64,000 bases of DNA, from contig MERI01000241.1 in assembly GCA_001772005.1 (NCBI GenBank), positions 1 through 64,000 on the forward strand, given 5' to 3'. The DNA is from Betaproteobacteria bacterium RIFCSPLOWO2_12_FULL_62_58 (GTDB lineage: Bacteria; Pseudomonadota; Gammaproteobacteria; Burkholderiales; SG8-41). The notes beneath the pieces were generated by a model. It was given only the letters and a program-made list of their open reading frames with translations. It did not search any database and was not told where the DNA came from. Positions 1-64,000 of this stretch are shown here, one piece after another. Numbering within the stretch: position 1 is the stretch's first letter; the number at the start of each line of letters is the position of its first letter. The position numbers and the translations under genes are program-made.

Positions 1-94
1 GTGACGCCCTTGCCGTTTCCCTAGCCTTCGGCTCTGCGAAAACCTGGCTGTCGGACTCCCACCGACATAGTTACGTGCCATGCCCGGCACACAC
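1..94 (-). mobile_element. Possible 5' end of a group II intron, cut by window edge
   Basis: Read on the minus strand, this stretch begins GTGTG followed by CCGGGCATGGCACGT. It then has a hairpin GTCGG-TGGGAGT-CCGAC and ends GGCAAGGGCGTCAC at the window edge. The GTGYG start, the CGGGCATGG block and the short GGGAGTCC hairpin are features I associate with the 5' domain of bacterial group II introns. The reverse transcriptase would lie beyond the left edge and is not visible. The call rests on remembered consensus, so it is tentative. The intron would begin at about 92-94, inside the attC-like site that follows. Confidence 0.4.
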
Positions 95-150
95 GTCCGC
101 AGCCACCGGCGCGCGCGCGTCCGCGTGGGCTGCGTAGTTAGGCGTCACCT
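95..150 (-). other. attC-like integron recombination site, apparently interrupted
   Basis: On the minus strand, GTGACGCCTAAC contains the inverse core GCCTAAC (RYYYAAC) right at the stop codon of the upstream gene. The arm CGCAGCCCAC follows, then a GC-rich loop, then GGTGGCTGCG. These arms pair except for one extra C in the first, which is the extrahelical base expected of attC sites. The expected second core GTTAGGC is missing because the candidate intron starts there. The gene-to-site spacing is typical of gene cassettes. Confidence 0.5.
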
Positions 151-714
151 TCCGAGAAGACGGCATAGTTCTTCGACGAACCGCACATGCGTTCGATGAC
201 CTATCTGCGGACGATCAGTGCCCGAGTACGTCGCGCGCACCTTGACAAAGTGGCCCCTTCGACTGGCTAGGTAGAGATGTGAAAGTACCGTCTCACGAAC
301 ACCGGGCTTCACCTCGGTGTATTGGAAGGCCGCGTGTAACATCGGTACGCCAGCTACGTTAAAGCGTTCCTCCTGCGCCAGGACTTTGGCATCGGAATAG
401 GTTTGGTGGATGTTGCTCTTGGCCTCGGCAAATTCGCGTTGACTTGTTAGGGCATCTATACCGTCAGGAAGTCTTTGAAGTGTTCGGTCATAGACGAATA
501 CAGATATCTTTACGCCAGGAGCGTTGTATAGCAGCGTGACGCCGAGTCCAGGGTTTGTCTTGTCGTTGTCAATTACTGATTGGAGTTCAAAGCCCGCCAG
601 TCGTTTCGGAAAATCAAACCCGCCGACCACCTCACCGCGCAAGGATTGGCTAAGGGTGAGGAGAAAAGCTCCAATGGCGCAAGCGAAGACCTTCCGCAGG
701 ATGTGGGCTGACAT
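145..714 (-). CDS. Hypothetical secreted protein, probable integron cassette gene
   Basis: The 189-residue protein starts at an ATG at 714. I prefer this to an upstream in-frame Met because the hydrophobic stretch (residues about 6-22, ending near RGE) then becomes an N-terminal signal peptide. The mature part is a mixed alpha/beta-looking domain with no motif I recognise. Its stop codon lies inside an attC-like site, as in cassette genes, and it shares orientation with the next cassette-like gene at 803-1186. It is not linked in function to the moa genes. Function is unknown; export to the periplasm is the only prediction I would make. Confidence 0.6.
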   Translation of the reverse strand: MSAHILRKVFACAIGAFLLTLSQSLRGEVVGGFDFPKRLAGFELQSVIDNDKTNPGLGVTLLYNAPGVKISVFVYDRTLQRLPDGIDALTSQREFAEAKSNIHQTYSDAKVLAQEERFNVAGVPMLHAAFQYTEVKPGVRETVLSHLYLASRRGHFVKVRATYSGTDRPQIGHRTHVRFVEELCRLLGR

Positions 715-717
715 CTG

Positions 718-815
718 TCGCTTTGCTTTGTGAGAGACGGGCGTGTGCCCCCCGCGCCTGCACAGCAAAGCGATTCCGTTAGGGGCGACGTGGGGCGCCC
801 TCTTAGGCATCACGT
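718..815 (-). other. Degenerate cassette boundary (second attC-like region)
   Basis: On the minus strand, GTGATGCCTAAG overlaps the stop of the upstream gene and resembles an inverse core with one change. A stem TCGCTTTGC/GCAAAGCGA lies inside the region. No good GTTRRRY core closes the site, so it is either decayed or a shortened boundary. It is listed because it separates two same-strand orphan genes exactly where a cassette junction would be. Confidence 0.35.
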
Positions 816-1186
816 TTTGAAGCAAGTGCAAGCCTCACCTCCCTTTCCGCGGGGCACGCAACTCCGCCTGTGCCAAAGTCTGTATCAAAGGGAAACGCGC
901 GACATGGCCTGGGGCGGACCGGATAGATGCCGCATGCATATGTTGAGCCCTCTCGTTGAAGGAATGGGCAGGGACGCCGCTTCGCCTCATCTGGTATCCA
1001 ATGCTTTCCGTCGCCGGCGGAACTGCCGTAATACGTGTGGATAAGGTCTTTGATCGTCATCCCCAAGTACGTCGCCATATCATGAATCCGCTCCGGATCA
1101 TATGGAAGACCGGCCTCCATGCAGCACTTCCCACATCGATGGCACTTAAAGAGAGACCATTCCTCGGCGTTGCGTGGATGCACCAC
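803..1186 (-). CDS. YkgJ-like cysteine-cluster protein (putative Zn/Fe-chelating)
   Basis: The frame is open to 1384, but a cassette core site at 1195-1206 suggests translation starts inside it, at one of two adjacent GTG codons near 1183-1186, giving about 127 residues. The motif CHRCGKCC is followed by ACGIYPVRPRPCRAFP. This is the CxxCxxCC plus C-x-I-Y-x-x-R-P-x-x-C pattern of the YkgJ/UPF0153 family, thought to bind zinc or an iron-sulfur cluster. The stop lies in an attC-like inverse core. The start is uncertain and the cellular role of this family is not established. Confidence 0.6.
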   Translation of the reverse strand: MVHPRNAEEWSLFKCHRCGKCCMEAGLPYDPERIHDMATYLGMTIKDLIHTYYGSSAGDGKHWIPDEAKRRPCPFLQREGSTYACGIYPVRPRPCRAFPFDTDFGTGGVACPAEREVRLALASKRDA

Positions 1187-1349
1187 GGTATCTGTGACGC
1201 CTAACTTGTAATGAACCTGGTCGTAAAAAAGCTGAACCCATATACCAGCATATACAAGCATCTGCCTCCATATATCTGCATCTGCCCGAGTATATCTATC
1301 GGCATATCGTTTTCGTCCATCTCGCGCCCTCCCGCTCTCCCGGCTTCTG
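1187..1349 (-). other. Cassette core site plus short ATATG-rich direct repeats
   Basis: A GTTAGGCGTCAC core (GTTRRRY) reads on the minus strand at 1206-1195, matching the outer arm of the attC-like site at 138-148. Upstream of it (1230-1315) the minus strand carries repeats of GGCAGATGC followed by ATATATGG or TATATGC. This could be the attI-like end of the array or unrelated low-complexity DNA. No integrase gene lies next to it, since moaE follows directly. Confidence 0.35.
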
Positions 1350-1808
1350 TCAGCCTTTGAGCCGCCAGCGCCCGGCGGCGACATCGTCGGATGTGCGCGC
1401 GTCGACCCAGCGCGCGCCGGCGCCGGTCTGTTCTTTTTTCCAAAACGGCGCGCGGGTCTTCAGGTAATCCATGATGAATTCGCACGCGGCGAAGGCGTCG
1501 CCGCGATGCGCGCTGGTGACGACGACCAGCACGATCGGGTCGGTGGGCTTGAGAAGACCCACGCGGTGGATGACCAGCGCATCGAAGATATGCCAGCGGC
1601 CCCGCGCCTGGGTGACGATCTCCTCGATCGCCTTCTCCGTCATGCCGGGATAGTGCTCGAGGGTCATCTCGGACACGGCGTCGCCTTCGTTCACGTCGCG
1701 CACGACGCCGATGAAGCTCGCGATCGCGCCGATTTTCGGATTGCCGCGGCGCAACGCCGCGATCTCGGCACCGGTATCGAAGTCTTCGATCTGGATTCGG
1801 ACGGTCAT
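1350..1808 (-). CDS. moaE: Molybdopterin synthase catalytic subunit
   Basis: This 152-residue protein transfers sulfur from MoaD thiocarboxylate to cyclic pyranopterin monophosphate to form molybdopterin. The sequence shows the MoaE pattern GAIASFIGVVRD, LEHYPGMTEKAIEEI, HRVGLLKPTD and APFWKKE with the conserved lysines. The start at 1808 (MTVRIQIEDFD) was chosen because the upstream frame runs into a tandem-repeat hairpin. moaD lies just upstream on the same strand, about 130 bp away across that repeat. It fits a local set of cofactor genes serving the two molybdopterin enzymes in the window. Confidence 0.95.
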   Translation of the reverse strand: MTVRIQIEDFDTGAEIAALRRGNPKIGAIASFIGVVRDVNEGDAVSEMTLEHYPGMTEKAIEEIVTQARGRWHIFDALVIHRVGLLKPTDPIVLVVVTSAHRGDAFAACEFIMDYLKTRAPFWKKEQTGAGARWVDARTSDDVAAGRWRLKG

Positions 1809-1810
1809 AT

Positions 1811-1949
1811 TTGACGGGTGACGAGATAAGAGTGACGAAAGATAGTGACGAAAACGGGTGACGAACAAACTCTTCGTCTTCCGATTATTCTGTCGCGTCA
1901 CCTCTTCCCGTCACTTTTTCCGTCACCTCCTATCGTCACTCTCATCCAC
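1811..1949 (-). repeat. Degenerate-word hairpin built from GTGACGA
   Basis: On the plus strand one arm holds four spaced copies of GTGACGA. The other arm holds four copies of the complement (CGTCACC, CGTCACT, TCGTCACTC). The two can fold into a long imperfect hairpin. It fills the gap between moaE and moaD and reaches the 3' end of moaD. Confidence 0.7.
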
Positions 1950-2196
1950 CCGTAACTGGCGGAAAAAATGCGATCTCGTCACCGTCGGCAACCTGGGTGT
2001 CGCCGCTTGCGATATGCTGGTTGACCGCGGCGCGAACCGCTTTATTCGCGGCCAGTTCCTGGCCCCAGAACCCACCGCGGGCAACCAACAACGCCCGCAC
2101 GCCGTCGAGGTCCCGCACGTTCCGAGGCAGTACGATCTGTTCGGAGCCGGTACCCAACGCCTCGCGCAGCCGGGCAAAATAAAGCACGGTAATCAT
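1942..2196 (-). CDS. moaD: Molybdopterin synthase sulfur carrier subunit
   Basis: This 84-residue ubiquitin-like protein ends in Gly-Gly, the residue pair that is adenylated and converted to a thiocarboxylate to supply sulfur to MoaE. It starts MITVLYFARLREALG, the usual MoaD opening, and has GDEIAFFPPVTGG at the C-terminus. Length is normal for the family. It lies upstream of moaE on the same strand, so the two are probably co-transcribed despite the repeat between them. The activating MoeB-type enzyme is not in the window. Confidence 0.95.
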   Translation of the reverse strand: MITVLYFARLREALGTGSEQIVLPRNVRDLDGVRALLVARGGFWGQELAANKAVRAAVNQHIASGDTQVADGDEIAFFPPVTGG

Positions 2197-2246
2197 GGTG
2201 TTAGCTTACACCCCGGGAACCGCAATTCCAAGCGCAAAAACCATCA

Positions 2247-2319
2247 ACCACAGAGAGCACAGGGAAAAATATTGATGCTTTTGATATTTCTCTCTGTGTT
2301 CTCTGTGCTCTCCGTGGCT
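2247..2319. repeat. Hairpin of CACAGAG words between moaD and mobB
   Basis: The left arm reads CCACAGAGAGCACAGGGA and the right arm carries CTCTGTGTTCTCTGTGCTCTCCGTGG, its approximate complement. A short AT-rich loop separates them. From memory, similar ACAGAG/CTCTGTG repeats are scattered in many environmental bacterial genomes. It is one of the word-type hairpins of this window. Confidence 0.7.
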
Positions 2320-2331
2320 AAGGCCTTTCTG

Positions 2332-2826
2332 TCAGGCAAGCCCGACGTGCTTCAGGATGAAATCAGCGATGGCCTGTGGCTGATTGAGATCGAACTGCGG
2401 CAGGCGGGTGTCGAGGTGCTGGTCGGCGGCGATGGCGACGATATCCCCGTCGTGAGGATGCAGCAGCGATTCCCCGACCTCCACGCGATATACCTCGAGC
2501 TTGGGGACGTGTTCGCGCTTGAATCCCTCAATCAGCAGCAGATCGCAGGGCGTAATGCGCTTGACGTGCTCGGCGAGCCCGGGCTCGGGTGTGCCGTGCA
2601 GTTCATGCATCAGCACCCAACGGCGCGAAGACGTCACGAGCACCTCCGCACATCCGGCCTTCCGGTGGCGATATGAATCCTTTCCCGGCTTGTCGACATC
2701 GAACGCGTGGTGCGCGTGCTTGATCAGCGACACCTTGAGCCCGCGCACGGTGAACAGCGGAATCAGCTGCTCGATCAGCGTCGTCTTGCCGCTGCCGGAG
2801 TAGCCGGCAAAGCCGAAGACTTTCAT
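2332..2826 (-). CDS. mobB: Molybdopterin-guanine dinucleotide biosynthesis adapter MobB
   Basis: This 164-residue P-loop protein has Walker A GYSGSGKTT at residues 7-15, the KHAHHAFDVDKPGKDSYRHRKAG region typical of MobB, and LLLIEGFK as Walker B. MobB binds GTP and helps MobA form the guanine-dinucleotide form of the cofactor used by DMSO-reductase-family enzymes. The start at 2826 gives MKVFGFAGYSGSGKTT, which matches the family. An upstream in-frame Met is unlikely. mobA lies about 20 kb away at 22314, so the pair is split. Confidence 0.93.
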   Translation of the reverse strand: MKVFGFAGYSGSGKTTLIEQLIPLFTVRGLKVSLIKHAHHAFDVDKPGKDSYRHRKAGCAEVLVTSSRRWVLMHELHGTPEPGLAEHVKRITPCDLLLIEGFKREHVPKLEVYRVEVGESLLHPHDGDIVAIAADQHLDTRLPQFDLNQPQAIADFILKHVGLA

Positions 2827-2952
2827 GGACTGAAGATAAAATGAACGACGGATGATACTGCGATCCGCGCTTTCGAACCAGCACCAGCCGGCCCAGGGTA
2901 ATCCAGCATTCCGGGCACCGGCAATCAATGCGTTGTGATATCGTTCGCCGGC

Positions 2953-3705
2953 ATGGAACTCCAGGAAGTCATTATTCTGTGTGCGCTGTTTTTCCTGGTC
3001 GCGACCCTGTACACGACGGTCGGCCATGCCGGCGCTTCGGGTTACCTCGCCATGATGGGGCTCATCGGCCTGGCGCCCGCGGTGATGCGCCCCACCGCTC
3101 TCCTGCTCAACATTCTTGTCGCCGCATTCACCGTGTACCGCTTTCGCCAGGCGCGTTATTTTTCATGGCGTGGTCTTTGGCCGTTCCTGCTGGGCTCGGT
3201 GCCGTTCGCCGCATTGGGCGGCATGCAGAATCTGGCCCCCGGTAATTATTACGCAGCCGTTGGCGTCGTTCTGCTGCTGTCCGCCTTATACATGATCTGG
3301 CGCGCGCTCGGCTCACGCATTGCGATGGAAGAAAGCGTTGTTCGCGTCAAGCGCCTGCCCGCAATATTCATCGGGGCCCTGGTCGGCCTGCTGTCGGGTC
3401 TCACCGGGACAGGCGGCGGAATTTTTCTGAGTCCGACGCTGCTCATGCTCAATTGGGCCGGCCCGAAGACTACCGCGGGAATCTCCGCGCCGTTCATTCT
3501 GGTCAATTCCACTACAGCCCTGATCGCGGGAGCGGCGACGGTTCAATCGATCCCGCCCGAGATGCCCTGGCTTGCCGCCACGGCGCTCGCCGGCGCCTTG
3601 CTCGGCACCTGGCTCGGTTTGCAGCGGCTGCAGCAGAAAGGGCTGCTGTTGACGCTGGCGATTGTGATGTCGCTGGCCGGGGTCAAGCTTCTGCTTATCG
3701 CGTAG
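2953..3705 (+). CDS. TauE/SafE-family membrane transporter
   Basis: This protein of about 250 residues has seven or eight hydrophobic segments and the two half-repeats typical of TauE/SafE (formerly DUF81). The first carries TTVGHAGASGYLAMMGL and the second GLLSGLTGTGGGIFLSPTLL. Family members are proposed to export sulfite, sulfoacetate or related anions. The start MELQEV at 2953 is preferred; a Met six codons upstream is possible. It converges on tupA, and the two stop codons overlap by 11 bp. Sitting beside a tungstate transporter, it may handle an oxyanion, but the substrate cannot be read from sequence. Confidence 0.85.
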   Translation: MELQEVIILCALFFLVATLYTTVGHAGASGYLAMMGLIGLAPAVMRPTALLLNILVAAFTVYRFRQARYFSWRGLWPFLLGSVPFAALGGMQNLAPGNYYAAVGVVLLLSALYMIWRALGSRIAMEESVVRVKRLPAIFIGALVGLLSGLTGTGGGIFLSPTLLMLNWAGPKTTAGISAPFILVNSTTALIAGAATVQSIPPEMPWLAATALAGALLGTWLGLQRLQQKGLLLTLAIVMSLAGVKLLLIA

Positions 3706-4528
3706 ACGCGGCGTTCGGGAAGAACAACTGCTCGCCGCCGATCTTGTAGCCGGCGATCGTCTTCTGACCATCGGACGAGACCACCCAGTCGACGAACGCC
3801 TGTCCCAGGGCCTTCTTCACGTGCGGGTGTTTTGCGGGATTGACCAGCATGACACCGTACTGATTGAACAGGCGCTGGTCGCCCTCAACGACGATCGCAA
3901 GGTCGCCGCGGTTCTTGAATGAGAGCCAGGTGCCGCGATCGGCAAGAATGTAGGCGTTCATCGAGGACGCGGTGTTTAGCGCCGGGCCCATACCCTGCCC
4001 CGTGTCGCGGTACCAAGGCCCTTTGTCCCTGGCGATGTCGATACCTGCCATCTTCCACAGGTCGAGTTCGGCGATATGAGTGCCACTGCGGTCGCCGCGC
4101 GAAACGAACGGCGCGGCGGCAGCCTCGATCTTGCGCAACGCGTCGAGGATGTCCTTGCCGCCCGCGACTTTCGCCGGATCGGACTTCGGGCCCACCAGGA
4201 TGAAATCGTTGTACATCACCGGGAAACGCTTCACCCCGTGACCTTCGGCGAGAAATTTCTCCTCGGCCGACTTGGCGTGCACGAACACCACGTCGGCATC
4301 GCCCCGCCGCGCCATGTCGAGCGCCTGGCCGGTACCCAACGCCACCACGCGCACCTGGATGCCGGTCTTTTTCTCGAAGACCGGCAGCAGGTGCTTGAAC
4401 AGCCCCGACTGCTCGGTCGAAGTGGTGGACGCGACGGTGATGAATTTCTCCTGCGCCCACGCCGCCGGCGTCGCCAACAAACCGGTAGCGAAACCATATG
4501 TCAAGAATATTCCCCGGATCATTGCCAC
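3695..4528 (-). CDS. tupA: Tungstate ABC transporter substrate-binding protein
   Basis: This 277-residue periplasmic protein has a signal peptide (residues 1-25, ending AAWAQ) followed by ITVASTTSTEQSGLFKHLLPVFEKKTG. The STTST-xx-SGLF segment is the TupA oxyanion-binding signature and differs from the ModA pattern. Further family blocks are GDADVVFVHAKSAEEKF, FVSRGDRSGTH and GMGPALNTASSMNAYILADRGTW. It is the last gene of tupB-tupC-tupA and overlaps tupC by 10 bp. Tungstate specificity is inferred from the signature. That fits the nearby formate dehydrogenase, a class often using tungsten. Confidence 0.93.
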   Translation of the reverse strand: MAMIRGIFLTYGFATGLLATPAAWAQEKFITVASTTSTEQSGLFKHLLPVFEKKTGIQVRVVALGTGQALDMARRGDADVVFVHAKSAEEKFLAEGHGVKRFPVMYNDFILVGPKSDPAKVAGGKDILDALRKIEAAAAPFVSRGDRSGTHIAELDLWKMAGIDIARDKGPWYRDTGQGMGPALNTASSMNAYILADRGTWLSFKNRGDLAIVVEGDQRLFNQYGVMLVNPAKHPHVKKALGQAFVDWVVSSDGQKTIAGYKIGGEQLFFPNAASTR

Positions 4529-5229
4529 GGCAGTTCTCCTTTGATGAACGACGCCGCTTCCGCCGAGGCCGGCTGCTTGAAAAATTGCCCGGCCGGCGCG
4601 CGCTCCGCGAGCCGGCCTTCGTTGAGAAACAGAATCTCGTCCGCGAACCGCCGCGCCTGGCCGAGATTGTGCGTGGTCATGATGATCTTGGTGCCGCTCG
4701 CGTGGATCTGGCCGATGATGTATTCGACTTCACGCGTCGCGCCGGGGTCGAGATTGGCGGTGGGCTCGTCCAGGAACAGCACCTCGGGACCCGGCGCCCA
4801 GGCGCGCGCGAGCGCCAGGCGCTGCTGCTCTCCGCCGGACAGCACGCGCGCCGGCCGGCCGGCCCTGTCGGCGAGCCCCACCACGTCCAGCACATCGCGT
4901 GCGCGCAGCTCGCGCTCGGCACGCGACACGCCGGCGAGCTTGAGGCCGTAGACCACGTTCGCCAGCACCGAGCGGCGCAGCATCACCGGTCGCTGGAACA
5001 CCATCGCCTGCTCGCGCGGCCGTCGCGTTTCATGCGTCCCCTGCCACGCGATGGTGCCGGACGTAGGCTGCAGCAAGCCATGACACAGCCGCATCAGCAC
5101 GCTCTTGCCCGCACCATTGGGACCGAGTATGACGGTGCGGGGACCGGTCCCGATCTCGCACGACACGCGATCGATGATGGTTCTGCCGCGGGCCGCAAAA
5201 CACACGGCATCGAGCGCAAGCGGAAGCAC
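4519..5229 (-). CDS. tupC: Tungstate ABC transporter ATP-binding protein
   Basis: This 236-residue ABC ATPase has Walker A GPNGAGKS, the Q-loop at QRPVMLRRS, the signature LSGGEQQRLALARAW and Walker B VLFLDEPTANLD. The open frame runs far upstream, but that part overlaps the permease gene. The GTG at 5229 starts the protein 20 bp after the tupB stop and gives a normal N-terminus (LPLALDAVCFAARG). It energises tungstate uptake with TupB and TupA. The C-terminus matches short TupC forms with no regulatory TOBE domain. Confidence 0.92.
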   Translation of the reverse strand: MLPLALDAVCFAARGRTIIDRVSCEIGTGPRTVILGPNGAGKSVLMRLCHGLLQPTSGTIAWQGTHETRRPREQAMVFQRPVMLRRSVLANVVYGLKLAGVSRAERELRARDVLDVVGLADRAGRPARVLSGGEQQRLALARAWAPGPEVLFLDEPTANLDPGATREVEYIIGQIHASGTKIIMTTHNLGQARRFADEILFLNEGRLAERAPAGQFFKQPASAEAASFIKGELPWQ

Positions 5230-5249
5230 GGTCCTCGTCTCCGTCCGGT

Positions 5250-5954
5250 TCAGCCGTAACGGCGCTGCGCCGTTTCCTTCACCCACTGCGCCGCAGCATT
5301 GATGGCGAGCACCAGGCTCACCAGAATGATGCCCAGCCCGAGCGCAAGCGGCAGATCGCCCTTGCTGGTTTCCAGTGCAATCGCAGTCGTCATCACGCGC
5401 GTGACGCCGTCGATATTGCCGCCGACGATGATCACGGCACCGACCTCGGCCGCGGCGCGCCCGAAGCCCGCGAGCACTATCGTCACTATTGAAAACCGCG
5501 TATCCCAGATGAGAGTCAATGCCGAGGCAACGGGACCGGCGCCGAGCGAGCGCAGCTGTTCCTCGTACTCGCGCCACGCGTCTTCAATGACCTGCCGCGA
5601 CAGCGCGGCGATAATGGGTGCGACCAGAATCGCCTGCGCGATGACCATCGCGACCGGCGTAAACAGCAGGCCCAACTGCCCAAGCGGACCCGCCCGTGAC
5701 AACAGCAGATAAACCAGCAACCCGACCACCACCGGCGGCAGGCCCATCAGTCCGTTCAGCACCGCGATCAGAGTTTGCCGCCCCCGGAAACGGGTGACAC
5801 CGATCACCGCACCGACCGGCAGACCGACGACAGTGGCGATGACCACCGCCGCAAGACTCACTTCGAGGCTCAGCGCGACGATGGCCACCAGGTTTGCGTC
5901 AAACCGCCCGATCAAGCGCGCCGCTTCGCTCAATGCCAGCAGGATATCGCCCAT
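5250..5954 (-). CDS. tupB: Tungstate ABC transporter permease
   Basis: This 234-residue inner-membrane permease has about five or six hydrophobic segments. It carries the coupling-loop motif EEQLRSLGAGPVASALTLI, in which Gly is followed about ten residues on by a hydrophobic run, as in binding-protein-dependent permeases. AAAEVGAVIIVGGNIDGVTRVMTTAI is typical of TupB. It is the first gene of the tup operon and is divergent from moeA, with a REP-like palindrome in the 186 bp between them. Promoter elements for either side could not be assigned. Confidence 0.92.
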   Translation of the reverse strand: MGDILLALSEAARLIGRFDANLVAIVALSLEVSLAAVVIATVVGLPVGAVIGVTRFRGRQTLIAVLNGLMGLPPVVVGLLVYLLLSRAGPLGQLGLLFTPVAMVIAQAILVAPIIAALSRQVIEDAWREYEEQLRSLGAGPVASALTLIWDTRFSIVTIVLAGFGRAAAEVGAVIIVGGNIDGVTRVMTTAIALETSKGDLPLALGLGIILVSLVLAINAAAQWVKETAQRRYG

Positions 5955-6008
5955 GTCGGCTTGCCGTTCACGTCGTTTGTGGCATCTTGTTGATCAAGGC
6001 CTGCATTC

Positions 6009-6044
6009 TAGGAGTTTGTCGGACTTCGCCCCGACAAACTCCTA
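6009..6044. repeat. REP-like palindrome, copy 1
   Basis: TAGGAGTTTGTCGG and its exact complement CCGACAAACTCCTA flank an 8-base loop. The palindrome is followed by ATGCAAAACCGGCG and AT-rich DNA. The same block occurs at 37202, where 49 of the first 51 or so bases appear to match by eye. It lies between divergent tupB and moeA. Confidence 0.85.
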
Positions 6045-6140
6045 ATGCAAAACCGGCGCTAAAAGAATTGCAGAAGAGGATAACAGATACTCAAATCCTG
6101 TAAACTTTCGGCTCATACCGGGCTTAAATGAGGTTTAGCG

Positions 6141-7415
6141 ATGAACGACCAGCCGCAATCCCTCCGTCAGCTTTCCTGCGCCGACGATTTTGATCCGAAT
6201 TCGATGCCGGTTGACAAGGCGCGCGAAGTCATCGCCCGCTTTCTTTCCCCGGTGACCACCATCGAGCGCGCGCACATCCGCGCCGCGCTGGGCCGCGTGC
6301 TGGCGCAGGATGTGATTTCGCCGCTCGACGTTCCCGCGCACGACAACTCGGCGATGGATGGTTACGCGGTACGGTTTGCCGACTTGAGCGGCGACGGCCC
6401 GGCGACGTTCAAGGTCACGGGCACGGCACTCGCCGGCGCACCGTTCAAGGGAACGCTCAAGGCCGACGAGTGCGTGCGCATCATGACCGGCGCGGTAGTG
6501 CCGCAAGGCGCGGACACTATCGTCATGCAGGAGCGCGTCGAAGTCAGGGGCGACCAAGTGATGATCGGCGGCGGGCACCGCAAGGGACAAAGCCTGCGCC
6601 GCGCCGGCGAGGACCTCAAGGCCGGACAGACGGCGCTGAAGCGCGGCCAGGTGCTGCGCCCTGCCGAGATCGGGCTCATCGCCTCGCTCGGGATTGGCGA
6701 GGTGACGGTTTACCGCAGGCTGCGGGTTGCGTTTTTCTCCACGGGCGACGAGCTGATATCGATCGGCGCCGTGCCGCAGGAGGGCCAGATCTATGACAGC
6801 AATCGTTATACGCTCTACGGCATGCTCGCGAGGCTCGGCTGCGAAGCGATCGACATGGGCGTCGTGCGCGACGATCCCAAGCTGCTGGAGGACGCGTTTT
6901 CGGAGGCGGCGGCAGCGGCCGATGTCGTGATCACGAGCGGCGGCGTGTCAGTCGGGGAAGCCGACTTCGTGAAGGATCTCCTCAACAAAATGGGCGAAGT
7001 GGTGTTCTGGAAAATCGCGATGAAACCCGGGCGCCCGCTCGCCTACGGCAAGATCGGAGATGCGCACTTCTTCGGGCTGCCCGGCAATCCGGTATCGGTC
7101 ATGGTGACTTTCTACCAGTTCGTGCGCGATGCGCTGCTCAAATTGTCCGGCCGCGATCCCGTGCCGCCGCTGCCGGCTTTCAAGGTGCCCTGCACTTCCA
7201 CGCTCAAGAAAGCGCCGGGGCGCACCGAGTTCCAGCGCGGCGTCCTCGCACAGAACGCGGCCGGCAACTGGAACGTGCGCGTCACCGGCGATCAGGGCTC
7301 CGGCATTCTGCGCTCGATGTCCGAAGCCAACTGCTTCATCATCCTGCCCACCGAGCAGGGGAATGTGGCGCCGGGAACGCTGGTTGAGGTCCAGGTCATG
7401 GAAGGCGTGGTCTGA
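6141..7415 (+). CDS. moeA: Molybdopterin molybdenumtransferase
   Basis: This 424-residue enzyme inserts molybdate (or tungstate) into adenylated molybdopterin. It shows the MoeA blocks SAMDGYAVR, MTGAVVPQGADTIVMQE, STGDEL, SGGVSVGEADFVKD, MKPGRPLAYG and GLPGNPVSVMVTFYQF, and has a normal length. A GAGG about 9 bases before the ATG supports the start. It is divergent from the tungstate transporter, so uptake and insertion of the metal are encoded back to back. The N-terminal 20 residues (QSLRQLSCADDFD) are common in betaproteobacterial MoeA. Confidence 0.95.
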   Translation: MNDQPQSLRQLSCADDFDPNSMPVDKAREVIARFLSPVTTIERAHIRAALGRVLAQDVISPLDVPAHDNSAMDGYAVRFADLSGDGPATFKVTGTALAGAPFKGTLKADECVRIMTGAVVPQGADTIVMQERVEVRGDQVMIGGGHRKGQSLRRAGEDLKAGQTALKRGQVLRPAEIGLIASLGIGEVTVYRRLRVAFFSTGDELISIGAVPQEGQIYDSNRYTLYGMLARLGCEAIDMGVVRDDPKLLEDAFSEAAAAADVVITSGGVSVGEADFVKDLLNKMGEVVFWKIAMKPGRPLAYGKIGDAHFFGLPGNPVSVMVTFYQFVRDALLKLSGRDPVPPLPAFKVPCTSTLKKAPGRTEFQRGVLAQNAAGNWNVRVTGDQGSGILRSMSEANCFIILPTEQGNVAPGTLVEVQVMEGVV

Positions 7416-7444
7416 AGACTCCGGGATTGCCGCATATTTTTCTG

Positions 7445-7473
7445 TTGACAACCCCTCTTTGATTGGGGATTAT
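7445..7473 (+). promoter_or_regulatory. Sigma70-type promoter for the TRAP operon
   Basis: TTGACA is separated by 17 bases from GATTAT. The spacer contains CCCC and GGGG arms that could form an operator. The site is 80 bp before the dctP start codon, which has a strong AAGGAGG ribosome binding site. Confidence 0.5.
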
Positions 7474-7552
7474 CACCAAGCTCGAGACCGACACAACCAC
7501 ATTCTCCCGGCAAGCGCCGCAGGATCACATTGTGTCCAAGGAGGGGAATTAG

Positions 7553-8626
7553 ATGAGGTGTATCCGCCAGAAGTTTTTATCCGTACTGTTTATTGCGCTT
7601 CTTTTCAGCTTCGTCGCGGTCCCCGCGAAGGCCGAAACCATCAGATTGCGCATCGCCACCGGCCATCCGCCAGCGGTGGTTTACGCGGGGCAGATGAGGG
7701 ACTACTTCCAGGTCGAACTCAAGAAGCGCGTCGAGGCCAAGACCAAGCACAAGATCGAGTGGGTCGAGGGCTACGGCGGATCCATCGTGAAGGTTTCCGA
7801 GACCCTCGGCGGCGTGCGAGACGGCATCGTGGACATCGGGGGATTCTGCTTCTGCTTCGAGCCGGCCAACCTGCCGATGCACGCTTTCCAGGTCATGCTG
7901 CCCTTCGGACCGGTCGATCCGATCGACAGCCTGAAAACTGCGCAGGCCGTCTATGCGAAGGTCCCGTATCTGACGAATGTCTTCGAGGAAAAGTTCAACC
8001 AGAAGCTGCTTGCCCGGATCACCGACTCGAGCTACAACCTCGGCACCAACTTCGAATGGAAGTCGCTCTCCGACCTGAAGGGGCGCAGGATCGCCGGGGC
8101 CGGCCTCAATCTCAACTGGCTGAAATATGCCGGCGTGACGCCGGTGCAAAGCTCGCTGCCGGAGGCCTACACGAGCATGCAGACCCGGGTGTACGACGGC
8201 TGGATCATGTTCCCCAGCGCCTGGGTCAATCTCAAGCTCCACGAGGTGGGGCCCTTCTACACGCTGATCGGTTTCGGCACGATCGTCTGGCACGGCCTCA
8301 CGATCAACCTGAACACCTGGAAGCGCCTGCCCAAGGAAGTGCAGCCCATCATGCTCGAGACCGCGAAGGATTTCGAGGAGCAGGTGGGCAAGGTGAACCG
8401 CGCGCGCTACCAGAAGGACATCGAAACGCTGCGCGGCCTGATCAAGGTGAATGCCATCGAGGACAAAGTGCGCGCCGAATGGGCCAAGGCGCTCAGCGCA
8501 TGGCCGCCTGCATTCGCCAAGGAGCTCGACGGCAAGGGCCTGCCGGCAACCCAGATTCTCAGGCTGACGCTCGACGCGGCGGAGAAGCAAGGCCACAAGT
8601 GGCCCTACCGCTACGAGATCAAGTAG
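7553..8626 (+). CDS. dctP: TRAP transporter solute-binding protein (DctP family)
   Basis: This 357-residue periplasmic protein has a signal peptide ending VPAKAE and a DctP fold. Visible blocks are LRIATGHPPAVVY, GVRDGIVDIG, LPMHAFQVMLPFGP, SLSDLKGRRIAG, ASSLPEAYTSMQ-type ligand loops and WHGLTINLNTWKRLP. A strong ribosome binding site (AAGGAGGGG) precedes the ATG. It is the first gene of a three-gene TRAP operon with dctQ and dctM. The unusual CFCFEPAN segment and the absence of the usual ligand arginine context prevent a substrate guess; TRAP ligands are mostly organic acids. Confidence 0.88.
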   Translation: MRCIRQKFLSVLFIALLFSFVAVPAKAETIRLRIATGHPPAVVYAGQMRDYFQVELKKRVEAKTKHKIEWVEGYGGSIVKVSETLGGVRDGIVDIGGFCFCFEPANLPMHAFQVMLPFGPVDPIDSLKTAQAVYAKVPYLTNVFEEKFNQKLLARITDSSYNLGTNFEWKSLSDLKGRRIAGAGLNLNWLKYAGVTPVQSSLPEAYTSMQTRVYDGWIMFPSAWVNLKLHEVGPFYTLIGFGTIVWHGLTINLNTWKRLPKEVQPIMLETAKDFEEQVGKVNRARYQKDIETLRGLIKVNAIEDKVRAEWAKALSAWPPAFAKELDGKGLPATQILRLTLDAAEKQGHKWPYRYEIK

Positions 8627-8801
8627 CGGCGAGATGACCGTCTACTGCGCGATTGCGGCCGGCGCGATTGACCCGGACCGTTCCGGCCGGTCGCGCCGGT
8701 TCACGGTTGGAGACGCGCCGCCGTAGGCCAGCACCTTTCGCGCGCTGAGCGGCGGGCGCGTCCCTTCGATCCCTCGCCGCCTTCAACCTCCGGAGCAGCC
8801 C

Positions 8802-9341
8802 ATGCCATACGTTCGCCACGTCATCCGGCTGAGCGATCAGTTGTCGCAATTCCTGATGGTTCTCGCCGCCGTCTGGGCCATGGGCCTGTCGGTGCTGATC
8901 GTCGCCGACATCATCGGCAACAACCTGATTGGACACGCCATCCCCGGCGTGCGGGAGATCGTCATCAGCTCGATCGTCATGATCGTCTACCTGCAGCTGG
9001 GCTACGCCATTCGCAGCCATTCGATGCTGCGCGCCGACACGCTGGTGCTCGTCATGCCGGTCACGATGCGGCGGATCGTGCTCGCCGCCGGCTATGCGCT
9101 GGGCGCGGTGTTCTTCCTCATGATCCTGCGCGGTACCATCAGCCCGGCCGTCCATGCCTGGACCACCTCCGAGTTCTGGGGAGAGGGCGCCCTGCGCGTG
9201 CCGGTGTGGCCCACCCGTTTCATGATTCTCGTGGGCTGCGCGCTCGCCATCGTGAACTACGCCGTCGCCGCCCTGATTGACGTCTTCGGGTTCGACAACG
9301 GCGGGAAAGCCCTCGCGGACGAGACGCCCGGGAAGAGCTGA
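8802..9341 (+). CDS. dctQ: TRAP transporter small permease (DctQ family)
   Basis: This 179-residue inner-membrane protein has four hydrophobic segments and the DctQ-type segment REIVISSIVMIVYLQLGYAIRSH, in which the second helix is followed by a short basic loop. It pairs with the large permease DctM and bridges the binding protein to the membrane. It starts 175 bp after dctP. That gap holds several GC-rich inverted repeats that may form an intercistronic stem, often seen when the binding protein is made in excess. Confidence 0.88.
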   Translation: MPYVRHVIRLSDQLSQFLMVLAAVWAMGLSVLIVADIIGNNLIGHAIPGVREIVISSIVMIVYLQLGYAIRSHSMLRADTLVLVMPVTMRRIVLAAGYALGAVFFLMILRGTISPAVHAWTTSEFWGEGALRVPVWPTRFMILVGCALAIVNYAVAALIDVFGFDNGGKALADETPGKS

Positions 9342-9362
9342 GAGCCGCCGGGGACCGGAGCC

Positions 9363-10742
9363 GTGTTCGAGGTCAACATCGCGGTAGTGCTGCTCGTCAG
9401 CCTCATCATCATGGTGGTGATGGGGGTGCATATCGCCGTCGCCCTCGGCATGGCGAGCGCGCTTGGCGTCTATCTGGTCACCGGCAACTTCGCCGTCGTC
9501 GAGCGCATGCTGGCGAGCACGGCCCATGAAGCCCTGCGCGATTACGTGTTCGCGGTGATTCCGCTGTTCATGCTGATGGGCGAGTTCATCGCCCGGTCGG
9601 GCGCGGTTACGGACGTCTACAGGGGCATCAACCGGGGACTGCGGCGCATCCCCGGGCGTCTAGCACTCGCAACGGTGCTGGGAAACGCGCTGTTCTCGCT
9701 GGTGACGGGGGTGAGCATAGCCTCCGCCGCGGCCTTCTCGCGCATTTCCTATCCGGAAATGAAGCGCCACGGCTATAGCCGCACCTTCGCTCTCGGCACC
9801 ATCGCCGGCTCTTCCTGCCTCGGGATGCTGATCCCCCCCAGCGTGCTGATGATCGTGTGGGGCATCCTGACGGAGAAATCCATCGGCGCGCTGTTTCTCG
9901 CCGGCGTAATCCCCGGTCTCATGGTGGCGGGCATGTTCTGCCTCTACATTCTCATCGTGGCGATCTTGCGTCCCGAGGTCGTCGGTGCCGCCCGGACATC
10001 CGCGCCAGGGGCGCCGGCGGTCGCCGAAAACCCGGCGCCGGCCATGCCGTCGCCAGGGGCCGCTCCCGAGGCTGTAGACCGGGTATCGTTGTGGACCAGC
10101 ACGCTTGGCATCGTGCTCGTCGTCGTGACGGTGCTGGGCGGCATCTGGTTCGGCTTCTTCACACCGACCGAGGGCGCCGGTGCGGGCGCCTTCATCGCCC
10201 TCGTCCTGGGCATCATCAAGGGCATGCGCTTTCGGGACATCATCCAGTGCGTCCTGTCGGTGGGACGGACCTCGGCGCCGATCCTGATCCTGCTGGTTAC
10301 GGCGTCGCTTTACGCGCGCACCCTGGCGATGACGGGCGTGACCAACGCGATCCAGGACACGTTCCTGCGAGCCGGCCTTTCGGCCGCGACGATCCTGCTG
10401 ATCATGATCGGGATCTGGTTCGTGCTCGGCATGTTCATCGACTCCATCTCGATCATGCTGCTGACCGTCATCATCTTCGAGCCCATCGCCGTCGCGGTGG
10501 GCTTCGATTCGATCGCGTTCGCCGTGATCGGCGTCCTTGCCATCGAGGCCGGCCTGCTGACACCGCCTTTCGGAATCCTCGTGTACACGGTCAAGTCCGC
10601 AATTGACGACAAGGATATTTCCATCTGGAACATCTTCGCGAGCTCGACGCCTTATTGGGTGGTGCTGCTGATCGCCGTCGTCCTGGTCGCGCTCTTCCCC
10701 GGCATCGCGACCTACCTTCCGAACCTCGTTTTCCGAGCGTGA
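9363..10742 (+). CDS. dctM: TRAP transporter large permease (DctM family)
   Basis: This 459-residue permease has about 12 hydrophobic segments and the DctM blocks MGEFIARSGAVTDVYRGINR, GSSCLGMLIPPSVLMIVWG and GFFTPTEGAGAGAF. A proline- and alanine-rich cytoplasmic loop (about residues 210-240) separates the two halves and is longer than usual. The start is GTG at 9363, 21 bp after dctQ. It uses an ion gradient rather than ATP. A hairpin terminator follows within 100 bp, closing the operon. Confidence 0.9.
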   Translation: MFEVNIAVVLLVSLIIMVVMGVHIAVALGMASALGVYLVTGNFAVVERMLASTAHEALRDYVFAVIPLFMLMGEFIARSGAVTDVYRGINRGLRRIPGRLALATVLGNALFSLVTGVSIASAAAFSRISYPEMKRHGYSRTFALGTIAGSSCLGMLIPPSVLMIVWGILTEKSIGALFLAGVIPGLMVAGMFCLYILIVAILRPEVVGAARTSAPGAPAVAENPAPAMPSPGAAPEAVDRVSLWTSTLGIVLVVVTVLGGIWFGFFTPTEGAGAGAFIALVLGIIKGMRFRDIIQCVLSVGRTSAPILILLVTASLYARTLAMTGVTNAIQDTFLRAGLSAATILLIMIGIWFVLGMFIDSISIMLLTVIIFEPIAVAVGFDSIAFAVIGVLAIEAGLLTPPFGILVYTVKSAIDDKDISIWNIFASSTPYWVVLLIAVVLVALFPGIATYLPNLVFRA

Positions 10743-10805
10743 CCGATGAGCCTCGGCCATGGGTCGATTTCTGCGCCGGCCTAGCAACGGGTATACTGCG
10801 GACGA

Positions 10806-10833
10806 CAAAAAAGCCCGGGACTCCCGGGCTTTT
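10806..10833. terminator. Bidirectional rho-independent terminator
   Basis: AAAAGCCCGGGA and TCCCGGGCTTTT form a perfect stem flanked by A-run and T-run. It lies between the converging dctM and formate dehydrogenase operons and can end both. Confidence 0.85.
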
Positions 10834-10853
10834 AGGTGAACGCAGAGTCCAGG

Positions 10854-11120
10854 CTACTTTTTCGCTGCTGGAGCAGCAGATGCGGCCTTTGCCGCCATCG
10901 CCTCCCCGCCTTTCTCTTTCTTGTAACGCTCGACAGCGCGGTCCTGCGCCTTGGCGAGCTGTTCCGCCGCTTTTTTCGCCGCTTCAGCGGCTTTCATTTT
11001 CGCTTCCGCGGCCTTGGCCGGATCAACCGGCGGGGGCGGCGGCAATTTGGCATAGGCAACGCCGACCGCGCAGCACACCAGCAGGGCCGGTACGGATTTC
11101 CAGATTCTTGGCGCGTTCAT
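10854..11120 (-). CDS. Small Ala/Lys-rich exported protein, last gene of fdh operon
   Basis: This 88-residue protein has a signal peptide (residues about 1-24, ending AYAK), a PPPPPVDPAKAAEAK linker and a long Ala/Lys/Glu-rich segment likely to be helical or coiled-coil. The composition is low complexity. Its start overlaps the cytochrome b stop by four bases (ATGA), so it is translationally coupled to the formate dehydrogenase operon. I do not recognise a family. A periplasmic accessory or spacer role for the enzyme is an inference from position only. Confidence 0.7.
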   Translation of the reverse strand: MNAPRIWKSVPALLVCCAVGVAYAKLPPPPPVDPAKAAEAKMKAAEAAKKAAEQLAKAQDRAVERYKKEKGGEAMAAKAASAAPAAKK

Positions 11121-12172
11121 ATCCTCCATCCCTCCTTCATTGACGAAGCGGCAGCCGCGCTCGGCGTCCCGCCGGGCGCGCGGCCGTGACTCGCCAGCTC
11201 GTTATACCAGTATTCGTGATGCTCCTTGGCCCAGGTTTCATCAGTCATGCCGGTGCGCATTGTTTCGTAGGCTCCCTCGACACCGATTGTGCCCACGTAA
11301 ATATGGCCAAGCGCCATGGTTATGAACAGCGCCGCCGAGACGTCATGGACGATGTTGGCCAACTGCATTATGCCGCGCCCCTGGGCAAAGTTGGGAAAGT
11401 CCAGAATAAAGCCGGTCACGGCCGACACGATGCCAAACAGCGTCATCGCAATCCAGAACCAGACCTTTTCGCCGGCGTTGAAGCGTCCCGAGGGGACATG
11501 CTCGCGCGATCCGAGGAATCCGCCCAGCTTTTTCACCCAGATCCAGTCGTGAGCCTTCGGTACGTTGTCCTTCACGAAAGTGACGAACATGAGAACGGTG
11601 CACACCGCGAACAGCGGGCCCACGAAGTTGTGCAGGTTTTTCGAAACGATCGCAAGCCATGAGAACACCGAGTATCCAAGCACCGGCAGCACCACATATC
11701 TCCCGAACAGCATGATGACACCGGTGACCGCGAGGATGGCAAAGCTGATCGCGGTTGACCAGTGCACGGTGCGCTCCCAGGTCGAAAACCGCTGGATCAT
11801 CCTGCCCGTGGGCTTGTCGCGCAGCGTGAGGGCACCCTTGGTGTAGTAGTAGAGTCCGATCAGCGCAGCGACCACGATCAACAGCCAACCGCCATAGATC
11901 GTAACCGGGCCATTGCGGATCTCGCGCCAGATCTGCCCTTCCGTCTGGATGAGAATGTTGGTTTCGACGCCGCGCACCTGGGTCGTCTGGTAAGGGTTTT
12001 CACCCTTGCGCACCTCGCGCCACAACGGCGCATTGTTAAGCGGTTGAGTGATCTGCCGCTCGGCTTGCTGTTTCGCGAGATCTTCGGCCCCAAGGGAAAA
12101 CTGCGGAAGCAGCACCGCGACAAGCGCGATAGACAGCCACATCACCCACCGCAACGCGCGATTGCCGTGCAT
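11117..12172 (-). CDS. fdhC: Formate dehydrogenase cytochrome b (gamma) subunit
   Basis: This 351-residue membrane subunit passes electrons from the iron-sulfur subunit to quinone. It has a signal-like first helix, then an extra periplasmic region (residues about 30-85), and a four-helix FdoI-type core. Core motifs are RFSTWERTVHWSTAISFAIL with the heme His, NLHNFVGPLF, and HDVSAALFITMALGHIYVGTIG with further His ligands. The C-terminal HEYWYNELASHGR tail is typical of betaproteobacterial forms. It follows the lipoprotein gene and precedes the small Ala/Lys-rich gene in one operon. Confidence 0.93.
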   Translation of the reverse strand: MHGNRALRWVMWLSIALVAVLLPQFSLGAEDLAKQQAERQITQPLNNAPLWREVRKGENPYQTTQVRGVETNILIQTEGQIWREIRNGPVTIYGGWLLIVVAALIGLYYYTKGALTLRDKPTGRMIQRFSTWERTVHWSTAISFAILAVTGVIMLFGRYVVLPVLGYSVFSWLAIVSKNLHNFVGPLFAVCTVLMFVTFVKDNVPKAHDWIWVKKLGGFLGSREHVPSGRFNAGEKVWFWIAMTLFGIVSAVTGFILDFPNFAQGRGIMQLANIVHDVSAALFITMALGHIYVGTIGVEGAYETMRTGMTDETWAKEHHEYWYNELASHGRAPGGTPSAAAASSMKEGWRI

Positions 12173-12190
12173 GGACTTCTCCTTTTCTCT

Positions 12191-12418
12191 CTAGTGGGCA
12201 ACTACCCGTTCGTATTCGTTCTGGCCGAGATTGCGCGCTTTGACCGCTTTTTCCCAAGCCACCTTGTCGCCCTTGAACTGCTCGTTGTCCCACGGCTGCT
12301 GGTCGGGCTTGCCTTGATACATGCCCTGCTTGTAAACCGTGACCGTGGGCTTTTCGCCGCAGCCCGCCGCGAACAGCGGCAGCACAGCCGCCATTGCGAC
12401 TACCAGGATCTTTCTCAT
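12191..12418 (-). CDS. Small lipoprotein of the formate dehydrogenase operon
   Basis: This 75-residue protein has a lipoprotein signal with lipobox LFAAGC and then a short soluble part, KQGMYQGKPDQQPWDNEQFKGDKVAWEKA. Its start overlaps the fdhB stop by four bases, so it belongs to the enzyme operon. Small proteins of this kind appear between beta and gamma subunits in related betaproteobacterial fdh loci as I recall. No function is established. The Trp-x-Asn-x-x-Phe-x-Gly-Asp segment is the best candidate for a conserved motif. Confidence 0.8.
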   Translation of the reverse strand: MRKILVVAMAAVLPLFAAGCGEKPTVTVYKQGMYQGKPDQQPWDNEQFKGDKVAWEKAVKARNLGQNEYERVVAH

Positions 12419-13035
12419 GATTTACCTCCAGGTTGTGCCGGTGGTTTCTCGGGCCGGCCATAGGCGGTGCCCCAGCCCCAGACCTCCGAGCCCCTGCCGC
12501 GAGTAGTGACGCGCCTGCGGTAGATGTCGGCGATCACGTCGCCGTCACCGCCGAGCAGCGCTTTGGTCGCGCATTGTTCAGCGCACGCTGGAAGCTTGCC
12601 TTCAGCAATACGGTTGCGGCCATACTTCTTGAATTCGGCCGGGGAAAAGTCGGGCTCGGGGCCGCCGGCGCAGAAGGTGCACTTGTCCATCTTGCCGCGC
12701 AACCCGAACGCGCCGTCCTGCGGGAACTGCGGCGCGCCGAACGGACAGGCATAAAAACAATAACCGCAGCCGATGCACAGGTCTTTATCGTGGAGAACGA
12801 GTCCTTCCGTCGTCTTGTAGAACACGTCCACCGGGCACACCGCCATGCACGGCGCATCCGAACAGTGCATGCAGGCGACCGAAATCGATTTTTCGCCCGG
12901 CACGCCGTCGTTGAGCGTCACCACCCGTCGCCGGTTGACACCCCACGGGATCTCGTGCTCCTGCTTGCACGCTGTCACGCACCCGTTGCATTCGATGCAG
13001 CGTTCGGCATCAGCCAGAAATTTCATTCTTGCCAT
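12415..13035 (-). CDS. fdhB: Formate dehydrogenase iron-sulfur (beta) subunit
   Basis: This 206-residue ferredoxin-type subunit carries four cysteine groups: CIECNGCVTACKQ, CMHCSDAPCMAVCP, CIGCGYCFYACP and the split pair CTFC/CAEQC. Together they bind four [4Fe-4S] clusters in the HybA/FdoH manner. It links the catalytic subunit to cytochrome b. It lacks the C-terminal membrane helix of E. coli FdnH, so anchoring must come from the gamma subunit. It starts 16 bp after fdhA and overlaps the next gene by four bases. Confidence 0.95.
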   Translation of the reverse strand: MARMKFLADAERCIECNGCVTACKQEHEIPWGVNRRRVVTLNDGVPGEKSISVACMHCSDAPCMAVCPVDVFYKTTEGLVLHDKDLCIGCGYCFYACPFGAPQFPQDGAFGLRGKMDKCTFCAGGPEPDFSPAEFKKYGRNRIAEGKLPACAEQCATKALLGGDGDVIADIYRRRVTTRGRGSEVWGWGTAYGRPEKPPAQPGGKS

Positions 13036-13051
13036 GGTGAGCTCCTCCGTC

Positions 13052-15976
13052 CTATGCCTTCATGACCTGACACAGCGTGGTCTTGGTCTCCTGCATCATG
13101 GTCACGATGTCGTAACCATAGGTCGTCGCGGTGTTGATGGCCTCGCCACGCACCCAGGGCGCTGCGCCCTCGGGGTACTTGTCGAGCAGGTCCTTGCCCA
13201 TCCACCAACCGGAGAAGTGGAACGGGCAGAACACCGTTCCCGACGCCACCCGCTCCGTGACCAGCGTCTTGACCTTGAGGCGCGCCTTGGTCGGCGACTC
13301 GAGCCACACGTACTCGTTGTTCCTGACGCCGCGGTCGTTGGCATCCTTGGGGTTGATCTCGACGAACATTTCCTGCTGCAGCTCGGCGAGCCACTTGTTG
13401 GACCGCGTATAGTCGCCGCCACCCTGGTACTCGGTCAAGCGGCCGCTCGTCAGGATCAGCGGGTACTGCTTGACCGCGTCTTTGTTCGCCTGCTGCACCG
13501 TCTTGAACAGCACCGGCAGACGCCATCTGACCTTCTGGTCGTCGTACGTGGGGTACTTCTCGATGAGATCCGGCCGCGGACTGAAGATCGGCTCGCGGTG
13601 CGTCGGGATCGGGTCCGGGAAGTTCCAGACGTTTGCGCGCGCCTTGGCGTTGCCGAATGGATGAACGCCGTGGTTCTTCATCGCCACGCGGATGATGCCG
13701 CCCGACGGGTCGGTCTTCCAGTTCTTGCCCTCGGCCGCCTTCTTCTCGGCGTCGGTCAACTCATCCCACCAGCCGAGCTTCTTGAGCAGCACGTGGTCGA
13801 ACTCGGGGTAGCCGGTCGTGAGATCGGCACCCTTGGAGTGCGAACCGTCCTCGGCGAGCAGGTTCACGCCATCGCGCTCGACGCCGAAGTTGGCGCGGAA
13901 ATTGCCGCCGCCGTCCATGATGTGTTTGGAGGTGTCATACAGGTTGGGCGTGCCGGGATGCTTCAGCGCCGGAGCGCCGTAAGACGGCCACGGCAGACCG
14001 AAGTAATCGCCGTCCAGCACGTATCCCGTCTTCGCGTCCTTGCCGCCCTTGGCGCGCAGGGTCTTCACGTCGAACACGTGCATGTTGCGCATGTGCGCCT
14101 GCAGCCGCTCGGGCGACTGCCCCGTGTAGCCGATGGTCCACACGCCGCGGTTGACCTCGCGCAGGACGTCTTCCGAGTCGGGCTCGAGCATGCCGCCCTT
14201 GCCCTTCGCGAGCTTGATATTCTTGACGAACTCCTTGGCGAAGCCGAACTTCTCCGCGAGCTGGTACATGACCATCTGGTCGGTGCGCGATTCGAACAGG
14301 GGATCGATCACTTTCTCCCGCCACTGAATCGAGCGGTTGGAAGCCGTCGCCGAACCGCTCGATTCGTAGTTCGTGGCCGCCGGCAGCAGGTAGACGCCGT
14401 CCTGGCGTACCATTGCAGCCATCGCCGCGGTGGCCGTCGGAACCGGGTCGATCACCACCAGCAGGTCGAGTTTCTTCATCGCCTCGACCATCTCCTTGCC
14501 GCGTGTCTGGCTGTTCGGTGAATGACCCCAGTAGATCACTGCGCGCAGGTTCGGATCCTGGTCGATGAGCTCGTTCTTCTCGAGCACCCCGTCGATCCAG
14601 CGCGACACGGTGATGCCGGGTTTCTCCATCATCGCCTGCGAGGCGAACTGTTTCTTCAGCCACTCGTAGTCCACGCCCCACACCCCGGCCCAATATTTCC
14701 ACGAGCCGGTCGCGATCCCGTAGTAGCCGGGCAGCGAGTCGGGGTTCGGCCCGATGTCGGTCGCGCCCTGCACGTTGTCGTGGCCGCGGTAGATGTTGCA
14801 GCCGCCGCCGGAGACGCCGATGTTGCCCAACGCGAGCTGGAAGATGCAGGATGCCCTCACGATCGCAGTGCCGGTGGTGTGCTGGGTCTGGCCCATTGCC
14901 CAGACGATGGTGCCGGGGCGGTTCTTCGCCATCGTCTCAGCCACGTCCCGCACCTCTGCTTCCTTCATGCCGGTCACTTCCTCGACCTTTTCGGGGGTCC
15001 ACTTCATGACCTCTTCGCGCGCCTTGTCCATGCCATAGACACGGGCTTTGATGTAGTCCTTATCCTCCCAGCCGTTCTTGAAGATGTGGTAGAGCATGCC
15101 CCACAGAAACGCGACGTCCGTCCCGGAGCGGATGCGGTAGTACTTGTCCGCCCTCGCCGCCGTGCGAGTGAAACGCGGATCCACCACGATCACCTTGGCG
15201 CCGTTCTCCTTGGCATGCAGCGTGTGCAGCATGGAAACCGGGTGCGCTTCCGCCGCGTTGCTGCCGAAGAACAGAATGGCTTTGGAATTCTGCTCGTCGT
15301 TGTAGGAGTTGGTCATCGCGCCATAGCCCCAGGTGTTCGCCACGCCCGCAACCGTGGTGGAGTGGCAGATGCGCGCCTGGTGGTCCATGTTGTTGGTGCC
15401 GAACATGGAAACGAACTTGCGGAACAGATAGGAGTTCTCGTTGCTGTGCTTGGAGGAGCCGATCCAGTAGGTGGCGTCGGGGCCACTCTCCTTGCGGATG
15501 GCGAGCAGCTTGTCGCTCACTTCCTTGAGCGCCACATCCCACGAAACGCGCTGCCACTTGCCGCCGACGAGCTTCATCGGGGATTTTAGGCGGTGCGAGT
15601 CAGCCGTCATGCCATACTCGCGGATCGCGGCGCCCTTGGTGCAATACGCGCCGAGGTTGATCGGCGAATCGAACACCGGCTCCTGGCGAATCCACACGCC
15701 GTTTTGCACGACGGCGTCTACGGCGCAGCCGACCGAACAGTGCGTGCATACGGTGCGCTTGACCTCGATTTTGCCGTCAGCCGCCGTCGCTGCAGCCTCG
15801 GCCTTGCTCATGATCGATAACGGCAACTGCGACAGCGCAGCGCCCGCGCCGATGGTGATGCCGGAACGCTTGAGAAAGGCGCGGCGATCAATCGTTTTGC
15901 CGAGCATCCCCGATACGGAACGGGCGAGCCGGTTGTGTGAGGCGGAAACGCTCGATGATTTTCTGGTGAGCAACAT
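13052..15976 (-). CDS. fdhA: Formate dehydrogenase catalytic (alpha) subunit, TAT-exported
   Basis: This 974-residue molybdopterin oxidoreductase converts formate to CO2. A twin-arginine signal (R31-R32, DRRAFLKRSG) sends it to the periplasm. C77, C80, C84 and C112 bind the proximal [4Fe-4S] cluster. C204 in ARICHSTTVAG is the metal ligand, with cysteine where E. coli FdnG has selenocysteine, and the neighbouring His is present. GHNNVQGATD-like and C-terminal dinucleotide-binding blocks follow. The start at 15976 gives a long N-region before the RR motif; a later Met (residue 24) would also retain it. The adjacent tungstate transporter suggests a W/Mo cofactor. Confidence 0.95.
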   Translation of the reverse strand: MLLTRKSSSVSASHNRLARSVSGMLGKTIDRRAFLKRSGITIGAGAALSQLPLSIMSKAEAAATAADGKIEVKRTVCTHCSVGCAVDAVVQNGVWIRQEPVFDSPINLGAYCTKGAAIREYGMTADSHRLKSPMKLVGGKWQRVSWDVALKEVSDKLLAIRKESGPDATYWIGSSKHSNENSYLFRKFVSMFGTNNMDHQARICHSTTVAGVANTWGYGAMTNSYNDEQNSKAILFFGSNAAEAHPVSMLHTLHAKENGAKVIVVDPRFTRTAARADKYYRIRSGTDVAFLWGMLYHIFKNGWEDKDYIKARVYGMDKAREEVMKWTPEKVEEVTGMKEAEVRDVAETMAKNRPGTIVWAMGQTQHTTGTAIVRASCIFQLALGNIGVSGGGCNIYRGHDNVQGATDIGPNPDSLPGYYGIATGSWKYWAGVWGVDYEWLKKQFASQAMMEKPGITVSRWIDGVLEKNELIDQDPNLRAVIYWGHSPNSQTRGKEMVEAMKKLDLLVVIDPVPTATAAMAAMVRQDGVYLLPAATNYESSGSATASNRSIQWREKVIDPLFESRTDQMVMYQLAEKFGFAKEFVKNIKLAKGKGGMLEPDSEDVLREVNRGVWTIGYTGQSPERLQAHMRNMHVFDVKTLRAKGGKDAKTGYVLDGDYFGLPWPSYGAPALKHPGTPNLYDTSKHIMDGGGNFRANFGVERDGVNLLAEDGSHSKGADLTTGYPEFDHVLLKKLGWWDELTDAEKKAAEGKNWKTDPSGGIIRVAMKNHGVHPFGNAKARANVWNFPDPIPTHREPIFSPRPDLIEKYPTYDDQKVRWRLPVLFKTVQQANKDAVKQYPLILTSGRLTEYQGGGDYTRSNKWLAELQQEMFVEINPKDANDRGVRNNEYVWLESPTKARLKVKTLVTERVASGTVFCPFHFSGWWMGKDLLDKYPEGAAPWVRGEAINTATTYGYDIVTMMQETKTTLCQVMKA

Positions 15977-15989
15977 GGAAATGTCCCCC

Positions 15990-16184
15990 TCAGACTTTGG
16001 TGGTGCGGTAGTAGTTGCGGATGTGTTCCGTAAGGTGGTAGCCCTTCGACCCGCTCACGGCTTCATTTTTCTTGAGCGGCGTCTGGGGGCCTTTTCCGAC
16101 TAACGCTGCGGTGGCTGCCGCACCACCCGCACCAACAGCCAACAGAAAATTGCGGCGGGAAAGCTTCGATTGTGAGCCCTTCAT
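15990..16184 (-). CDS. Formate dehydrogenase region TAT-signal small protein
   Basis: This 64-residue protein begins with SRRNFLLAVGAGGAAATAAL, a twin-arginine signal, and ends GYHLTEHIRNYYRTTKV. It matches the small formate-dehydrogenase-associated TAT peptide family (TIGR02811 as I recall). The mature part is only about 35 residues and ends with the conserved HIRxYYxTT pattern. It lies 13 bp before fdhA and is probably the first gene of the structural part of the operon. Its role is not established. Confidence 0.9.
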   Translation of the reverse strand: MKGSQSKLSRRNFLLAVGAGGAAATAALVGKGPQTPLKKNEAVSGSKGYHLTEHIRNYYRTTKV

Positions 16185-16324
16185 CGCACCCTCCTTTTTT
16201 TGAAAGCGGTAATCGAGCTTGAGCTAACCAGAATCTACACACCTGGGCGACGCAAATCAAGCACTTCGGAACTAGTGTTAATCCCGAAAAGTCACGCGGC
16301 AAAAGGCGCGATTAAGCTCTGCGG

Positions 16325-16945
16325 TTAAACTGAATCGATCATCTCGAACGCCTCCTTTTCGACTTCAAAAAAGGCCTCAGCAAATGTAGCTACAATCTTA
16401 TAGAAGTCTGCCGACGGTGCCTGCTGCACAGCAGCAAAAAAGGAGGCCGCTCCGGGATACACGAAGCCCGCAAAGAAGCGCTGCTGTTCTCCGAGCGGGC
16501 GACTTTCCTCGACGAGAAAGCGCATGACATCGCACAACGCGGACACGTGGTCCTCCACTTCAAAGACATCGCTGCGCCGCAGGAATCCCGATTCGGAAAG
16601 CTGATCGCGCAGCCTGACAAGATGCCGGTCCGGCGAAGCGGGCTCAGCGTACCCCGACAGGTATGGTGTCACCGGCGCCCTGCCAACCCCGATAAATAGG
16701 TCATCGTATTCCTGGCGGACCGAGGCGAGGGATACGCTCCCACACGCCTTTTGCAGCGCACGCCAACCCGCCGCAAGACGGCTGGCGTCCCGATCGGCCT
16801 CCTCCTGGCCACTGCGGTAAAATTCCGCGCACAGCGTCGCGTCGGGAGGACCGTAAAAGAGGCGCCCGATCAGGGCATACAAGTTGGCTCGCCCGACATC
16901 CTCCGCCGCCAGCCGGGCAGCATCCGGGTTCGGCGCTTCATTCAC
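16325..16945 (-). CDS. TorD-family chaperone for formate dehydrogenase
   Basis: This 206-residue mostly helical protein has the TorD/DmsD blocks RANLYALIGRLFYGPPD, EYDDLFIGVGRAPVTPYLSGY and EVEDHVSALCDVMRFLV, where E-x-x-D-H-x-x-x-x is a typical signature. Such chaperones bind the TAT signal and fold or load the catalytic subunit with cofactor. It overlaps the polyferredoxin stop by four bases, so the two are coupled. It sits upstream of the TAT small peptide and fdhA, its likely client. Confidence 0.88.
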   Translation of the reverse strand: MNEAPNPDAARLAAEDVGRANLYALIGRLFYGPPDATLCAEFYRSGQEEADRDASRLAAGWRALQKACGSVSLASVRQEYDDLFIGVGRAPVTPYLSGYAEPASPDRHLVRLRDQLSESGFLRRSDVFEVEDHVSALCDVMRFLVEESRPLGEQQRFFAGFVYPGAASFFAAVQQAPSADFYKIVATFAEAFFEVEKEAFEMIDSV

Positions 16946-19047
16946 GAGCGGTGACCCCTTTCGCTATCCGCGGGATAATCGAAGATGCTGGCCTCGCCGC
17001 CGGGCTGCATCATGTCGATCACGCGGCAGTCGCCGCACATCTGCAGACGGCGCAATGCTTCGGGAGTCGGAAACATCGAGTGCGTGCTGAGCCGCCCGAG
17101 CATGTTCTCGATCAACTGCTTCGTGCCGAACGGCTTGCCGCAGCGGATGCAGTTGAACGGCTCGGCCTCGTTCAGCACCGCGGCCGTCTTGGCTTGCCTA
17201 CCGAGCAGCAGACGCGGCCTCAAGCGAATCGCGTCTTCCGGACAGGTTTTCTCGCACAGCCCGCACTGCACGCAGTTGCGCTCGATGAACCGGAGCTGCG
17301 GGGTATCTTTGGCGTCCAGCAGGGCTCCTTCCGGACACGCTCCGACGCACGCAAGACACATGGTGCACTTCTGCTGGTCCACGAGCACCGTGCCGTAGGG
17401 AGCGCCCGCGGAGAGCGCAACCTCCTCCTTGGGCGCGGGGGCGTGCTTGAGAAGATGGTCGAACGCGAAATCGAGCGTGGTTCGTTTCTCGTTGAACAGG
17501 TTGAAGGTGGCGGGCGGCGCTGTGCGTGGACTGCCGAGGCCCCACACTTCACCTTCGAGCGCCGCTGCGTCCTGTGCGCGGATCAGCCGGAAATGACCGT
17601 CCCCGTAGCCGAGTCCCGTGACGATTTCCTGCGCGAGTTTGAGCTGCTCCTCAAGTGCGTGCGTATATTCCGCAGGCTCGGACCCGGTGGACAGAATGAT
17701 GAACTGCGCCGCCCCCAATGCGATACTGCCCAGCAACAAATCGAGGCCGAGAGACGCAACATGGAAAACTCCGAGCGGGATGATATGCGCCGGCAAGCCC
17801 TTGCCACGCCGCGCGAGGCGCACGATCAGTTCGCGGCCGTCGGTGGTGTTGTGAAACAGCAGGCCAGCGCCCGTGCCGCCGGCGCCGTGATACGTTTGGA
17901 GGACCGTCTTGATCCGCGAGCCCATGTCTGACATGCGGGGATAGGCATAGGTCATCGCACCCGAAGGGCAGACCGTGGCGCAGCCCCCGCAGCCCATGCA
18001 CAGATGCGGCTCGACCTTTACCCGGTTCTCCTCCTTGTCGCTGACGATCGCGCTGGTCGAGCATACGTCGATACAGCGCGTGCAGCCGATGATTTCGGAA
18101 CGGCTGTGCGCGCAGATCTTCTCCTGATACTGGAAGAACTTCGGTTTCTCGAATTCCCCGATGAGCTGCCCGAGCGCCTGCACCGCGAGCGCTTGCTCAA
18201 GCGGATCTTTCCCCGGCGCCTGGTAGCCTTGCGGTAGCTGCGGGACGCGGATCAGCGGCGGCTCGTCGAGGTCGAGCACCAGGTCAAAGCGCTCGTTGCG
18301 GTGAACGTCGGCGCGTTCGAACTCGACCGCCCTGATTTCACCGCAGACCTTGACGCACTGCCGGTGCGCCTTGCACTTCTCGAGATCGATCTGATATGTA
18401 AAATCGATCGCCTGTTCCGGACAAGCGTGAATGCAGGCGTTGCAGCGGGTACACACTTCGAGGTCGATTGGATTTTGCTGGCGCCACGTGACCTCGAAGG
18501 CGCCGAGATAGCCGGAAAGCGTCGTCCCGGTCCCGGAAAACACAGGGCAATGCCGGTCAATCGGCAGCTCACCGCCATCGAGCCGCGTGATGAGCACGCT
18601 CAGCGAGAACTGCTCGCGCAGGCGCTCCGCCCACCCGATTGCCGCCGCCGACGGCCCGACGATCAGGAGCTCGCCGCCCGACTTGTAGCTGACGAGGGGC
18701 ACCGGTTCGGGCTCAGGAAGGTCGGTAAGTGCGAGCAGCGCTGCAATCTTGGGCGTCGCGCGTCCGGCTTCCGCCGACCACCCCGCGGCTTCCCGGATAT
18801 TGACGAAGCCGATGCTGCCGCCGCCTTTGAGGTTCTCGTGCAGCTCCGAGAACAGGGGCGCTTCCTGCGTGCATGCGACCACCAGATCGGAACCGCTCTT
18901 GACGGCACCCTCGAACGTCGCCAGGTGTTGGCGGCACAGCTCGCTGCTGATGCGGGGCGTCGTATCAAGCTTGAGCGCTGCCCCCAATGCCTTGGCGTTC
19001 AGCGGCATCGTCTTGTTGCAGTTGCAAATGAGCTTCTCTTTAGGCAT
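16942..19047 (-). CDS. Polyferredoxin (multi-4Fe-4S) protein of fdh locus
   Basis: This 701-residue protein has at least five ferredoxin-type motifs: CTRCNACIHACP (about 198-209), a CKAHRQCVKVC variant, CTRCIDVC, CMGCGGCATVCP, then CTMCLACVGACP and CVQCGLCEKTCP near 560-620. The N-terminus CNCNKTMPLN resembles a heterodisulfide-reductase-like domain, and GGELLIVGPSAAAIGWAERL may be a degenerate nucleotide-binding fold. CIRCGKPF and CGDC close the C-terminus. It is a cytoplasmic electron-transfer or assembly protein found in betaproteobacterial fdh loci; its exact partner is unknown. It is coupled to the chaperone gene. Confidence 0.9.
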   Translation of the reverse strand: MPKEKLICNCNKTMPLNAKALGAALKLDTTPRISSELCRQHLATFEGAVKSGSDLVVACTQEAPLFSELHENLKGGGSIGFVNIREAAGWSAEAGRATPKIAALLALTDLPEPEPVPLVSYKSGGELLIVGPSAAAIGWAERLREQFSLSVLITRLDGGELPIDRHCPVFSGTGTTLSGYLGAFEVTWRQQNPIDLEVCTRCNACIHACPEQAIDFTYQIDLEKCKAHRQCVKVCGEIRAVEFERADVHRNERFDLVLDLDEPPLIRVPQLPQGYQAPGKDPLEQALAVQALGQLIGEFEKPKFFQYQEKICAHSRSEIIGCTRCIDVCSTSAIVSDKEENRVKVEPHLCMGCGGCATVCPSGAMTYAYPRMSDMGSRIKTVLQTYHGAGGTGAGLLFHNTTDGRELIVRLARRGKGLPAHIIPLGVFHVASLGLDLLLGSIALGAAQFIILSTGSEPAEYTHALEEQLKLAQEIVTGLGYGDGHFRLIRAQDAAALEGEVWGLGSPRTAPPATFNLFNEKRTTLDFAFDHLLKHAPAPKEEVALSAGAPYGTVLVDQQKCTMCLACVGACPEGALLDAKDTPQLRFIERNCVQCGLCEKTCPEDAIRLRPRLLLGRQAKTAAVLNEAEPFNCIRCGKPFGTKQLIENMLGRLSTHSMFPTPEALRRLQMCGDCRVIDMMQPGGEASIFDYPADSERGHRS

Positions 19048-19126
19048 CGCGCAGGTTACGGTGTAATTTCAGATCGCGGAAAAGACCTCCAAGATTCGCG
19101 ATCCTATCGAAAAGCGCATCAGAAAA

Positions 19127-19702
19127 CTACGATGATTTCTGGGGGGTACCTGGGGCGGGTTCAGACGCGTATTGCGAACCCGGTCGGGTGGAGGACGAGT
19201 CAGCCGCCGGTGACTCCTGAGCCGTCAACTGCTCGGGACGAGGTGGTTCATGCTCTGCCACACGCTTCACCACTTCGCCTTGCGGCGGTTCTTTCTCGCC
19301 TCTTGCCCATTCCAGAATCCTCTGGGCCTGCTTGAGCTGCGCCAGCATCGCGGCGGGAATCGGTTCCGACTTGCTGTAATCGTCGATATAAACGTCGAGC
19401 CCGTCCATCACGTTGAAGCGCGCGTCGCTGAAGAGCTTCTTGAGCGCCGCGCGGCGCACGTCTTCGTCCACCTTGGGATGGAAGAATGCGCGGTAATCGG
19501 AATCGAACGTGAGCTTGTCCAGCGGCGGCAGCTCCGGCGTCTTAGAATCGACTGCTTCCGGCTTGGGCTGCGGCTTTTCCGCGGGCTGCTCGCGCGCTTC
19601 CTTTTTTAACCGCGTCCAACGCGCAAGAAAGTTTTCCTTGCTGTCGTCTGCCGCCGCGTGGGTCGTGACGGGCGTCGGTTTTCCTTTGCCGGATTCAGCC
19701 AC
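19127..19702 (-). CDS. DUF3306 protein of the fdh locus
   Basis: This 191-residue protein opens with an ENFLARWTRLKKEAR segment, has a Pro/Glu-rich linker, then a core LPPLDKLTFDSDYRAFFHPKVDEDVRRAALKKLFSDARFNVMDGLDVYIDDYSK. This matches DUF3306, which is commonly encoded next to formate dehydrogenase and DUF3305. The tail is Pro/Ser-rich and probably disordered. It overlaps the DUF3305 gene by eight bases. No catalytic motif is visible; a maturation role is an inference from gene neighbourhood. Confidence 0.85.
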   Translation of the reverse strand: MAESGKGKPTPVTTHAAADDSKENFLARWTRLKKEAREQPAEKPQPKPEAVDSKTPELPPLDKLTFDSDYRAFFHPKVDEDVRRAALKKLFSDARFNVMDGLDVYIDDYSKSEPIPAAMLAQLKQAQRILEWARGEKEPPQGEVVKRVAEHEPPRPEQLTAQESPAADSSSTRPGSQYASEPAPGTPQKSS

Positions 19703-20189
19703 GGAATCCCACCCCCTTGTCCTTATTGCTCGCGTAGCGACCTTTCTTCTTTGGCTCGGGTCGGTAATGCCGCTCGACGAATTCGCCGATCCACGGCAGC
19801 AGTTCGGTCGGCAACGTCACCCCATCGACATTCTCGCCGCTGTCCGCCCAGCGCGTGCCTTCGTTATAGCTGACCGTAATAAACTCTGGCCGGGCGACTT
19901 CGTCGTGCATACGCCACAGGATGAACACCTTGGGTTGTGGCGAAGTAATGTTGAGGTAATAGCCTTCCGCCTCGTCGCGGTGCAGTCTCAGCACATGTCC
20001 CGGAAACAGGACCTGGGTCAATTTTTCCCCGCGCACGATCACGCGCTCCGCTGAGCCGGGCGGCGACACATCGCGCACTGCACCCTTCGCTTCCCATTTC
20101 TCCGCGGCCCAGCGATTGTCCAGGACGACGCGCTCCATGATTATCGCCAAGCGATAAGTGGCCGCAGTCATCGATTCCGGCGCCGACAT
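19695..20189 (-). CDS. DUF3305 protein of the fdh locus
   Basis: This 164-residue protein has the DUF3305 features MERVVLDNRWAAEKWEA, VLRLHRDEAEGYYLNITSPQPKVFILWRM and SYNEGTRWADSGENVDGVTLP-type blocks. The start MSAPES at 20189 was chosen because the longer frame lacks a ribosome binding site. A further Met (residue 8 from here) is also possible. It is the first gene of the minus-strand fdh run and is divergent from moaA, 150 bp away. Function is unknown; co-occurrence with DUF3306 and formate dehydrogenase is the main clue. Confidence 0.85.
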   Translation of the reverse strand: MSAPESMTAATYRLAIIMERVVLDNRWAAEKWEAKGAVRDVSPPGSAERVIVRGEKLTQVLFPGHVLRLHRDEAEGYYLNITSPQPKVFILWRMHDEVARPEFITVSYNEGTRWADSGENVDGVTLPTELLPWIGEFVERHYRPEPKKKGRYASNKDKGVGFRG

Positions 20190-20339
20190 GAAGGAATTCT
20201 GCACCAGCCGCGCGCGACATTCAACCAATACCTATTCCCAAATACCTGATTTACAAGTAATGCTTTCCTTGCGCCGGGGGAACTTCTTTTGTCATAATTC
20301 AACGCTCCAGGTGCATAATCCGTCTGCCGCGAGCCTTGA

Positions 20340-21386
20340 ATGAACGAACCCCGTCTATCCGCTATTCCCGCCCAGGTTCCGACCCACAGTCGCGACCGGC
20401 TGGGCCGTCCGCTGCGTGACCTGCGCATCTCGGTCACCGATCGCTGCAACTTCCGCTGCGTCTATTGCATGCCGAAGGAAGTGTTCGGCAAGGATTACCA
20501 GTTCCTCGAGCGTAAAGAACTGCTGACATTCGAAGAGATTACGCGCCTTGCGCGCATTTTCAGAGAGCTCGGAATCGAGAAAATCCGCCTGACGGGGGGC
20601 GAGCCGCTGGTCAGGCGCAATCTGGAACAGCTGATCGCCATGCTCGCCGCGATCCCCGGCCTCGATTTGACCCTGACCACCAACGGCTCCCTTCTCAAGC
20701 AAAAGGCCCGCGCACTGAAGGAGGCGGGCCTCAAGCGCGTGACCGTAAGCCTCGATTCGCTGGACGACGAGGTGTTCATGCGCATGAACGACGTCGACTT
20801 TCCGGCGACCAGGGTGCTTGACGGCATAGAGGCCGCGGCCGCAGCCGGGCTCGCACCGATCAAGATCAACATGGTCGTCAAGCGCGGACTCAACGAACAC
20901 AGCATCCTGCCGATGGCGCGTTTCTTCCGCAAACAAGGCCATATCCTGCGTTTCATTGAGTACATGGATGTCGGCCACACCAACGGCTGGCGCATGGATG
21001 ACGTCGTCACGGCGCGCGAGATCATCGCCATGATCGACGCCGAAACGCCGCTCGAGCCGGCGGACGCGAATTACCGCGGGGAAGTCGCCGAGCGCTGGCG
21101 CTATAAGGACGGCTCGGGCGAAATCGGCGTCATCGCCTCGGTCACGCAGGCCTTTTGTCGGGACTGCACGCGAGCGCGCCTCTCCACCGAAGGCAAGCTC
21201 TACACCTGCCTGTTCGCCACCAACGGCCACGATCTGCGCGTGCTGTTGCGCAACGGCGCCCCAGACCGCGAGATCCATGACGCGATCACGGCCATCTGGG
21301 ACCGGCGCAGCGACCGCTACTCCGAGATCCGCACCGCGCAGACGGCGAAACTCCAGAAAATCGAGATGTCCTACATCGGCGGCTGA
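20340..21386 (+). CDS. moaA: GTP 3',8-cyclase (first step of Moco synthesis)
   Basis: This 348-residue radical-SAM enzyme converts GTP to 3',8-cyclo-GTP. The N-terminal cluster motif is [15 protein letters not shown] binds SAM. The C-terminal cluster uses [18 protein letters not shown], and the protein ends Gly-Gly, which is needed for activity in the family. Length is normal. It is divergent from the fdh locus, with fdhD and mobA downstream on the same strand, so cofactor synthesis and enzyme genes are back to back. No moaC is seen in the window. Confidence 0.96.
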
Positions 21387-21397
21387 CGCCGCCGGAA

Positions 21398-21463
21398 CGA
21401 GGATCGATGAACGATGAGTGATGAACGATATCCTGTTCCGCGTTCCGCGTCCATCGTTCGCGT
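21398..21463. repeat. Degenerate-word hairpin (GATGAACG) before fdhD
   Basis: Three variants of GATGAACGAT/GATGAGTGAT are followed by two TTCCGCG copies and then ATCGTTCG, the complement of the first word. The longer in-frame start of fdhD would lie within this repeat. The same word in opposite orientation follows fdhD at 22322-22367. Confidence 0.65.
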
Positions 21464-21467
21464 TGAT

Positions 21468-22304
21468 ATGAACGCCCCCTCCCGTCCCAAAATCACCCAC
21501 GCCGGTCGTCCCCTGACCTTCGAGGTCGAGGCAGTCAACGAGCGCGGCGAGGCGCTGCCCACCCCGATCGCGGGCGAGCATCCGCTCACGCTTTACGTCG
21601 ACAAGCGCGAGCTTGTGACGCTGATGACGCTGGGTCAGGCGCCGGAAGCGCTGGCGATCGGGTACCTGCGCAACCAGCGCCTGGTGAGCTCGATCGAGGA
21701 AATTGCGGCCGTTCAGGTCGACTGGGAAACCGATGCCGTGGCGGTCACCACGCGCAAGGCGATCAAGGGACTCACGGGAAAAATGAAGAAGCGCACCGTG
21801 ACGACCGGTTGCGGCCAGGGCACGGTGTTTGGCGACCTGATGGATGAGATCGAATCGATCAAGCTGCGCGATGATGTGCAACTCGCCGAGGAAACACTCT
21901 ACGGCCTGCTCGATGCGGTACGCCGGCATGAAACCATCTACAAGAGCGCCGGGGCGGTCCACGGCTGCGCGCTCGCCGACGGCGCTGAAATCATCTACTT
22001 CATCGAGGATGTCGGGCGACATAACGCGGTCGATGCCATCGCCGGCCAGATGTGGCTCGACCGTATCGACGGTTCCGACAAGATTTTCTACACCACCGGC
22101 CGGCTCACGTCGGAAATGGTAATCAAGGCGGCTCAGATGCAAATACCCTTCCTCGTCTCGCGCTCGGGGCTGACTGAGATGGGTTACCGGATCGCCAGCA
22201 AGACCGGCATCACCATGCTCGGCCGCGCCGTGAACAAACATTACCTGCTCTTCACCGGCAGGCAGCGCTTCGTCAAATCCGTCATGCCCACAATGTTGGC
22301 GTGA
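21468..22304 (+). CDS. fdhD: Formate dehydrogenase accessory sulfurtransferase
   Basis: This 278-residue protein delivers sulfur to the bis-MGD cofactor of formate dehydrogenase. Blocks include EHPLTLYVDKREL, TTGCGQGTVFGD, SAGAVHGCAL, EDVGRHNAVD and TTGRLTSEMVIKAAQMQIPFLVSRS. Only the first cysteine of the loop is present (C115 here); the second position of the E. coli CxxC pair is glycine. The start at 21468 (MNAPSRP) is preferred because the earlier ATG at 21414 lies in a repeat. It sits between moaA and mobA, opposite the fdh operon. Confidence 0.94.
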   Translation: MNAPSRPKITHAGRPLTFEVEAVNERGEALPTPIAGEHPLTLYVDKRELVTLMTLGQAPEALAIGYLRNQRLVSSIEEIAAVQVDWETDAVAVTTRKAIKGLTGKMKKRTVTTGCGQGTVFGDLMDEIESIKLRDDVQLAEETLYGLLDAVRRHETIYKSAGAVHGCALADGAEIIYFIEDVGRHNAVDAIAGQMWLDRIDGSDKIFYTTGRLTSEMVIKAAQMQIPFLVSRSGLTEMGYRIASKTGITMLGRAVNKHYLLFTGRQRFVKSVMPTMLA

Positions 22305-22313
22305 CGCGCTTCG

Positions 22314-22937
22314 ATGCCATCAACAAGAGACTCATCGCTCATCACTCATCGCTCATCACTCATCACCGGCGTCATTCTTGCCGGCGGCCAGGGCCGGCGC
22401 ATGGGCGGCGTCGATAAAGGCCTCAAACCGCTGCGCGGCAAGCCGATGGTGCAATGGGTGATCGAGCGCTTCGCACCGCAGGTCGACGAACTGCTGATCA
22501 ACGCCAACCAGAACCTCGACACCTATACAGCGTTCGGCTATCACGTCGTTGCGGATGTCATCGGCGGTTTTGCCGGTCCGCTCGCGGGACTGCACCGCGG
22601 CCTGTCGGAAGCGCGGCACGATTTGGTGGCGACCGTACCGTGCGATTCGCCGTTCCTGCCGCACGATTTGATCGCGCGCCTCTGTTCGGCGCTGGAGAGC
22701 CGCGGCGCCGAAATCGCAGTCGCCAAGACCGGCGACCAGCCGCATCCCGTGTTTTGCCTGTGCCGCAGGGAGGTGCTGCCGGGTCTCACCGCGTTCCTCG
22801 CCAACGGCGGGCGCAAGATCGACGCCTGGTATGCCACGCTCAAAGTCGTCGAAGCGCCGTTCGACGACGAAGCCGACGCCTTCAGCAACATCAACACGCA
22901 GGATGACCTGCGTTCGTTCGAGAATGGTGCTGACTGA
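22314..22937 (+). CDS. mobA: Molybdenum cofactor guanylyltransferase
   Basis: This 207-residue enzyme joins GMP to molybdopterin to make the MGD cofactor. It has the nucleotidyltransferase opening TGVILAGGQGRRMGGVDKGL, then NANQNLD, VPCDSPFLP and NINTQDDL. The only ATG start places about 15 extra residues before the usual first residues. Those (DSSLITHRSSLITG) are encoded by a CTCATC-word repeat, so the repeat has become the N-terminus or hides the true start. It is ten bases after fdhD. Confidence 0.94.
   Translation: MPSTRDSSLITHRSSLITGVILAGGQGRRMGGVDKGLKPLRGKPMVQWVIERFAPQVDELLINANQNLDTYTAFGYHVVADVIGGFAGPLAGLHRGLSEARHDLVATVPCDSPFLPHDLIARLCSALESRGAEIAVAKTGDQPHPVFCLCRREVLPGLTAFLANGGRKIDAWYATLKVVEAPFDDEADAFSNINTQDDLRSFENGAD
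22322..22367. repeat. CTCATC-word tandem repeat inside the 5' end of mobA
   Basis: About five variants of CTCATCGCT/CTCATCACT occur in tandem, each the complement of the words before fdhD at 21398-21463. The two blocks therefore flank fdhD in inverted orientation. This block encodes the extra N-terminal residues of MobA. Confidence 0.7.
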
Positions 22938-22954
22938 ATCGAGACGCGTTCTTC

Positions 22955-24943
22955 TTACGCTGACGCCAGTGCCCGCTCGACGTTTTCCCCCGCGATCAAG
23001 GCTTCAGGCTCGGCGATGAAATAGCCCTGCGCGAAATCGATCTTGAGCGCCGTGATTTTCTCCAGCGTGAGCGCATCCTCCACCGACTCGGCGACGGTCT
23101 GCATGCCGAGAATGTGGCTGATGCGGTTGATCGAGTCGACGATCGCGTAATCCATCGGATCGGTTGCCATGTCCGTAATGAACATGCCCGCAATCTTCAG
23201 GAAATCGACCGGGAGGTACTTGAGATAGGCGAATGACGACATGCCGGTGCCGAAGTCGTCGAGCGCCAGGCGGCAGCCCACGCCTTTCAGTTCGTGCATC
23301 AGTTCCGCCGCCTTGTTGAGGTTGGAAATAGCCGTCGTTTCCGTGATCTCGAAGCACAGCAGGCCACGCGGCAATTCATAACGCGTCAGGAGTTTCCTCA
23401 GGAAATCGGGGAAGCTCTTGTCGTTGATGCTGGCGCCCGAAATGTTCACCGCGTAGTAGCCGCGCGTGCCGTCCGCGGCGAGCTGGTGCGGGATCGCTCC
23501 CGCCTGCCATTGCCGGTACAGAAACTCGACCAGCGAACTGATCACCCAGCGCTCGATCGAGGTCAACAGGTTGTAGCGCTCGGCCGCGGGCATGAACCCG
23601 GTCGGCGGCACCAATGCGCCCGACTTGTCGAGCATGCGCACCAGCACCTCGTAGCACGGTTGCTGCGAGGCATGCTCGGCGAGCGGCATGATGCGCTGGC
23701 GGTAAAGCCGGAACTGGCCGAGTTCAAAGGCGCGGCTGATTTGCGACACCAGCTCCAGTTCGCTGTCCTTGTCCGCCACGTCCCGGTCCCCCGGCCGATG
23801 CACCTGGACGCGGTCGCGCCCCTTGTTCTTGGCGTCATAGCAGCAAGCATCGGCAAAGCCCAGTACCTGGTTGCTATCGCCGCTTTCCGCGGTAATCAGC
23901 ACCAGCCCGATGCTGACGCCCACGCTGAACGTCTTGTTCTCCCACACGAAACGAAACTCGCGCACCGTCTCGCGCATGGCGTTGGCGATGCGCACCGCCT
24001 GATCCGGCGGGCACGATTCGAGCAGCGCGCCGAATTCGTCGCCGCCGAGCCGCGCCAGCGTGTCGCTGCCGCGCATGCGCGTGAGCATGACCACCGTGAG
24101 CTGGCGCAGCAGCTCGTCGCCCGCGCTGTGCCCGCAGGTGTCGTTGACCGCCTTGAAGTTGTCGAGGTCCATGAACATCAGCGCGTGCTCACGGCCCTTG
24201 GTCCTGGCGGTTTCGATCAGTTCGGCGAGCCGGCGCTCGAACTCGCGCCGGTTAACGAGCCCGGTCAGCGCATCGTGACTCGCCTGCCAGATCAACTGCT
24301 GCGCCATGGCCCGGGTCTGGCTGATATCGTGAAATACGACGATCATGCCCAGCGCTCTGCCGTCGCGGCTGCGGATCGGGGCATGCGAATAGCGGATCGG
24401 GCATTCGCGTCCGTTGCGGTCGACGAGGCGCACCGCAACCGCGTCAACCTCGTTCTGGGGGCTGTCGCCTGCGACCTGCGGCAGCGACTCAATGGCCGCT
24501 CCGCTGCGCTCGTCGACTATGCGGTAGACCTCGAAGAGCGGCCGGCCACGCGCGTCGCGGGTGGTCCACCCCGTATACCGCTCGGCAACCGGGTTCAAGT
24601 ACTCGACGCGTCCGTCGGCGTCAGTGGTAATCACGCCGTCGCCGATCGAGTGCAGCGTAACCTGCGCCAGCTCTTTTTCAAGCTCGAGCGCGCTCTCGGT
24701 ATGCATCACCCGGCGCGTGACCAGCACCGCGATGAAACCGCCCGCGACCAACCCCAATACGCCCAGGCCGGCGGTCAGCAGCAGAGTGGTGCGTGCCGAC
24801 ACGCTCGCCTGAATCACTTCCTCCATGGTCGCAACCGCGACCCCCAGCACCGTCACGATCAGCATCAGCCCCAGCAGCGCGCCGAAGCCGACCGCCAGCA
24901 CATGGCTTGATTTCGCGGACAGCACGCGCCAGACCGCCTTCAT
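22955..24943 (-). CDS. Membrane PAS-GGDEF-EAL cyclic-di-GMP protein
   Basis: This 662-residue inner-membrane protein has two hydrophobic segments (about 15-40 and 52-75), a PAS domain (about 90-215), a GGDEF domain with intact GGDEF in LARLGGDEFGALL, and an EAL domain (about 400-655). The EAL motif reads EVL; ITETT, ALDDFGTGMSSF and FAQGYF are kept, but the usual KID metal residue is KIA. The cyclase may be active while the phosphodiesterase looks impaired. It is translationally coupled to mtfA (four-base overlap). The sensed signal is unknown. Confidence 0.9.
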   Translation of the reverse strand: MKAVWRVLSAKSSHVLAVGFGALLGLMLIVTVLGVAVATMEEVIQASVSARTTLLLTAGLGVLGLVAGGFIAVLVTRRVMHTESALELEKELAQVTLHSIGDGVITTDADGRVEYLNPVAERYTGWTTRDARGRPLFEVYRIVDERSGAAIESLPQVAGDSPQNEVDAVAVRLVDRNGRECPIRYSHAPIRSRDGRALGMIVVFHDISQTRAMAQQLIWQASHDALTGLVNRREFERRLAELIETARTKGREHALMFMDLDNFKAVNDTCGHSAGDELLRQLTVVMLTRMRGSDTLARLGGDEFGALLESCPPDQAVRIANAMRETVREFRFVWENKTFSVGVSIGLVLITAESGDSNQVLGFADACCYDAKNKGRDRVQVHRPGDRDVADKDSELELVSQISRAFELGQFRLYRQRIMPLAEHASQQPCYEVLVRMLDKSGALVPPTGFMPAAERYNLLTSIERWVISSLVEFLYRQWQAGAIPHQLAADGTRGYYAVNISGASINDKSFPDFLRKLLTRYELPRGLLCFEITETTAISNLNKAAELMHELKGVGCRLALDDFGTGMSSFAYLKYLPVDFLKIAGMFITDMATDPMDYAIVDSINRISHILGMQTVAESVEDALTLEKITALKIDFAQGYFIAEPEALIAGENVERALASA

Positions 24944-25746
24944 CCCGTCACTCGTAAGGTATCAGGCGCCATCCCGGCATCGCGTTGCAGGCGCAATGCG
25001 GGATCCTGGCGGTAGAACAACGCAAGCTGGCGGTAAATCTCGGGATAGCTCGTCTGCATCGCTTGCGGGATTTCGAAAAACGCCTCGCTCATCACCGCGA
25101 AAAATTCCGCCGGGTTTTCCGCGGCATAGGTATCGATCGGCGTTTCCTCGCCGCGATCGACCCGCCGGCAAAAATCATCGTAGGCCGCGCCGAGCGACTG
25201 CGACCATGCGTCGCGGCTCATGTCGGCGTGCAGCGGCGGAAATCCATTGGCGTCGCCGTTCAGCATGTCGAGCTTGTGCGCGAATTCGTGGATCACGACA
25301 TTATAGCCGCCGCCGTGCCCCGCTTCCTTCGCATCCGCCCACGACACGATCACCGGGCCCTGCGGCCACGATTCGCCGGTCATCGGCTCGCGCACCTCGT
25401 GCACCACACCGTTTTCGTCCACGTAATCATACCTGGCCATGAATTCGTCGGGATAAACGATCACCTCGCTCCAGCCGCGGTAATAATCGAAGTCGAGATT
25501 CAGGATCAGCATACACGCCTGCGCCGCGATTGACATGCGCATTTCGTCACGAACACGAAGCCCAGCGGCGCCTTGAACGGATTTCTCGTGCAGGAACAGG
25601 ATCACCCGGTCCTTGAGCCGTCCGCGCTCGGCATCCGTCAGCGCCTTCAGGAATGGATAGCGGCTCACCGTCCGGCGCCACAGTTCCGCGTCGAGCGTTG
25701 CCCGCTTCAGAATGCGAGCGCGCCGCCACCGTGTAAACCATCCCAT
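24940..25746 (-). CDS. mtfA: MtfA-family zinc metallopeptidase
   Basis: This 268-residue cytosolic protein has the zinc motif HEFAHKLDMLNG (HExxH with the downstream Glu in ENPAEFFAVMSEAFFE) and the MtfA blocks RVILFLHEKSVQG, ACMLILNLDFDYYRGWSEVIVYP and GPVIVSWADAKEAG. In E. coli MtfA binds the Mlc repressor and cleaves peptides. It is close to the family's usual length. It overlaps the start of the cyclic-di-GMP gene by four bases; that pairing is not one I know to be functional. Confidence 0.92.
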   Translation of the reverse strand: MGWFTRWRRARILKRATLDAELWRRTVSRYPFLKALTDAERGRLKDRVILFLHEKSVQGAAGLRVRDEMRMSIAAQACMLILNLDFDYYRGWSEVIVYPDEFMARYDYVDENGVVHEVREPMTGESWPQGPVIVSWADAKEAGHGGGYNVVIHEFAHKLDMLNGDANGFPPLHADMSRDAWSQSLGAAYDDFCRRVDRGEETPIDTYAAENPAEFFAVMSEAFFEIPQAMQTSYPEIYRQLALFYRQDPALRLQRDAGMAPDTLRVTG

Positions 25747-25769
25747 GCGTCAACGGGTCCGAGCTTCAA

Positions 25770-26165
25770 TCAGCGCGGTGTCTTCAGCGCGGCGAGCTCC
25801 TGTTCGATGTCGCCGAACAGCAGCGCCGGCCAGTCCGGAGGGAAGGTAGCCGAAAGGACGGGCTTCGACACGATTTCCACCGACGTGACGCGGTCCTTGG
25901 TGCGGCTCACGAATACCGCGATGTGCTCGCCGAGGCTTGACCAGCTCGCGCCGCTCGAAAGCACCACACGACCGGCCGCACGGTCCTGCTCGACGATTTC
26001 GAGCTTGCGCCTGGCGGCCGCGCTCACCGCCGCTGCATAGACGGCGTCGTAGGGCTGACGGAAAACGCGTTTGACCCCCTGCCCCCTGGCGTCCCTGACC
26101 GTGTCCACCGAGGCACAGCCCACCACGACCGCCGCGGCGACGGCTGCCGCGAACCACCGCATCAT
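25770..26165 (-). CDS. Hypothetical lipoprotein
   Basis: This 131-residue protein has a lipobox VVVGC after a hydrophobic leader, then a compact domain with RVFRQPYDAVYAAAVSAAARRKLEIVEQDRAAGRVVLSSG. The pattern of a helix followed by paired strands resembles DUF3568-like or similar small lipoprotein domains, which I cannot confirm. It overlaps the rmuC stop by four bases, so it is translated from the rmuC transcript. Location is probably the outer or inner membrane periplasmic face. Confidence 0.75.
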   Translation of the reverse strand: MMRWFAAAVAAAVVVGCASVDTVRDARGQGVKRVFRQPYDAVYAAAVSAAARRKLEIVEQDRAAGRVVLSSGASWSSLGEHIAVFVSRTKDRVTSVEIVSKPVLSATFPPDWPALLFGDIEQELAALKTPR

Positions 26166-27433
26166 GCCTCTCCTTTCTTGTTTTCATCCTTGAATTCCAC
26201 CACGCGCAACTGTGACGTTTCCGTCTGCTCGAGCTCGACGCGCTCGATACTGGCAAAGCGCTCCGAAATCTTGCGGCTGCTGATCTGGACCTGTTGCGCG
26301 TCTTCGTGCGCCTGGCGCACGTGGTCCGCCAGCTTGCGCATCCGCTCGTCGAAGCGCGAGAAATCCTGCGAGAGCTTCCCCAGTTCGTCCTGGATAATGT
26401 GCACCTGGCGGCGCATTTCGACATCCTTCAGCACTGCGCGCGCGGTATTGAGCACCGCCATCAAGGTGGTCGGCGACACAATCCACACCCGGCGCTGCAT
26501 GGCGAATTCCACGAGATCGGGGTGATAGGCGTGGATCTCCGCAAACACCGCCTCCGCCGGCACGAACATCACCGCGCCGTCGGAAGTCACCCCGGCGACA
26601 ATGTATTTGCGGCTGATGTCTTCGATGTGTTTCTTGACGTCGATCTTGAACTGGCGCTGCGCCTGCGCGCGCTCGACCTCGGATGCATCCCCCGCCAGCA
26701 TCTTGTTATAGTTCTCGAGCGGGAACTTGGAATCCACGGCAACCATGCCGGTGGGCGGCGGCAGCTTCAGCACGCAGTCCACGCGCTCGCCACCGGGCAA
26801 CGTGTACTGCATCTGGAACGCGTGGGGCGGAAGGAGATTGCGCACCAGCGCTTCGAGCTGCACTTCGCCGAACGCGCCCCGCGCCCGTTTATCTCCGAGA
26901 AGTTCCTGCAGGCTCACCACGCTGCCGGTGAGGCTGTCGATTTTCTTCTGCGCTTCATCGATGGTCGCAAGCCGCGTCATCACGTTGACGAAGGTCTCGT
27001 TGGTCTTCTTGAATCCCTCGTCGAGCCGCTCGCTGACGCGGCCGCTGATCTGGTCGAGCCGCTCGTCGATCTTGGCATTGAGCGCCTGTGTCGTATCCGC
27101 CAGTTTCTGTATCATCGTCTCCCGGTTCTCGCCGAGATTCCGCGACAGCGCCAATTCCAGCGCCTGCATCGCTTCGCGAGTCTGTGTGAGTTCCCGAGAC
27201 GTGGCCTGACGCAGCCGGTCGGAGCTTTCCGTGAGCGCCGTGGCGACCCGGTCGGTCTGCTTGCCCAGCCCGTCATGCAGATCGCTCAGCATCGCGCGGT
27301 GCTTGTCCTCCATGCCCTGGCCGAGCGCCGGAGGCAGTTCATCGAAGTGTCGCTGCAGCGCGCTTACGCGAATCGCCAGCCACGCCAGCAGCGCGATCCC
27401 GACCGCGGCGAGAACCAACGCCAGTTCCGTCAC
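26162..27433 (-). CDS. rmuC: DNA recombination protein RmuC
   Basis: This 423-residue protein has one N-terminal membrane helix, a long coiled-coil (about 30-170) and a C-terminal nuclease-like domain. The latter contains GAFGEVQLEALVRNLLPPHAFQMQYTLPGG, VDSKFPLENYNKML, HIEDISRKYIVAG and FAEIHAYHPDLVEFAMQRRVWIVSPTTLMAVLN. These are the defining RmuC blocks. RmuC limits inversions at short inverted repeats in E. coli, which is notable in a genome so rich in them. It is followed by a coupled lipoprotein gene. Confidence 0.95.
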   Translation of the reverse strand: MTELALVLAAVGIALLAWLAIRVSALQRHFDELPPALGQGMEDKHRAMLSDLHDGLGKQTDRVATALTESSDRLRQATSRELTQTREAMQALELALSRNLGENRETMIQKLADTTQALNAKIDERLDQISGRVSERLDEGFKKTNETFVNVMTRLATIDEAQKKIDSLTGSVVSLQELLGDKRARGAFGEVQLEALVRNLLPPHAFQMQYTLPGGERVDCVLKLPPPTGMVAVDSKFPLENYNKMLAGDASEVERAQAQRQFKIDVKKHIEDISRKYIVAGVTSDGAVMFVPAEAVFAEIHAYHPDLVEFAMQRRVWIVSPTTLMAVLNTARAVLKDVEMRRQVHIIQDELGKLSQDFSRFDERMRKLADHVRQAHEDAQQVQISSRKISERFASIERVELEQTETSQLRVVEFKDENKKGEA

Positions 27434-27503
27434 GAGTTTACCCCGGCAAATCCGGTGATTTTACTCCTCACGCCGCACTCCCGCCCGCTCGCGTCTTCTT
27501 CTC

Positions 27504-29999
27504 TCATGTCTCGCGCAAAGCAAGGATCGGCGGCTGGCTCAGCGCGGCGCGCGCGCCGGCGATGATATTCACGGTCACGCAGGCGAGGCCCAGCGCCGGC
27601 CCGGCCAGCCACACCCAGTGATTGACGTGATAGGAAAACTGGAGCACGTGGGTGGCAATGACAAAACCGATGGCGGTGGCGCCGGCCGCCGCGAGCAAGC
27701 CCGCGATCGCACCCAGCGCCACAAACTCGGCGCGCTGCGCGGCGAGCACCTGCGCGCGCGAGGCGCCGAGCGCCCGCATCACCGCCGCTTCCTGCACGCG
27801 CTCGTCCTGGGTAGAGAGCAACGCCGAGTACAGAACCAGGATGCCGGCGCCCACGGCGAACAGGAACACCATCTGCACCGCCCAGGTCACGTGGTCCATC
27901 ACGTTCTGTGCCTGGCGCAGGATTGCGCTCATGTCAATCACCGTGACGTTGGGAAAGCGCTGCGACAGGCGGTGTGTGAACGGCGCCTGCGCCGCCGGCA
28001 GATGAAAGCTCGTGATGTGGCTCATGGGCGCATGCTCGAGCAAGCCCGGTGTGGCGATGACGAAGAAGTTGACCTGCATCGAATCCCAGTCGAGCGCGCG
28101 AATGTTCACGATCGGCGCTGAAAACATCTGCCCCGCGACCTGCCATGTCAGGCGATCGCCGAGCGCCCAGCCCAGCGCGCGCGCGATGCCCTCTTCCACC
28201 GACAGCGCGCCGCCGGCAAGGTCTTCGCGGTTAAACCAGCGCCCCTCAGTCACCTTGTTGTGACGCGGCAGCGCAGCCATGTATGAGAGATTGAATTCAC
28301 GCTCCACGAGCCTGCGTTCACGGTCCTGGAACCGGTCGACAGCAACCGGCGCGCCGTTGAGCGCCACGTAGCGGCCGCGCACCATGGGATAGGTGACCGG
28401 AAGCGGCAGCCGGTTGTCGCGGAAGAATTCGAGCAGCGGCGCGCGCTGCTCCGGTTGGATGTTGACGATGAAGCGGTTCGGCGCCTCCGCGGGGATCTTC
28501 GCCCGCCAGGTCTCGAGCAGGTCGCCGCGGGTGAAGGTGAGCAGCAGAATCGCGGTGAGGCCGAGCGCCAGCGCCATAATCTGCACGGTGTTGGTGCTCG
28601 CCCGGCGCCTGAGGCTCGCCAGTCCGTGGCGCCAGGCCAGCCCCGCCCCGCCTTTGGCTCGCCCGAGCCCCTGCAGCGCGCCAAAAGCGACGCCTCCGAA
28701 GAGAGCAAAGGCGACGGTGAAGCCGCCGAGCACAATCAATCCCAGCCTGGCCTCGCCCGCCTGCCACACGAGCAGTGCGGCGATCGTGGCGAACCCGGCG
28801 CCATAGGCGATGAGCGCGTTCTCCCGGGGCGGGCCGATATCGCGCCGGATCACCCGCAGCGCCGGCACGTTTTTCAATTGCAGCAGCGGCGGCAACGCAA
28901 AACCGAGCAGCAGCGTCATCCCGGTCAGGAATCCCTGCAGCGCCGGCAGCGCGGACGGCTGCGGCAGGCGCACCGCGATCAGTTCCGCTATCAGCCAGGC
29001 GATCGCGAGCTGGGCGACGTAGCCGGCGGCGCAGCCCAACGTGCAGGCGATGACCCCGAGCGCGCCGAACTCCCCGGCAAACAGCCGCAACAGCTGGCGC
29101 TGCGATGCGCCGGCACAGCGCATCACGGCATAACCATCCAGATGCCGCAGCGTATAGCGGCGGGTAGCCAGCGCAATCGCGACAGCCGCGAGAACCACGG
29201 CAAGGAGCGCCGTAAGGCCGATGAATTTCTCCGCTCGCTCGAGCGAGGCGCGGATCTCGGGCCGGGCGTTAGTGAGGCTCTGTAGCGACTCGCCGCGGCC
29301 GAGCCGGGCCGTCGCCCAGGTTTCGAAGGCGGCGATCGCTTCGCGCTCCCCCGCGGCGAGCAGTTGATAATAGACCCTGCTGCCCGCCTGCACGAGGCCG
29401 GTAGCGGGGACATCGTCGACGTGCATCATCAGGCGCGGCGCGATATTGAAGAACGACGCGCCACGGTCCGGCTCCAGCGTCACGATCGCGCCGACCACCA
29501 GCCTCGTGTTTCCCAGCTCGAGCGCATCACCCACCTGCAGCGACAACGCGAGCGCCAGCCGCTCGTCCACCCAGACCGAGCCGGGCTGCGGGACGACTTC
29601 CGTCTCCGCATCCGGCGCGTTGAGTTTCGGTGCGACGCGCAGCTTGCCGCGCAGGGGATAGCCGTTCGACACCGCCTTGACGGCAACCAGCTGCGCCTGG
29701 TCCCCTGCACGCGCCATGCTGATGAAGCTCGTGCTTTCCGCGAGCTTGAGGTTGCGCCGCGCGATCTCGTCGCGCACCGCACGCTGCCATGGGTGGTCGG
29801 CAACCAGGACCAGGTCGGCCCCCAGCAACTGGTGGGCTTCGCGCGCCAGCGACTGCCGCACGCGGTCGGCAAAAAAGCCCACGCTGGTGACGCTCGCCAC
29901 CGCAATCACGAGCGCCAATCCAGGAATGCGCAGCTCGCCCGCGCGCCAGTCCCGCGCGAACAGGCGCAGCGCCAGTCCGATGTCTTTCGTGAAACTCAT
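27504..29999 (-). CDS. FtsX-like ABC exporter permease (YbbP type)
   Basis: This 831-residue inner-membrane protein has two FtsX domains, each with a set of hydrophobic segments, separated by large periplasmic loops. The first helix is GLALVIAVASVTSVGFFADRV. QEAAVMRALGASRAQVLAAQRAEF and the matching MRCAGASQRQLLRLFAGEF are the cytoplasmic coupling segments. It partners with the ATPase gene at 30077. The arrangement ATPase-permease next to a divergent GDSL esterase is the same as ybbA-ybbP-tesA in E. coli. The exported substrate is unknown, probably an envelope lipid or lipoprotein. Confidence 0.92.
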   Translation of the reverse strand: MSFTKDIGLALRLFARDWRAGELRIPGLALVIAVASVTSVGFFADRVRQSLAREAHQLLGADLVLVADHPWQRAVRDEIARRNLKLAESTSFISMARAGDQAQLVAVKAVSNGYPLRGKLRVAPKLNAPDAETEVVPQPGSVWVDERLALALSLQVGDALELGNTRLVVGAIVTLEPDRGASFFNIAPRLMMHVDDVPATGLVQAGSRVYYQLLAAGEREAIAAFETWATARLGRGESLQSLTNARPEIRASLERAEKFIGLTALLAVVLAAVAIALATRRYTLRHLDGYAVMRCAGASQRQLLRLFAGEFGALGVIACTLGCAAGYVAQLAIAWLIAELIAVRLPQPSALPALQGFLTGMTLLLGFALPPLLQLKNVPALRVIRRDIGPPRENALIAYGAGFATIAALLVWQAGEARLGLIVLGGFTVAFALFGGVAFGALQGLGRAKGGAGLAWRHGLASLRRRASTNTVQIMALALGLTAILLLTFTRGDLLETWRAKIPAEAPNRFIVNIQPEQRAPLLEFFRDNRLPLPVTYPMVRGRYVALNGAPVAVDRFQDRERRLVEREFNLSYMAALPRHNKVTEGRWFNREDLAGGALSVEEGIARALGWALGDRLTWQVAGQMFSAPIVNIRALDWDSMQVNFFVIATPGLLEHAPMSHITSFHLPAAQAPFTHRLSQRFPNVTVIDMSAILRQAQNVMDHVTWAVQMVFLFAVGAGILVLYSALLSTQDERVQEAAVMRALGASRAQVLAAQRAEFVALGAIAGLLAAAGATAIGFVIATHVLQFSYHVNHWVWLAGPALGLACVTVNIIAGARAALSQPPILALRET

Positions 30000-30005
30000 C
30001 TCAAC

Positions 30006-30120
30006 CGCTCAGAGAGGAGAAGGGAGATCGGAGCAAGAATACGTGTTCCACCTTTTTGCCAAACTCCTGTCGGCTCTCACCTCTCACCTCTCTCCTCTCG
30101 CCTCTCACCTCTCTCCAGTT
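30006..30120. repeat. Degenerate-word hairpin (CTCTCACC) downstream of ybbA
   Basis: A left arm with GAGAGGAGAAGGGAG faces a right arm of about six tandem variants of CTCTCACC/CTCTCTCC. The right arm lies inside the ybbA frame and encodes the tail ERGERREERGER. It is one of the word-type hairpins of this window. Confidence 0.7.
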
Positions 30121-30796
30121 CGATCCTGCCCCGGGCGAGGCGGATCAAACGCGAGCAGCGACGCGCCAGCATCTCGTCATGGGTGACCAGCGCCAGGGTC
30201 GTGCCGCGCTCGGCGTTGAGCTCGAAGAGAAGATCGATAATATCGGCGCCGGTAGCCGCATCGAGATTGCCGGTCGGCTCGTCGGCAAGCAGGAGCTTGG
30301 GCTCGATCACGAAAGCGCGGGCGAGCGCCACCCGCTGCTGCTCGCCGCCGGACAAGGTCTTCGGATAATGGTGCAGCCGCTCGCCGAGGCCCACGCGGTT
30401 GAGCATGGCCACCGCGCGGCGGGCGGCCGCGCCATCGCCCGCGAGCTCGAGCGGGAGCATCACGTTTTCCAGGGCGTTGAGCGCGGGCAGCAGGTGAAAC
30501 GACTGGAACACGAAACCGAGCAGCCGCGCGCGCAACACGGCGCGACCGTCCTCGTCAAGGCTGAACAGGTCGCGACCGTCGAGTTCGACACGGCCCGCGG
30601 TCGGGGTATCCAGACCGGCCAGCAAGCCGAGCAGGGTCGATTTTCCCGAGCCGGAGGCGCCGACGATCCCGACCGCCTCCCCCGGCATGACCTCCAGGTC
30701 AATATCCTGCAAAATAGCAAGCGTATCAGCGCCATTCGCCACCACTTTCGACAGCTTGCTCGCCCTCACGATCGGCGGTTTATTCTCCATGCTCAT
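30077..30796 (-). CDS. ABC exporter ATP-binding protein (YbbA type)
   Basis: This 239-residue ATPase of the LolD/MacB group has Walker A GASGSGKSTLL, Q-loop FVFQSFHLLP, signature LSGGEQQRVALARAF and Walker B LLLADEPTGNLD. The last dozen residues (alternating Glu, Arg and Gly) come from a tandem repeat and are not part of the fold. It lies upstream of the FtsX-like permease, separated by the rest of that repeat. Its start overlaps that of the divergent esterase, so both promoters must lie inside coding sequence or be shared. Confidence 0.93.
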   Translation of the reverse strand: MSMENKPPIVRASKLSKVVANGADTLAILQDIDLEVMPGEAVGIVGASGSGKSTLLGLLAGLDTPTAGRVELDGRDLFSLDEDGRAVLRARLLGFVFQSFHLLPALNALENVMLPLELAGDGAAARRAVAMLNRVGLGERLHHYPKTLSGGEQQRVALARAFVIEPKLLLADEPTGNLDAATGADIIDLLFELNAERGTTLALVTHDEMLARRCSRLIRLARGRIELERGERREERGER

Positions 30797-31400
30797 GTTA
30801 CGGAAGCTTCTGATCGCACTCGCACTGCTGGTTTCTGGATGGGCACACGCCGGTCCGGCGATTCTCGTCTACGGTGACAGCCTTTCAGCGGCATATGGCA
30901 TCAGCCAGAAAGACGGATGGGTCACGCTGCTGCAGGAACGCCTGAAGCAGAAGCGCCTCGATTATACCGTGGTAAATGCAAGCATCAGCGGCGAGACCTC
31001 GAGCGGCGGCGCGTCGCGCATCGCCGCGACGCTGGCGCAGTACCAGCCGGCGATCGTGATCCTGGCGCTTGGCAGCAATGACGGCCTGCGCGGGCTGCCG
31101 CTCAAGCAGATGCGTGAAAACCTTGCTCACATCCTGCGTGCGTCCCAGCGGACCGGCGCCCGGGTGCTGCTCGTGGGCATGAAATTGCCGCCCAATTATG
31201 GGTCGCAGTACACCAGGGATTTCGAGGCGGTATTCGTCGCGCTGGCGCGCCAGTACCGGACCGCGCTGGTGCCGTTCGCGCTCGACGGCGTGGCGGGCAA
31301 TCGCGAACTGTTTCTTGACGACAACTTCCATCCCGCGGCGCAGGCCCAGCCGATCATACTTGAAAATATCTGGAAGGAACTTGCGCCGATGCTGAAATAA
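30789..31400 (+). CDS. tesA: Arylesterase / GDSL lysophospholipase, TesA-like
   Basis: This 203-residue SGNH hydrolase has a signal peptide (ending WAHA), block I GDSLSAAYG with the catalytic Ser, block III LGSNDGLRG with the oxyanion Asn, and block V DDNFHP with the Asp and His. It should cleave acyl esters or thioesters in the periplasm. The start at 30789 is the first Met of the signal peptide; another lies two codons on. It is divergent from the ybbA-type ATPase with overlapping starts, the conserved context of tesA. Confidence 0.92.
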   Translation: MLMLRKLLIALALLVSGWAHAGPAILVYGDSLSAAYGISQKDGWVTLLQERLKQKRLDYTVVNASISGETSSGGASRIAATLAQYQPAIVILALGSNDGLRGLPLKQMRENLAHILRASQRTGARVLLVGMKLPPNYGSQYTRDFEAVFVALARQYRTALVPFALDGVAGNRELFLDDNFHPAAQAQPIILENIWKELAPMLK

Positions 31401-31439
31401 CGATTCATACCCGGCGTTTTCCAGCAGGCGGTTTTGCAG

Positions 31440-31474
31440 TAGGAGGTTGTCGGGCAAAAGTCCGACATCTCCTA
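31440..31474. repeat. REP-like palindrome, diverged copy
   Basis: TAGGAGGTTGTCGG pairs imperfectly with CCGACATCTCCTA. It is preceded by CGGTTTTGC, as at the right end of the element at 37202-37418. It lies downstream of the esterase and may end its transcript. Confidence 0.65.
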
Positions 31475-31508
31475 GCCTGAGTCGTTAATTCGTTGCACAA
31501 TCTTGGGC

Positions 31509-31591
31509 GTAGGTTGGGGTACGCGCAGCGTTCCCCGACATCCGCTGAGCGTCAGGTAGCCACCGATGCGGCAACCTGACCTACACTTTCT
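31509..31591. repeat. Dispersed palindromic repeat, copy 1
   Basis: GTAGGTTGGGGTACGC with GCGTTCCCCGAC, and CAGGTAGC with CAACCTGACCTAC, make a nested inverted repeat whose ends also pair. Almost the same sequence recurs at 57045-57157. Repeats of this GTAGGTCGGG type are, from memory, common in proteobacterial genomes. Confidence 0.8.
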
Positions 31592-31640
31592 CAATGCGAG
31601 CGGCTTGAGGAATTCTGCATCGAAATAATGACTCACCACA

Positions 31641-32306
31641 TTAGGAAGGCGCTTCCACCGGCAATCCCGCGCTTTTCCATTCCGGGTAACCGTCTTCCAG
31701 ACGGCGCGCCTTGATGCCCTTCTTACGCAGAACCTGCACCGCCTCGTAAGCCAACAAGCAGTAGGGACCACGGCAGTAGGCGACCACCTCCTGGTCGGCC
31801 GGGATCTGATGCAGCTTTTTCTTCAGTTCCGTCACCGGCACGTTGATCGCGCCGCGGATGTGTCCTTGGGCGTATTCCTCGGGCGGACGCACGTCCAGGA
31901 CCGTCACCAGTCCTTGCTTGACTCGTTGCCACAGTTCCTTGGCCGGCACCGGCTCCAAGCTGTCCCTGCTGTCGAGAAAAAGCTTGATCAGCCGATCTAC
32001 ATCGGCCACGTGTTCTTCTCCCACCGCGCGCAGCGTGGCCAGCAGCCGGACAATGCCATCTCCGGCGATCCGATAGTAAACGTAAAGGCCTTCCTTGCGC
32101 GCCGTCACCAGCCCCACCTGACGCAGCTGCTGAAGGTGTTGCGAGGTGTTGGCAACGGAGAGCCCCGTCATCTGTGCGAGCTGCTCGACGCCGCGCTCGC
32201 CCTGTGCCAGAAACTCCAGCATTTCCAAGCGCTTGCCGCTGGACAACGCTTTGCCGATACGCGCGAACTGCTCGAACAAGTCGCGCTTGAAGTTGTGCTC
32301 TGACAT
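31641..32306 (-). CDS. ArsR-family regulator fused to a rhodanese domain
   Basis: This 221-residue protein has an ArsR winged helix (about 1-90; SVANTSQHLQQLRQVGLVTARKEGLYVYYRI) and a rhodanese domain (about 125-215) with active-site loop CRGPYC. Proteins of this build are proposed to sense persulfides or reactive sulfur. The start at 32306 is chosen over one 11 codons upstream. It is divergent from dsrE. The inverted repeat ATTCAA-N8-TTGAAT lies between them and is the likely operator for both. The two cysteines of the loop could form a sulfur-bridge sensor. Confidence 0.92.
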   Translation of the reverse strand: MSEHNFKRDLFEQFARIGKALSSGKRLEMLEFLAQGERGVEQLAQMTGLSVANTSQHLQQLRQVGLVTARKEGLYVYYRIAGDGIVRLLATLRAVGEEHVADVDRLIKLFLDSRDSLEPVPAKELWQRVKQGLVTVLDVRPPEEYAQGHIRGAINVPVTELKKKLHQIPADQEVVAYCRGPYCLLAYEAVQVLRKKGIKARRLEDGYPEWKSAGLPVEAPS

Positions 32307-32333
32307 CGCGCCGGGCTCCTTTATCGCTTGACT

Positions 32334-32353
32334 ATTCAAGTAATCAATTGAAT
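32334..32353. promoter_or_regulatory. Likely operator of the ArsR-rhodanese regulator
   Basis: ATTCAA, eight bases, then TTGAAT form an inverted repeat between the regulator gene and dsrE. The same half-sites and spacing recur at 44192-44211 before the broken dsrE copy, which is what marks it as an operator. Confidence 0.6.
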
Positions 32354-32439
32354 AATGTTACCATATTCCCGGCCTTCAGTTTAACCCACCGCAGGAATTT
32401 CCGGTTTGCTTATGCCATCAATCGCCGGCAGGAGGCACG

Positions 32440-32790
32440 ATGAAAACGCTTTTCATAGTGAACGATCCACCCTACGGCAGCGAGCGCAGCTATAATGCGC
32501 TGCGTCTCGCGCGGTCGCTGCTGAAGACGGGCGGCGCCGAGGTCAAGGTGTTCTTGATCGGCGATGCTGCCGCCTGCGCCAAAGCCGGGCAAAAAGTGCC
32601 TCAGGGTTTTTACAATATCGGTGACATGTTGGGCATGGTCCTGCGTGCCGGCGCTGAGGTCGGCGTATGCGGAACCTGCATCGACGCGCGCGGCATCGCA
32701 GAAACCGATCTGGTGCAGAGCGCCCACCGCAGCACGATGGACGAACTGACCGCATGGACGCAATGGGCCGACAAGATGCTGGTGTTCTGA
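32440..32790 (+). CDS. DsrE-family sulfur-relay-like protein
   Basis: This 116-residue protein has the DsrE/F fold with MKTLFIVNDPPYGSERSYNALRLARSLL, VKVFLIGDAAACAKAGQKVPQGFYNIG and VCGTCIDARGI. The CGTC cysteines are the probable sulfur-carrying residues. The start has an AGGAGG ribosome binding site. It is divergent from the ArsR-rhodanese gene and eight bases before an SQR-like flavoprotein, suggesting sulfide or persulfide handling. A broken paralog lies at 44247-44466. Confidence 0.9.
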   Translation: MKTLFIVNDPPYGSERSYNALRLARSLLKTGGAEVKVFLIGDAAACAKAGQKVPQGFYNIGDMLGMVLRAGAEVGVCGTCIDARGIAETDLVQSAHRSTMDELTAWTQWADKMLVF

Positions 32791-32797
32791 GACTGAA

Positions 32798-33958
32798 ATG
32801 GCGTCAGGCAAAACAATACTCGTACTCGGCGGCGGCGTCGGGGGCATCGTCGCGGCGATGCGGCTGCGGCGGCGGCTGCCGCCCGAGCATCGGGTAATCC
32901 TGGTCGAGAAGGAAGCGGATCATGTCTTTTCGCCCTCCTTTCTCTGGCTGATGATCGGAGAGCGGCGCGCCGGGGAGATCTCCCGACCGTTGGCGGCGTT
33001 GCGAAGGCGTGGTATCGAACTCGTGCAGGGCACGATCGAGCGCATCGACCCGGTTGAGCGACGGGTCCGCGTCGACGGCTCGGAACTTGTGGGCGACTCT
33101 CTGATCGTCGCGCTCGGCGCGGATCTCGCGCCGGAAGTCGTTCCGGGGCTCGCTGAAGCCGGACACAACTTCTACACGCTGGCCGGTGCGGCGTCGCTGC
33201 GGGCTGCGCTCTCGAAGTTGAGCCAAGGCCGCATCGCCGTGCTGGTCGCGTCCATGCCGTTCAAGTGTCCCGCCGCGCCGAACGAAGCCGCGATGCTGCT
33301 CGAGTATGATTGCCGCAGGCGCGGCGTGCGGCAGAACGCTTTGGTCGACCTTTACACGCCGGAACCGGGTCCCATGCCAGTCGCGGGACCGGCCGTATCC
33401 GCGGCATTGCGCCAGATGGTCGAGGCGAAAGGCATCGGCTACCACCCCGGCCATGCGGTCACCAGAGTTGATCCCGCCAACCACCGCCTGGCGTTTGCGA
33501 ACGGCGCTGAAGCCGATTTCGACCTGCTCGCATATGTACCGCCCCATTGCGCGCCCAAGGTGGTGCGGGATGCCGGGATGTGCGGCGAGAGCGGCTGGGT
33601 CCCCGTCGACCGCGGTACGCTCGCAACCAGGTTCCCGGATGTCTACGCGATCGGCGACGTGACGGGCATCATGCTCCCCTCGATCGGCAAACCGCTGCCG
33701 AAGGCAGGCGTGCTTGCACACAACGAGGCGGAAGTGGTGGCGCACAACATCGCGGTGGCCGTCTCCGGCCGCGGTGCGACGCGACAGTTCAGCGGCGAGG
33801 GCGAGTGCTTCGTGGAAACCGGCGACGGCCGTGCCGCTTTTGGCAGCGGCAACTTCTACGCCGATCCGGCGCCGCAAATCGAGCTCAAATCACCCAGCAG
33901 GCTCCTGCACTGGGGCAAGGTGGCGTACGAGAAATACTGGCTGTGGCGCCGCTTTTGA
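32798..33958 (+). CDS. FAD-dependent oxidoreductase, sulfide:quinone-reductase-like
   Basis: This 386-residue flavoprotein has an N-terminal dinucleotide fold TILVLGGGVGGIVAAMRLRRRL, HVFSPSFLWLMIGERR, a second nucleotide region, and YAIGDVTGIMLPSIGKPLPKAGVLAH, where the C-terminal FAD contact lies. The layout matches SQR and flavocytochrome c relatives. KCPAAPNEAAMLLE holds one cysteine, but a full set of SQR redox cysteines is not evident. No TAT or signal peptide is visible. It follows dsrE in one operon. A 62-codon piece of a second copy lies at 46503. Confidence 0.87.
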   Translation: MASGKTILVLGGGVGGIVAAMRLRRRLPPEHRVILVEKEADHVFSPSFLWLMIGERRAGEISRPLAALRRRGIELVQGTIERIDPVERRVRVDGSELVGDSLIVALGADLAPEVVPGLAEAGHNFYTLAGAASLRAALSKLSQGRIAVLVASMPFKCPAAPNEAAMLLEYDCRRRGVRQNALVDLYTPEPGPMPVAGPAVSAALRQMVEAKGIGYHPGHAVTRVDPANHRLAFANGAEADFDLLAYVPPHCAPKVVRDAGMCGESGWVPVDRGTLATRFPDVYAIGDVTGIMLPSIGKPLPKAGVLAHNEAEVVAHNIAVAVSGRGATRQFSGEGECFVETGDGRAAFGSGNFYADPAPQIELKSPSRLLHWGKVAYEKYWLWRRF

Positions 33959-34062
33959 CAAGAGCAAAGTGACCCCTCCCGCGCGCGGCGGGAAGCGCTG
34001 CCGCCCCCGCGGCGCGCCAGAGAGCAAAACAATCCATATCTTCGACATTGACTGCGCGACTG

Positions 34063-36387
34063 ATGAACAAGAACACTCTGGTCGAACTTTCCATCGCTCG
34101 TCCGAAACTCATCTTCGGGATCGTGCTGCTGGTAACGCTCGCTTTTGCCGTCCAGTTGCCGGGAATCCAGCTCGACACCAATCCCAAGAACATGCTCCCG
34201 CCGACCTCCGACGTCCGGATGTGGAACGACAACGTGGACCAGACCTTCGCTCTCTACGAGGACACCGTCGTCGTCGGGATCGTCCACCCGAAGAGCGTGC
34301 TGAACAGCGCTACCCTGGAGAAAGTGCGCGATATCACGGCCGAAATCCTGAGAATAAAAGGGGTGGCCGGACGCGACGTTTCCAGCTTCACCACCATCGA
34401 CAATGTCACGGCGGTGGCCGATGGCCTCAGGGTCGCTCCGCTGCTGACGAAGATACCGGCGAGCGAAGCCGAAATGCAGGCGCTGCGCAAAACGCTGATG
34501 GAGAACCCACTCTTCATCGACCGCATCATCTCCCGCGACGAAAAGACCACCGCGATCTACGTGCCGCTGGAAAAGGGCGCCAACGGCAAGGAGGTCGCCG
34601 ACCGCATCCGTGAGATCCTCGCCAAGTACTCCGGCGAGGAGCAGTACCACGTCGCGGGCGACCCCGTGGCGCGGGACACCTTCGGCGCCGAGATGTTCAA
34701 GCTGATGGGCATCTTCTCGCCGATCGCGGGGATGATCATGTTCGTCGCCATCTACGCCATGTTCCGGAACCTGGCGCTGGCCATGACCATGATGATGGTG
34801 GCCATGGTCGCGATCGTCTGGACCATGGGGCTGGGCATTGGCCTGGGTTTTCCGATCCACATCATGAGCTCGATGGCGCCGGTATTCCTGATGGCGATCG
34901 CCACCGACAGCATCCACATCTTCAACGAGTTCTACTTCCGCTTTCGCGAGAATAAAGACAAGCGGACGGCGATAGTCAAGACCATGGACGCAGTGGGCCG
35001 TCCGGTGCGCTACACCGCGCTCGCCACCGCCGCCGCCTTCGCCGTGCTGCTCTTCATGCAGATCGTGCCGGTCATGGTGTTCGGCGGCCTGATCGTCTTC
35101 GGCACGATCGCTCTGCGGCTTTTCAGCTTCAGTTTGATTCCCGCCATCCTCACCGTCGTGCGGGAGGAGAAGATAGGCCGCGTTGCCGCGGGCGAAGACA
35201 TCGCCATCGGCCGCACGGCGCGGGCGCTGAGGCAGCTTGGCGCCTGGGGTGCGGACCGGCCGAAGGCGACGGCCGCCATCGGCCTGGCGCTGATCGCGCT
35301 GGCTATTCTCGGCGTGAGCCGCATCGTAGTGAACAACAACCTGGTGGCGTGGTTCAAGCCGGGCAGCGAGATTCGCATTGCCGACGCGGTGATCAACCGG
35401 GCGCTGGGCGGCACCTCCCTCGGTTACGTGGTCGCCGCCGCCGGCGAGCCCGATGCCATCAAGCGGCCGGAGACCCTGCGTTATATCGAGGGCCTGCAGC
35501 GGCACCTGGAGAAACTGCCGGTCGTCGGCAAAACATTATCCGTGTCAGATTACGTCAAGCGCATCAACCGGGTGTTGCACGACGACGATCCGAAGTTCGA
35601 CGCGGTGCCCGATACCGCGGACATGATCGCGCAGTACCTGTTTCTCTTCAGCATGTCGGCCAAGCCCTCGGACCTCGACAACGTGGTGGACTACCCGTTC
35701 CAGAATGCCAACATCTGGGTGCAGCTCAAAACTTGGGATGCCGCGGCGATGGACAGCGTGATCCGGGCCACGACGGAATATCAGCGCCTCAACCCCGCGG
35801 CGCTGGAGTTCAAGCCCGCAGGCATCGCATACTTCAACCTGGTATGGAACCACGAGGTGCTGTGGGACATGGTGAAGGGCTTTCTCCTCGCCCTGGTAGC
35901 GGTCTTCCTCATCCTCGCGTTCGCCTTCCGCTCGCTCAAGTGGGCGCTCGTCGGTTATGTGCCGCTGCTCTTCACCATCCTGCTCATTTACGGGGTGGTC
36001 GGGTTTGCCGGCAAGGATTTCGACATGCCCATCTCCGTGCTGTCCTGCCTTTCCCTTGGCATGGCGGTGGATTTCTCGATCCATTTCATCAGCCGATTGA
36101 GGCAGCGGCTCGCGGAAATCGGCGTCGACGCCGGCCGTGATCTCTCCACTCTCAAGGAAGCGCTGCTGTGGACGGCGGCCCGTCCCGGCAAGGGCATCCT
36201 ACGCAACGCGTTACTCTTCGCGGCGGCCTTCTCGGTCATGCTATTCGCGCCGCTCACGCCGTACATCACGGTTGGCGCCTTCATCGTCAGCATGATGTTG
36301 CTCTCGGCGCTGCTCACCATTCTTTACCTGCCGGCCCTGATTGTGCTGATGAGAGGCTGGCTGTTCAACACGGGAGAAACGGAATGA
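34063..36387 (+). CDS. RND/MMPL-superfamily exporter
   Basis: This 774-residue protein has twelve predicted membrane helices in two halves with large periplasmic loops after helices 1 and 7, the layout of MMPL/RND exporters. FLMAIATDSIHIFNEFYFRFRENKDKRTAIVKTM and LSLGMAVDFSIHFISRL are the paired helix-4 motifs with Asp residues likely to carry protons. The ATG at 34063 is preferred over an upstream TTG. It overlaps the next gene by four bases. With the downstream lipoprotein-sorting-like gene and porin it may move a hydrophobic compound across the envelope. Confidence 0.88.
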   Translation: MNKNTLVELSIARPKLIFGIVLLVTLAFAVQLPGIQLDTNPKNMLPPTSDVRMWNDNVDQTFALYEDTVVVGIVHPKSVLNSATLEKVRDITAEILRIKGVAGRDVSSFTTIDNVTAVADGLRVAPLLTKIPASEAEMQALRKTLMENPLFIDRIISRDEKTTAIYVPLEKGANGKEVADRIREILAKYSGEEQYHVAGDPVARDTFGAEMFKLMGIFSPIAGMIMFVAIYAMFRNLALAMTMMMVAMVAIVWTMGLGIGLGFPIHIMSSMAPVFLMAIATDSIHIFNEFYFRFRENKDKRTAIVKTMDAVGRPVRYTALATAAAFAVLLFMQIVPVMVFGGLIVFGTIALRLFSFSLIPAILTVVREEKIGRVAAGEDIAIGRTARALRQLGAWGADRPKATAAIGLALIALAILGVSRIVVNNNLVAWFKPGSEIRIADAVINRALGGTSLGYVVAAAGEPDAIKRPETLRYIEGLQRHLEKLPVVGKTLSVSDYVKRINRVLHDDDPKFDAVPDTADMIAQYLFLFSMSAKPSDLDNVVDYPFQNANIWVQLKTWDAAAMDSVIRATTEYQRLNPAALEFKPAGIAYFNLVWNHEVLWDMVKGFLLALVAVFLILAFAFRSLKWALVGYVPLLFTILLIYGVVGFAGKDFDMPISVLSCLSLGMAVDFSIHFISRLRQRLAEIGVDAGRDLSTLKEALLWTAARPGKGILRNALLFAAAFSVMLFAPLTPYITVGAFIVSMMLLSALLTILYLPALIVLMRGWLFNTGETE

Positions 36388-37187
36388 AATCACTCTGGCG
36401 AATTGCCCTTTACCTGTTTGCGGTGGCCGCCGTGGTGTCGGCCACGGCGCGGGCCGCCGATCCCTCCGCCGACGACATCGTGAAGCGTTCCCTGGAAACG
36501 TTCTATTACGCCGGGAACGACATGCGCGCGAAGGTGCAGATGAAGCTCATCAATCCCCAAGGCAAGATACGGGAACGGGAAATGACCATGCTGAGGATCA
36601 ACCTCGGCAAATCGGGCGACCAGCGCTATTACATCTACTTCCATGGCCCGGCCGACGTGAAGGGCACCGCCTTCATGGTGTGGAAATATCCCGCCAAGGA
36701 GGACGACCGCTGGATCTTCGTGCCGACACTGAAGCTGGTGAAGCGCATCGCGGCGGACGACAAGCGTTCCTCGTTCGTCGGCTCGGATTTCACCTACGAG
36801 GACGTCTCGGGGCGCGAGCTGGAGGATGAGACCCATGCCCTCGTGCGTAAAGAAGGCCTGGGCGGGCGGCCGACGTACGTGGTCGAGAGCAAACCGAAGG
36901 CAGCGGCCGATTATTCCCGGCGCCTGTCCTGGATCGACTCGGAGCGCTGGCTGCCCCTCAAGGAAGAATACCTCGACGCGCGCAACGAGCCGCTGCGCAC
37001 ATTCAACGCCGACAAGGTGGATCAGACGGGAAAATACTGGACGGTCACGGCCCGCAGCATGAAGAACTTGCAGAGCGGTCACCGTACCGAGGTCGTCTAC
37101 CGAGAGGTGGAGTACGACGTCGGGCTGAAGCAGGACATCTTCACGGAACGCTACCTGCGTGATGCGCCCAGCCAGTGGGTGCGGTGA
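36384..37187 (+). CDS. Outer-membrane lipoprotein-sorting-like protein
   Basis: This 267-residue periplasmic protein has a signal peptide ending ARAA and a LolA/LolB-like beta domain. Visible blocks are FYYAGNDMRAKVQMKLINPQG, GDQRYYIYFHGPADVKGTAFMVWKYP, KRIAADDKRSSFVGSDFTYEDVSGR and RLSWIDSERWLPLKEEYLD. Such proteins are encoded beside MMPL/RND exporters and are thought to carry a hydrophobic cargo. It is translationally coupled to the exporter gene (ATGA). A REPIN-like element follows, separating it from the porin. Confidence 0.88.
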   Translation: MKSLWRIALYLFAVAAVVSATARAADPSADDIVKRSLETFYYAGNDMRAKVQMKLINPQGKIREREMTMLRINLGKSGDQRYYIYFHGPADVKGTAFMVWKYPAKEDDRWIFVPTLKLVKRIAADDKRSSFVGSDFTYEDVSGRELEDETHALVRKEGLGGRPTYVVESKPKAAADYSRRLSWIDSERWLPLKEEYLDARNEPLRTFNADKVDQTGKYWTVTARSMKNLQSGHRTEVVYREVEYDVGLKQDIFTERYLRDAPSQWVR

Positions 37188-37201
37188 CGGGATAGCAAGC
37201 C

Positions 37202-37418
37202 TAGGAGTTTGTCGGACTTAGCCCCGACAAACTCCTAATGCAAAACCGGCGCCAGTAAAATTGCAAAAGGGGATGACGGATATGCGAATTCACCCTGCTT
37301 TTCTTCATATTCGGCCGCTTCGAGTGGGTTTCCTTCTGAATTGCCTGCCTGCTGCAGGCAGGTCAGCCGGTTTTGCTTTTAGCAGCCTGTACGGACTGTT
37401 AAGTCCGACAGGCTGCTA
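37202..37418. repeat. REPIN-like mobile element, about 217 bp
   Basis: The left end is the palindrome TAGGAGTTTGTCGG/CCGACAAACTCCTA followed by GCAAAACCGGC. The right end has GCCGGTTTTGC followed by a second palindrome AGCAGCCTGT..CCGACAGGCTGCT. The inner GCAAAACCGGC blocks are exact inverted repeats. The whole thus looks like two inverted REP units around a spacer, as in REPIN elements moved by RAYT transposases. No transposase is in the window. It lies between the sorting-protein and porin genes. Confidence 0.7.
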
Positions 37419-37424
37419 GGGAGG

Positions 37425-38690
37425 ATGACCGCGGAGATAAGTCAGGCGGTGCGCATTGCGGCGAGCATGGCCGCGGCTTCGCTCGCGCTGGCGTCCTCTG
37501 TTGCCGCGGGAGCGGAGGGTGTCGCGTGGGGCGGCTTCGCGCAATCCCATGTGGTGGCGCGTACGAGCCGGGTTGACTGCCCTTCGGGAACAGCGTGCGA
37601 CTTTCCGGCCGCCGAGCTACGGGGACAGCTTAAGGCGGAGGGCAAGAACTCCAGCGGGGACGCAGCTTTCCTCGCGCGCTTCGACCTGCTTCGCGATGTT
37701 GCGGTTGACGACACGCGCCTCGTGACGCGGGAGCTGTTCGGGGATCTCACCTCCGAGAAGGCGAGCGCCCGCCTGGGACGCCAGGTAATGACCTGGGGCG
37801 TGGGGGATCTGCTCTTTATCAACGACACCTTTCCCAAGGATTGGGTCGCATTCTTCACCGGACAGCCGATGCAGTATCTCAAGCTCGGCAGCGACGCGCT
37901 CAAGCTGAACGCCTTTCCCGGTCCGGCCAACTTTGAACTGGTCATCGCCGGGTTCCGCCCCGACAACACGCCGACGAGCCGCCGTTTCATCTTCGCCGAC
38001 CCGCTGCCCGCCGGTCTGCCGCGGCGTACGCTAGAGCCTGGCAACGATTCAGGCGAGGTGGAGATTTCCGGCCGGATTTCCGGCTATCTCCACAACTGGG
38101 AACTGGCCGGCTACGTCTCGCGCACCCACTACCGCAGCCCGGCGTGGCGCGTGGCGGGCGCCGAGATTGTCGGCACTTATCCGCGCCTCAACACCGCCGG
38201 CGCCAGCCTCACCGGGCCCGTAGGCAAGGGCGTGCTGAGCATCGAGGCGGGGTACTACGACTCGCCCCAGGATCGGAACGGCCGCGATCCCTCCATCGAA
38301 AACCCCCAGTTCAGGGGACTCGTCGGGTACTCGCGGCAACTGTGGGAAGATGCGACACTCGGCTTGCAGTTCTACGGCGAATGGATGCGCGATTACGCGG
38401 CTTACCGGGAGACCCTGCCGGCCGGTTTTCCCGTGAAAGATCGTCTGCGCAAGGTGGCAACGGTTCGCTTCACCCAGTTTTTCGCCCACCAGACGGCCAT
38501 CTTCAATCTCTTCGCCTTCGTGGGCCTAAGCGAGGAGGATCGCTACGTCATCCCTTCGCTGCGTTATGCCTTCAGCGACAACCTCTGGGCCGAGGCCGGG
38601 GCCAATCTTCTCGGAGGCAAGCGTAACGGCATGTTCGGGTCGCTGCAAGATAACAGCAACGTTTACCTCACCGTTCGATACGCTTTCTAG
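37425..38690 (+). CDS. Outer-membrane beta-barrel porin-like protein
   Basis: This 421-residue protein has a signal peptide (ending AAGAE) and many short amphipathic segments rich in aromatic residues, ending LTVRYAF, where the C-terminal Phe is the outer-membrane signature. LGRQVMTWGVGDLLFINDTFPKDW resembles alginate-porin or DUF1302-like barrels. It lies six bases after the REPIN-like element. A 345 bp piece of a near-identical gene lies at 44464-44811. It may let substrate or product cross the outer membrane for the facing molybdoenzyme or the RND exporter. Confidence 0.82.
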   Translation: MTAEISQAVRIAASMAAASLALASSVAAGAEGVAWGGFAQSHVVARTSRVDCPSGTACDFPAAELRGQLKAEGKNSSGDAAFLARFDLLRDVAVDDTRLVTRELFGDLTSEKASARLGRQVMTWGVGDLLFINDTFPKDWVAFFTGQPMQYLKLGSDALKLNAFPGPANFELVIAGFRPDNTPTSRRFIFADPLPAGLPRRTLEPGNDSGEVEISGRISGYLHNWELAGYVSRTHYRSPAWRVAGAEIVGTYPRLNTAGASLTGPVGKGVLSIEAGYYDSPQDRNGRDPSIENPQFRGLVGYSRQLWEDATLGLQFYGEWMRDYAAYRETLPAGFPVKDRLRKVATVRFTQFFAHQTAIFNLFAFVGLSEEDRYVIPSLRYAFSDNLWAEAGANLLGGKRNGMFGSLQDNSNVYLTVRYAF

Positions 38691-39027
38691 CCCCGGCCCG
38701 GCTTTGACAAGCTTGATGCCGCAGCTTCAAGGCGCAAGGCTACGCGAAAAAAAGGCCGGGGGTGCCCCAGGCGATCGAAGAGTCGTGGCCAACGGCGGTC
38801 AGCACCGCCGCGTTGCTCGAAAACGGCGTGAAGCCTTGCAGGCCCTTGGCTGCGAATGTCTGGTAGGCAAGATTGAGCGAGCTACCCACCGCGTTGCTGT
38901 CGTTCAGCTTGAACGCCAGGATCGGCACGACGATCTACTGGGACAAATCCACGCCGGAGTGGTTAGTACCGCCGCCGCCAACACCTGGTCAATAGGCCGT
39001 GTTTGACTACTTCGAGACGGGCACTGA
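38691..39027. other. Intergenic region with possible gene remnant
   Basis: This 337 bp space separates the converging porin and heme-subunit genes. A 62-codon minus-strand frame (38740-38928) encodes MPILAFKLNDSNAVGSSLN and on to a stop. It has protein-like composition but no family I know, and its upstream frame is closed. It may be a remnant. No terminator of standard form is evident. Confidence 0.3.
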
Positions 39028-39741
39028 TCAGAACCGCAGTCGCCACCACTCTAGAGTCACGGCCTTGAACCCGTCGCGCTCCTGGTTGGCGCCGTCCCAA
39101 GCCGCAAAGGCGATCGGGATCTCACGCCGCCCGCTCAAATCAACTCCCGCCGTCGGCGAAGCGGAAAGCTTCCGCGCGAGCACTACCTCCCACCCACGTG
39201 CGCTACGCGCCCCGTGCGCGGCGACATTCTGCGCAACCGAGGCGTCCAGCGTGCCGAATCCGCCGGCGACCAGGTTCTCGGCGCGTCCGTCGGCGCGCCA
39301 GTACCATACGTTCACCGGGTTCTTCGCGTCGCCCATGAACGGCGTCGTGCTCGTCTTGCCGTTGACGGGAAACTGAATGGCGGCGCCGTCCAGGAAGCTA
39401 CTGGTATTGCTACGTTCGGTATTGGGGGCCGGATCATCCCAGGCCAACCGCACGAAGAGCGTGTCGCGCGTTCGCACCGCCTGCGCAGCGAGTTCTGTGA
39501 TGCGCGGCGCTCCGACGATGGCCACATGGCCCGGGAAGGCCGGCTGCAGGCTCACCTTGGTAACGGGGACCTTCGCCCAGATTTCCGCATCCGGCTTTGA
39601 GGCATCCACGCTCTTCGCCAAGGTCAGCGCCTTGACGATCTTGGCTTTCTCAGCGGCGTGTGCGCCAATCCCTGAAACCGACGCCGCGGCTAGGCCGACC
39701 AGCAGGACAGACACCGTCCGACGCCACATCGTGGTCCTCAT
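39028..39741 (-). CDS. Heme b-binding gamma subunit, type II DMSO reductase family
   Basis: This 237-residue periplasmic protein has a signal peptide (ending GAHA) and a beta-rich domain of the ethylbenzene/dimethylsulfide dehydrogenase gamma family. Visible are DTLFVRLAWDDP, DGAAIQFPV, PFMGDAKNPVNVWYWRADGRAENLVAGGFGTLD and GWEVVLARKLSA. The M in the PFMGD segment and a downstream Lys are placed like the axial heme ligands of that family. It is last in the order alpha-beta-chaperone-gamma and overlaps the chaperone stop. It should pass electrons to or from a periplasmic cytochrome. Confidence 0.87.
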   Translation of the reverse strand: MRTTMWRRTVSVLLVGLAAASVSGIGAHAAEKAKIVKALTLAKSVDASKPDAEIWAKVPVTKVSLQPAFPGHVAIVGAPRITELAAQAVRTRDTLFVRLAWDDPAPNTERSNTSSFLDGAAIQFPVNGKTSTTPFMGDAKNPVNVWYWRADGRAENLVAGGFGTLDASVAQNVAAHGARSARGWEVVLARKLSASPTAGVDLSGRREIPIAFAAWDGANQERDGFKAVTLEWWRLRF

Positions 39742-40307
39742 GGCACTACTCCTCGATCCAATTCCCTGAGCTGGGCTGCATGCCCGTCGCAAAACACGGC
39801 GAGGCCATGCGCAATCTCACCATAGGCCGTTTCACCCTTGCCGAGCCGCTCTGCGAACCCCGGCACCCACGCCAGCAGGTGCCTGCGAAGGAAATCGCGC
39901 TGCGCGCGCCGGCAATTCCCGGTATCGCCGCCGCGCTCGTTCTCCGCCTGCTCCATGGCGCAGAGGTGGGCAATGAACTCCAGTTCGGTAACCAGATGGT
40001 CGGGGTAGTCGCGATCGTTCGCGGCGAGTTTTACCCCGAAATAGTCGTAGAAACGCAGCAACTCCTCGAGGATCCCCTCGCGTCCGGCGCTCGACAGGCA
40101 CAAGCCTTCGTAGAGCGGCACCGCCTCGTTGCGACCAAGCTCGAACACGTCCATGTATTCGGTCTCACGCTCGGCTTGCGAGCGCGGCGGTGCCAAGCCC
40201 CGGCTTTCGAGCGGCGCCCAAACCGCATCGACCGGGTAAGAGAAGATCCGCGCAAACGCAAGGTACTGCGCCGCGTTGCAGCTCGCCACTGAGTCGCTCG
40301 CGCTCAC
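39738..40307 (-). CDS. TorD-family chaperone of the type II molybdoenzyme
   Basis: This 189-residue helical protein has ARIFSYPVDAVWAPLE, EYMDVFELGRNEAVPLYEGL and DYPDHLVTELEFIAHLCAMEQAE, the pattern of NarJ/DdhD/SerD-type chaperones. It should bind the alpha subunit before export and assist cofactor insertion. It overlaps both neighbours by four bases, so the whole operon is tightly coupled. Its place between beta and gamma matches the ABDC order of ddh, ser and clr operons. Confidence 0.85.
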   Translation of the reverse strand: MSASDSVASCNAAQYLAFARIFSYPVDAVWAPLESRGLAPPRSQAERETEYMDVFELGRNEAVPLYEGLCLSSAGREGILEELLRFYDYFGVKLAANDRDYPDHLVTELEFIAHLCAMEQAENERGGDTGNCRRAQRDFLRRHLLAWVPGFAERLGKGETAYGEIAHGLAVFCDGHAAQLRELDRGVVP

Positions 40308-41278
40308 AGCCGGTACCTGTCTTTGTTGGTGTAGCCGATCAGGATTTCGGTCAGCTCCGAGGGCTGGGCCTGACGGCGTTTCTGCATCTCGCGCCCCAGC
40401 GTCTCCAGCGCCGGCTGGACTCCCTTGCCGAACAGGGCCTCGAGGTCAGCCAGCGGGATGCGGGGCTTGTCGCCAAGCCGGCCGTCGTTCTCGAAGGGCG
40501 GTGGAGTGGTGTTCATTGGCGGCACATAGAAAACATTCGGCTCGGTGCCGTACTCCGCGTGCAGCGGCAGCGCCACCTTCCACTGCTCGACCAGCTTGTA
40601 GATCGGCCCATCCTTGTCGTCACGGTAACCCACGAAGCGAATCTTGCCCACGCATTGCGCGACGCAGGCCGGTGGGACGCCCTTCTCGACCCGCGGGTAA
40701 CAACCGATGCACTTCTCGGACTTGCCGGTCTGGAGATTGAAATAGACCTTGCCGTACGGACAGGCCTTCACGCAGTACTGGTAGCCCCGGCACCGGTCTT
40801 GGTCGATGACAACCAGCCCATCTTCTGGTCGCTTGTAGATCGCCTTGCGGGGACAGGCCGCAAGACAGGAGGGGTTGGAGCAGTGGTTGCAGATGCGCGG
40901 CAGGTAGAAGTAGTGGTTGTTCGGGAACTCGCCCCTGCCTTCGTCCTCGTCCCAGTTCGGGCCCCAGGTCGGCTTCTCGTGGGGCACCACCTGGTTGCCC
41001 TTGCCTTCCAGCAGCACTTCCTGGAGGTTGTACTCCCACAAGCCGCCGTAATCGGCCATCGGCGGGATCTTGCCGTCCGTCTGCAACACCCCTTTCTTGA
41101 AGCCGCCGCCCTTCTGCTCCCAGTTTTTCGGATAGCCTTTGCCGGGGCGGGTCTCGACGTTGTTCCAGTACATGTATTCGCGCCCGCCGCGGTTGGTCCA
41201 GAGCTGCTTGCACGCCATGGTGCAGGTGTGGCAGCCGATGCACTTGTTCAGATCGAATACATAGGCCAACTGTCTCAT
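40304..41278 (-). CDS. Iron-sulfur beta subunit, type II DMSO reductase family
   Basis: This 324-residue protein has four cysteine groups: CIGCHTCTMACKQLW, CNHCSNPSCLAACP, CRGYQYCVKACP and CIGCYP/CVAQC. In the third group a Tyr-Gln pair replaces a ligand, consistent with one [3Fe-4S] cluster as in Nar, Ebd, Ser and Ddh beta subunits. GKNYVEE-like acidic loops are replaced by WDEDEGRGEFPNNHYFYLPRICNHC. No signal peptide is present, so it is co-exported with alpha. It starts ten bases after alpha. Confidence 0.93.
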   Translation of the reverse strand: MRQLAYVFDLNKCIGCHTCTMACKQLWTNRGGREYMYWNNVETRPGKGYPKNWEQKGGGFKKGVLQTDGKIPPMADYGGLWEYNLQEVLLEGKGNQVVPHEKPTWGPNWDEDEGRGEFPNNHYFYLPRICNHCSNPSCLAACPRKAIYKRPEDGLVVIDQDRCRGYQYCVKACPYGKVYFNLQTGKSEKCIGCYPRVEKGVPPACVAQCVGKIRFVGYRDDKDGPIYKLVEQWKVALPLHAEYGTEPNVFYVPPMNTTPPPFENDGRLGDKPRIPLADLEALFGKGVQPALETLGREMQKRRQAQPSELTEILIGYTNKDRYRL

Positions 41279-41288
41279 GACGATATCC

Positions 41289-44039
41289 TCAGGCCTTCTC
41301 GACGTCTACCGACGTCTCGTAGAAAATCCGGTTCGGGTTGAAGGCGCCCGACACGTAGCGAATGTGGCCGTAGCCGCCCACCAGCTCGAGCGGGTTGATC
41401 AGCTCGGAACCGACGAAATTGTAATGGGTCATGTTCTTGTACAAGTACTGCTCCCAGCCGTGCTCGGAGAAAAGCATGTTGTCCGGCAGCGCGGGCCAGG
41501 CTTTCGCCATGGCGAAGAACTCGCCGTGGGAGTTGAACACTCGCACGGTGTCACCGTCCTTGATGCCTTTCTTCGCCATCGCCTTCGGGCTCAGGCACAC
41601 GTCCGGTTCTCCGCGCTGGTGCCGCAGCAGCCATGTCTCGTTGCGTCCCCACGAATGGATGCCCCAGCGCGTATGCGGCGAGTTGGTGACGAAGGGATAC
41701 TTCTTCGGTCCCAGGTTCCCGCCCTTGTACTGCGGCTTGGGCACCGTCGCGCCGAGACGCTGGAACCAGTCGTGGTCCACGTAGAACTGCAGGCGCCCGG
41801 TCAGTGTCGCGTAAGGCTTCTTCTCCGTGACGTTGGTCGTGAACGGGCGGTACGGCTTGTCTTTCGGCACAGGCCCCGTCTTGCCGGCCGACGGGCCGAC
41901 CGCGACAAAGCCTTTCTTCATCGCTTCCTCGTAGGTGCCGGGGCCGAGCGCCTTCGATCTCTCCATGACGAAGCGCAGCGCGGCCTCATCCGTCGCGATG
42001 GCGCCGTTCATGGTGAACTCGTCATATACGTTGTCGAAATCGATGGCGCTTTTGATCTCGGGATCGTCCACCCTTGAGACGCCGCGCGCCCTGGCGCGCT
42101 CCTGGATCTTCTTCGCCAGCTCGACGCAGATCTGCCAGTCGGTCTTGCGCTCGTACATGGGCTTGACCGGCTGCCCGTAGGCGTGGATGAAGCGCGTCAC
42201 CGAGGTTTCGCGGATATCGAGCTTCTGCTGCTCGGGCGCGGCGGGAAGCACGATGTCCGCGTACATCGCCCCCGAGTTGAGGCGGTAATCCACCACTACC
42301 AGCAGCTCGCAGCGCTTGAGGAAATTCTCCGCCAGGTGCTGATAGGCGTTCGACGTGGCGAACACGTTGATGCCGGCGTTGATGGTCACCACGGGGTCCT
42401 TGATGGACTGCCACTTGGGCATCCAGCCCTTCGCTTCCGACTCCTTACGCATGGCCTCCATGTCGTCGACGCCAAAGCCGAGCGCCTCCTTTAACTGGCT
42501 GTCGTCGAAGTAGGCCTTGGTGCGCCGGTACTGCTCGCCCCACACCCACTGCGCCAGCACCGCGGAGACGCTGCGCCCGGGCTTGCCCTTCACACTGACC
42601 ATTTCACTGGACCCTTCCAGCCGCCAGCCTTCGTAGGTGGTGTCGATGGACCCCGTGGTGCCGTGGTGTCCGATCAACGTGAGGATCAGGATCTTCAGCC
42701 GCCCGCACTGGAAACCGTCGAAGTGCTTCTGGTTGTTGTACCCGTCGAGGATACGCAGCGCCTTGCTCTCGGCGATCCAGCCAGCGAGCTTGCGCGTGAC
42801 GGACGCATGCACGCCGGTCGTCGCCTGGGTGGCTTCCGGCGTATACGGGGCGATCTCGGCCTTCAGCCGCTCGAAGACGGTGGTGACCTCGATGCCCTGC
42901 GCGGAGAACGCACCTTCCAGCGCTGGATCGACCGCGCCGAACTTCAAGGTCTTGTCCCTGCTTCCCATGCTGCCGGGCGCCGGCACTGCCCTGCCGGATT
43001 TCGCATCCCAAACGTAGAAAATCTCTTCGCTGCCGTCCGCCTTGAAGTCCTTCTCGCGCAGGAACTTGCCGTTGTCGGTGCGCACCAGGAAGGGCAGGTC
43101 TGTCTGCTCCTTCAGGTAATCCGCCTTGTAGTGCTTGTTGGCGATCAGCACGTTCACGATCGCCGCCGCGAGGTGCGAATCCGTTCCCATGCGAACTGGC
43201 ACGTACAGATCCGAGTGGATGGAGGACTGGTTGTAGTCTACGGAGATGTTCACCAGCCGCGCGCCGTTGTAGCGCGCCTCCATCAGGAAGTGGGCGTCCG
43301 GAATCCGCGTGACGATGGGATTCTTGTGCCACATCAGGATCAGGTCGGAGGTGAACCAGTCGTCGAACGTCGACACGGTCCGGGCCGGTATGCGCACCGT
43401 GTGGATGCCCGGATAGAGGTCGCCGGTCATCGAGGAGACGTCCGGTTTGATGGCGCCCAGCAGGTTGGCGAGCCGCGTGTAGGCGTTGTTGGTGATGACG
43501 GCGAAGGGGCGCTTCGGCATGTAGATGTTGCCGGGGCCGCGCTTCTGCGTGGTATCGATGATCTTGTCCGCGATTTCCGTGAGCGCTTCGTCCCAGGTGA
43601 TGCGTTTCCATTTGCGCTCGCCGCGCGCGCCGACGCGCTTCAGCGGATACTTCAGGAAGTCTGGCTGCTTCACCCAGGAGCAATACACGGCGCCCTTCTG
43701 GCAGCCGCGCGGGTTCATGTCGGGTATCCCGGGCAACTGCGGGTACTCGGCGACCTGCTCGTCGCGCAACGGTACGCCGTCCTTGACATACACGCGCCAC
43801 GCGCAGCCGGCCACACAGCCGTTGGAGTGGGTGGTGAACCCGACCGAATCCCAGGTCCACTCCTTCCGGTAGAGGTCTTCCCAGCCGCGGTACGGGTAGG
43901 ACTTCAGCGGGTCCTCGATGGGCTGGATCTTCGAGAACGCCAGCACGCCCGAAGGCGCCAGACCGCTCGCCGCAATCGCGCCGAACGCCTTGATGAAATC
44001 CCGTCTCGCTTGCGACGCCCTCGGGTTACCAATCGCCAT
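41289..44039 (-). CDS. Type II DMSO-reductase-family catalytic alpha subunit
   Basis: This 916-residue periplasmic molybdoenzyme has a TAT signal (R12-R13, [10 protein letters not shown]). H71, C75, C79 and C113 form a His/Cys cluster site typical of type II enzymes. D207 in [10 protein letters not shown] is a candidate metal ligand. [21 protein letters not shown] is like ethylbenzene and steroid C25 dehydrogenase relatives. AAGGAGATCAGCT before the ATG fixes the start. The ABDC gene order instead resembles dimethylsulfide dehydrogenase, selenate and chlorate reductases, so substrate and direction remain open. An FNR box lies upstream. Confidence 0.9.
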
Positions 44040-44165
44040 AGCTGATCTCCTTGACCGCACTCCGTGCGTTTGTACCCGCAACCCCGCACAAACGTTTGCG
44101 GCAAATCAAACGAGCGGTGCGCGAGATCACGCTGTAATTATCCGCGCGCCGCGCGGCAGCAACGT

Positions 44166-44179
44166 TTGATCTAGATCAA
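44166..44179. promoter_or_regulatory. FNR/ANR box upstream of the molybdoenzyme operon
   Basis: TTGATCTAGATCAA is an exact match to the consensus TTGAT-N4-ATCAA and is fully palindromic. It lies 126 bp before the alpha start codon on the minus strand, a usual distance for activation under low oxygen. It could also act on the broken dsrE copy on the other side. Confidence 0.8.
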
Positions 44180-44191
44180 CCTTTGCCTCAT

Positions 44192-44211
44192 ATTCAACTA
44201 TTAACTTGAAC
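44192..44211. promoter_or_regulatory. Second copy of the ArsR-rhodanese operator
   Basis: ATTCAA, eight bases, then TTGAAC match the operator at 32334 in half-sites and spacing. It lies between the alpha-subunit operon and the remnant dsrE, beside the FNR box. Confidence 0.55.
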
Positions 44212-44246
44212 AGTTGATAAAGTTCCCTGAGCCAAGCGAGATTTCC

Positions 44247-44466
44247 CTGAAACACCTGTTTTTGCTCAACGATGCTCCCTACGGCAACGAACGCAGCTAC
44301 AACGCCCTGCGGCTCGCCCGCAGCCTGCTCAAGTCCGGAGGCGAGGAGGTGAAAGTGTTTCTCATCGGCGATGCGGTGGCCTGTGCCAAGGCGGGCCAGA
44401 AGGTGCCGCAGGGCTATTACAACATCGGCGACATGGTCGTACGCCACGGAGGCGAGATCGGCGTGG
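44247..44466 (+). pseudogene. 5' fragment of a second dsrE gene, start codon lost
   Basis: The frame encodes KHLFLLNDAPYGNERSYNA, VKVFLIGDAVACAKAGQK and YYNIGDM, clearly the paralog of the gene at 32440. The initiator is CTG where the intact copy has ATG. After GGEIGV the sequence jumps into porin sequence in another frame, before the CGTC cysteines. It retains the operator copy upstream. It cannot make a working DsrE protein. Confidence 0.88.
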
Positions 44467-44811
44467 GAGGATGCCACGCTCGGCTTGCAGCTCTACGGCG
44501 AATGGATGCGCGACTATGCAGCCTACCGGGAGACCCTGCCCGCCGGTTTTCCCGTGAAAGATCGTCTGCGCAAGGTGGCAACGGTTCGCTTCACCCAGTT
44601 TTTCGCCCACCAGACGGTCATCTTCAATCTCTTCGCCTTCGTGGGCCTAAGCGAGGAGGATCGCTACGTCATTCCATCACTGCGCTACGCCTTCAGCGAT
44701 AATCTCTGGGCCGAGATCGGCGCAAATCTTTTCGCAGGCAAGCGTAACGGCATGTTCGGGTCGCTGCAGGATAACAGCAACATTTACCTCACCGTTCGAT
44801 ATGCTTTCTAA
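44464..44811 (+). pseudogene. 3' fragment of a second porin gene
   Basis: From WEDATLGLQLYGEW to LTVRYAF this is the C-terminal 115 residues of the porin at 37425, with few nucleotide differences over about 345 bp. It is joined directly to the dsrE fragment but in a different frame, and the join falls in GTGGGAGG, which both sources partly share. The genes originally between them in a duplicated cluster are gone. Confidence 0.9.
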
Positions 44812-44814
44812 GGC

Positions 44815-45419
44815 TGTGCGGTTGAGCGCGGCCGGAATATATGTAACTCATTGGGCGCAGTCCTTTGGCATACGCCAATTCAAGCTGGACGATCCTGAAG
44901 CCTGGATTAGTTTGTCCATTTCCGGTTTAGATTGCATCCTCCGGTGAGCCTGCTCCATAACGGGTTGAGTCGTTCCTGCCACACCCGAACACCTGCCTCG
45001 GGCACGACTCCGTGCTTGGCAAAAAGCAGCGTTCCGCCCGGTTTCAGCACTCGCTTCATTTCCGTCAAGGCCTTGATAGGGTCCGGGATGGTGCATAGCG
45101 TCCACGTCGTGACTACCATGTCAAGACGGCAGTCGTCCAACGGAATCTCCTCGCCCGTGTGCGCCAGGAACTCGATCGGAAACGGGGCGGCGTCCGCCTT
45201 TTTTCTCGCCATTTGCAGCAGTTCCTCCGACGGATCGAGCGCAAAGAGGCGGCTGACGGTGGCTCCGTAGAACGGCAGATTCAGTCCCGATCCGACGCCG
45301 ATCTCCAGGACGGTGCCGCATGCCTGCGGCACGAGCTGTGAGCGGAATCGCGTTGCTTCCTTGTTTCGCATCGCGAGGTCCGTCAATCGCGGCAAGATCC
45401 ATTTGTCATAGACGTTCAT
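44815..45419 (-). pseudogene. SAM methyltransferase gene with two C-terminal frameshifts
   Basis: The N-terminal 170 residues are intact: MNVYDKWILPRLTDLAM, VLEIGVGSGLNLPFY as SAM motif I, and VTTWTLCTIPDP. After GGCNLNRK the frame ends early, but the next frame continues MDKLIQASG and the third continues FRIVQLELAYAKG and SYIYSGRA, the usual tail of this family. One base appears lost after NRK and a few near QASG. The shortened frame 44907-45419 could still be translated. It lies beside the truncated merR gene. Confidence 0.7.
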
Positions 45420-45604
45420 ATCGTGTGCAATTCTAATGCCGGTGTTGATGGTGCAGGCCCATTCGCGCTGCGCCACACGTGCATTTTTAGCCGCACTGCA
45501 AGCAGTTCCAGGCTATTGCCCACGTACAGCAATCCCGCTTTTTCGTAATAGCGTATGGTCTCGACCCGGCAATCGGCGCGTTTGGCGAGTACCCCTATGT
45601 GCAT
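45416..45604 (-). pseudogene. Truncated MerR-family regulator
   Basis: The first 26 residues, MHIGVLAKRADCRVETIRYYEKAGLL, are a MerR winged-helix start. The rest bears no resemblance to the wing, dimer helix or metal loop, and the frame ends after 62 codons. It is divergent from a metal exporter whose promoter has a MerR-type operator. So the original regulator of that exporter is probably this gene, now inactive. Confidence 0.8.
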
Positions 45605-45684
45605 GTCATCGGCGGATGGTTGCTATGGAAAGTCCCAGAGTCTTGAACACGTAGAGCATGGCCGCCCTTCCATCAGTTTACCGC

Positions 45685-45715
45685 TTGACCCTATACTAAC
45701 TATGGGGTATCAAAT
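45685..45715 (+). promoter_or_regulatory. MerR-type promoter of the metal exporter
   Basis: TTGACC is followed by an ACCCTATA-CTAAC-TATGGGGT dyad and then TATCAAAT. The dyad sits in the spacer, as in promoters twisted into activity by MerR relatives such as PbrR and CadR. It drives the exporter at 45754. Confidence 0.7.
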
Positions 45716-45753
45716 TCACAATTGAATCGTCCTGGCCAGGCCGGAATGCGTCG

Positions 45754-46395
45754 ATGGATTGCTGCAACGACAAGGAATGTGCGATTGAGGCGTTGAAAGG
45801 ACGGCAGAGCGCCACATTGCGCATGGTATTGGTGATCAACGTCGTCATGTTCGTCATTGAACTGACATCCGGATTGCTCGCGAAATCAACGGCGCTGTTA
45901 TCCGACTCTCTCGACAACCTGGGTGACGCGCTGACCTACGGATTGAGCCTTTATGCCGTATCACGCGGGGCGAGATCGAAGGCAATGGTCGCGCTTTTCA
46001 AGGGCGGCCTGATCACGCTTGCCGGCCTGTTCGTTCTTGGCCAGGTCGCTTACAGGATGATTCATCCCAGCGTTCCGATCTTCGAGACGATGGGAGTGAT
46101 CAGCATTGTCGCGCTTGTTGCGAACGGCACCTGCCTGGCATTGCTCTGGAAGCACCGGACCGAAGATATCAATATGAGTTCGGTGTGGGAATGTTCGCGA
46201 AACGACATCGCCTCGAATCTCTCCGTTTTTCTCGCTGCGGCAGGAGTCTGGTTCACCGGGTCAGGCTGGCCCGACCTGGTAGTCGGTTTGGCACTCGCCT
46301 CCTTGTTCCTGTGGTCCGCCGGCAAAGTTCTTACAAGAGCGATTCGCCAGCTACGCGATTCAAGGCCGGGCATCGCCGAGCGGTCAATTACGTGA
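45754..46395 (+). CDS. Cation diffusion facilitator metal exporter
   Basis: This 213-residue inner-membrane protein has six hydrophobic segments and the CDF blocks ELTSGLLAKSTALLSDSLDNLGDAL, where S/D residues form the metal site, and ECSRNDIASNLSVFLAAAGVWFTGSGWPDLVVGLALASLFL. The N-terminus MDCCNDKEC has three cysteines that may bind metal. It lacks the usual cytoplasmic C-terminal domain, so it is a short-form CDF. MerR-type promoter elements precede it, pointing to Pb, Cd or Zn, but the regulator gene is broken. Confidence 0.88.
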   Translation: MDCCNDKECAIEALKGRQSATLRMVLVINVVMFVIELTSGLLAKSTALLSDSLDNLGDALTYGLSLYAVSRGARSKAMVALFKGGLITLAGLFVLGQVAYRMIHPSVPIFETMGVISIVALVANGTCLALLWKHRTEDINMSSVWECSRNDIASNLSVFLAAAGVWFTGSGWPDLVVGLALASLFLWSAGKVLTRAIRQLRDSRPGIAERSIT

Positions 46396-46472
46396 GGTAG
46401 GGTGATCCCGCCGCTCTCGGCAATGACGCATTTCTTTTACTGGTCACTGTTACGCGACTCTCTGGGGCTGGC

Positions 46473-46501
46473 GCTCCACGCCGTTCCCAGAGGCGTGGAG
46501 C
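46473..46501. terminator. Hairpin at the junction before the flavoprotein fragment
   Basis: GCTCCACGCC and GGCGTGGAGC form a perfect ten-base stem with a nine-base loop. No T-run follows, so it is not a standard terminator. It abuts the left end of the duplicated flavoprotein fragment, where sequence identity starts. Confidence 0.4.
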
Positions 46502-46502
46502 C

Positions 46503-46693
46503 GTTAGCGGTGCGACGCGACAGTTCAGCGGCGAGGGCGGGTGCTTCGTGGAAACGGGCGACGGGAAAGCGGGCTTCGGGAGCGGCAACTTCTACGCCGA
46601 CCCGGCGCCGCAAATCGAGCTCAAATCCCCCAGCAGGCTCCTGCACTGGGGCAAGGTGGCATACGAGAAATACTGGCAATGGCGCCGCTTTTG
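46503..46693 (+). pseudogene. 3' fragment of a second SQR-like flavoprotein gene
   Basis: The frame GATRQFSGEGGCFVETGDG to KYWQWRRF and stop copies the last 60 or so codons of the gene at 32798, with roughly ten percent nucleotide differences by eye. The upstream part is absent and there is no start. With the dsrE and porin fragments it shows that a second copy of the sulfur-type cluster once existed here. Confidence 0.88.
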
Positions 46694-46748
46694 ACTCCTT
46701 CGCAACCCTATACTGATCCTGTCCACCCACCCGGGCTAGAGTGTCGCC

Positions 46749-47426
46749 ATGGATCCCGCCACCTATGATGCCTGGTATCGCACGCCGCGCGGTAGCTGGA
46801 TCGGTGAAGTCGAGTACCGACTGTTGTACCGCATGCTGGCGCCTTCGCCTGGAGACAGCCTGCTGGATGTCGGCTGCGGAACGGGTTACTTCACACGCCG
46901 CTTTGCGCAAGATGCCGGCCTGTGCGTAACCGGCCTCGATCCTGACCGCGATGGGCTCGATTACGCTCGGGCGCATGGCGGCCCGAATGAAGTTTACATT
47001 GCCGGCGATGCGCGTGACCTTCCTTTTCCCGATGCGGGTTTCGACTTTGTCGTCTCGGTCACTGCGCTCTGCTTCATTCAAGACCAGCGACGCGCGCTGC
47101 AGGAGATTGCGCGCGTCGCCCGCAAACGGTTTCTGTTGGGACTGCTCAACCGGCACAGCATGCTCTATCGGCAGAAGGGGCGCGGCGGCGGCACAGGCGC
47201 GTACCACGGCGCGCACTGGCATGCGATCAGCGAGGTTCACGACTTGTTACGCAATCTTGCCGTGCGCGATGCGCTCGTCCGTACTGCGGTGTTCGTTCCC
47301 TCCGCAGGCGCGATCGCCAGGGTCCTCGAACGGCTCGCGCCGAACTTCCTGCCATGGGGCGCATTCATCGCGGTTGCGGGCAGCCCATGCCCCGACGAAC
47401 CCTCGCGCGGGATCAGCGCACCGTGA
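46749..47426 (+). CDS. Class I SAM-dependent methyltransferase
   Basis: This 225-residue protein has SAM motif I LLDVGCGTGYFTRRFA, the acidic GLDPD, AGDARDLPFPDAGFDFVVSVTALCFI as motifs II/III, and RFLLGLLNRHSM. It is of the UbiE/Methyltransf_11 type, with no feature giving a substrate. It converges on selD with a 14-base overlap of the ends. Nothing in the neighbourhood ties it to selenium, though some organisms methylate selenium; that is speculation. Confidence 0.85.
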   Translation: MDPATYDAWYRTPRGSWIGEVEYRLLYRMLAPSPGDSLLDVGCGTGYFTRRFAQDAGLCVTGLDPDRDGLDYARAHGGPNEVYIAGDARDLPFPDAGFDFVVSVTALCFIQDQRRALQEIARVARKRFLLGLLNRHSMLYRQKGRGGGTGAYHGAHWHAISEVHDLLRNLAVRDALVRTAVFVPSAGAIARVLERLAPNFLPWGAFIAVAGSPCPDEPSRGISAP

Positions 47427-48471
47427 CGCCGGCCGGGCCGGCTACAAGCCGCCCGATGTCGCGCGCGTGCTGGAAACCCTGCGCCTGGAAGATCGAAAGC
47501 ACCTGGCTGGCGCTGTCGGCGGTGCATGCCACGAGCAACCCGCCGCTGGTCTGCGGATCGCACAGCAGCTTGCGTTTCCAATCCGCCATGCCCTGCGGAA
47601 GCTTGACGTCGCGCGCGCAGCTCTCCCAGTTGCGTTCCGATGCGCCGGTGACGTAGTCCTGCTGCACCAAATGCAGCGCAGCGGACAGGATCGGCAGGTG
47701 GTCAAACTCGATTTCACCGCCGAGCTGCGAGCCGCGGCACATTTCGAGCAGGTGGCCGAGCAACCCGAAGCCGGTGACGTCGGTCATCGCATGCACACCC
47801 TCGAGCTCGGAAAGCGCGATTCCAGGCGTATTGAGCTGCGTCGCGGTCTCCAGCATCTGCGCGTACGCTTTCGGGTGCAGCTCGCCCTTTTTCAGCGCCG
47901 CGCCCATGATGCCGATGCCGAGCCCCTTGCCGAGAATCAGGACATCGCCGGCACGCGCGCGGTCGTTGCGCTTGACGCGATCGGGATGGATCAGCCCGAG
48001 TGCGACCAAGCCGTAGAATGGTTCGGGTGAATCGATCGAATGGCCGCCGGCGATCGGGATGCCGGCGGCATCGCATACCGCATGCCCGCCGGCAACGATG
48101 CGCTGCATCGCTTCGCGCGGAAAGTTTTTCATGGGCACGCCGAGTAGCGCGAGCGCGAAAATCGGCTTGCCGCCCATCGCATAGACGTCGGAAATCGCGT
48201 TGGTCGCAGCAATGCGGCCAAAATCGTACGGATCGTCCACAATCGGCAGGAAAAAGTCGGTGGTCGCGACGATCGCCTGCCGATCGTTCAAACGATAGAC
48301 CGCGGCATCATCGCTGGTCTCGGTCCCAACCAGCAGGTCGGGATAGGCGGACGCGAGTGGCGACTGCTTGAGAATTTCCCCCAGCACCGCTGGCGGTAAT
48401 TTGCAGCCTCACCCTCCGCCGTGCGAGAACTGGGTCAGCTTGATCTGCGTCGATTCCAAAGGTTTGTTCAT
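47413..48471 (-). CDS. selD: Selenophosphate synthase, itself a selenoprotein
   Basis: The enzyme makes selenophosphate from selenide and ATP. Read from ATG at 48471 the frame gives MNKPLESTQIKLTQFSHGGG, then UGA, then GCKLPPAVLGEILK, so codon 21 is an in-frame UGA exactly where SelD has its catalytic Sec or Cys. A stem-loop follows it (see SECIS entry). GIPIAGGHSIDSPEPFYG, VTGFGLLGHLLEM and CDPQTSGGLL confirm SelD. Total length is 352 residues. ORF finders would start it too late, at 48387. It is divergent from selU. Confidence 0.95.
48378..48397 (-). promoter_or_regulatory. Candidate bacterial SECIS hairpin in selD
   Basis: On the minus strand CCAGC-GGT-GCTGG forms a small stem-loop about 15 bases after the UGA, extended by flanking CCG/GGG pairs. 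Bacterial SECIS elements lie in this window after the UGA and present a G-U pair in the apical loop, as GGU could here. Confidence 0.6.
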
Positions 48472-48492
48472 TTTTCCCGTAAACTATGCGCG

Positions 48493-49641
48493 ATGACCAC
48501 CGGCATGGATGCACACACCGCCGCGAAAGCGAGCACGCTGCCACCGCATGCGCCCAAACCCGCTCTACGCGGGCCCGAGGCCGTAACCGTAGCACAACTG
48601 TCCGAGTTTGACGAGATTATCGATGTCCGCTCGGAGAACGAATTTGCGGAAGATCACATTCCGGGCGCCATCAGTTGTCCCGTGCTCGACAACGACGAGC
48701 GCGTGCGCGTCGGCACCATTTACAAGCAGGTTTCTTCGTTCGAAGCCAAGAAAATCGGCGCCGTATTGATCAGCGCAAATATCACTCATCACCTGCGCGA
48801 TCGATTCCAGGACCGTCCGCGCGACTGGCGGCCACTCGTCTATTGCTGGCGCGGCGGCAGCCGCAGCGGCGCCCTCGCCCATGTGCTGCAGCAGGTCGGC
48901 TGGCGGGTCGGACAGCTCGACGGCGGCTACAAAGCCTACCGGCGCGCGGTCGTCGCCGATCTGGCAATCCTGCCGACGCGATTCGACTGGCGCGCCGTGT
49001 GCGGGCTCACCGGCGCTGGCAAGAGCCGGCTGCTGCGCGCGCTTCGCGATTGCGGCGGCCAGGTGCTCGACCTTGAAGCGCTCGCGGCGCATCGGGGCTC
49101 GGTGCTCGGCAATCTGCCGGACTCGCCCCAGCCGTCGCAGAAGATGTTCGACAGCCTGATCTGGGACGCGCTGCACAGGTTCTCTCCGATGCGCCCTGTC
49201 TACGTCGAGGCCGAAAGCAAGAAGATCGGCAACCTGCGCGTGCCCGAAGCGCTGATCGAGGCGATGTGGCGCAGCCCCTGTGTGGTGCTGCAGGCGCCGG
49301 CAGCGCTGCGTGTCGCGCTGCTCAAGGAGGAATACTCGCATTTCATCGCGGAGCCGGCGACGCTCATCGCCAAGCTCGAGTGCCTGTCCGGGCTTTACGG
49401 CCACGCCGCGATCGCCGCATGGAAAAAACTCGCGCTGGGGCAGCGCTGGGACGAACTCACCGCGGACTTGCTGGTGAAGCATTACGATCCGGCCTACACC
49501 CGCTCCACGCTCAAGCATTATCCCGCTTTGTCGGGCGCACTCCAGCTTGAACTCAGATCGACCGATGAGGCAGAATTCATGCGCCTGGCGCGCGAGTGCC
49601 TCGCACGCGAGGAGCGTAATGCGAGAGGCGATAGGCGATAG
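48493..49641 (+). CDS. selU: tRNA 2-selenouridine synthase
   Basis: This 382-residue protein (also called MnmH/YbbB) replaces sulfur with selenium at the wobble uridine of some tRNAs. The N-terminal rhodanese domain has EIIDVRSENEFAEDHIPGA and active-site YCWRGGSRSG. The C-terminal half has the P-loop CGLTGAGKSRLL and LDLEALAAHRGS. Start could be 48493 or 48505. It is divergent from selD, the enzyme that makes its selenophosphate substrate, so the pair forms a functional unit. Confidence 0.94.
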   Translation: MTTGMDAHTAAKASTLPPHAPKPALRGPEAVTVAQLSEFDEIIDVRSENEFAEDHIPGAISCPVLDNDERVRVGTIYKQVSSFEAKKIGAVLISANITHHLRDRFQDRPRDWRPLVYCWRGGSRSGALAHVLQQVGWRVGQLDGGYKAYRRAVVADLAILPTRFDWRAVCGLTGAGKSRLLRALRDCGGQVLDLEALAAHRGSVLGNLPDSPQPSQKMFDSLIWDALHRFSPMRPVYVEAESKKIGNLRVPEALIEAMWRSPCVVLQAPAALRVALLKEEYSHFIAEPATLIAKLECLSGLYGHAAIAAWKKLALGQRWDELTADLLVKHYDPAYTRSTLKHYPALSGALQLELRSTDEAEFMRLARECLAREERNARGDRR

Positions 49642-49725
49642 GCGTGAAGCGAAAACCCATTGCGGCTGCAATGGTTACCCCTCTCTCCTCTCTCCTCTCT
49701 CCTCTCTCCTTTCACCTGTCTTAAA
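49620..49725. repeat. Degenerate-word hairpin (CTCTCTC) after selU
   Basis: GCGAGAGGCGATAGGCGATAGGCG on one arm faces four tandem CTCTCTC-C words and CTTTCACC on the other. The left arm overlaps the selU 3' end. The block separates selU from the ArnD-like gene. Confidence 0.65.
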
Positions 49726-49727
49726 AC

Positions 49728-50549
49728 ATGAAACTCGGGCTCAAGGTCGACGTCGTCACCCCGCGCGGCGCCCGGGAAGGCGTGCCGCGGCTGGTAGAGC
49801 TCCTCGCCAGGCACCGCGCGGGCGCGACCTTCTTCTTCACTTTAGGACGGGACCATCTGTTCGGGCAGACGTGGCTGCCGGGCAGCGACGTGGGCCGGCG
49901 CTGCGCGGATGAGATGCGCGCGGCACGCAGCGCCGGCTTCGAAGCCGGCATCCATGCGTTCGATGGTGCGCGCTGGCGGCGGGCCGCCCGCAGCGCGGGT
50001 GCTGTATGGACGTGGCGCGAGATGCAATCCGCATGCGAGCGTTTCCAGGAGATCTTCGGCGAGCCCGCTCTGACGCACGGCGCCGCCGACTGGCAGATGA
50101 ACCGGCACGCTTACCGGCTGACCCAGCGGTTGGGTTTCCGTTATTGTTCAGACACGCGCGGCGTATGCCCTTTCGTTCCGGTCTGCAACGCCGAGGTCAT
50201 CGCGTGTCCGCAATTGCCGACCACGCTTCCCGTCCTCGACGAACTGATCGGCTGCAACGGCGTCACAACCGATAACGTGGCGGATCATGTGCTGCGCCTG
50301 AGCGCGATGCCGCCGCCGGGCGGCCACGTCTACACGCTGCGCGCCGAGGTTGAAGGCATGAAGCTCGCTCCCGTGTTCCACAAGCTGCTCGTCGGCTGGC
50401 GCGCGCAGGGCTATGTCCCGGTGGCGCTGCGCGATCTCGCGGACGACATCAACGTGGCGCGATTGCCTCGTCACTGCGTAATCGACGGCAACATGCCCGG
50501 CCGTGCCCGCACCGTCGCGCGGCAAGGCAAGGAATTCCTGTCCTATTGA
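49728..50549 (+). CDS. ArnD-like polysaccharide deacetylase
   Basis: This 273-residue NodB-fold protein has LKVDVVTPRGAREGVPRLVELLARHRAGATFFFTLGRDHL, HAFDGARWR as the metal His/Asp region, LTHGAADWQMNRHAYRL, RYCSDTRGVCPFVP and GGHVYTLRAEVEG. These match ArnD, which deformylates undecaprenyl-linked formyl-aminoarabinose for lipid A modification. No other arn gene lies in the window, so it may act on another lipid-linked sugar. It is bounded by word-type repeats on both sides. Confidence 0.85.
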   Translation: MKLGLKVDVVTPRGAREGVPRLVELLARHRAGATFFFTLGRDHLFGQTWLPGSDVGRRCADEMRAARSAGFEAGIHAFDGARWRRAARSAGAVWTWREMQSACERFQEIFGEPALTHGAADWQMNRHAYRLTQRLGFRYCSDTRGVCPFVPVCNAEVIACPQLPTTLPVLDELIGCNGVTTDNVADHVLRLSAMPPPGGHVYTLRAEVEGMKLAPVFHKLLVGWRAQGYVPVALRDLADDINVARLPRHCVIDGNMPGRARTVARQGKEFLSY

Positions 50550-50584
50550 GTTTTGCATAAATGGATGACAATCCATTTGTGCCG

Positions 50585-50640
50585 CGAATCTCCCTTCGCC
50601 TCTCGGGAGAAGGGTCGGGGATGAGGGATGAGCATTGTCA
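50585..50640. repeat. Palindromic repeat of the CTCTCGGGAGAAGG type
   Basis: CTTCGCCTCTCGGGAGAAGG forms a short palindrome followed by GTCGGGGATGAGGG. The same words appear in reverse at 54940-54985. It is a dispersed repeat in front of the peroxiredoxin gene. Confidence 0.6.
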
Positions 50641-50740
50641 GGCATTTCTTCAATGCTCAGTTGCTTCCGACCCTTGCGTGCCGCTTTCATTTCAGTCAAG
50701 ATTGGCGGCAACAGATGAATATGAGGAATCAAGCGCCCGA

Positions 50741-51199
50741 ATGCTAGACCAACCTGCGCCAGATTTTGAAATCCCCGCAACCGGTGGCAAGACCTTCCGC
50801 CTCGCGAGCGCCAAAGGCAAATCCTTCGTCCTCTACTTCTACCCGAAAGACAACACCCCGGGCTGCACCACGGAAGGCCAGCAGTTTCGGGATCTCCACC
50901 CGCAATTCATCAAGCTCGGCTGCGGCATCTACGGTGTGTCGCGCGACAGCATGAAGTCGCACGAAAACTTCAAGGCCAGGATGAATTTTCCGTTTGACCT
51001 GCTGTCCGACGCCGACGAAACCGCGTGCAAGCTGTTCGACGTCATCAAGATGAAAAACATGTATGGCAAGAAGGTGCGCGGCATCGAGCGCAGCACCTTC
51101 GCGATCGACGCCCGGGGCGTGGTGCGCAAGGAATGGCGCGGCGTCAAGGTGCCGGGGCATGTCCAGGAGGTGCTCGAATTCGTAAAGACGCTCAAATGA
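50741..51199 (+). CDS. bcp: Peroxiredoxin Q / bacterioferritin comigratory protein
   Basis: This 152-residue thiol peroxidase has the active site NTPGCTTEGQQF with the peroxidatic Cys. The resolving Cys five residues on is absent (Gln-Gln), so it is a 1-Cys type or uses a different partner. FPFDLLSDADETACKLFDVI and RSTFAIDARGVVRKEW are family blocks. The ATG at 50741 opens MLDQPAPDFEIPATGG; the frame extends upstream only through repeat DNA. It detoxifies peroxides in the cytosol. Confidence 0.92.
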   Translation: MLDQPAPDFEIPATGGKTFRLASAKGKSFVLYFYPKDNTPGCTTEGQQFRDLHPQFIKLGCGIYGVSRDSMKSHENFKARMNFPFDLLSDADETACKLFDVIKMKNMYGKKVRGIERSTFAIDARGVVRKEWRGVKVPGHVQEVLEFVKTLK

Positions 51200-51201
51200 T
51201 C

Positions 51202-51297
51202 GGTGAGCAGTAAACAGTGAGCAGTGGGCGGATCAAAGGCATTTACTGCTTGCCACTCACCGCTTACCGCTTACCGCTCACCGCTTAAGGCTCACAA
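51202..51297. repeat. Degenerate-word hairpin (GTGAGCAGT/CCGCTTACC)
   Basis: GTGAGCAGTAAACAGTGAGCAGTGGGCGG faces ACTGCTTGCCACTCACCGCTTACCGC and two further TTACCGCT/TCACCGCT words. It fills the gap between bcp and phoH. Confidence 0.7.
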
Positions 51298-51300
51298 TTC

Positions 51301-52725
51301 ATGATGCATCGCAAACCCGCGTCGGTCGTCGCCCGTTTCCCCGCGCATACCAAGCTGTTCGTGCTCGACACCAACGTGCTGATGCACGATCCCACCAGTC
51401 TGTTCCGCTTCGAGGAACACGACATTTACATCCCGATGGCCACGCTTGAGGAACTCGACAACAACAAGAAAGGGGTTTCCGAAGTCGCGCGTAACGCCCG
51501 CCAGGCGAGCCGCTACCTCGATGAGCTGATCAGCCATGCCGAGTCGAGCATCGTCGACGGCATTGCGCTCGAGATTCACGGCGACAAGAGTGCCTCGGGG
51601 AGGCTGTTCCTGCAGACGGAGGCGATCAACGGCGATCTCCCGGCGCGGCTGGCGAGCGGCAAAGCCGACAATCAGATCATCGGCGTGGTCAAGCACCTGC
51701 AGGAGATCCATGCCAAGCGCGAGGTGATCCTGGTCAGCAAGGATATCAACATGCGCATCAAGGCGCGCGCGCTGGGGCTCGCCGCCGAAGACTATTTCAA
51801 CGACAAGGTGCTGGAGGATACCGACCTCCTCTACTCCGGCACGCGCGCGCTGCCCGCCGATTTTTGGGACAAGCACGGCCGGGAGATGGAATCCTGGCAG
51901 CAGGCCGGCCACACCTTCTACCGCGTAAGAGGGCCCCTGTGCTCGAGCCTCCTGGTCAATCAGTTCGTTTTCCTGGAAGACGACAAACCCTTCTACGCGC
52001 AGGTCAAGGAGATGAGCGGCAAGACCGCGATCCTCCAGACGCTCAAGGACTACACCCATCACCGCCACAACGTATGGGGCGTCACCGCGCGCAACCGCGA
52101 GCAGAACTTCGCGCTCAACATCCTGATGAATCCGGAAATCGATTTCGTCACCATGCTCGGACAGGCCGGCACCGGCAAGACGCTGCTCACGCTCGCCGCG
52201 GGACTCATGCAGACGCTCGAGCACAAGACCTATTCCGAGATCATCATGACCCGCGTCACGGTGCCGGTGGGCGAGGACATCGGGTTTTTGCCCGGCACCG
52301 AGGAGGAAAAGATGAACCCGTGGATGGGCGCGCTCGAGGACAATCTCGACGTGCTCAACAAAACCGACGACGAGGCCGGCGAATGGGGCCGCGCGGCGAC
52401 CCGGGATCTCATCCGCTCGCGCATCAAGGTCAAGTCGCTCAACTTCATGCGCGGCCGGACGTTCATCAACAAGTATCTCATCATCGACGAGGCGCAGAAC
52501 CTGACGCCGAAGCAGATGAAGACGCTGATCACGCGCGCCGGGCCCGGCACCAAGGTCGTGTGCCTCGGCAATATCGCGCAAATCGACACGCCTTACCTCA
52601 CCGAGGGCAGCTCCGGGCTGACCTATGTCGTGGACCGCATGAAAAGCTGGTCGCACAGCGGCCACGTGACGCTCGCCCGCGGCGAGCGTTCGCGCCTGGC
52701 GGATTACGCGGCCGAGGCTCTTTGA
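51301..52725 (+). CDS. PhoH-family ATPase with N-terminal PIN domain
   Basis: This 474-residue protein has an N-terminal PIN nuclease-like domain (FVLDTNVLMHDPTSLFRFEEHDIYIPMATLEELD, then VILVSKDINMRIKA) and a C-terminal PhoH ATPase (GQAGTGKTLLTLAAGL as Walker A, FINKYLIIDEAQNLTPKQMKTLITRAGPGTKVVCLGN as Walker B and sensor). This build is the YlaK/PhoH2 type, proposed to act as an RNA helicase with RNase activity. It lies alone between two word-type repeats. Confidence 0.93.
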   Translation: MMHRKPASVVARFPAHTKLFVLDTNVLMHDPTSLFRFEEHDIYIPMATLEELDNNKKGVSEVARNARQASRYLDELISHAESSIVDGIALEIHGDKSASGRLFLQTEAINGDLPARLASGKADNQIIGVVKHLQEIHAKREVILVSKDINMRIKARALGLAAEDYFNDKVLEDTDLLYSGTRALPADFWDKHGREMESWQQAGHTFYRVRGPLCSSLLVNQFVFLEDDKPFYAQVKEMSGKTAILQTLKDYTHHRHNVWGVTARNREQNFALNILMNPEIDFVTMLGQAGTGKTLLTLAAGLMQTLEHKTYSEIIMTRVTVPVGEDIGFLPGTEEEKMNPWMGALEDNLDVLNKTDDEAGEWGRAATRDLIRSRIKVKSLNFMRGRTFINKYLIIDEAQNLTPKQMKTLITRAGPGTKVVCLGNIAQIDTPYLTEGSSGLTYVVDRMKSWSHSGHVTLARGERSRLADYAAEAL

Positions 52726-52726
52726 G

Positions 52727-52808
52727 CCTGTTCCAGGTTCTGGGTTCCGGGTTCGGGGTTATTGAACCTTGAACTCGGAACCTTGAACTTTGAACCCTGA
52801 ACCTTGAA
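52727..52808. repeat. Degenerate-word hairpin (GGTTCTGGGTTCC / GAACCTTGAAC)
   Basis: Left arm words GTTCTGGGTTCCGGGTTCGGGGTT face four words of the AACCTTGAAC/AACCCTGAAC type. The arms are complementary around ATTG. It lies between the converging phoH and dnaB genes and may end both transcripts. Confidence 0.7.
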
Positions 52809-52822
52809 GGCGGAACGCCCCG

Positions 52823-54238
52823 CTAGAACCGGTCGCCGCCGGCGTAGTTCTCGAAGCGTGTGTGCTTGCCGAGGAAGGTGAGATTGACTTTGCCGATGGG
52901 GCCGTTACGCTGCTTGGCGATGATGAGCTCCGCGACGCCCTTGCTCGGCGTGTCCGGGTTGTAGACTTCGTCCCGGTAGATGAAGATAATCAGGTCCGCG
53001 TCCTGTTCTATCGCCCCGGATTCCCTGAGGTCCGACATCATCGGCCGCTTGTCGGTGCGCGACTCGACGCTGCGATTGAGCTGCGACAGCGCGACTACCG
53101 GCACCTTGAGCTCCTTGGCGAGCCCTTTGAGCGAGCGCGAAATCTCGGCGATCTCGGTTGCCCGATTCTCTTCCCGTCCGCCCCGGCTCGCCGACATGAG
53201 CTGCAGATAATCCACGACGATCAGGCTCAGGCCGCCGCCTTGCGCGCACTGCCGGTGCAGGCGCCGGGCGCGCGAGCGCACCTCGAGCGCGTTCAAGCCC
53301 GCGGCGTCATCGATGTAGATTTGCGCCTCGTTCAGCTTGCCGACGGCATCGACCAGGCGCGACCAGTCGTCTTCCTTGAAGGTGCCGGTTCTCAGTTCGT
53401 GCTGGTCGACGCGTCCGACCGAGCCCATCATCCGCATGGCAAGCTGTGCCCCGGACATTTCCATGCTGTACACGGCGGCCGCTTTTTTTTCCGCCAGCGC
53501 GACATGCTCGACGATGTTCATCGCGAGGGCCGTTTTCCCCATTGACGGTCGGGCCGCGATGATGATCAGCTCGCCCGGCTGCAGCCCCGAGGTCATGCGG
53601 TCAAGATCGACAAAACCTGTCGCCAGCCCGATAATGTCGTTCTTGTTCTCGCGGCTGTACAGCATGTCGATGCGCTCGACCGTTTCGGTGAGCAGCGGGT
53701 CGATCTTGACGAAGCCCTGCTGCGATTTGGCCCCGGCCTCGGCGATCTGGAACACTTTGGCCTCGGCGTCATCGATCAGCGCGCGCGCTTCCTTGCCCAG
53801 CGGATTGTACGCCGAGTCGGCGATCTCGGTGCCGACTGCGGCGAGGTTGCGCATGATCGAGCGCTCACGTACGATTTCGGCGTAGCGCCGGATGTTGGCT
53901 GCGCTCGGCGTGTTCAGCGCGAGCGAACCGATGTAGGCCTGGCCGCCGACATCGTTGAGCCTGCCGCTGCGATCGAGGCTCTCCGCCACTGTCAACGCAT
54001 CAGCCGGCTTGTTGTTCTCGATGAGCTGCGCGATGTGCTGGAAAATCGTCCGGTGGTCAGCGCGGTAGAAATCATTCTCGCCCACGACATCGGAAACGCG
54101 ATCCCACGCGCTGTTGTCGAGCAAGAGACCGCCAAGAACCGATTGTTCAGCTTCGATGGATTGCGGCGGGATCCGCGTTGCTTCGACTTGTGGGTCCTTG
54201 ATGAGCGGGGTGACGACTTGAGCCATTTGTCCTGCCAC
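52823..54238 (-). CDS. dnaB: Replicative DNA helicase
   Basis: This 471-residue helicase has the N-terminal domain (VLGGLLLDNSAWDRVSDVV), a linker and a RecA-type domain with Walker A ARPSMGKTALAMNI, Walker B LIVVDYLQLM and LSQLNRSVE / DKRPMMSDLRESGAIEQDADLI. It unwinds the replication fork. No intein is present. It follows the rpsF-priB-rpsR-rplI genes on the same strand but is separated from them by two terminator hairpins, so it probably has its own promoter. Confidence 0.97.
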   Translation of the reverse strand: MAGQMAQVVTPLIKDPQVEATRIPPQSIEAEQSVLGGLLLDNSAWDRVSDVVGENDFYRADHRTIFQHIAQLIENNKPADALTVAESLDRSGRLNDVGGQAYIGSLALNTPSAANIRRYAEIVRERSIMRNLAAVGTEIADSAYNPLGKEARALIDDAEAKVFQIAEAGAKSQQGFVKIDPLLTETVERIDMLYSRENKNDIIGLATGFVDLDRMTSGLQPGELIIIAARPSMGKTALAMNIVEHVALAEKKAAAVYSMEMSGAQLAMRMMGSVGRVDQHELRTGTFKEDDWSRLVDAVGKLNEAQIYIDDAAGLNALEVRSRARRLHRQCAQGGGLSLIVVDYLQLMSASRGGREENRATEIAEISRSLKGLAKELKVPVVALSQLNRSVESRTDKRPMMSDLRESGAIEQDADLIIFIYRDEVYNPDTPSKGVAELIIAKQRNGPIGKVNLTFLGKHTRFENYAGGDRF

Positions 54239-54274
54239 TTGAAGTTGTGCGAGCCCGTTTATTCCGAAGGTTGA

Positions 54275-54312
54275 TTTTTCGGCCTTTCGCGAGTACTGAA
54301 AGGCCGAAAAAA
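54275..54312. terminator. Palindrome upstream of dnaB
   Basis: TTTTTCGGCCTTTC and GAAAGGCCGAAAAA are exact complements around a nine-base loop. It lies 37 bp before dnaB and just past the stronger terminator at 54324, so it may be a second terminator or an attenuator. Confidence 0.65.
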
Positions 54313-54323
54313 TTAATTTACCG

Positions 54324-54353
54324 AAAAAAAAGGGCTGTCGCCAGCCCTTTTTT
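54324..54353 (-). terminator. Rho-independent terminator after rplI
   Basis: AAAAGGGCTG-GCGA-CAGCCCTTTT on the minus strand is followed by a run of T. It closes the ribosomal protein operon 32 bp after rplI and also works in the other direction. Confidence 0.88.
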
Positions 54354-54384
54354 GCGCTTTCGAAAAGCTGTTTCGAATTAGCGA

Positions 54385-54837
54385 CTAAGCCTGCTCGCCG
54401 AGCACCGACACGGTGATCGTGACCACCACGTCGGTATGCAGCGCGACCTTGAGCGGGTGATCGCCCACCACCTTGAGCGGGCCCTGCGGCATGCGAATCG
54501 CCGCTTTCGGTATTTCGAAACCCTGTTTCTCGAGCGTTTCCGAGATATCGAAATTGGTGACCGAGCCGAACAGCTTGCCGTCCACACCCGCTTTCTGCGT
54601 GATCTGGATCATCAATCCATCGAGCCTGGCGGCCTGTTCCTGCGCGGCAGAGAGTGCCTCACCCTGGGCTTTTTCAAGCTCGGCGCGGCGCTTCTCGAAT
54701 TCGGCGAGGTTTGCAGGCGTGGCGCGCCGCGCCTTGCCATGCGGGATCAGGAAGTTCCGCGCGAACCCTTCTTTCACCTTGACCACCTCGCCCAGCTGGC
54801 CGAGGTTCGCAACTTTTTCCAACAGAATTACTTGCAT
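54385..54837 (-). CDS. rplI: 50S ribosomal protein L9
   Basis: This 150-residue protein has the L9 opening [36 protein letters not shown], the long connecting helix and the C-terminal domain with [17 protein letters not shown]. It binds 23S rRNA. It is last in rpsF-priB-rpsR-rplI, but 212 bp of dispersed repeat lies between rpsR and rplI, wider than usual. A terminator follows. Confidence 0.97.
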
Positions 54838-54845
54838 ATTTCTGC

Positions 54846-55046
54846 TCCTAATTTTTCATCCCTTCCCCCCAGGGGGAAGGTTAGGATGGGGGTGGGGGTA
54901 GCTTGCCCACACAGTAACCCATCCCCACCCTAACCCTCCCGTTCCCTCATCCCCGACCCTTCTCCCGGAAGGAGAAGGGAGGCTCGAGCTTCCTCTCGCC
55001 CTCTGGGAGAGAGGTCAGGAGTGAGGGCTGGAAGGGGAGGGAATTA
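54846..55046. repeat. Dispersed repeat cluster between rpsR and rplI
   Basis: About 200 bp contain CCTTCCCCCAGGGGGAAGG, GGATGGGGGTGGGG, CCATCCCCACCC, CCCGACCCTTCTCCCGGAAGGAGAAGGG and CTCTGGGAGAGAGG, several mutually complementary. They make two or three nested hairpins. The CCCTCATCCCC/GGGAGAAGG words match the repeat at 50585. Such repeats are, from memory, common between proteobacterial genes. Confidence 0.7.
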
Positions 55047-55049
55047 TGT

Positions 55050-55352
55050 TCAGTGCAAATCGGTGTACGGCAGCAGCGCCAGAAAGCGCGCGCGCGCCAC
55101 CGCTATGGAGAGCTGGCGCTGGTAGCGCGACTTGGTGCCGGTGATGCGCGCCGGAATGATCTTGCCGTTCTCGTTGATGAAGTCCTTGAGGAGATTGACG
55201 TCCTTGTAATCGACTTCCTTGATGCCTTCAGCGGTGAAACGGCAGAACTTGCGGCGGCGGAACAACTGCCCACCCCGCGGGCCCTTCTTGTCCATACCTT
55301 TGCCTTTGCCCTTGCCCTTACCTTTGAATCTGCTCGATCCTAATCTTGGCAT
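55050..55352 (-). CDS. rpsR: 30S ribosomal protein S18
   Basis: This 100-residue protein carries the S18 core [51 protein letters not shown]. It has an extra basic N-terminus with five Lys-Gly pairs ([10 protein letters not shown]) before MDKKGPRG, which makes it longer than the usual 75-85 residues. The internal Met could be an alternative start. It binds S6 on the small subunit and lies four bases after priB. Confidence 0.95.
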
Positions 55353-55356
55353 GATC

Positions 55357-55659
55357 TCATTCCTTTAACGTTTGTGCTTTCGTCACGTGCAATATGAGTT
55401 GCGCGCTCATGCGGTTCTTGCGGTTGAGAAATCCCTCGACGCTCACCGCGTGCCCCTGCCGCATGCGGGACATCGCCACCGCAACTTCGCCTACCGCCAT
55501 CCCGCTCATTTCACACTCCACCTGGCGCTTGTAGCCGGCCTCGAGCAGCCGCGATTTGTGCACCAGTCTGAAATTGACCAATGGGATTCCGGCGGGCGTG
55601 TGGCGCAGCGGTTCGATGTCGACGAGTTCGCCGCTCAATGCGACCGCATTGACTTCCAC
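55357..55659 (-). CDS. priB: Primosomal replication protein N
   Basis: This 100-residue OB-fold protein has [33 protein letters not shown] and [24 protein letters not shown], the PriB pattern related to single-strand binding protein. It helps PriA restart replication forks. Its position between rpsF and rpsR is typical of beta- and gammaproteobacteria. It starts directly at the rpsF stop. Confidence 0.95.
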
Positions 55660-56049
55660 TTAGGTCGCTGCCTCTTCGGTCGACGCCGCCTTGGCGGGCT
55701 CCTCGCCCGCCGTGCTGAGCGACTTCGACTTCTCTTCCTTCATCATTGGCGAGGGCGAAATGACGGGGCCGCTCATCTTGACCGTGAGGTGGCGCAGCAC
55801 CGCGTCGTTGAACTTGAATGCGTGCTCGAGTTCGTCGAGCGTCTCGCCGTCGCATTCGATGTTCATCAACACGTAATGCGCCTTGTGGACCTTCTGGATG
55901 GGATAGGTAAGCTGCCGGCGTCCCCAGTCTTCGAGGCGATGGATCTTGCCGCCCTTGCCGGTAACCATCTGGCGATAGCGCTCCACCATCGCGGGCACCT
56001 GCTCGCTCTGGTCCGGATGGACGATAAAAACGACTTCGTAATGTCGCAT
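55660..56049 (-). CDS. rpsF: 30S ribosomal protein S6
   Basis: This 129-residue protein has [52 protein letters not shown] and [13 protein letters not shown]. The C-terminal tail is acidic and Lys/Glu/Ala-rich, longer than in E. coli. It pairs with S18 on the platform of the 30S subunit. It is first in the operon; its leader (56050-56286) is described separately. Confidence 0.97.
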
Positions 56050-56286
56050 TCAGTAGTCTCCTTATGGGTTAAGCCTCCCGTCATGCGAGAAACGGTGAGG
56101 CAAGGATCAAGGCCCGGGCTTGGCGAACCTCTGACAGGTTGTCGTGAGACACCGTGCCACGGACCGAAGGGGCGCATTATACCGGAAGTCGAAGGGATTT
56201 CAAGTGGTTAGAAACAGAAAACCGGGACACCCGGCGACCAACGGCGGGGGGGGGCGAACTCGACGTCGACGCCGATGAGCGGCGAT
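56050..56286 (-). other. rpsF leader / intergenic region
   Basis: This 237 bp region lies between rlmB and rpsF on the minus strand. It should hold the rlmB end and the rpsF promoter and leader. GC-rich stems such as CGGTGAGGC and GCCCGGGC are present, and an S6:S18-binding leader is known in some bacteria, but I cannot identify one here. A short G-run (eight G) lies at 56249-56256. Confidence 0.35.
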
Positions 56287-57027
56287 TCATCCCAACCGAC
56301 GCTGGCGGCGGGTCTCGGCCAGGCAGATGCCGGCGGACACGGAAACGTTGAGGCTTTCGACCGCTCCGAGCATCGGGATGCGCACCCGTTCGTCGCAATG
56401 CTCGCGTGTGAGCCGGCGCATGCCCTCGCCTTCCGCGCCCAGCACCCATGCCAGCGCGCCCTGGAGCTTCGCCGAGTAAAGATCTTGCTCACCTTTCTCA
56501 TCCGCGCCGATGAGCCAGATCTCGCGTTCCTTCAGCTCGCGCATGGTGCGCGCAAGATTGGTGACCGCAATATAGGGAACGGTCTCGGCGGCGCCGCTCG
56601 CGACCTTGGATACGGTGGCGTTGAGGCCGACGGCGCGATCCTTGGGCGCGATCACCGCGTGCACGCCCATCGCGTCCGCAACCCTGAGGCAAGCACCGAG
56701 ATTATGCGGGTCGGTTATGCCGTCGAGAATCAGCAGCAGCGCCGGCTCGATCAGACTGTCAAGCACGTCGTCGATGTGGGTCGGCAGTTGCGCCAGCTCG
56801 ACACGCGCCGCCACGCCTTGATGGCGCGCACCGCCGGTCATCCCATCGAGCCGTTTGTCATCGACCAGCATGACGCGGATGCCGTGGCTTTCGGCAAGCC
56901 CGACGAGATCCTGCGCCCGCCGGTCGCGGCGCCCGCTGTCGAGATATATCTCGTTCACCGCAGCCGCACCTTGGCGCAGGCGGCTCACCACCGCGTGGAA
57001 ACCGTAAATAATTCGTGTCTCTGCCAT
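56287..57027 (-). CDS. rlmB: 23S rRNA (guanosine-2'-O-)-methyltransferase
   Basis: This 246-residue SPOUT enzyme methylates G2251 of 23S rRNA. The N-terminal substrate-binding domain ([14 protein letters not shown]) is followed by the knotted domain with [51 protein letters not shown] and [16 protein letters not shown]. The start MAETRI at 57027 excludes a frame extension into the repeat upstream. It lies between rnr and rpsF, a common betaproteobacterial order. Confidence 0.95.
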
Positions 57028-57044
57028 TTGAAAAACATAAAGAC

Positions 57045-57157
57045 GTAGGTCGGGGTACGCGCAGCGTTCCCCGACATCCACTTGGCCTGCCTGTGCGTGA
57101 CCGCACGCAGACAGGCGTCAGGTAGCCGCCGATGCGGCAACCTGACCTACACTTTCT
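57045..57157. repeat. Dispersed palindromic repeat, copy 2
   Basis: The sequence from GTAGGTCGGGGTACGC to GACCTACACTTTCT matches the copy at 31509, except for a roughly 30 bp insert that is itself a hairpin (GCCTGCCTGTGCGTG / CACGCAGACAGGC). It fills most of the gap between rlmB and rnr. Confidence 0.8.
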
Positions 57158-57239
57158 GAATTCATAGGGTTGGAGCGCCCATTCACGCCTGAAGAGATGC
57201 GCTTAACAAGGAAAACCGTGATCTTATAATTAATAGATT

Positions 57240-59558
57240 TCACACCAGCGTGAAATCTATCTTGCTGGTGTCGAGATCCACGCGCACCACCCTTACCCGC
57301 AAGCGGTCGCCGAGGCGGAAGCGCCGCGCAGTGCGCTCGCCGAGCAGATGGTGCTTGGCCGCGTCGAAATGGAAGTAATCCTTGCCGAGATCCGAGACAT
57401 GCACCAGCCCCTCCGCATAGATGCCATCGAGCGCGACGAAGACGCCGAACGCGGTCACGCCGCTGATGCTGCACTCAAATGTTTCCCCGATCTTATCCTG
57501 CATGTAGTAGCACTTGAGCCAGGCCTCGACGTCGCGTGTCGCGTCGTCCGCGCGGCGCTCGGTCATCGAACAGCGCGCGCCGAGTTCGTGCCAGTCGCCG
57601 GGTTCATAACGCTTGCGCGCCAGCACCGCCTTGATCGCACGATGCACCAGCAGGTCCGGATAGCGCCTGATCGGCGAAGTGAAGTGGGTATACGACTCGT
57701 ACGCCAGGCCAAAGTGACCGACGTTATCGGGGCTGTACACCGCCTGCCGCAACGAGCGCAGCATGACGGTTTGCAGCAATTGCGCGTCGGGCCGGTCCTT
57801 GATGCGCGACAGCAGCTTCGCGTAGTCCCGCGCATGCGGCTCGTCGCCACCGGTGAGGCTGAAACCGAAACCCTTGAGGAATTCGCGCAGCGCGACCAGC
57901 TTCTCCGGCGTCGGCCCTTCGTGAATGCGGTACAACATCGGATGGTCGCGCTCGCGCAGGAAATGCGATGCGCAAACGTTGGCCGCCAGCATGCATTCCT
58001 CGACCAGGCGATGCGCGTCATTGCGCTTGACCGGCACAATGCGCTCGATCTTGCCTTGCGCGTTGAAGATCATCTCGGTTTCGATGGTCTCGAAATCGAT
58101 CGCGCCGCGCCGCTCGCGCGACTTCGCGAGCAGTCTATAGAGCCGGTAGAGATTCTCAAGCTGCGGCGCGAGCTTGCGGTAGCGGCGCGCCGCCTCACCA
58201 CGCGCATCACCGAGCATTTCCGCCACCAGCGTGTAAGTCAGCCGCGCGTGCGAGCGCATGATGGCCGGATAGAAGCGATAGGATTCAATTTCGCCGTGCG
58301 TGTCGATCCGCATGTCGCACGCCATGGATAGACGCTCGACGTCGGGGTTGATCGAACACAACCCGTTGGAAAGCCGCTCGGGCAGCATCGGGATCACCCG
58401 GCGCGGAAAATAGACCGAGTTGCCACGCTCGCGCGCCTCCTGATCGAGTGCATCGCCATGTCTGACGTAGTGGCTGACGTCGGCAATCGCCACCACCAGA
58501 CGGAATCCCCCCGCGCCTTGCGCACCCCCCTTTTCCAAAATCTCCCCTCCGCCCCCCTTTTTTAAAGGGGGGGACGGGGGGATTGGCTCGCAATACACCG
58601 CGTCGTCAAAGTCCTTTGCCGATTCGCCATCGATGGTCAGCAGCGGCAGACCGCGGATGTCCTCGCGCCCGCGCCGGTCGTCGGCGGTGACGCCCTCTGG
58701 AAATTTCTGGCTCAGGCGCTCGACGTCGCTCGAAAACGCGTAAGGCAGGCTGTGCTTGCGCAGCGCGATCTCAATTTCCATGCCGGGATCGGCGTAGTTG
58801 CCGAGCACTTCGACCACGCGCGCGACCGGCTGGCTGCGCTGCGCCGGCTGCGTCAACACCTCCACCGTCACCACCTGCCCGGGATTGGCGCCGCGTGATT
58901 CCCCCGCCGGTATCAGGAAATCCTGGCTGATGCGCTTGTCTTCGGCGACGACAAAGAGTACCCCATGATCGCTGTGCAGCCGGCCGACCAGTCGCGTCTG
59001 CACATGCTCGAGCACTTCCACAATTTTTCCTTCAGGGCGGCCGCGCCGGTCGATGCCCGACTGGCGCGCGACGACACGGTCGCCGTGCAAGACCTTCTGC
59101 ATTTCTTTTGGCCCGAGAAACATATCGGGCCCGCGGTCATCACGGATCAGGAAACCGAAGCCGTCCGGATGCCCCTGGACGCGCCCGCGGATGAGATCGA
59201 GCTTGTCGACGACGCAGATCGCGTTGCGGCGGTTGCGCATGATCTCGCCTTCGCGCTCCATCGCCGCGAGCCGCCGGGAAAATGCTTCGCGCTCGCCGGG
59301 CGCGATGCCGAGCAGGCGTTCGAGTTCGTCCTCGGCCACCGGCACCCCGCGCTCGGTCAGCGTCTGCAGGATGTATTCCCGGCTCGGCACCGGCCGGGCG
59401 TAGCGCGCGCGCTCGCGCTCGAGGAACGGGTCGGCCACGCGCCGCGGCCGCTCACCACTGCGGGAATTTTTCTCGCGCGCCGGCGCCGGCGGCTGCGATC
59501 CTGTCTTGCGACGAGACCGGCTCGAAGATCGGGAAGTGCGAGTTTTGCGTTGATTCAT
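57240..59558 (-). CDS. rnr: Ribonuclease R with an in-frame repeat insertion
   Basis: This 772-residue 3'-5' exoribonuclease has cold-shock domains, the RNB domain with TIDGESAKDFDDAVYCE (catalytic Asp cluster) and a C-terminal S1 domain (GETFECSISGVTAFGVFVALDGIYAEGLVHVSDL). About 25 extra residues, IPPSPPLKKGGGGEILEKGG and a few more, follow the Asp cluster near residue 326 and come from a dispersed palindromic repeat. The start MNQRKTRTSR at 59558 is used because the longer frame runs antisense through the tRNA gene. Confidence 0.95.
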   Translation of the reverse strand: MNQRKTRTSRSSSRSRRKTGSQPPAPAREKNSRSGERPRRVADPFLERERARYARPVPSREYILQTLTERGVPVAEDELERLLGIAPGEREAFSRRLAAMEREGEIMRNRRNAICVVDKLDLIRGRVQGHPDGFGFLIRDDRGPDMFLGPKEMQKVLHGDRVVARQSGIDRRGRPEGKIVEVLEHVQTRLVGRLHSDHGVLFVVAEDKRISQDFLIPAGESRGANPGQVVTVEVLTQPAQRSQPVARVVEVLGNYADPGMEIEIALRKHSLPYAFSSDVERLSQKFPEGVTADDRRGREDIRGLPLLTIDGESAKDFDDAVYCEPIPPSPPLKKGGGGEILEKGGAQGAGGFRLVVAIADVSHYVRHGDALDQEARERGNSVYFPRRVIPMLPERLSNGLCSINPDVERLSMACDMRIDTHGEIESYRFYPAIMRSHARLTYTLVAEMLGDARGEAARRYRKLAPQLENLYRLYRLLAKSRERRGAIDFETIETEMIFNAQGKIERIVPVKRNDAHRLVEECMLAANVCASHFLRERDHPMLYRIHEGPTPEKLVALREFLKGFGFSLTGGDEPHARDYAKLLSRIKDRPDAQLLQTVMLRSLRQAVYSPDNVGHFGLAYESYTHFTSPIRRYPDLLVHRAIKAVLARKRYEPGDWHELGARCSMTERRADDATRDVEAWLKCYYMQDKIGETFECSISGVTAFGVFVALDGIYAEGLVHVSDLGKDYFHFDAAKHHLLGERTARRFRLGDRLRVRVVRVDLDTSKIDFTLV
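58516..58592. repeat. Dispersed palindrome inserted in rnr
   Basis: CCCCCCTTTTCCAAAATC, then CCCCCCTTTTTTTAAAGGGGGG and CGGGGGGATT make a palindrome of the AATCCCCC-type repeat that is, from memory, scattered in many bacterial genomes and encodes PPLKKGG peptides. Here it reads through in frame in RNase R. Confidence 0.85.
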
Positions 59559-59601
59559 TTGATCAAACGTGCGCCCTAAGTTAGAATTGCAGCCCTCAAA
59601 A

Positions 59602-59688
59602 GCCGAGGTGGCGGAATTGGTAGACGCACCAGGTTCAGGTCCTGGCGGTGGCAACATCGTGGGGGTTCGAGTCCCTTCCTCGGCACCA
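59602..59688 (+). tRNA. tRNA-Leu (anticodon CAG)
   Basis: The acceptor GCCGAGG pairs with CCTCGGC, followed by an encoded ACCA. The D loop has GGAATTGGTAGAC. The anticodon stem-loop is CCAGGTTCAGGTCCTGG with CAG. A long variable arm (GGTGGCAACATCG) and TTCGAGTC T loop complete a class II tRNA of 87 bases. It is divergent from rnr and starts 43 bp from its start codon. Confidence 0.97.
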
Positions 59689-59691
59689 TAA

Positions 59692-59773
59692 CTCAACGCG
59701 GAATGATGAACGCGGAACGCGGAACGAAAAGCACTTCATCCGTTCATCGTTCATCGTTTCGCATTCATCGTTC
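59692..59773. repeat. Degenerate-word hairpin (GCGGAACG / TTCATCG)
   Basis: AACGCGGAATGATGAACGCGGAACGCGGAACG faces TTCATCCGTTCATCGTTCATCG, TTCGCATTCATCGTTCC. It directly follows the tRNA-Leu gene and ends at the purA stop codon. Confidence 0.7.
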
Positions 59774-61066
<1,293 letters not shown>

Positions 61067-61100
61067 CTATAAGATCCGTTACGGTTACGCGATCAATGAC

Positions 61101-61199
61101 TGGTTAAGTGTTGAGCGTTGAGCGTAAGAACTAGTTCAAGTTCCACTTCTTCCGCGCTCTTTGCTCTGCACTCTCAACTCTAAACGCTCAACCCTCGAC
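61101..61199. repeat. Degenerate-word hairpin (GTTGAGCG / CTCAACTC)
   Basis: GTGTTGAGCGTTGAGCGTAAG faces CTCTGCACTCTCAACTCTAAACGCTCAACC, with CAAGTTCCACTTCTTCC between. The block lies between hisZ and purA. Confidence 0.65.
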
Positions 61200-61220
61200 T
61201 TCTTCTGGTACCTGCGCGCT

Positions 61221-62381
61221 TCATGTCAGTTTCCTGATGACCCACTTCCCATCGCGTTTGACGAGGCGGCGGTTGCAGCCGAGTTCGGCCCGCGCGCGGG
61301 CATGCCCCGACAGTTCTACGATCACGATCTCCCCGCGGGTTCTCAGCGCGTCGATCCTGCGCCGCAACGCGGCATCCCGCGGCAGACGCGGCGCCAGAAT
61401 TCCGGCTTCGATCCCGCCGTTCGGGCTCGCCGAAGCAAGCTCACGCAGGTCCGCACTGAAGCCGGTCGCCGGCCGCGCGCGCCCGAACGCCTTGCCGACT
61501 TCATCATAACGCCCCCCCAGTGCCAGGGCATTAGGCCAGCCGTCGGCATAAGCGGCGAACACCACCCCGCTGTGGTAGCGGTAGCCACGCAGCTCTGCGA
61601 GGTCGAAGCAGCGGATGCGCGCCACATCGCGCAATTGGTCGGAGAGCAACTTGAGGTCACGCAGCGCCGCCTTGATCTCCGGGTGGGGCGGCAATTTCCG
61701 GCGCGCCAGCGCCAGCACTTCGGCGCCGCCATAGAGTTCCGGCAGCACGGTGAGCGCAGCGCGCGTCCCGCGGTCGAGACGCCGCGTCAGACTGCGCAAC
61801 TCCGGCACATCTTTCGCCTGCATGGCGCGAAACAGTTCGGACTCGAGGCCGGCGGCGATTCTGGCGCGTTTCACCAGGCCGCGAAACACCGCCACATGCC
61901 CGAGATCGAGATAGACAGTCGCGACGCGCGCCGCTGTCAGCGCCTTCATCATCAGGCGCTGGATCTCGACGTCGCTCTCGATGCCGCGATGGCCGTAAAT
62001 CTCGGCCCCGATCTGCAGCGGCTCGCGCGTCCGGTTCATGCCGTCCGGCAGCGTGCGCAGCACGCTGCCGGCATAGCACAGCCGGGTCACGCCACTGCGG
62101 TTCAAGAGATGCGCGTCGATGCGCGCAACCTGCGGCGTGATATCCGCGCGCACGCCGAGCATGCGGCCGGAAAGCTGATCGACCAGCTTGAAAGTCTGAA
62201 GGTCTAGATCGTGGCCGGTTCCGGTGAGCAGCGACTCGACATACTCGAGCAGCGGCGGCATCACCAGCTGATAGCCGTGTGCCCGGAACAGGTCGAGGAT
62301 CGCCCGCCGCAGGCACTCGATGCGCTGCGCTTCCACAGGCAGAATGTCCTCGATATATTCAGGCAGCAGCCAGGCGCGCAT
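61221..62381 (-). CDS. hisZ: ATP phosphoribosyltransferase regulatory subunit
   Basis: This 386-residue histidyl-tRNA-synthetase-like protein has LPEYIEDILPVEAQRIECLRRAILDLFRAHGYQLVMPPLLEYVESLL, FKLVDQLSGRMLGVRADITPQVARIDAH and GRYDEVGKAFGRARPATGFS. It lacks the synthetase C-terminal anticodon domain and so is HisZ, which supports short-form HisG in the first step of histidine synthesis. hisG is not nearby. It lies between DUF2065 and purA. Confidence 0.95.
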   Translation of the reverse strand: MRAWLLPEYIEDILPVEAQRIECLRRAILDLFRAHGYQLVMPPLLEYVESLLTGTGHDLDLQTFKLVDQLSGRMLGVRADITPQVARIDAHLLNRSGVTRLCYAGSVLRTLPDGMNRTREPLQIGAEIYGHRGIESDVEIQRLMMKALTAARVATVYLDLGHVAVFRGLVKRARIAAGLESELFRAMQAKDVPELRSLTRRLDRGTRAALTVLPELYGGAEVLALARRKLPPHPEIKAALRDLKLLSDQLRDVARIRCFDLAELRGYRYHSGVVFAAYADGWPNALALGGRYDEVGKAFGRARPATGFSADLRELASASPNGGIEAGILAPRLPRDAALRRRIDALRTRGEIVIVELSGHARARAELGCNRRLVKRDGKWVIRKLT

Positions 62382-62382
62382 C

Positions 62383-62524
62383 AGGATTCAGGATCAAGGA
62401 GTCAGGATCAAGGAGTCAGGATCAAGGATCAAGGATTCAGGATCAAGGAGTCAGGATTCAGGGAAGATTATAGTGGAGGATATTCCTGCCCTCACTTGAT
62501 CCTTGATCCTTGATCCTGAATCCT
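62383..62524. repeat. Degenerate-word hairpin (AGGATCAAGG)
   Basis: About ten words of the type AGTCAGGATCAAGG or AGGATTCAGG run in tandem, followed after a 50 bp loop by CTTGATCCTTGATCCTTGATCCTGAATCCTG. This is the most regular of the word-type hairpins. Its left arm starts just before the hisZ start and its right arm ends at the DUF2065 stop. Confidence 0.8.
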
Positions 62525-62529
62525 GCTTT

Positions 62530-62718
62530 TCAGCGTCTCACAATATACAACAGCAGCAAGCCGGCGAGCATCGAGGTCAACCCGATGAAGCGGATCTGGC
62601 CATCGCTCATTTCGGTGAGCCGGCGGAACGTTTCCCGCCACAGAACGGGCATCAGGAACGGCAGGATGCCTTCGATCACCAGCATCAGGGCGAACGCGGT
62701 TAGCAGGGTATTACTCAT
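62530..62718 (-). CDS. DUF2065 small membrane protein
   Basis: This 62-residue protein has two hydrophobic segments (TLLTAFALMLVIEGILPFLMP and RFIGLTSMLAGLLLLYIV) and ends VRR. It matches the DUF2065/YjeT family, which is nearly always encoded between hflC and purA/hisZ. Start at 62718 (MSNTLL). Function is unknown; a link to HflKC is inferred from position. Confidence 0.9.
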   Translation of the reverse strand: MSNTLLTAFALMLVIEGILPFLMPVLWRETFRRLTEMSDGQIRFIGLTSMLAGLLLLYIVRR

Positions 62719-62790
62719 CGGTGCGGTGGCCGGCTCGTCTGGTCGCAATTCTCAGGCGGGGCCGCGCGCGGGACGACCGCAGGCCCGATG

Positions 62791-63669
62791 TTACTTGCCC
62801 GCCTTGCCGCCTGATCTGAAGTACTTGAAGAAATCCGAATTCGGATCGAGCACCAGCACGTCGTTCTTGCCCTTGAAGCTCTGCTTGTAGGCTTCGAGGC
62901 TGCGGTAGAACGCGTAGAACTCGGCATTCTGTTCGTAGGCGCGCGCGTAGATCGCGGTTGCTTTGGCATCACCCTCGCCCTTGGTGCGCTGCGCGTCGCG
63001 ATAAGCCTCGGCGAGAATGACCTCCTTCTGCCGGTCGGCGTCCGCCCGGATCTTCTCCGACTCGGCAGAACCCGTGGAACGAAGTTCGTTGGCAACGCGC
63101 TTGCGCTCGGCGTCCATGCGGCGGTAGACCGATTCGCTTACCTCCGACGGCAGGTCAACGCGCTTCAGACGCACATCGAGCACTTCCACGCCGATATTCT
63201 TTGCGTCTTCGTTCGCCTTTTCGCGCATCAGTTCCATGATCTTGTCGCGCTCTCCCGAGACCACATCGTGCACCGTGCGGTTGCCGAATTCGGCGCGCAA
63301 GCCGTCGTTGATGGTCTGCAGCAGCCGCGTTTGCGCCCGCAACTCGTCCCCGCCCACGCTCACGTAGTACTGCCGCACGTCGAGAATGCGCCACTTGACG
63401 AACAGATCGACCAGCACGTTCTTCTTTTCAGAGGTCAGGAAGCGCTCGGGCTCGGCAGTGTCTATGGTCAGAATGCGCACATCGAAGTAGCGCACGTTGT
63501 CGAGGAGCGGCACCTTGACATGGAGGCCCGGCGCCTTCTTGATGTCGATCACCTCGCCGAGCCGGAACACGATCGCGTTCTGGCGCTGATCGACGACAAA
63601 CAGCGAAAACGAGGCGACGATCAACGCCGCGATCGCGCCGGCAAGAATGGCGCCAAGATTCTTCCGCAT
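62791..63669 (-). CDS. hflC: FtsH protease regulator HflC
   Basis: This 292-residue SPFH/prohibitin-family protein has an N-terminal membrane anchor (LGAILAGAIAALIVASFSLFVVDQR) and the periplasmic domain with NAIVFRLGEVIDIKKAPGLHVKVPLLDNVRYFDVRIL and GVEVLDVRLKRVDLPSEVSESVYRRMDAERKRVANELRSTGSAE. With HflK it forms a cage around the FtsH protease. Its start touches the hflK stop. Confidence 0.97.
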   Translation of the reverse strand: MRKNLGAILAGAIAALIVASFSLFVVDQRQNAIVFRLGEVIDIKKAPGLHVKVPLLDNVRYFDVRILTIDTAEPERFLTSEKKNVLVDLFVKWRILDVRQYYVSVGGDELRAQTRLLQTINDGLRAEFGNRTVHDVVSGERDKIMELMREKANEDAKNIGVEVLDVRLKRVDLPSEVSESVYRRMDAERKRVANELRSTGSAESEKIRADADRQKEVILAEAYRDAQRTKGEGDAKATAIYARAYEQNAEFYAFYRSLEAYKQSFKGKNDVLVLDPNSDFFKYFRSGGKAGK

Positions 63670-64000
63670 CAGCGCTGCTCCCGGTCGCGGCTGCGGAAGG
63701 CATCGCGGGTGCGCGCGGTCGACTCCGGCGCCGGCGCGGTTTCCGCAGGCTTGGCCACGGCGTCCGCCGACGCGCCGCCCGTCATCTGCATCAGCTTGTC
63801 GAGAGGCAGGTAGAGCAGATTGCTGCCGCCCTTCTGGTCGACCAGCACCTTGCTGGTGCTGCCCAGGATCTGCTGCATGGCGTCGATATAGAGCCGGTCG
63901 CGCGTCACCTGCGGCGCCTTGTTGTATTCGGCAACCACCTGCCGGAAGCGGTTGGCGTCACCTTCAGCCTGCTCGATCACCCGCTGGCGGTAACCCTCGG
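63669..64000 (-). CDS. hflK: FtsH protease regulator HflK, C-terminal part only
   Basis: The visible 110 residues run from EGYRQRVIEQAEGDANRFRQVVAEY to the stop. They include TRDRLYIDAMQQILGSTSKVLVDQKGGSNLLYLPLDKLMQ, the typical HflK end. The gene continues beyond the right edge. It overlaps the hflC start by one base and is first in hflK-hflC-DUF2065. Confidence 0.95.
   Translation of the reverse strand, partial: EGYRQRVIEQAEGDANRFRQVVAEYNKAPQVTRDRLYIDAMQQILGSTSKVLVDQKGGSNLLYLPLDKLMQMTGGASADAVAKPAETAPAPESTARTRDAFRSRDREQR

Follow-up and report, generated by a model that had tools for sequence, protein, structure and literature searches.

We report that the stretch of 64,000 nucleotides analysed here (the window, G000:C241:1-64000) very probably opens in the 5′-terminal part of a mobile group IIC-type intron, which lies in the top strand of an attC site, in the second core GT/TRRRY (the slash marks the insertion point), and which would be targeted to this site by the attC hairpin and a short EBS1. 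The intron is assigned below to a lineage, T, that is distinct in its reverse transcriptase (RT) from a bottom-strand lineage, B. A single attC intron of the top-strand kind is already in print; what the sequences collected here suggest as new is that this exception is a broad lineage with an EBS1 of its own.

The interrupted attC and its intron

The features that bear on the finding lie on the minus strand at the left end of the window.

1..92, minus strand: intron 5′ end, group IIC-like, lineage T (intron nt 1-92, with the 5′ end at window position 92)
93..94, minus strand: GT, remaining half of the second core R′ (GTTRRRY), from the sequence and the 3′-exon T in relatives
93..96, minus strand: proposed IBS1 ACGT, end of the 5′ exon, complementary to ACGT, the EBS1 candidate in relatives including L128
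93..143, minus strand: interrupted attC of cassette 2, with inverse core R″ GCCTAAC (143-137), hairpin, then GT
145..714, minus strand: gene of cassette 2, with 190 codons and its ATG at 714, without Pfam match (longest frame 145-831)
709..786, minus strand: probable attC, degenerate, separating cassette 1 from cassette 2, from sequence and fold
803..1205, minus strand: gene of cassette 1, for a protein with a CxxCxxCC zinc/iron-chelating domain (its frame is open from 1384)
1199..1205, minus strand: GTTAGGC core opening the cassette array
1350..3027, minus strand: flanking molybdenum cofactor genes, outside the array
1350-1901, minus strand: MoaE, in the flank
1942-2196, minus strand: ThiS family (MoaD-like) protein, in the flank
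2332-3027, minus strand: MobB, in the flank

The initial annotation had located the site at a molybdenum cofactor locus, and the three flanking genes, all on the same strand, bear this out. Motifs like GTGACGA and TCGTCAC recur in either direction at 1805-1950 of the window, between the genes for MoaE and the MoaD-like protein. The probable degenerate attC consists of CCCTAAC (784-778), a hairpin and an altered second core, GCGACAGATG, and its fold over 709-786 has a z of −2.48, with 3 of 200 shuffles equally stable. The hairpin of the interrupted attC, which lies in a G+C-rich stretch, is as stable as its shuffles (z −0.47), so that the hairpin alone proves nothing and the support has to come from relatives. 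Two details given earlier for this site need correction. Its arms had been described as pairing with a single extrahelical base, whereas the fold leaves three bases unpaired, each of them single and each in the 5′ arm; and the stop codon of the gene had been put inside the inverse core, whereas TGA (147-145) sits one base upstream of that 7-base element.

Beyond the hairpin the minus strand reads GT (94-93) and then GTGTGCCGGGCATGGCACGTAACT from 92 on, up to the contig edge. From 92 to 1 it presents a group II intron 5′ end, GTGTGCCGGGCATGGCAC...AACT, in agreement with the earlier proposal that a GTGYG-type intron end begins where the second core is expected. The GTGTGTG run permits, on its sequence alone, a start at 94 or at 92; we set it at 92 because this restores GT/TRRRY and RCGT in relatives. 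A 24-base pattern of the intron 5′ end has one exact match within the 64-kb window, against a chance expectation of 0.11 with up to three mismatches. The window's 92 nt are 92/92 identical to L128, from a betaproteobacterial MAG, and 91/92 identical to L061, and the agreement with full-length introns reaches 87/92 for L134 and 84/92 for L130. When 14 sequences including the window's were aligned, 99.5% of the cells in three helices were paired and 24 double-change cells were observed, compared with 7.7 in shuffles; sliding the helix partners made the pairing far lower. The conserved GTGTG start and the domain I helices, both group II features, are present in the window's 92 nt.

Full-length relatives of the window's intron match Rfam group II models for the catalytic domains (D1-D4, domain V; RF02001, RF01998, RF00029), and their proteins have RVT_1 and GIIM domains and score above the cut-off of TIGR04416; in two T relatives RVT_1 and GIIM alone were detected, pointing to an RT that lacks an endonuclease domain. 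An Rfam search of the 64-kb window, with 92 nt of the intron inside it, returned a tRNA at 59602-59685 as its sole match. By these comparisons, a genuine group II intron starts with the 92 nt, and its 5′ exon is the attC after a cassette gene. The central claim of the initial annotation, that an attC is interrupted at this position by an attC-recognising group II intron, is thus upheld by the 92-nt identity, the covariation and the relatives. The assignment of the 5′ end to class IIC starts from solved IIC introns and is supported by the comparisons. As position 1 is the contig edge, the rest of the intron is unseen; domain V, EBS1 and the RT of this copy, all beyond intron nt 92, would be expected from its relatives.

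It is exceedingly improbable that a palindrome and a GTGYG-like string met here by chance with no intron present, or that the contig end is chimeric. The hairpin z near zero, the 277 contigs of the source assembly and its 6.25% estimated contamination would allow for such an accident, but the full identity to L128 comes from an independent assembly, the helices carry compensatory changes, and the same junction recurs in further attC sites, including two of the source genome.

Other copies in the source genome

Two further intron 5′ ends in attC-like exons were found in the source genome, on contigs C255 and C205, together with four intron 3′ ends of the same type, which are followed by TAGGC (C71), TAAGC (C31), TAGGC (C253) and TAGCT (C116), in keeping with the T-RRRY expected after the intron. 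RT pieces are also present, the best being 79% identical over 216 residues to a Herbaspirillum protein. Several contigs of the genome end within such introns, which explains the contig edge at position 1. At L003:1076-1170 (G000:C205), a T intron is cut down to approximately its first 100 nt; after it come a different gene and one more GTTAGGC core.

The window's 92 nt might likewise be a dead 5′ fragment and not the start of a full intron, a possibility that we consider unlikely, though one to be taken seriously. The piece of about 100 nt on C205 has cassette-like sequence directly after it, many T copies elsewhere are broken (among the matches listed), and none of the three 5′ copies in the source genome is seen complete. 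The contig, however, stops inside the intron like others in this genome, as repeated near-identical introns do to assemblies, and the 92 nt show no decay relative to L128. We prefer to regard them as the edge of a mobile intron that runs on past position 1.

The initial annotation had spoken of an orphan array, a description to be taken as tentative. Three integron-integrase genes of the source genome score above the family cut-off, all on contigs other than the window's. They lie at C211:13783-14724, C168:58753-59691 and C116:4925-5851; two are open and one has two internal stops. An integrase fragment (C255:39273-39467) shares its contig with a T intron 5′ end. The group II introns on contigs C114, C148 and C51 are of another kind: their domain V differs, they have the 3′ end CCCCTAT/C, and by their 3′ exons they are not associated with attC.

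Strand and orientation of lineage T

Lineage T was surveyed by scanning 84,980 genomes with an intron 5′ pattern from which the exon is absent; the sites obtained are a sample. Among the matches listed, the 5′ exon ends CGT in 93/102 unique pattern sites; seven of the nine sites that do not end CGT are terminator or chance sites, which gives 93/95 within lineage T, and the two remaining T sites have CGC or CGG in its place. In all 20 readable copies among the matches listed, T is the first base of the 3′ exon (TA in 16, TG in 4), so that removal of the intron would restore GT/TR. Judged by the longest upstream frame, 67 of the 95 T introns among the matches listed are sense and 9 antisense, whereas 13 are unclear and a further 6 too short to judge. 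The 5′ exon fold was more stable than a control stretch in 84/90 T sites and a strict RYYYAAC core stood upstream in 33/89, again among the matches listed. The counts of 3′ exons, orientations, folds, upstream cores and hosts given here, and the Fisher and hairpin-arm comparisons below, leave out the terminator or chance sites L054, L063, L113, L120, L122, L126 and L129, as well as the terminator introns L164, L179, L183 and L185, which were caught by the B pattern. Hosts of lineage T among the matches listed are Pseudomonadota, Thermodesulfobacteriota, Myxococcota, Lentisphaerota and Verrucomicrobiota, one Bacillota and two candidate phyla.

Canonical attC sites serve as insertion sites at L149 and L150. 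The canonical attC of aadA1 in pR148 and that of aac(6′)-Ib in pPp47 are each interrupted by a T intron, in the top strand and sense with the cassettes. The window's intron is found in the top strand at R′, after ACGT, sense with the cassette 2 gene. An upstream hairpin with a short IBS1, which is a IIC trait, is present in lineage T; the window has the hairpin too, at a stability not above that of shuffles.

An attC offers CGT/T at R′ in its top strand and TTGT/T at R″ in its bottom strand. Excerpts of PMC7923331 place the IIC-attC introns in the bottom strand, at R″ with TTGT/T, opposite to the cassettes, and S.ma.I2 and Kl.pn.I3 are introns named as group IIC-attC in excerpts of the literature. 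Lineage T is like them in being IIC-type, in having an RT/maturase, in adjoining the attC hairpin at GT/T and in living in cassette arrays, but differs in its top-strand position at R′, the junction RCGT/T, the sense orientation, the EBS1 candidate ACGT and a separate RT clade. The initial annotation had filed the window's intron with the known introns of attC hairpins, an assignment that does not hold for a top-strand, sense intron at R′, in ACGT/T, from a separate RT lineage. Because it is inserted in an attC but departs from the IIC-attC introns in strand and orientation, it would work like a IIC-attC intron while falling outside the definition of that group.

A group IIC intron of Enterobacter cloacae is described in the excerpts of PMC7923331 as lying in the top strand of an attC, in the same orientation as the cassettes, and as not being a IIC-attC intron; the case is that of Rodriguez-Martinez, Nordmann and Poirel (2012, J Bacteriol 194:150), also cited in excerpts of PMC6591265. 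Compared by these partial descriptions, lineage T is like it in strand and cassette orientation, whereas in them the E. cloacae intron is reported as one case with neither a lineage nor an EBS1 of its own; its membership of lineage T is quite possible. A lineage-level account of top-strand attC introns was not found in the open-licence literature, a weak negative. Other group IIC introns insert after intrinsic terminators, according to excerpts of PMC4424553 and PMC8919778. Lineage T shares with these a hairpin upstream of the insertion and a short IBS1, and has its nearest RT relatives among them; the terminator-inserting introns, in contrast, have T-rich terminator-tail exons and the EBS1 candidate CAGA (4 copies).

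Comparison with bottom-strand introns

Comparators in the bottom strand were sought with the pattern TTGTGTGYGNCNGGCATG, which occurred at 5 places in 369 genomes of the class, none of them an attC, and with a longer pattern, which gave no match in 398 genomes of the phylum. These TTGTGTGYGNCNGGCATG-type searches missed lineage B because it begins GTACGCCC. A search by RT in 299 genomes of the phylum yielded terminator introns and others, and no attC introns as far as the 5′ ends were readable. Lineage B was found via RTs lying opposite to T introns. At L107 such an RT stands opposite to a T intron, and the RT's own intron starts with GTACGCCCAGCATGGGCAT after TTGT. The string GTACGCCCAGCATGGGCAT recurs in 356 plasmid records, and four of five plasmid stretches with a B intron, the fifth being the exception, have resistance-cassette surroundings in which the intron runs against the cassettes. 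On these grounds of strand, exon and context, we take lineage B to stand for the IIC-attC introns.

In orientation, the 23 B sites comprise 1 sense, 14 antisense, 7 unclear and 1 too short, and the difference from the T sites among the matches listed is highly significant (Fisher p 1e-9). The hairpins differ as well: T hairpins among the matches listed have more unpaired bases in the 5′ arm in 56/85 and in the 3′ arm in 15/85, compared with 2/21 and 16/21, respectively, for B hairpins. Such an opposite arm bias is what an asymmetric site type should show when its two strands are compared. Both introns meet at L107:3044-3120 (Marinobacter xestospongiae contig50), where one 77-bp attC carries a T intron in one strand and a B intron in the other; the hairpin lies between their 5′ ends, which point towards one another.

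Inspection by eye suggests a similar two-intron attC, missed by the script, at L211 (Endozoicomonas). Going by stretches L260-L264 and the 356 plasmid records, class 1 integrons on plasmids of Enterobacterales often contain B introns; the 5′ domain of T introns has matches in some ten records of that plasmid collection.

The EBS1 candidate

At an aligned domain I site, the sequence is GGGCACGTGAC or GGCACGTAAC in T introns and GGCACAAGAC in B introns; L128, identical to the window over the first 92 nt, carries GGGCACGTGAC. Among the matches listed, the EBS1 candidate within this motif is ACGT in 38/40 T copies with a motif match, the other two reading otherwise, and the motif was not matched in 23/63 T copies of sufficient length, most of them broken and 3 outside the lineage. 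The corresponding candidate is ACAA in 10 B copies, with the motif unmatched in 7/22. Four terminator introns, inserted after TCTG or TTTG, have CAGA as their candidate. Each candidate is complementary to the exon of its own introns (ACGT to RCGT with G-U allowed, ACAA to TTGT, CAGA to TCTG). From alignment and complementarity, we infer that the domain I motif is EBS1. The choice of the opposite strand by lineage T would then apparently be due to the four differing letters of the targeting sequence.

An identical 15-base insert, CCGGAGCGCCGGCCG, occurs at the homologous domain I place after GGTCT in L105 (T) and L232 (B), and similar short G+C-rich inserts are found elsewhere in L108 and L231. 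The 15-base insert is perhaps a tiny repeat element invading these introns.

Phylogeny of the reverse transcriptases

RTs were labelled T by the 5′ motif together with a CGT exon, and every motif-bearing protein had this exon; identical proteins were counted once. The first tree left out 9 of 57 rows (three repeated T rows, one truncated B duplicate and five distant rows). In the resulting tree of 48 sequences, T (16 rows) and B (10 rows) are each set apart from all other rows by a single branch (support 100/99), and the T RTs sit among those of terminator-inserting introns (88/92), not with B. A second tree, from which three more rows with long branches were left out, gave the same picture, with T and the terminator introns together at 80/93. 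The RT of lineage T accordingly falls outside the B clade, B being a stand-in for the IIC-attC clade.

These trees bear on a rival classification of the window's feature, namely as an ordinary textbook group IIC-attC intron, bottom-strand and antisense. An attC is indeed targeted, and T and B share domain I features and Rfam families; strand, orientation, core and EBS1 candidate nevertheless differ, the window's exon being ACGT and its intron sense with the cassette gene, and the RTs form separate clades, with a tree that joins T and B worse by 23 log units (p-AU 0.02). We consider this classification very unlikely. The separate T and B clades and the p-AU value argue for two origins, so that two independent gains of attC targeting are favoured by the sequences, although not proved.

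Discussion

The reading that we prefer, a mobile IIC-type intron in the attC top strand, suggests the following mechanism. The top strand of the attC, when single-stranded, would fold into a hairpin, which the intron ribonucleoprotein would recognise in place of IBS2. The short EBS1 ACGT would pair with the RCGT that ends L′-R′ of the top strand, and the next base, T, would act as IBS3. The intron would reverse-splice at this point and then be copied by its own RT. The bottom strand of the same site would present TTGT/T, to be read by lineage B with the EBS1 ACAA. In this manner, about four EBS1 bases would choose the attC strand and with it whether the intron comes to lie sense or antisense to the cassettes. 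A sense intron would be part of the cassette transcript and might be removed from that mRNA by splicing, while at the DNA level it would split the cassette recombination core.

On a wider scale, we incline, with some reserve, to the view that group IIC introns gained the ability to invade attC at least twice and on opposite strands, B at R″ and T at R′, with the strand set by an EBS1 of ACAA or ACGT, and with the T introns sense and splitting the core. If this is true, T and B can occupy one attC from both sides.

Integrons spread resistance genes, and attC sites are the hinges on which they turn. If a few EBS1 bases set the strand, attC introns would offer a clean natural system for studying how group II introns read DNA hairpins, and could show which attC strand is single-stranded in cells. 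A sense intron in the second core should differ from the antisense kind in its consequences for cassette transcription, for cassette exchange and for the proposed cassette-making role.

Follow-up and report, generated by a model that had tools for sequence, protein, structure and literature searches.

The 64,000-nucleotide window analyzed here contains, between 44.2 and 46.7 kb, broken pieces of a dsrE, a porin, and a flavoprotein (SQR) gene, whose intact counterparts are located at 32.4–38.7 kb. This raises the question of whether the pieces derive from a duplication of that resident cluster, as the first-pass annotation had proposed, or from a second cluster of separate origin. The evidence set out below makes it probable that the region is a non-functional scar of a diverged second version of the cluster, which was foreign in origin, eroded by deletion, and partly converted. 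Xenologous clusters are known to decay through deletions at short homologies, accompanied by local gene conversion, and this is an established origin of bacterial pseudogene remnants. The scar shares with such remnants its truncated genes, frameshifts, few-base joints, and local homogenization with an intact relative, but differs from them in mixing source divergences within 2.5 kb and in including unrelated metal-resistance fragments.

The intact cluster forms the base of an island situated between convergent GDSL lipase and selD genes, which are 16 kb apart here and 31–253 bp apart in nine relatives. Its components are as follows.

31401–47412, no strand assigned: 16 kb island inserted between the GDSL lipase gene and selD
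31641–32339, minus strand: ArsR-rhodanese regulator of the resident cluster (Pfam HTH_5 and Rhodanese), near dsrE in most relatives
32440–38690, plus strand: resident intact cluster (Pfam/NCBIfam), collinear in G001, G002, and G003, with the same island in G109
32440–32790, plus strand: DsrE, resident cluster
32798–33958, plus strand: SQR-like flavoprotein, resident cluster
34048–36387, plus strand: MMPL, resident cluster
36402–37187, plus strand: LolA-like protein, resident cluster
37425–38690, plus strand: porin, resident cluster
46749–47426, plus strand: MT2 methyltransferase, the usual 3' end of the island, intact here

At the same site, G109 carries a regulator-DsrE-SQR-MMPL-LolA-porin-MT2' island (read from two contigs, each holding part of MMPL) and G050 a shorter one. 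These resemble the island in the window in insertion point, regulator, dsrE, and SQR (G109 also in MMPL, LolA, and porin) but have neither the ser/clr-type operon nor the remnant described below, and MT2 is a decayed gene in both. Since MT2 has an internal deletion or a truncation in G050, G109, and G016, erosion is common at the island site; the gene is shortened differently in each (L041 9900–10000, L042 500–640, and L030 9031–9246, respectively). In the window, about 8 kb of extra sequence lies between porin and MT2, comprising the ser/clr-type operon and the pieces of the second cluster.

The DNA at 26.2–31.4 kb is mostly nearer to genus g2 (75–80%) than to the organism's own genus (66–67% over MacB), and the SelD protein is 92% identical to that of G050 versus 82% to that of G001, whereas the DNA further out best matches the own genus (84% to G002 and 83% to G003). 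Homologous exchange is thus suggested as the route by which the island arrived, with 26200–48400 likely being the block that carried it. Within these limits MacB, GDSL, and selD are all nearer to genus g2 (G050 and G110) than to the own genus.

The scar itself is composed of stubs of the second cluster interspersed with parts of other genes.

44247–44462, plus strand: dsrE' stub, with CTG as start, a 9-nt internal deletion, and the 3' third gone
44463–44811, plus strand: porin' stub, the 3' 27% of the gene, holding the conversion tract 44524–44672
44812–45476, minus strand: MT1' methyltransferase pseudogene and porin-side spacer, with two frameshifting deletions at the 3' end
45440–45618, minus strand: MerR' fusion, joined across about 9–12 nt of shared sequence, CAGCAATCC
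45754–46395, plus strand: CDF1, intact cation diffusion facilitator of 213 aa (PF01545/TIGR01297; w 0.10–0.15)
46416–46506, plus strand: CDF2', second CDF gene, internally deleted relative to the intact CDF2 of G007, with the joint at about CTGGTCnCTG
46507–46695, plus strand: SQR' (flavoprotein) stub, the 3' 16% of the gene, with a 3' flank of G001/G016 type

A BLAST search of the window against itself matched porin' (44463–44810) to 38342–38689 with 92.5% nucleotide identity (E 4e-145), SQR' (46507–46695) to 33771–33959 with 91.5% (E 2e-72), and dsrE' (44268–44435) to 32461–32628 with 77.4% (E 4e-31), all three far above chance; the SQR' stub had no match in Pfam. The three broken fragments reported initially are therefore real, although their description as near-identical to genes 12 kb away fits porin' and SQR' loosely and dsrE' not at all, and the two porin copies are 6.1 kb apart. 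The loss of the dsrE' start and the out-of-frame fusion to porin' were both correctly recognized: the start-codon position is occupied by CTG, and the frame changes at the joint between the two stubs. In addition, dsrE' lacks 9 nt present in all family relatives aligned. An 8-bp junction repeat, GTGGGAGG, had been put forward as sequence shared by both parents. This was rejected because the parents differ at the joint (TGTGGGA[A/G]GATGC in the porins and GGCGT(N)TGCGG in the dsrEs) and have GT or GTG at most in common, making the 8-bp sequence a property of the joint only. With truncation, a lost start, and frameshifts relative to intact relatives, the stubs have the makeup of pseudogene remnants, and no product would be expected from dsrE', porin', or SQR'.

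The breakage of MT1, MerR', and CDF2' was missed in the first-pass annotation. When set against five relatives, MT1 (44907–45476, minus strand) has lost 1 nt and 7 nt close to its 3' end. In contig C61, which belongs to this genome, the partner sequence of the MerR' fusion is a neighbor of MerR, ∼0.5 kb from it. The scar is also joined to a YnfA-MerR-CDF metal module, of which CDF1, under purifying selection across relatives, is the only intact gene among the scar parts.

Duplication of the resident cluster within this lineage, followed by deletion and insertion in the second copy, would account for the 91–92% identity of porin' and SQR' to the resident copies and for the runs of up to 76 identical bases in a row. 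A recent duplicate should, however, be similarly close to the resident genes throughout and have matching flanks. Synonymous divergence from the resident genes (NG86 dS, rough values computed on 183–345 nt) was far higher for dsrE' (about 2.5), which is synonymously saturated, than for porin' (about 0.29) or SQR' (about 0.32); both porin' and SQR' have a w of about 0.1. In the DsrE tree, which rests on about 72 residues, the resident dsrE pairs with that of G050 (support 0.995), with dsrE' outside this clade and placed, with weak support, with G079 and G215. Moreover, porin' is equally near to the porin of G016, which belongs to another genus, and to the resident porin (92.2% each). The flanks also belong to the clusters of other genomes. 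The porin'-MT1 neighborhood is unlike that of the resident cluster, with the same adjacency found in G001 and G002, and the first bases 3' of SQR' resemble G001 and G016 and not the resident SQR. For dsrE', recent duplication was rejected on the basis of its saturation and its position in the tree. Taken together, the unequal dS values, the dsrE tree, and the foreign flanks make duplication of the resident cluster unlikely and argue with good confidence that the stubs are the eroded remains of a divergent, foreign-looking second version. What stands of the original proposal is a second cluster that is broken and whose pieces were brought together by deletions. The stubs may stem from two or three sources instead of one second cluster.

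The near-identity cited in favor of duplication is confined to a bounded tract. Between 44524 and 44672 (149 bp), porin' holds only 2 of its 27 mismatches to the intact porin (p 0.004 with all sites counted and 0.0007 with polymorphic sites alone), and every site common to just the two porin copies falls inside it. Such an excess of identity, bounded, between two copies, and not shared with relatives, is the pattern of gene conversion, and the local near-identity of porin' is best read as a tract homogenized with the intact porin.

A chimeric contig joining reads of related organisms would be another source of such a mosaic. The assembly is in 277 contigs with an estimated contamination of 6.25%, and the 76-bp exact porin match could mislead an assembler. 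The other joints, however, have no more than about 12 bp in common, a match shorter than those over which assemblers typically join reads, and the small indels in MT1 and dsrE' are not joints at all. Furthermore, both ends of the island lie in the GDSL/selD backbone, and the DNA beyond is nearest to the same genus. Misassembly is consequently considered quite unlikely.

With an eroded foreign version as the preferred explanation, the following course of events is suggested. A second version of the cluster would have entered from another lineage; it was redundant, and deletions at matches of 3–12 bp, together with small frameshifts, would have stripped it of most of its sequence; the joints are visible in the sequence, and the process is deduced from them. 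Part of porin' would have been overwritten by the resident porin, or have overwritten it, through gene conversion. None of the 74 family and 399 order genomes searched has the second cluster whole and ordered as proposed, so as to represent the donor, and both donor and order of events are consequently inferred. The decay itself is ordinary, but the scar is unusually legible, and the acquisition, partial overwriting, and dismantling of a redundant respiratory gene cluster can be read from it.

Control sequences remain upstream of dsrE', where the first-pass annotation had noted an intact operator.

32334–32352, plus strand: ArsR-type operator ATTCAAGTAATCAATTGAA upstream of the intact dsrE; comparable sites precede dsrE in four relatives (L032, L029, L050, and L093)
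44166–44179, no strand assigned: perfect FNR-type box TTGATCTAGATCAA, the only perfect one in the window
44192–44210, plus strand: ArsR-type operator ATTCAACTATTAACTTGAA upstream of dsrE', one of only two in the window

The pattern ATTCAA-N7-TTGAA occurs in exactly two places in 64 kb, at 32334 and 44192, against 0.018 expected by composition, and to this extent the operator is real; its second half-site at dsrE', however, has drifted (TTGAACA). An identical FNR-type box precedes the homologous reductase operon in G016, and the box therefore most likely belongs to the divergent ser/clr-type operon. Retention of an operator and an open porin' frame might suggest that the stubs were kept for use, either as a promoter/operator platform or through a chimeric ORF (44371–44811) yielding a porin tail. 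This ORF, however, begins within dsrE in the wrong frame and is without almost three quarters of the porin, and, with the half-site drifted and the FNR box accounted for by the divergent operon, such a use is very improbable. On the account of decay preferred here, the remaining control sequence would have persisted mainly because it lies within the intergenic region shared with the ser/clr-type operon.

This operon occupies most of the extra sequence between porin and MT2.

39028–44081, minus strand: ser/clr-type DMSO reductase II operon, TIGR03479/03478/03477 above cut-off
39028–39792, minus strand: reductase subunit C
39738–40307, minus strand: reductase subunit D
40304–41278, minus strand: reductase subunit B
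41289–44081, minus strand: reductase subunit A

The alpha, beta, and heme b subunits all score above the family cut-offs for type II DMSO reductases, a Nitrate_red_del chaperone subunit is present, and the order A-B-D-C is that of serABDC of Thauera selenatis and clrABDC of Ideonella dechloratans and Alicycliphilus. Subunit A is 82% identical at the amino acid level to ClrA of Ideonella/Alicycliphilus, and the operon is 80–82% identical to copies in Sedimenticola; the sequence comparison did not separate Ser from Clr. An ethylbenzene dehydrogenase-like assignment was dropped when more detailed comparison gave the ser/clr type. Chlorite dismutase (PF06778), which adjoins clr in Ideonella and Alicycliphilus, was not found in the genome, making a chlorate-respiration module less likely, and we infer selenate as the substrate. 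In place of the dismutase of the clr systems, the DsrE-SQR-MMPL-LolA-porin cluster lies alongside. Sedimenticola selenatireducens, a selenate respirer, has one ser-like and one clr-like operon in its genome (PMC5052931). The reductase alpha gene of G016 (L044 646–3373) is frameshifted around residue 423, which may point to decay or misassembly of the operon there. A 62-codon reading frame at 38740–38928 (minus strand), between porin and the reductase operon, had no match in a Pfam scan and is possibly a gene fragment.

Searches of the family and order found the operon at ≥80% identity in G000, G016, and G215 only, and in all three, genes of the dsrE/SQR cluster are at most about 6 kb away from it. 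Three further copies, in two Sedimenticola genomes, are each within about 12 kb of such genes. These cases are not fully independent samples, since dsrE' had also led to G215, and the porin to the Sedimenticola genomes. At least four different arrangements of the pairing were seen: in the window the rare operon (39028–44081) stands beside the cluster at 31641–38690, and G016, G215, and Sedimenticola have other arrangements. We tentatively propose that the DsrE-SQR-MMPL-LolA-porin-MT2 cluster, more than just a sulfur cluster, could serve as a partner module to respiration of the ser/clr type (probably of selenate) and be carried as a recombining island, with the scar recording repeated assembly and loss of the pairing. 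If the pairing is functional, the cluster offers candidates for the genes that deal with sulfur or selenium products arising in selenate/chlorate-type respiration. The recurrent pairing is of more interest than the scar itself. The literature searched contained no description of a DsrE-SQR-MMPL-LolA cluster, whether by itself or together with ser genes.

Repeats are also present in the window. A dispersed repeat lies within the island at 37201–37420 and 31412–31475 and again at 6008–6089, and also occurs in relatives (L035, L039, L119, and L122). Outside the island, the sequences at 54935–55040 and 57042–57160 (∼110 bp, 90–98% identical) recur in many G003 contigs and apparently represent another dispersed repeat family.
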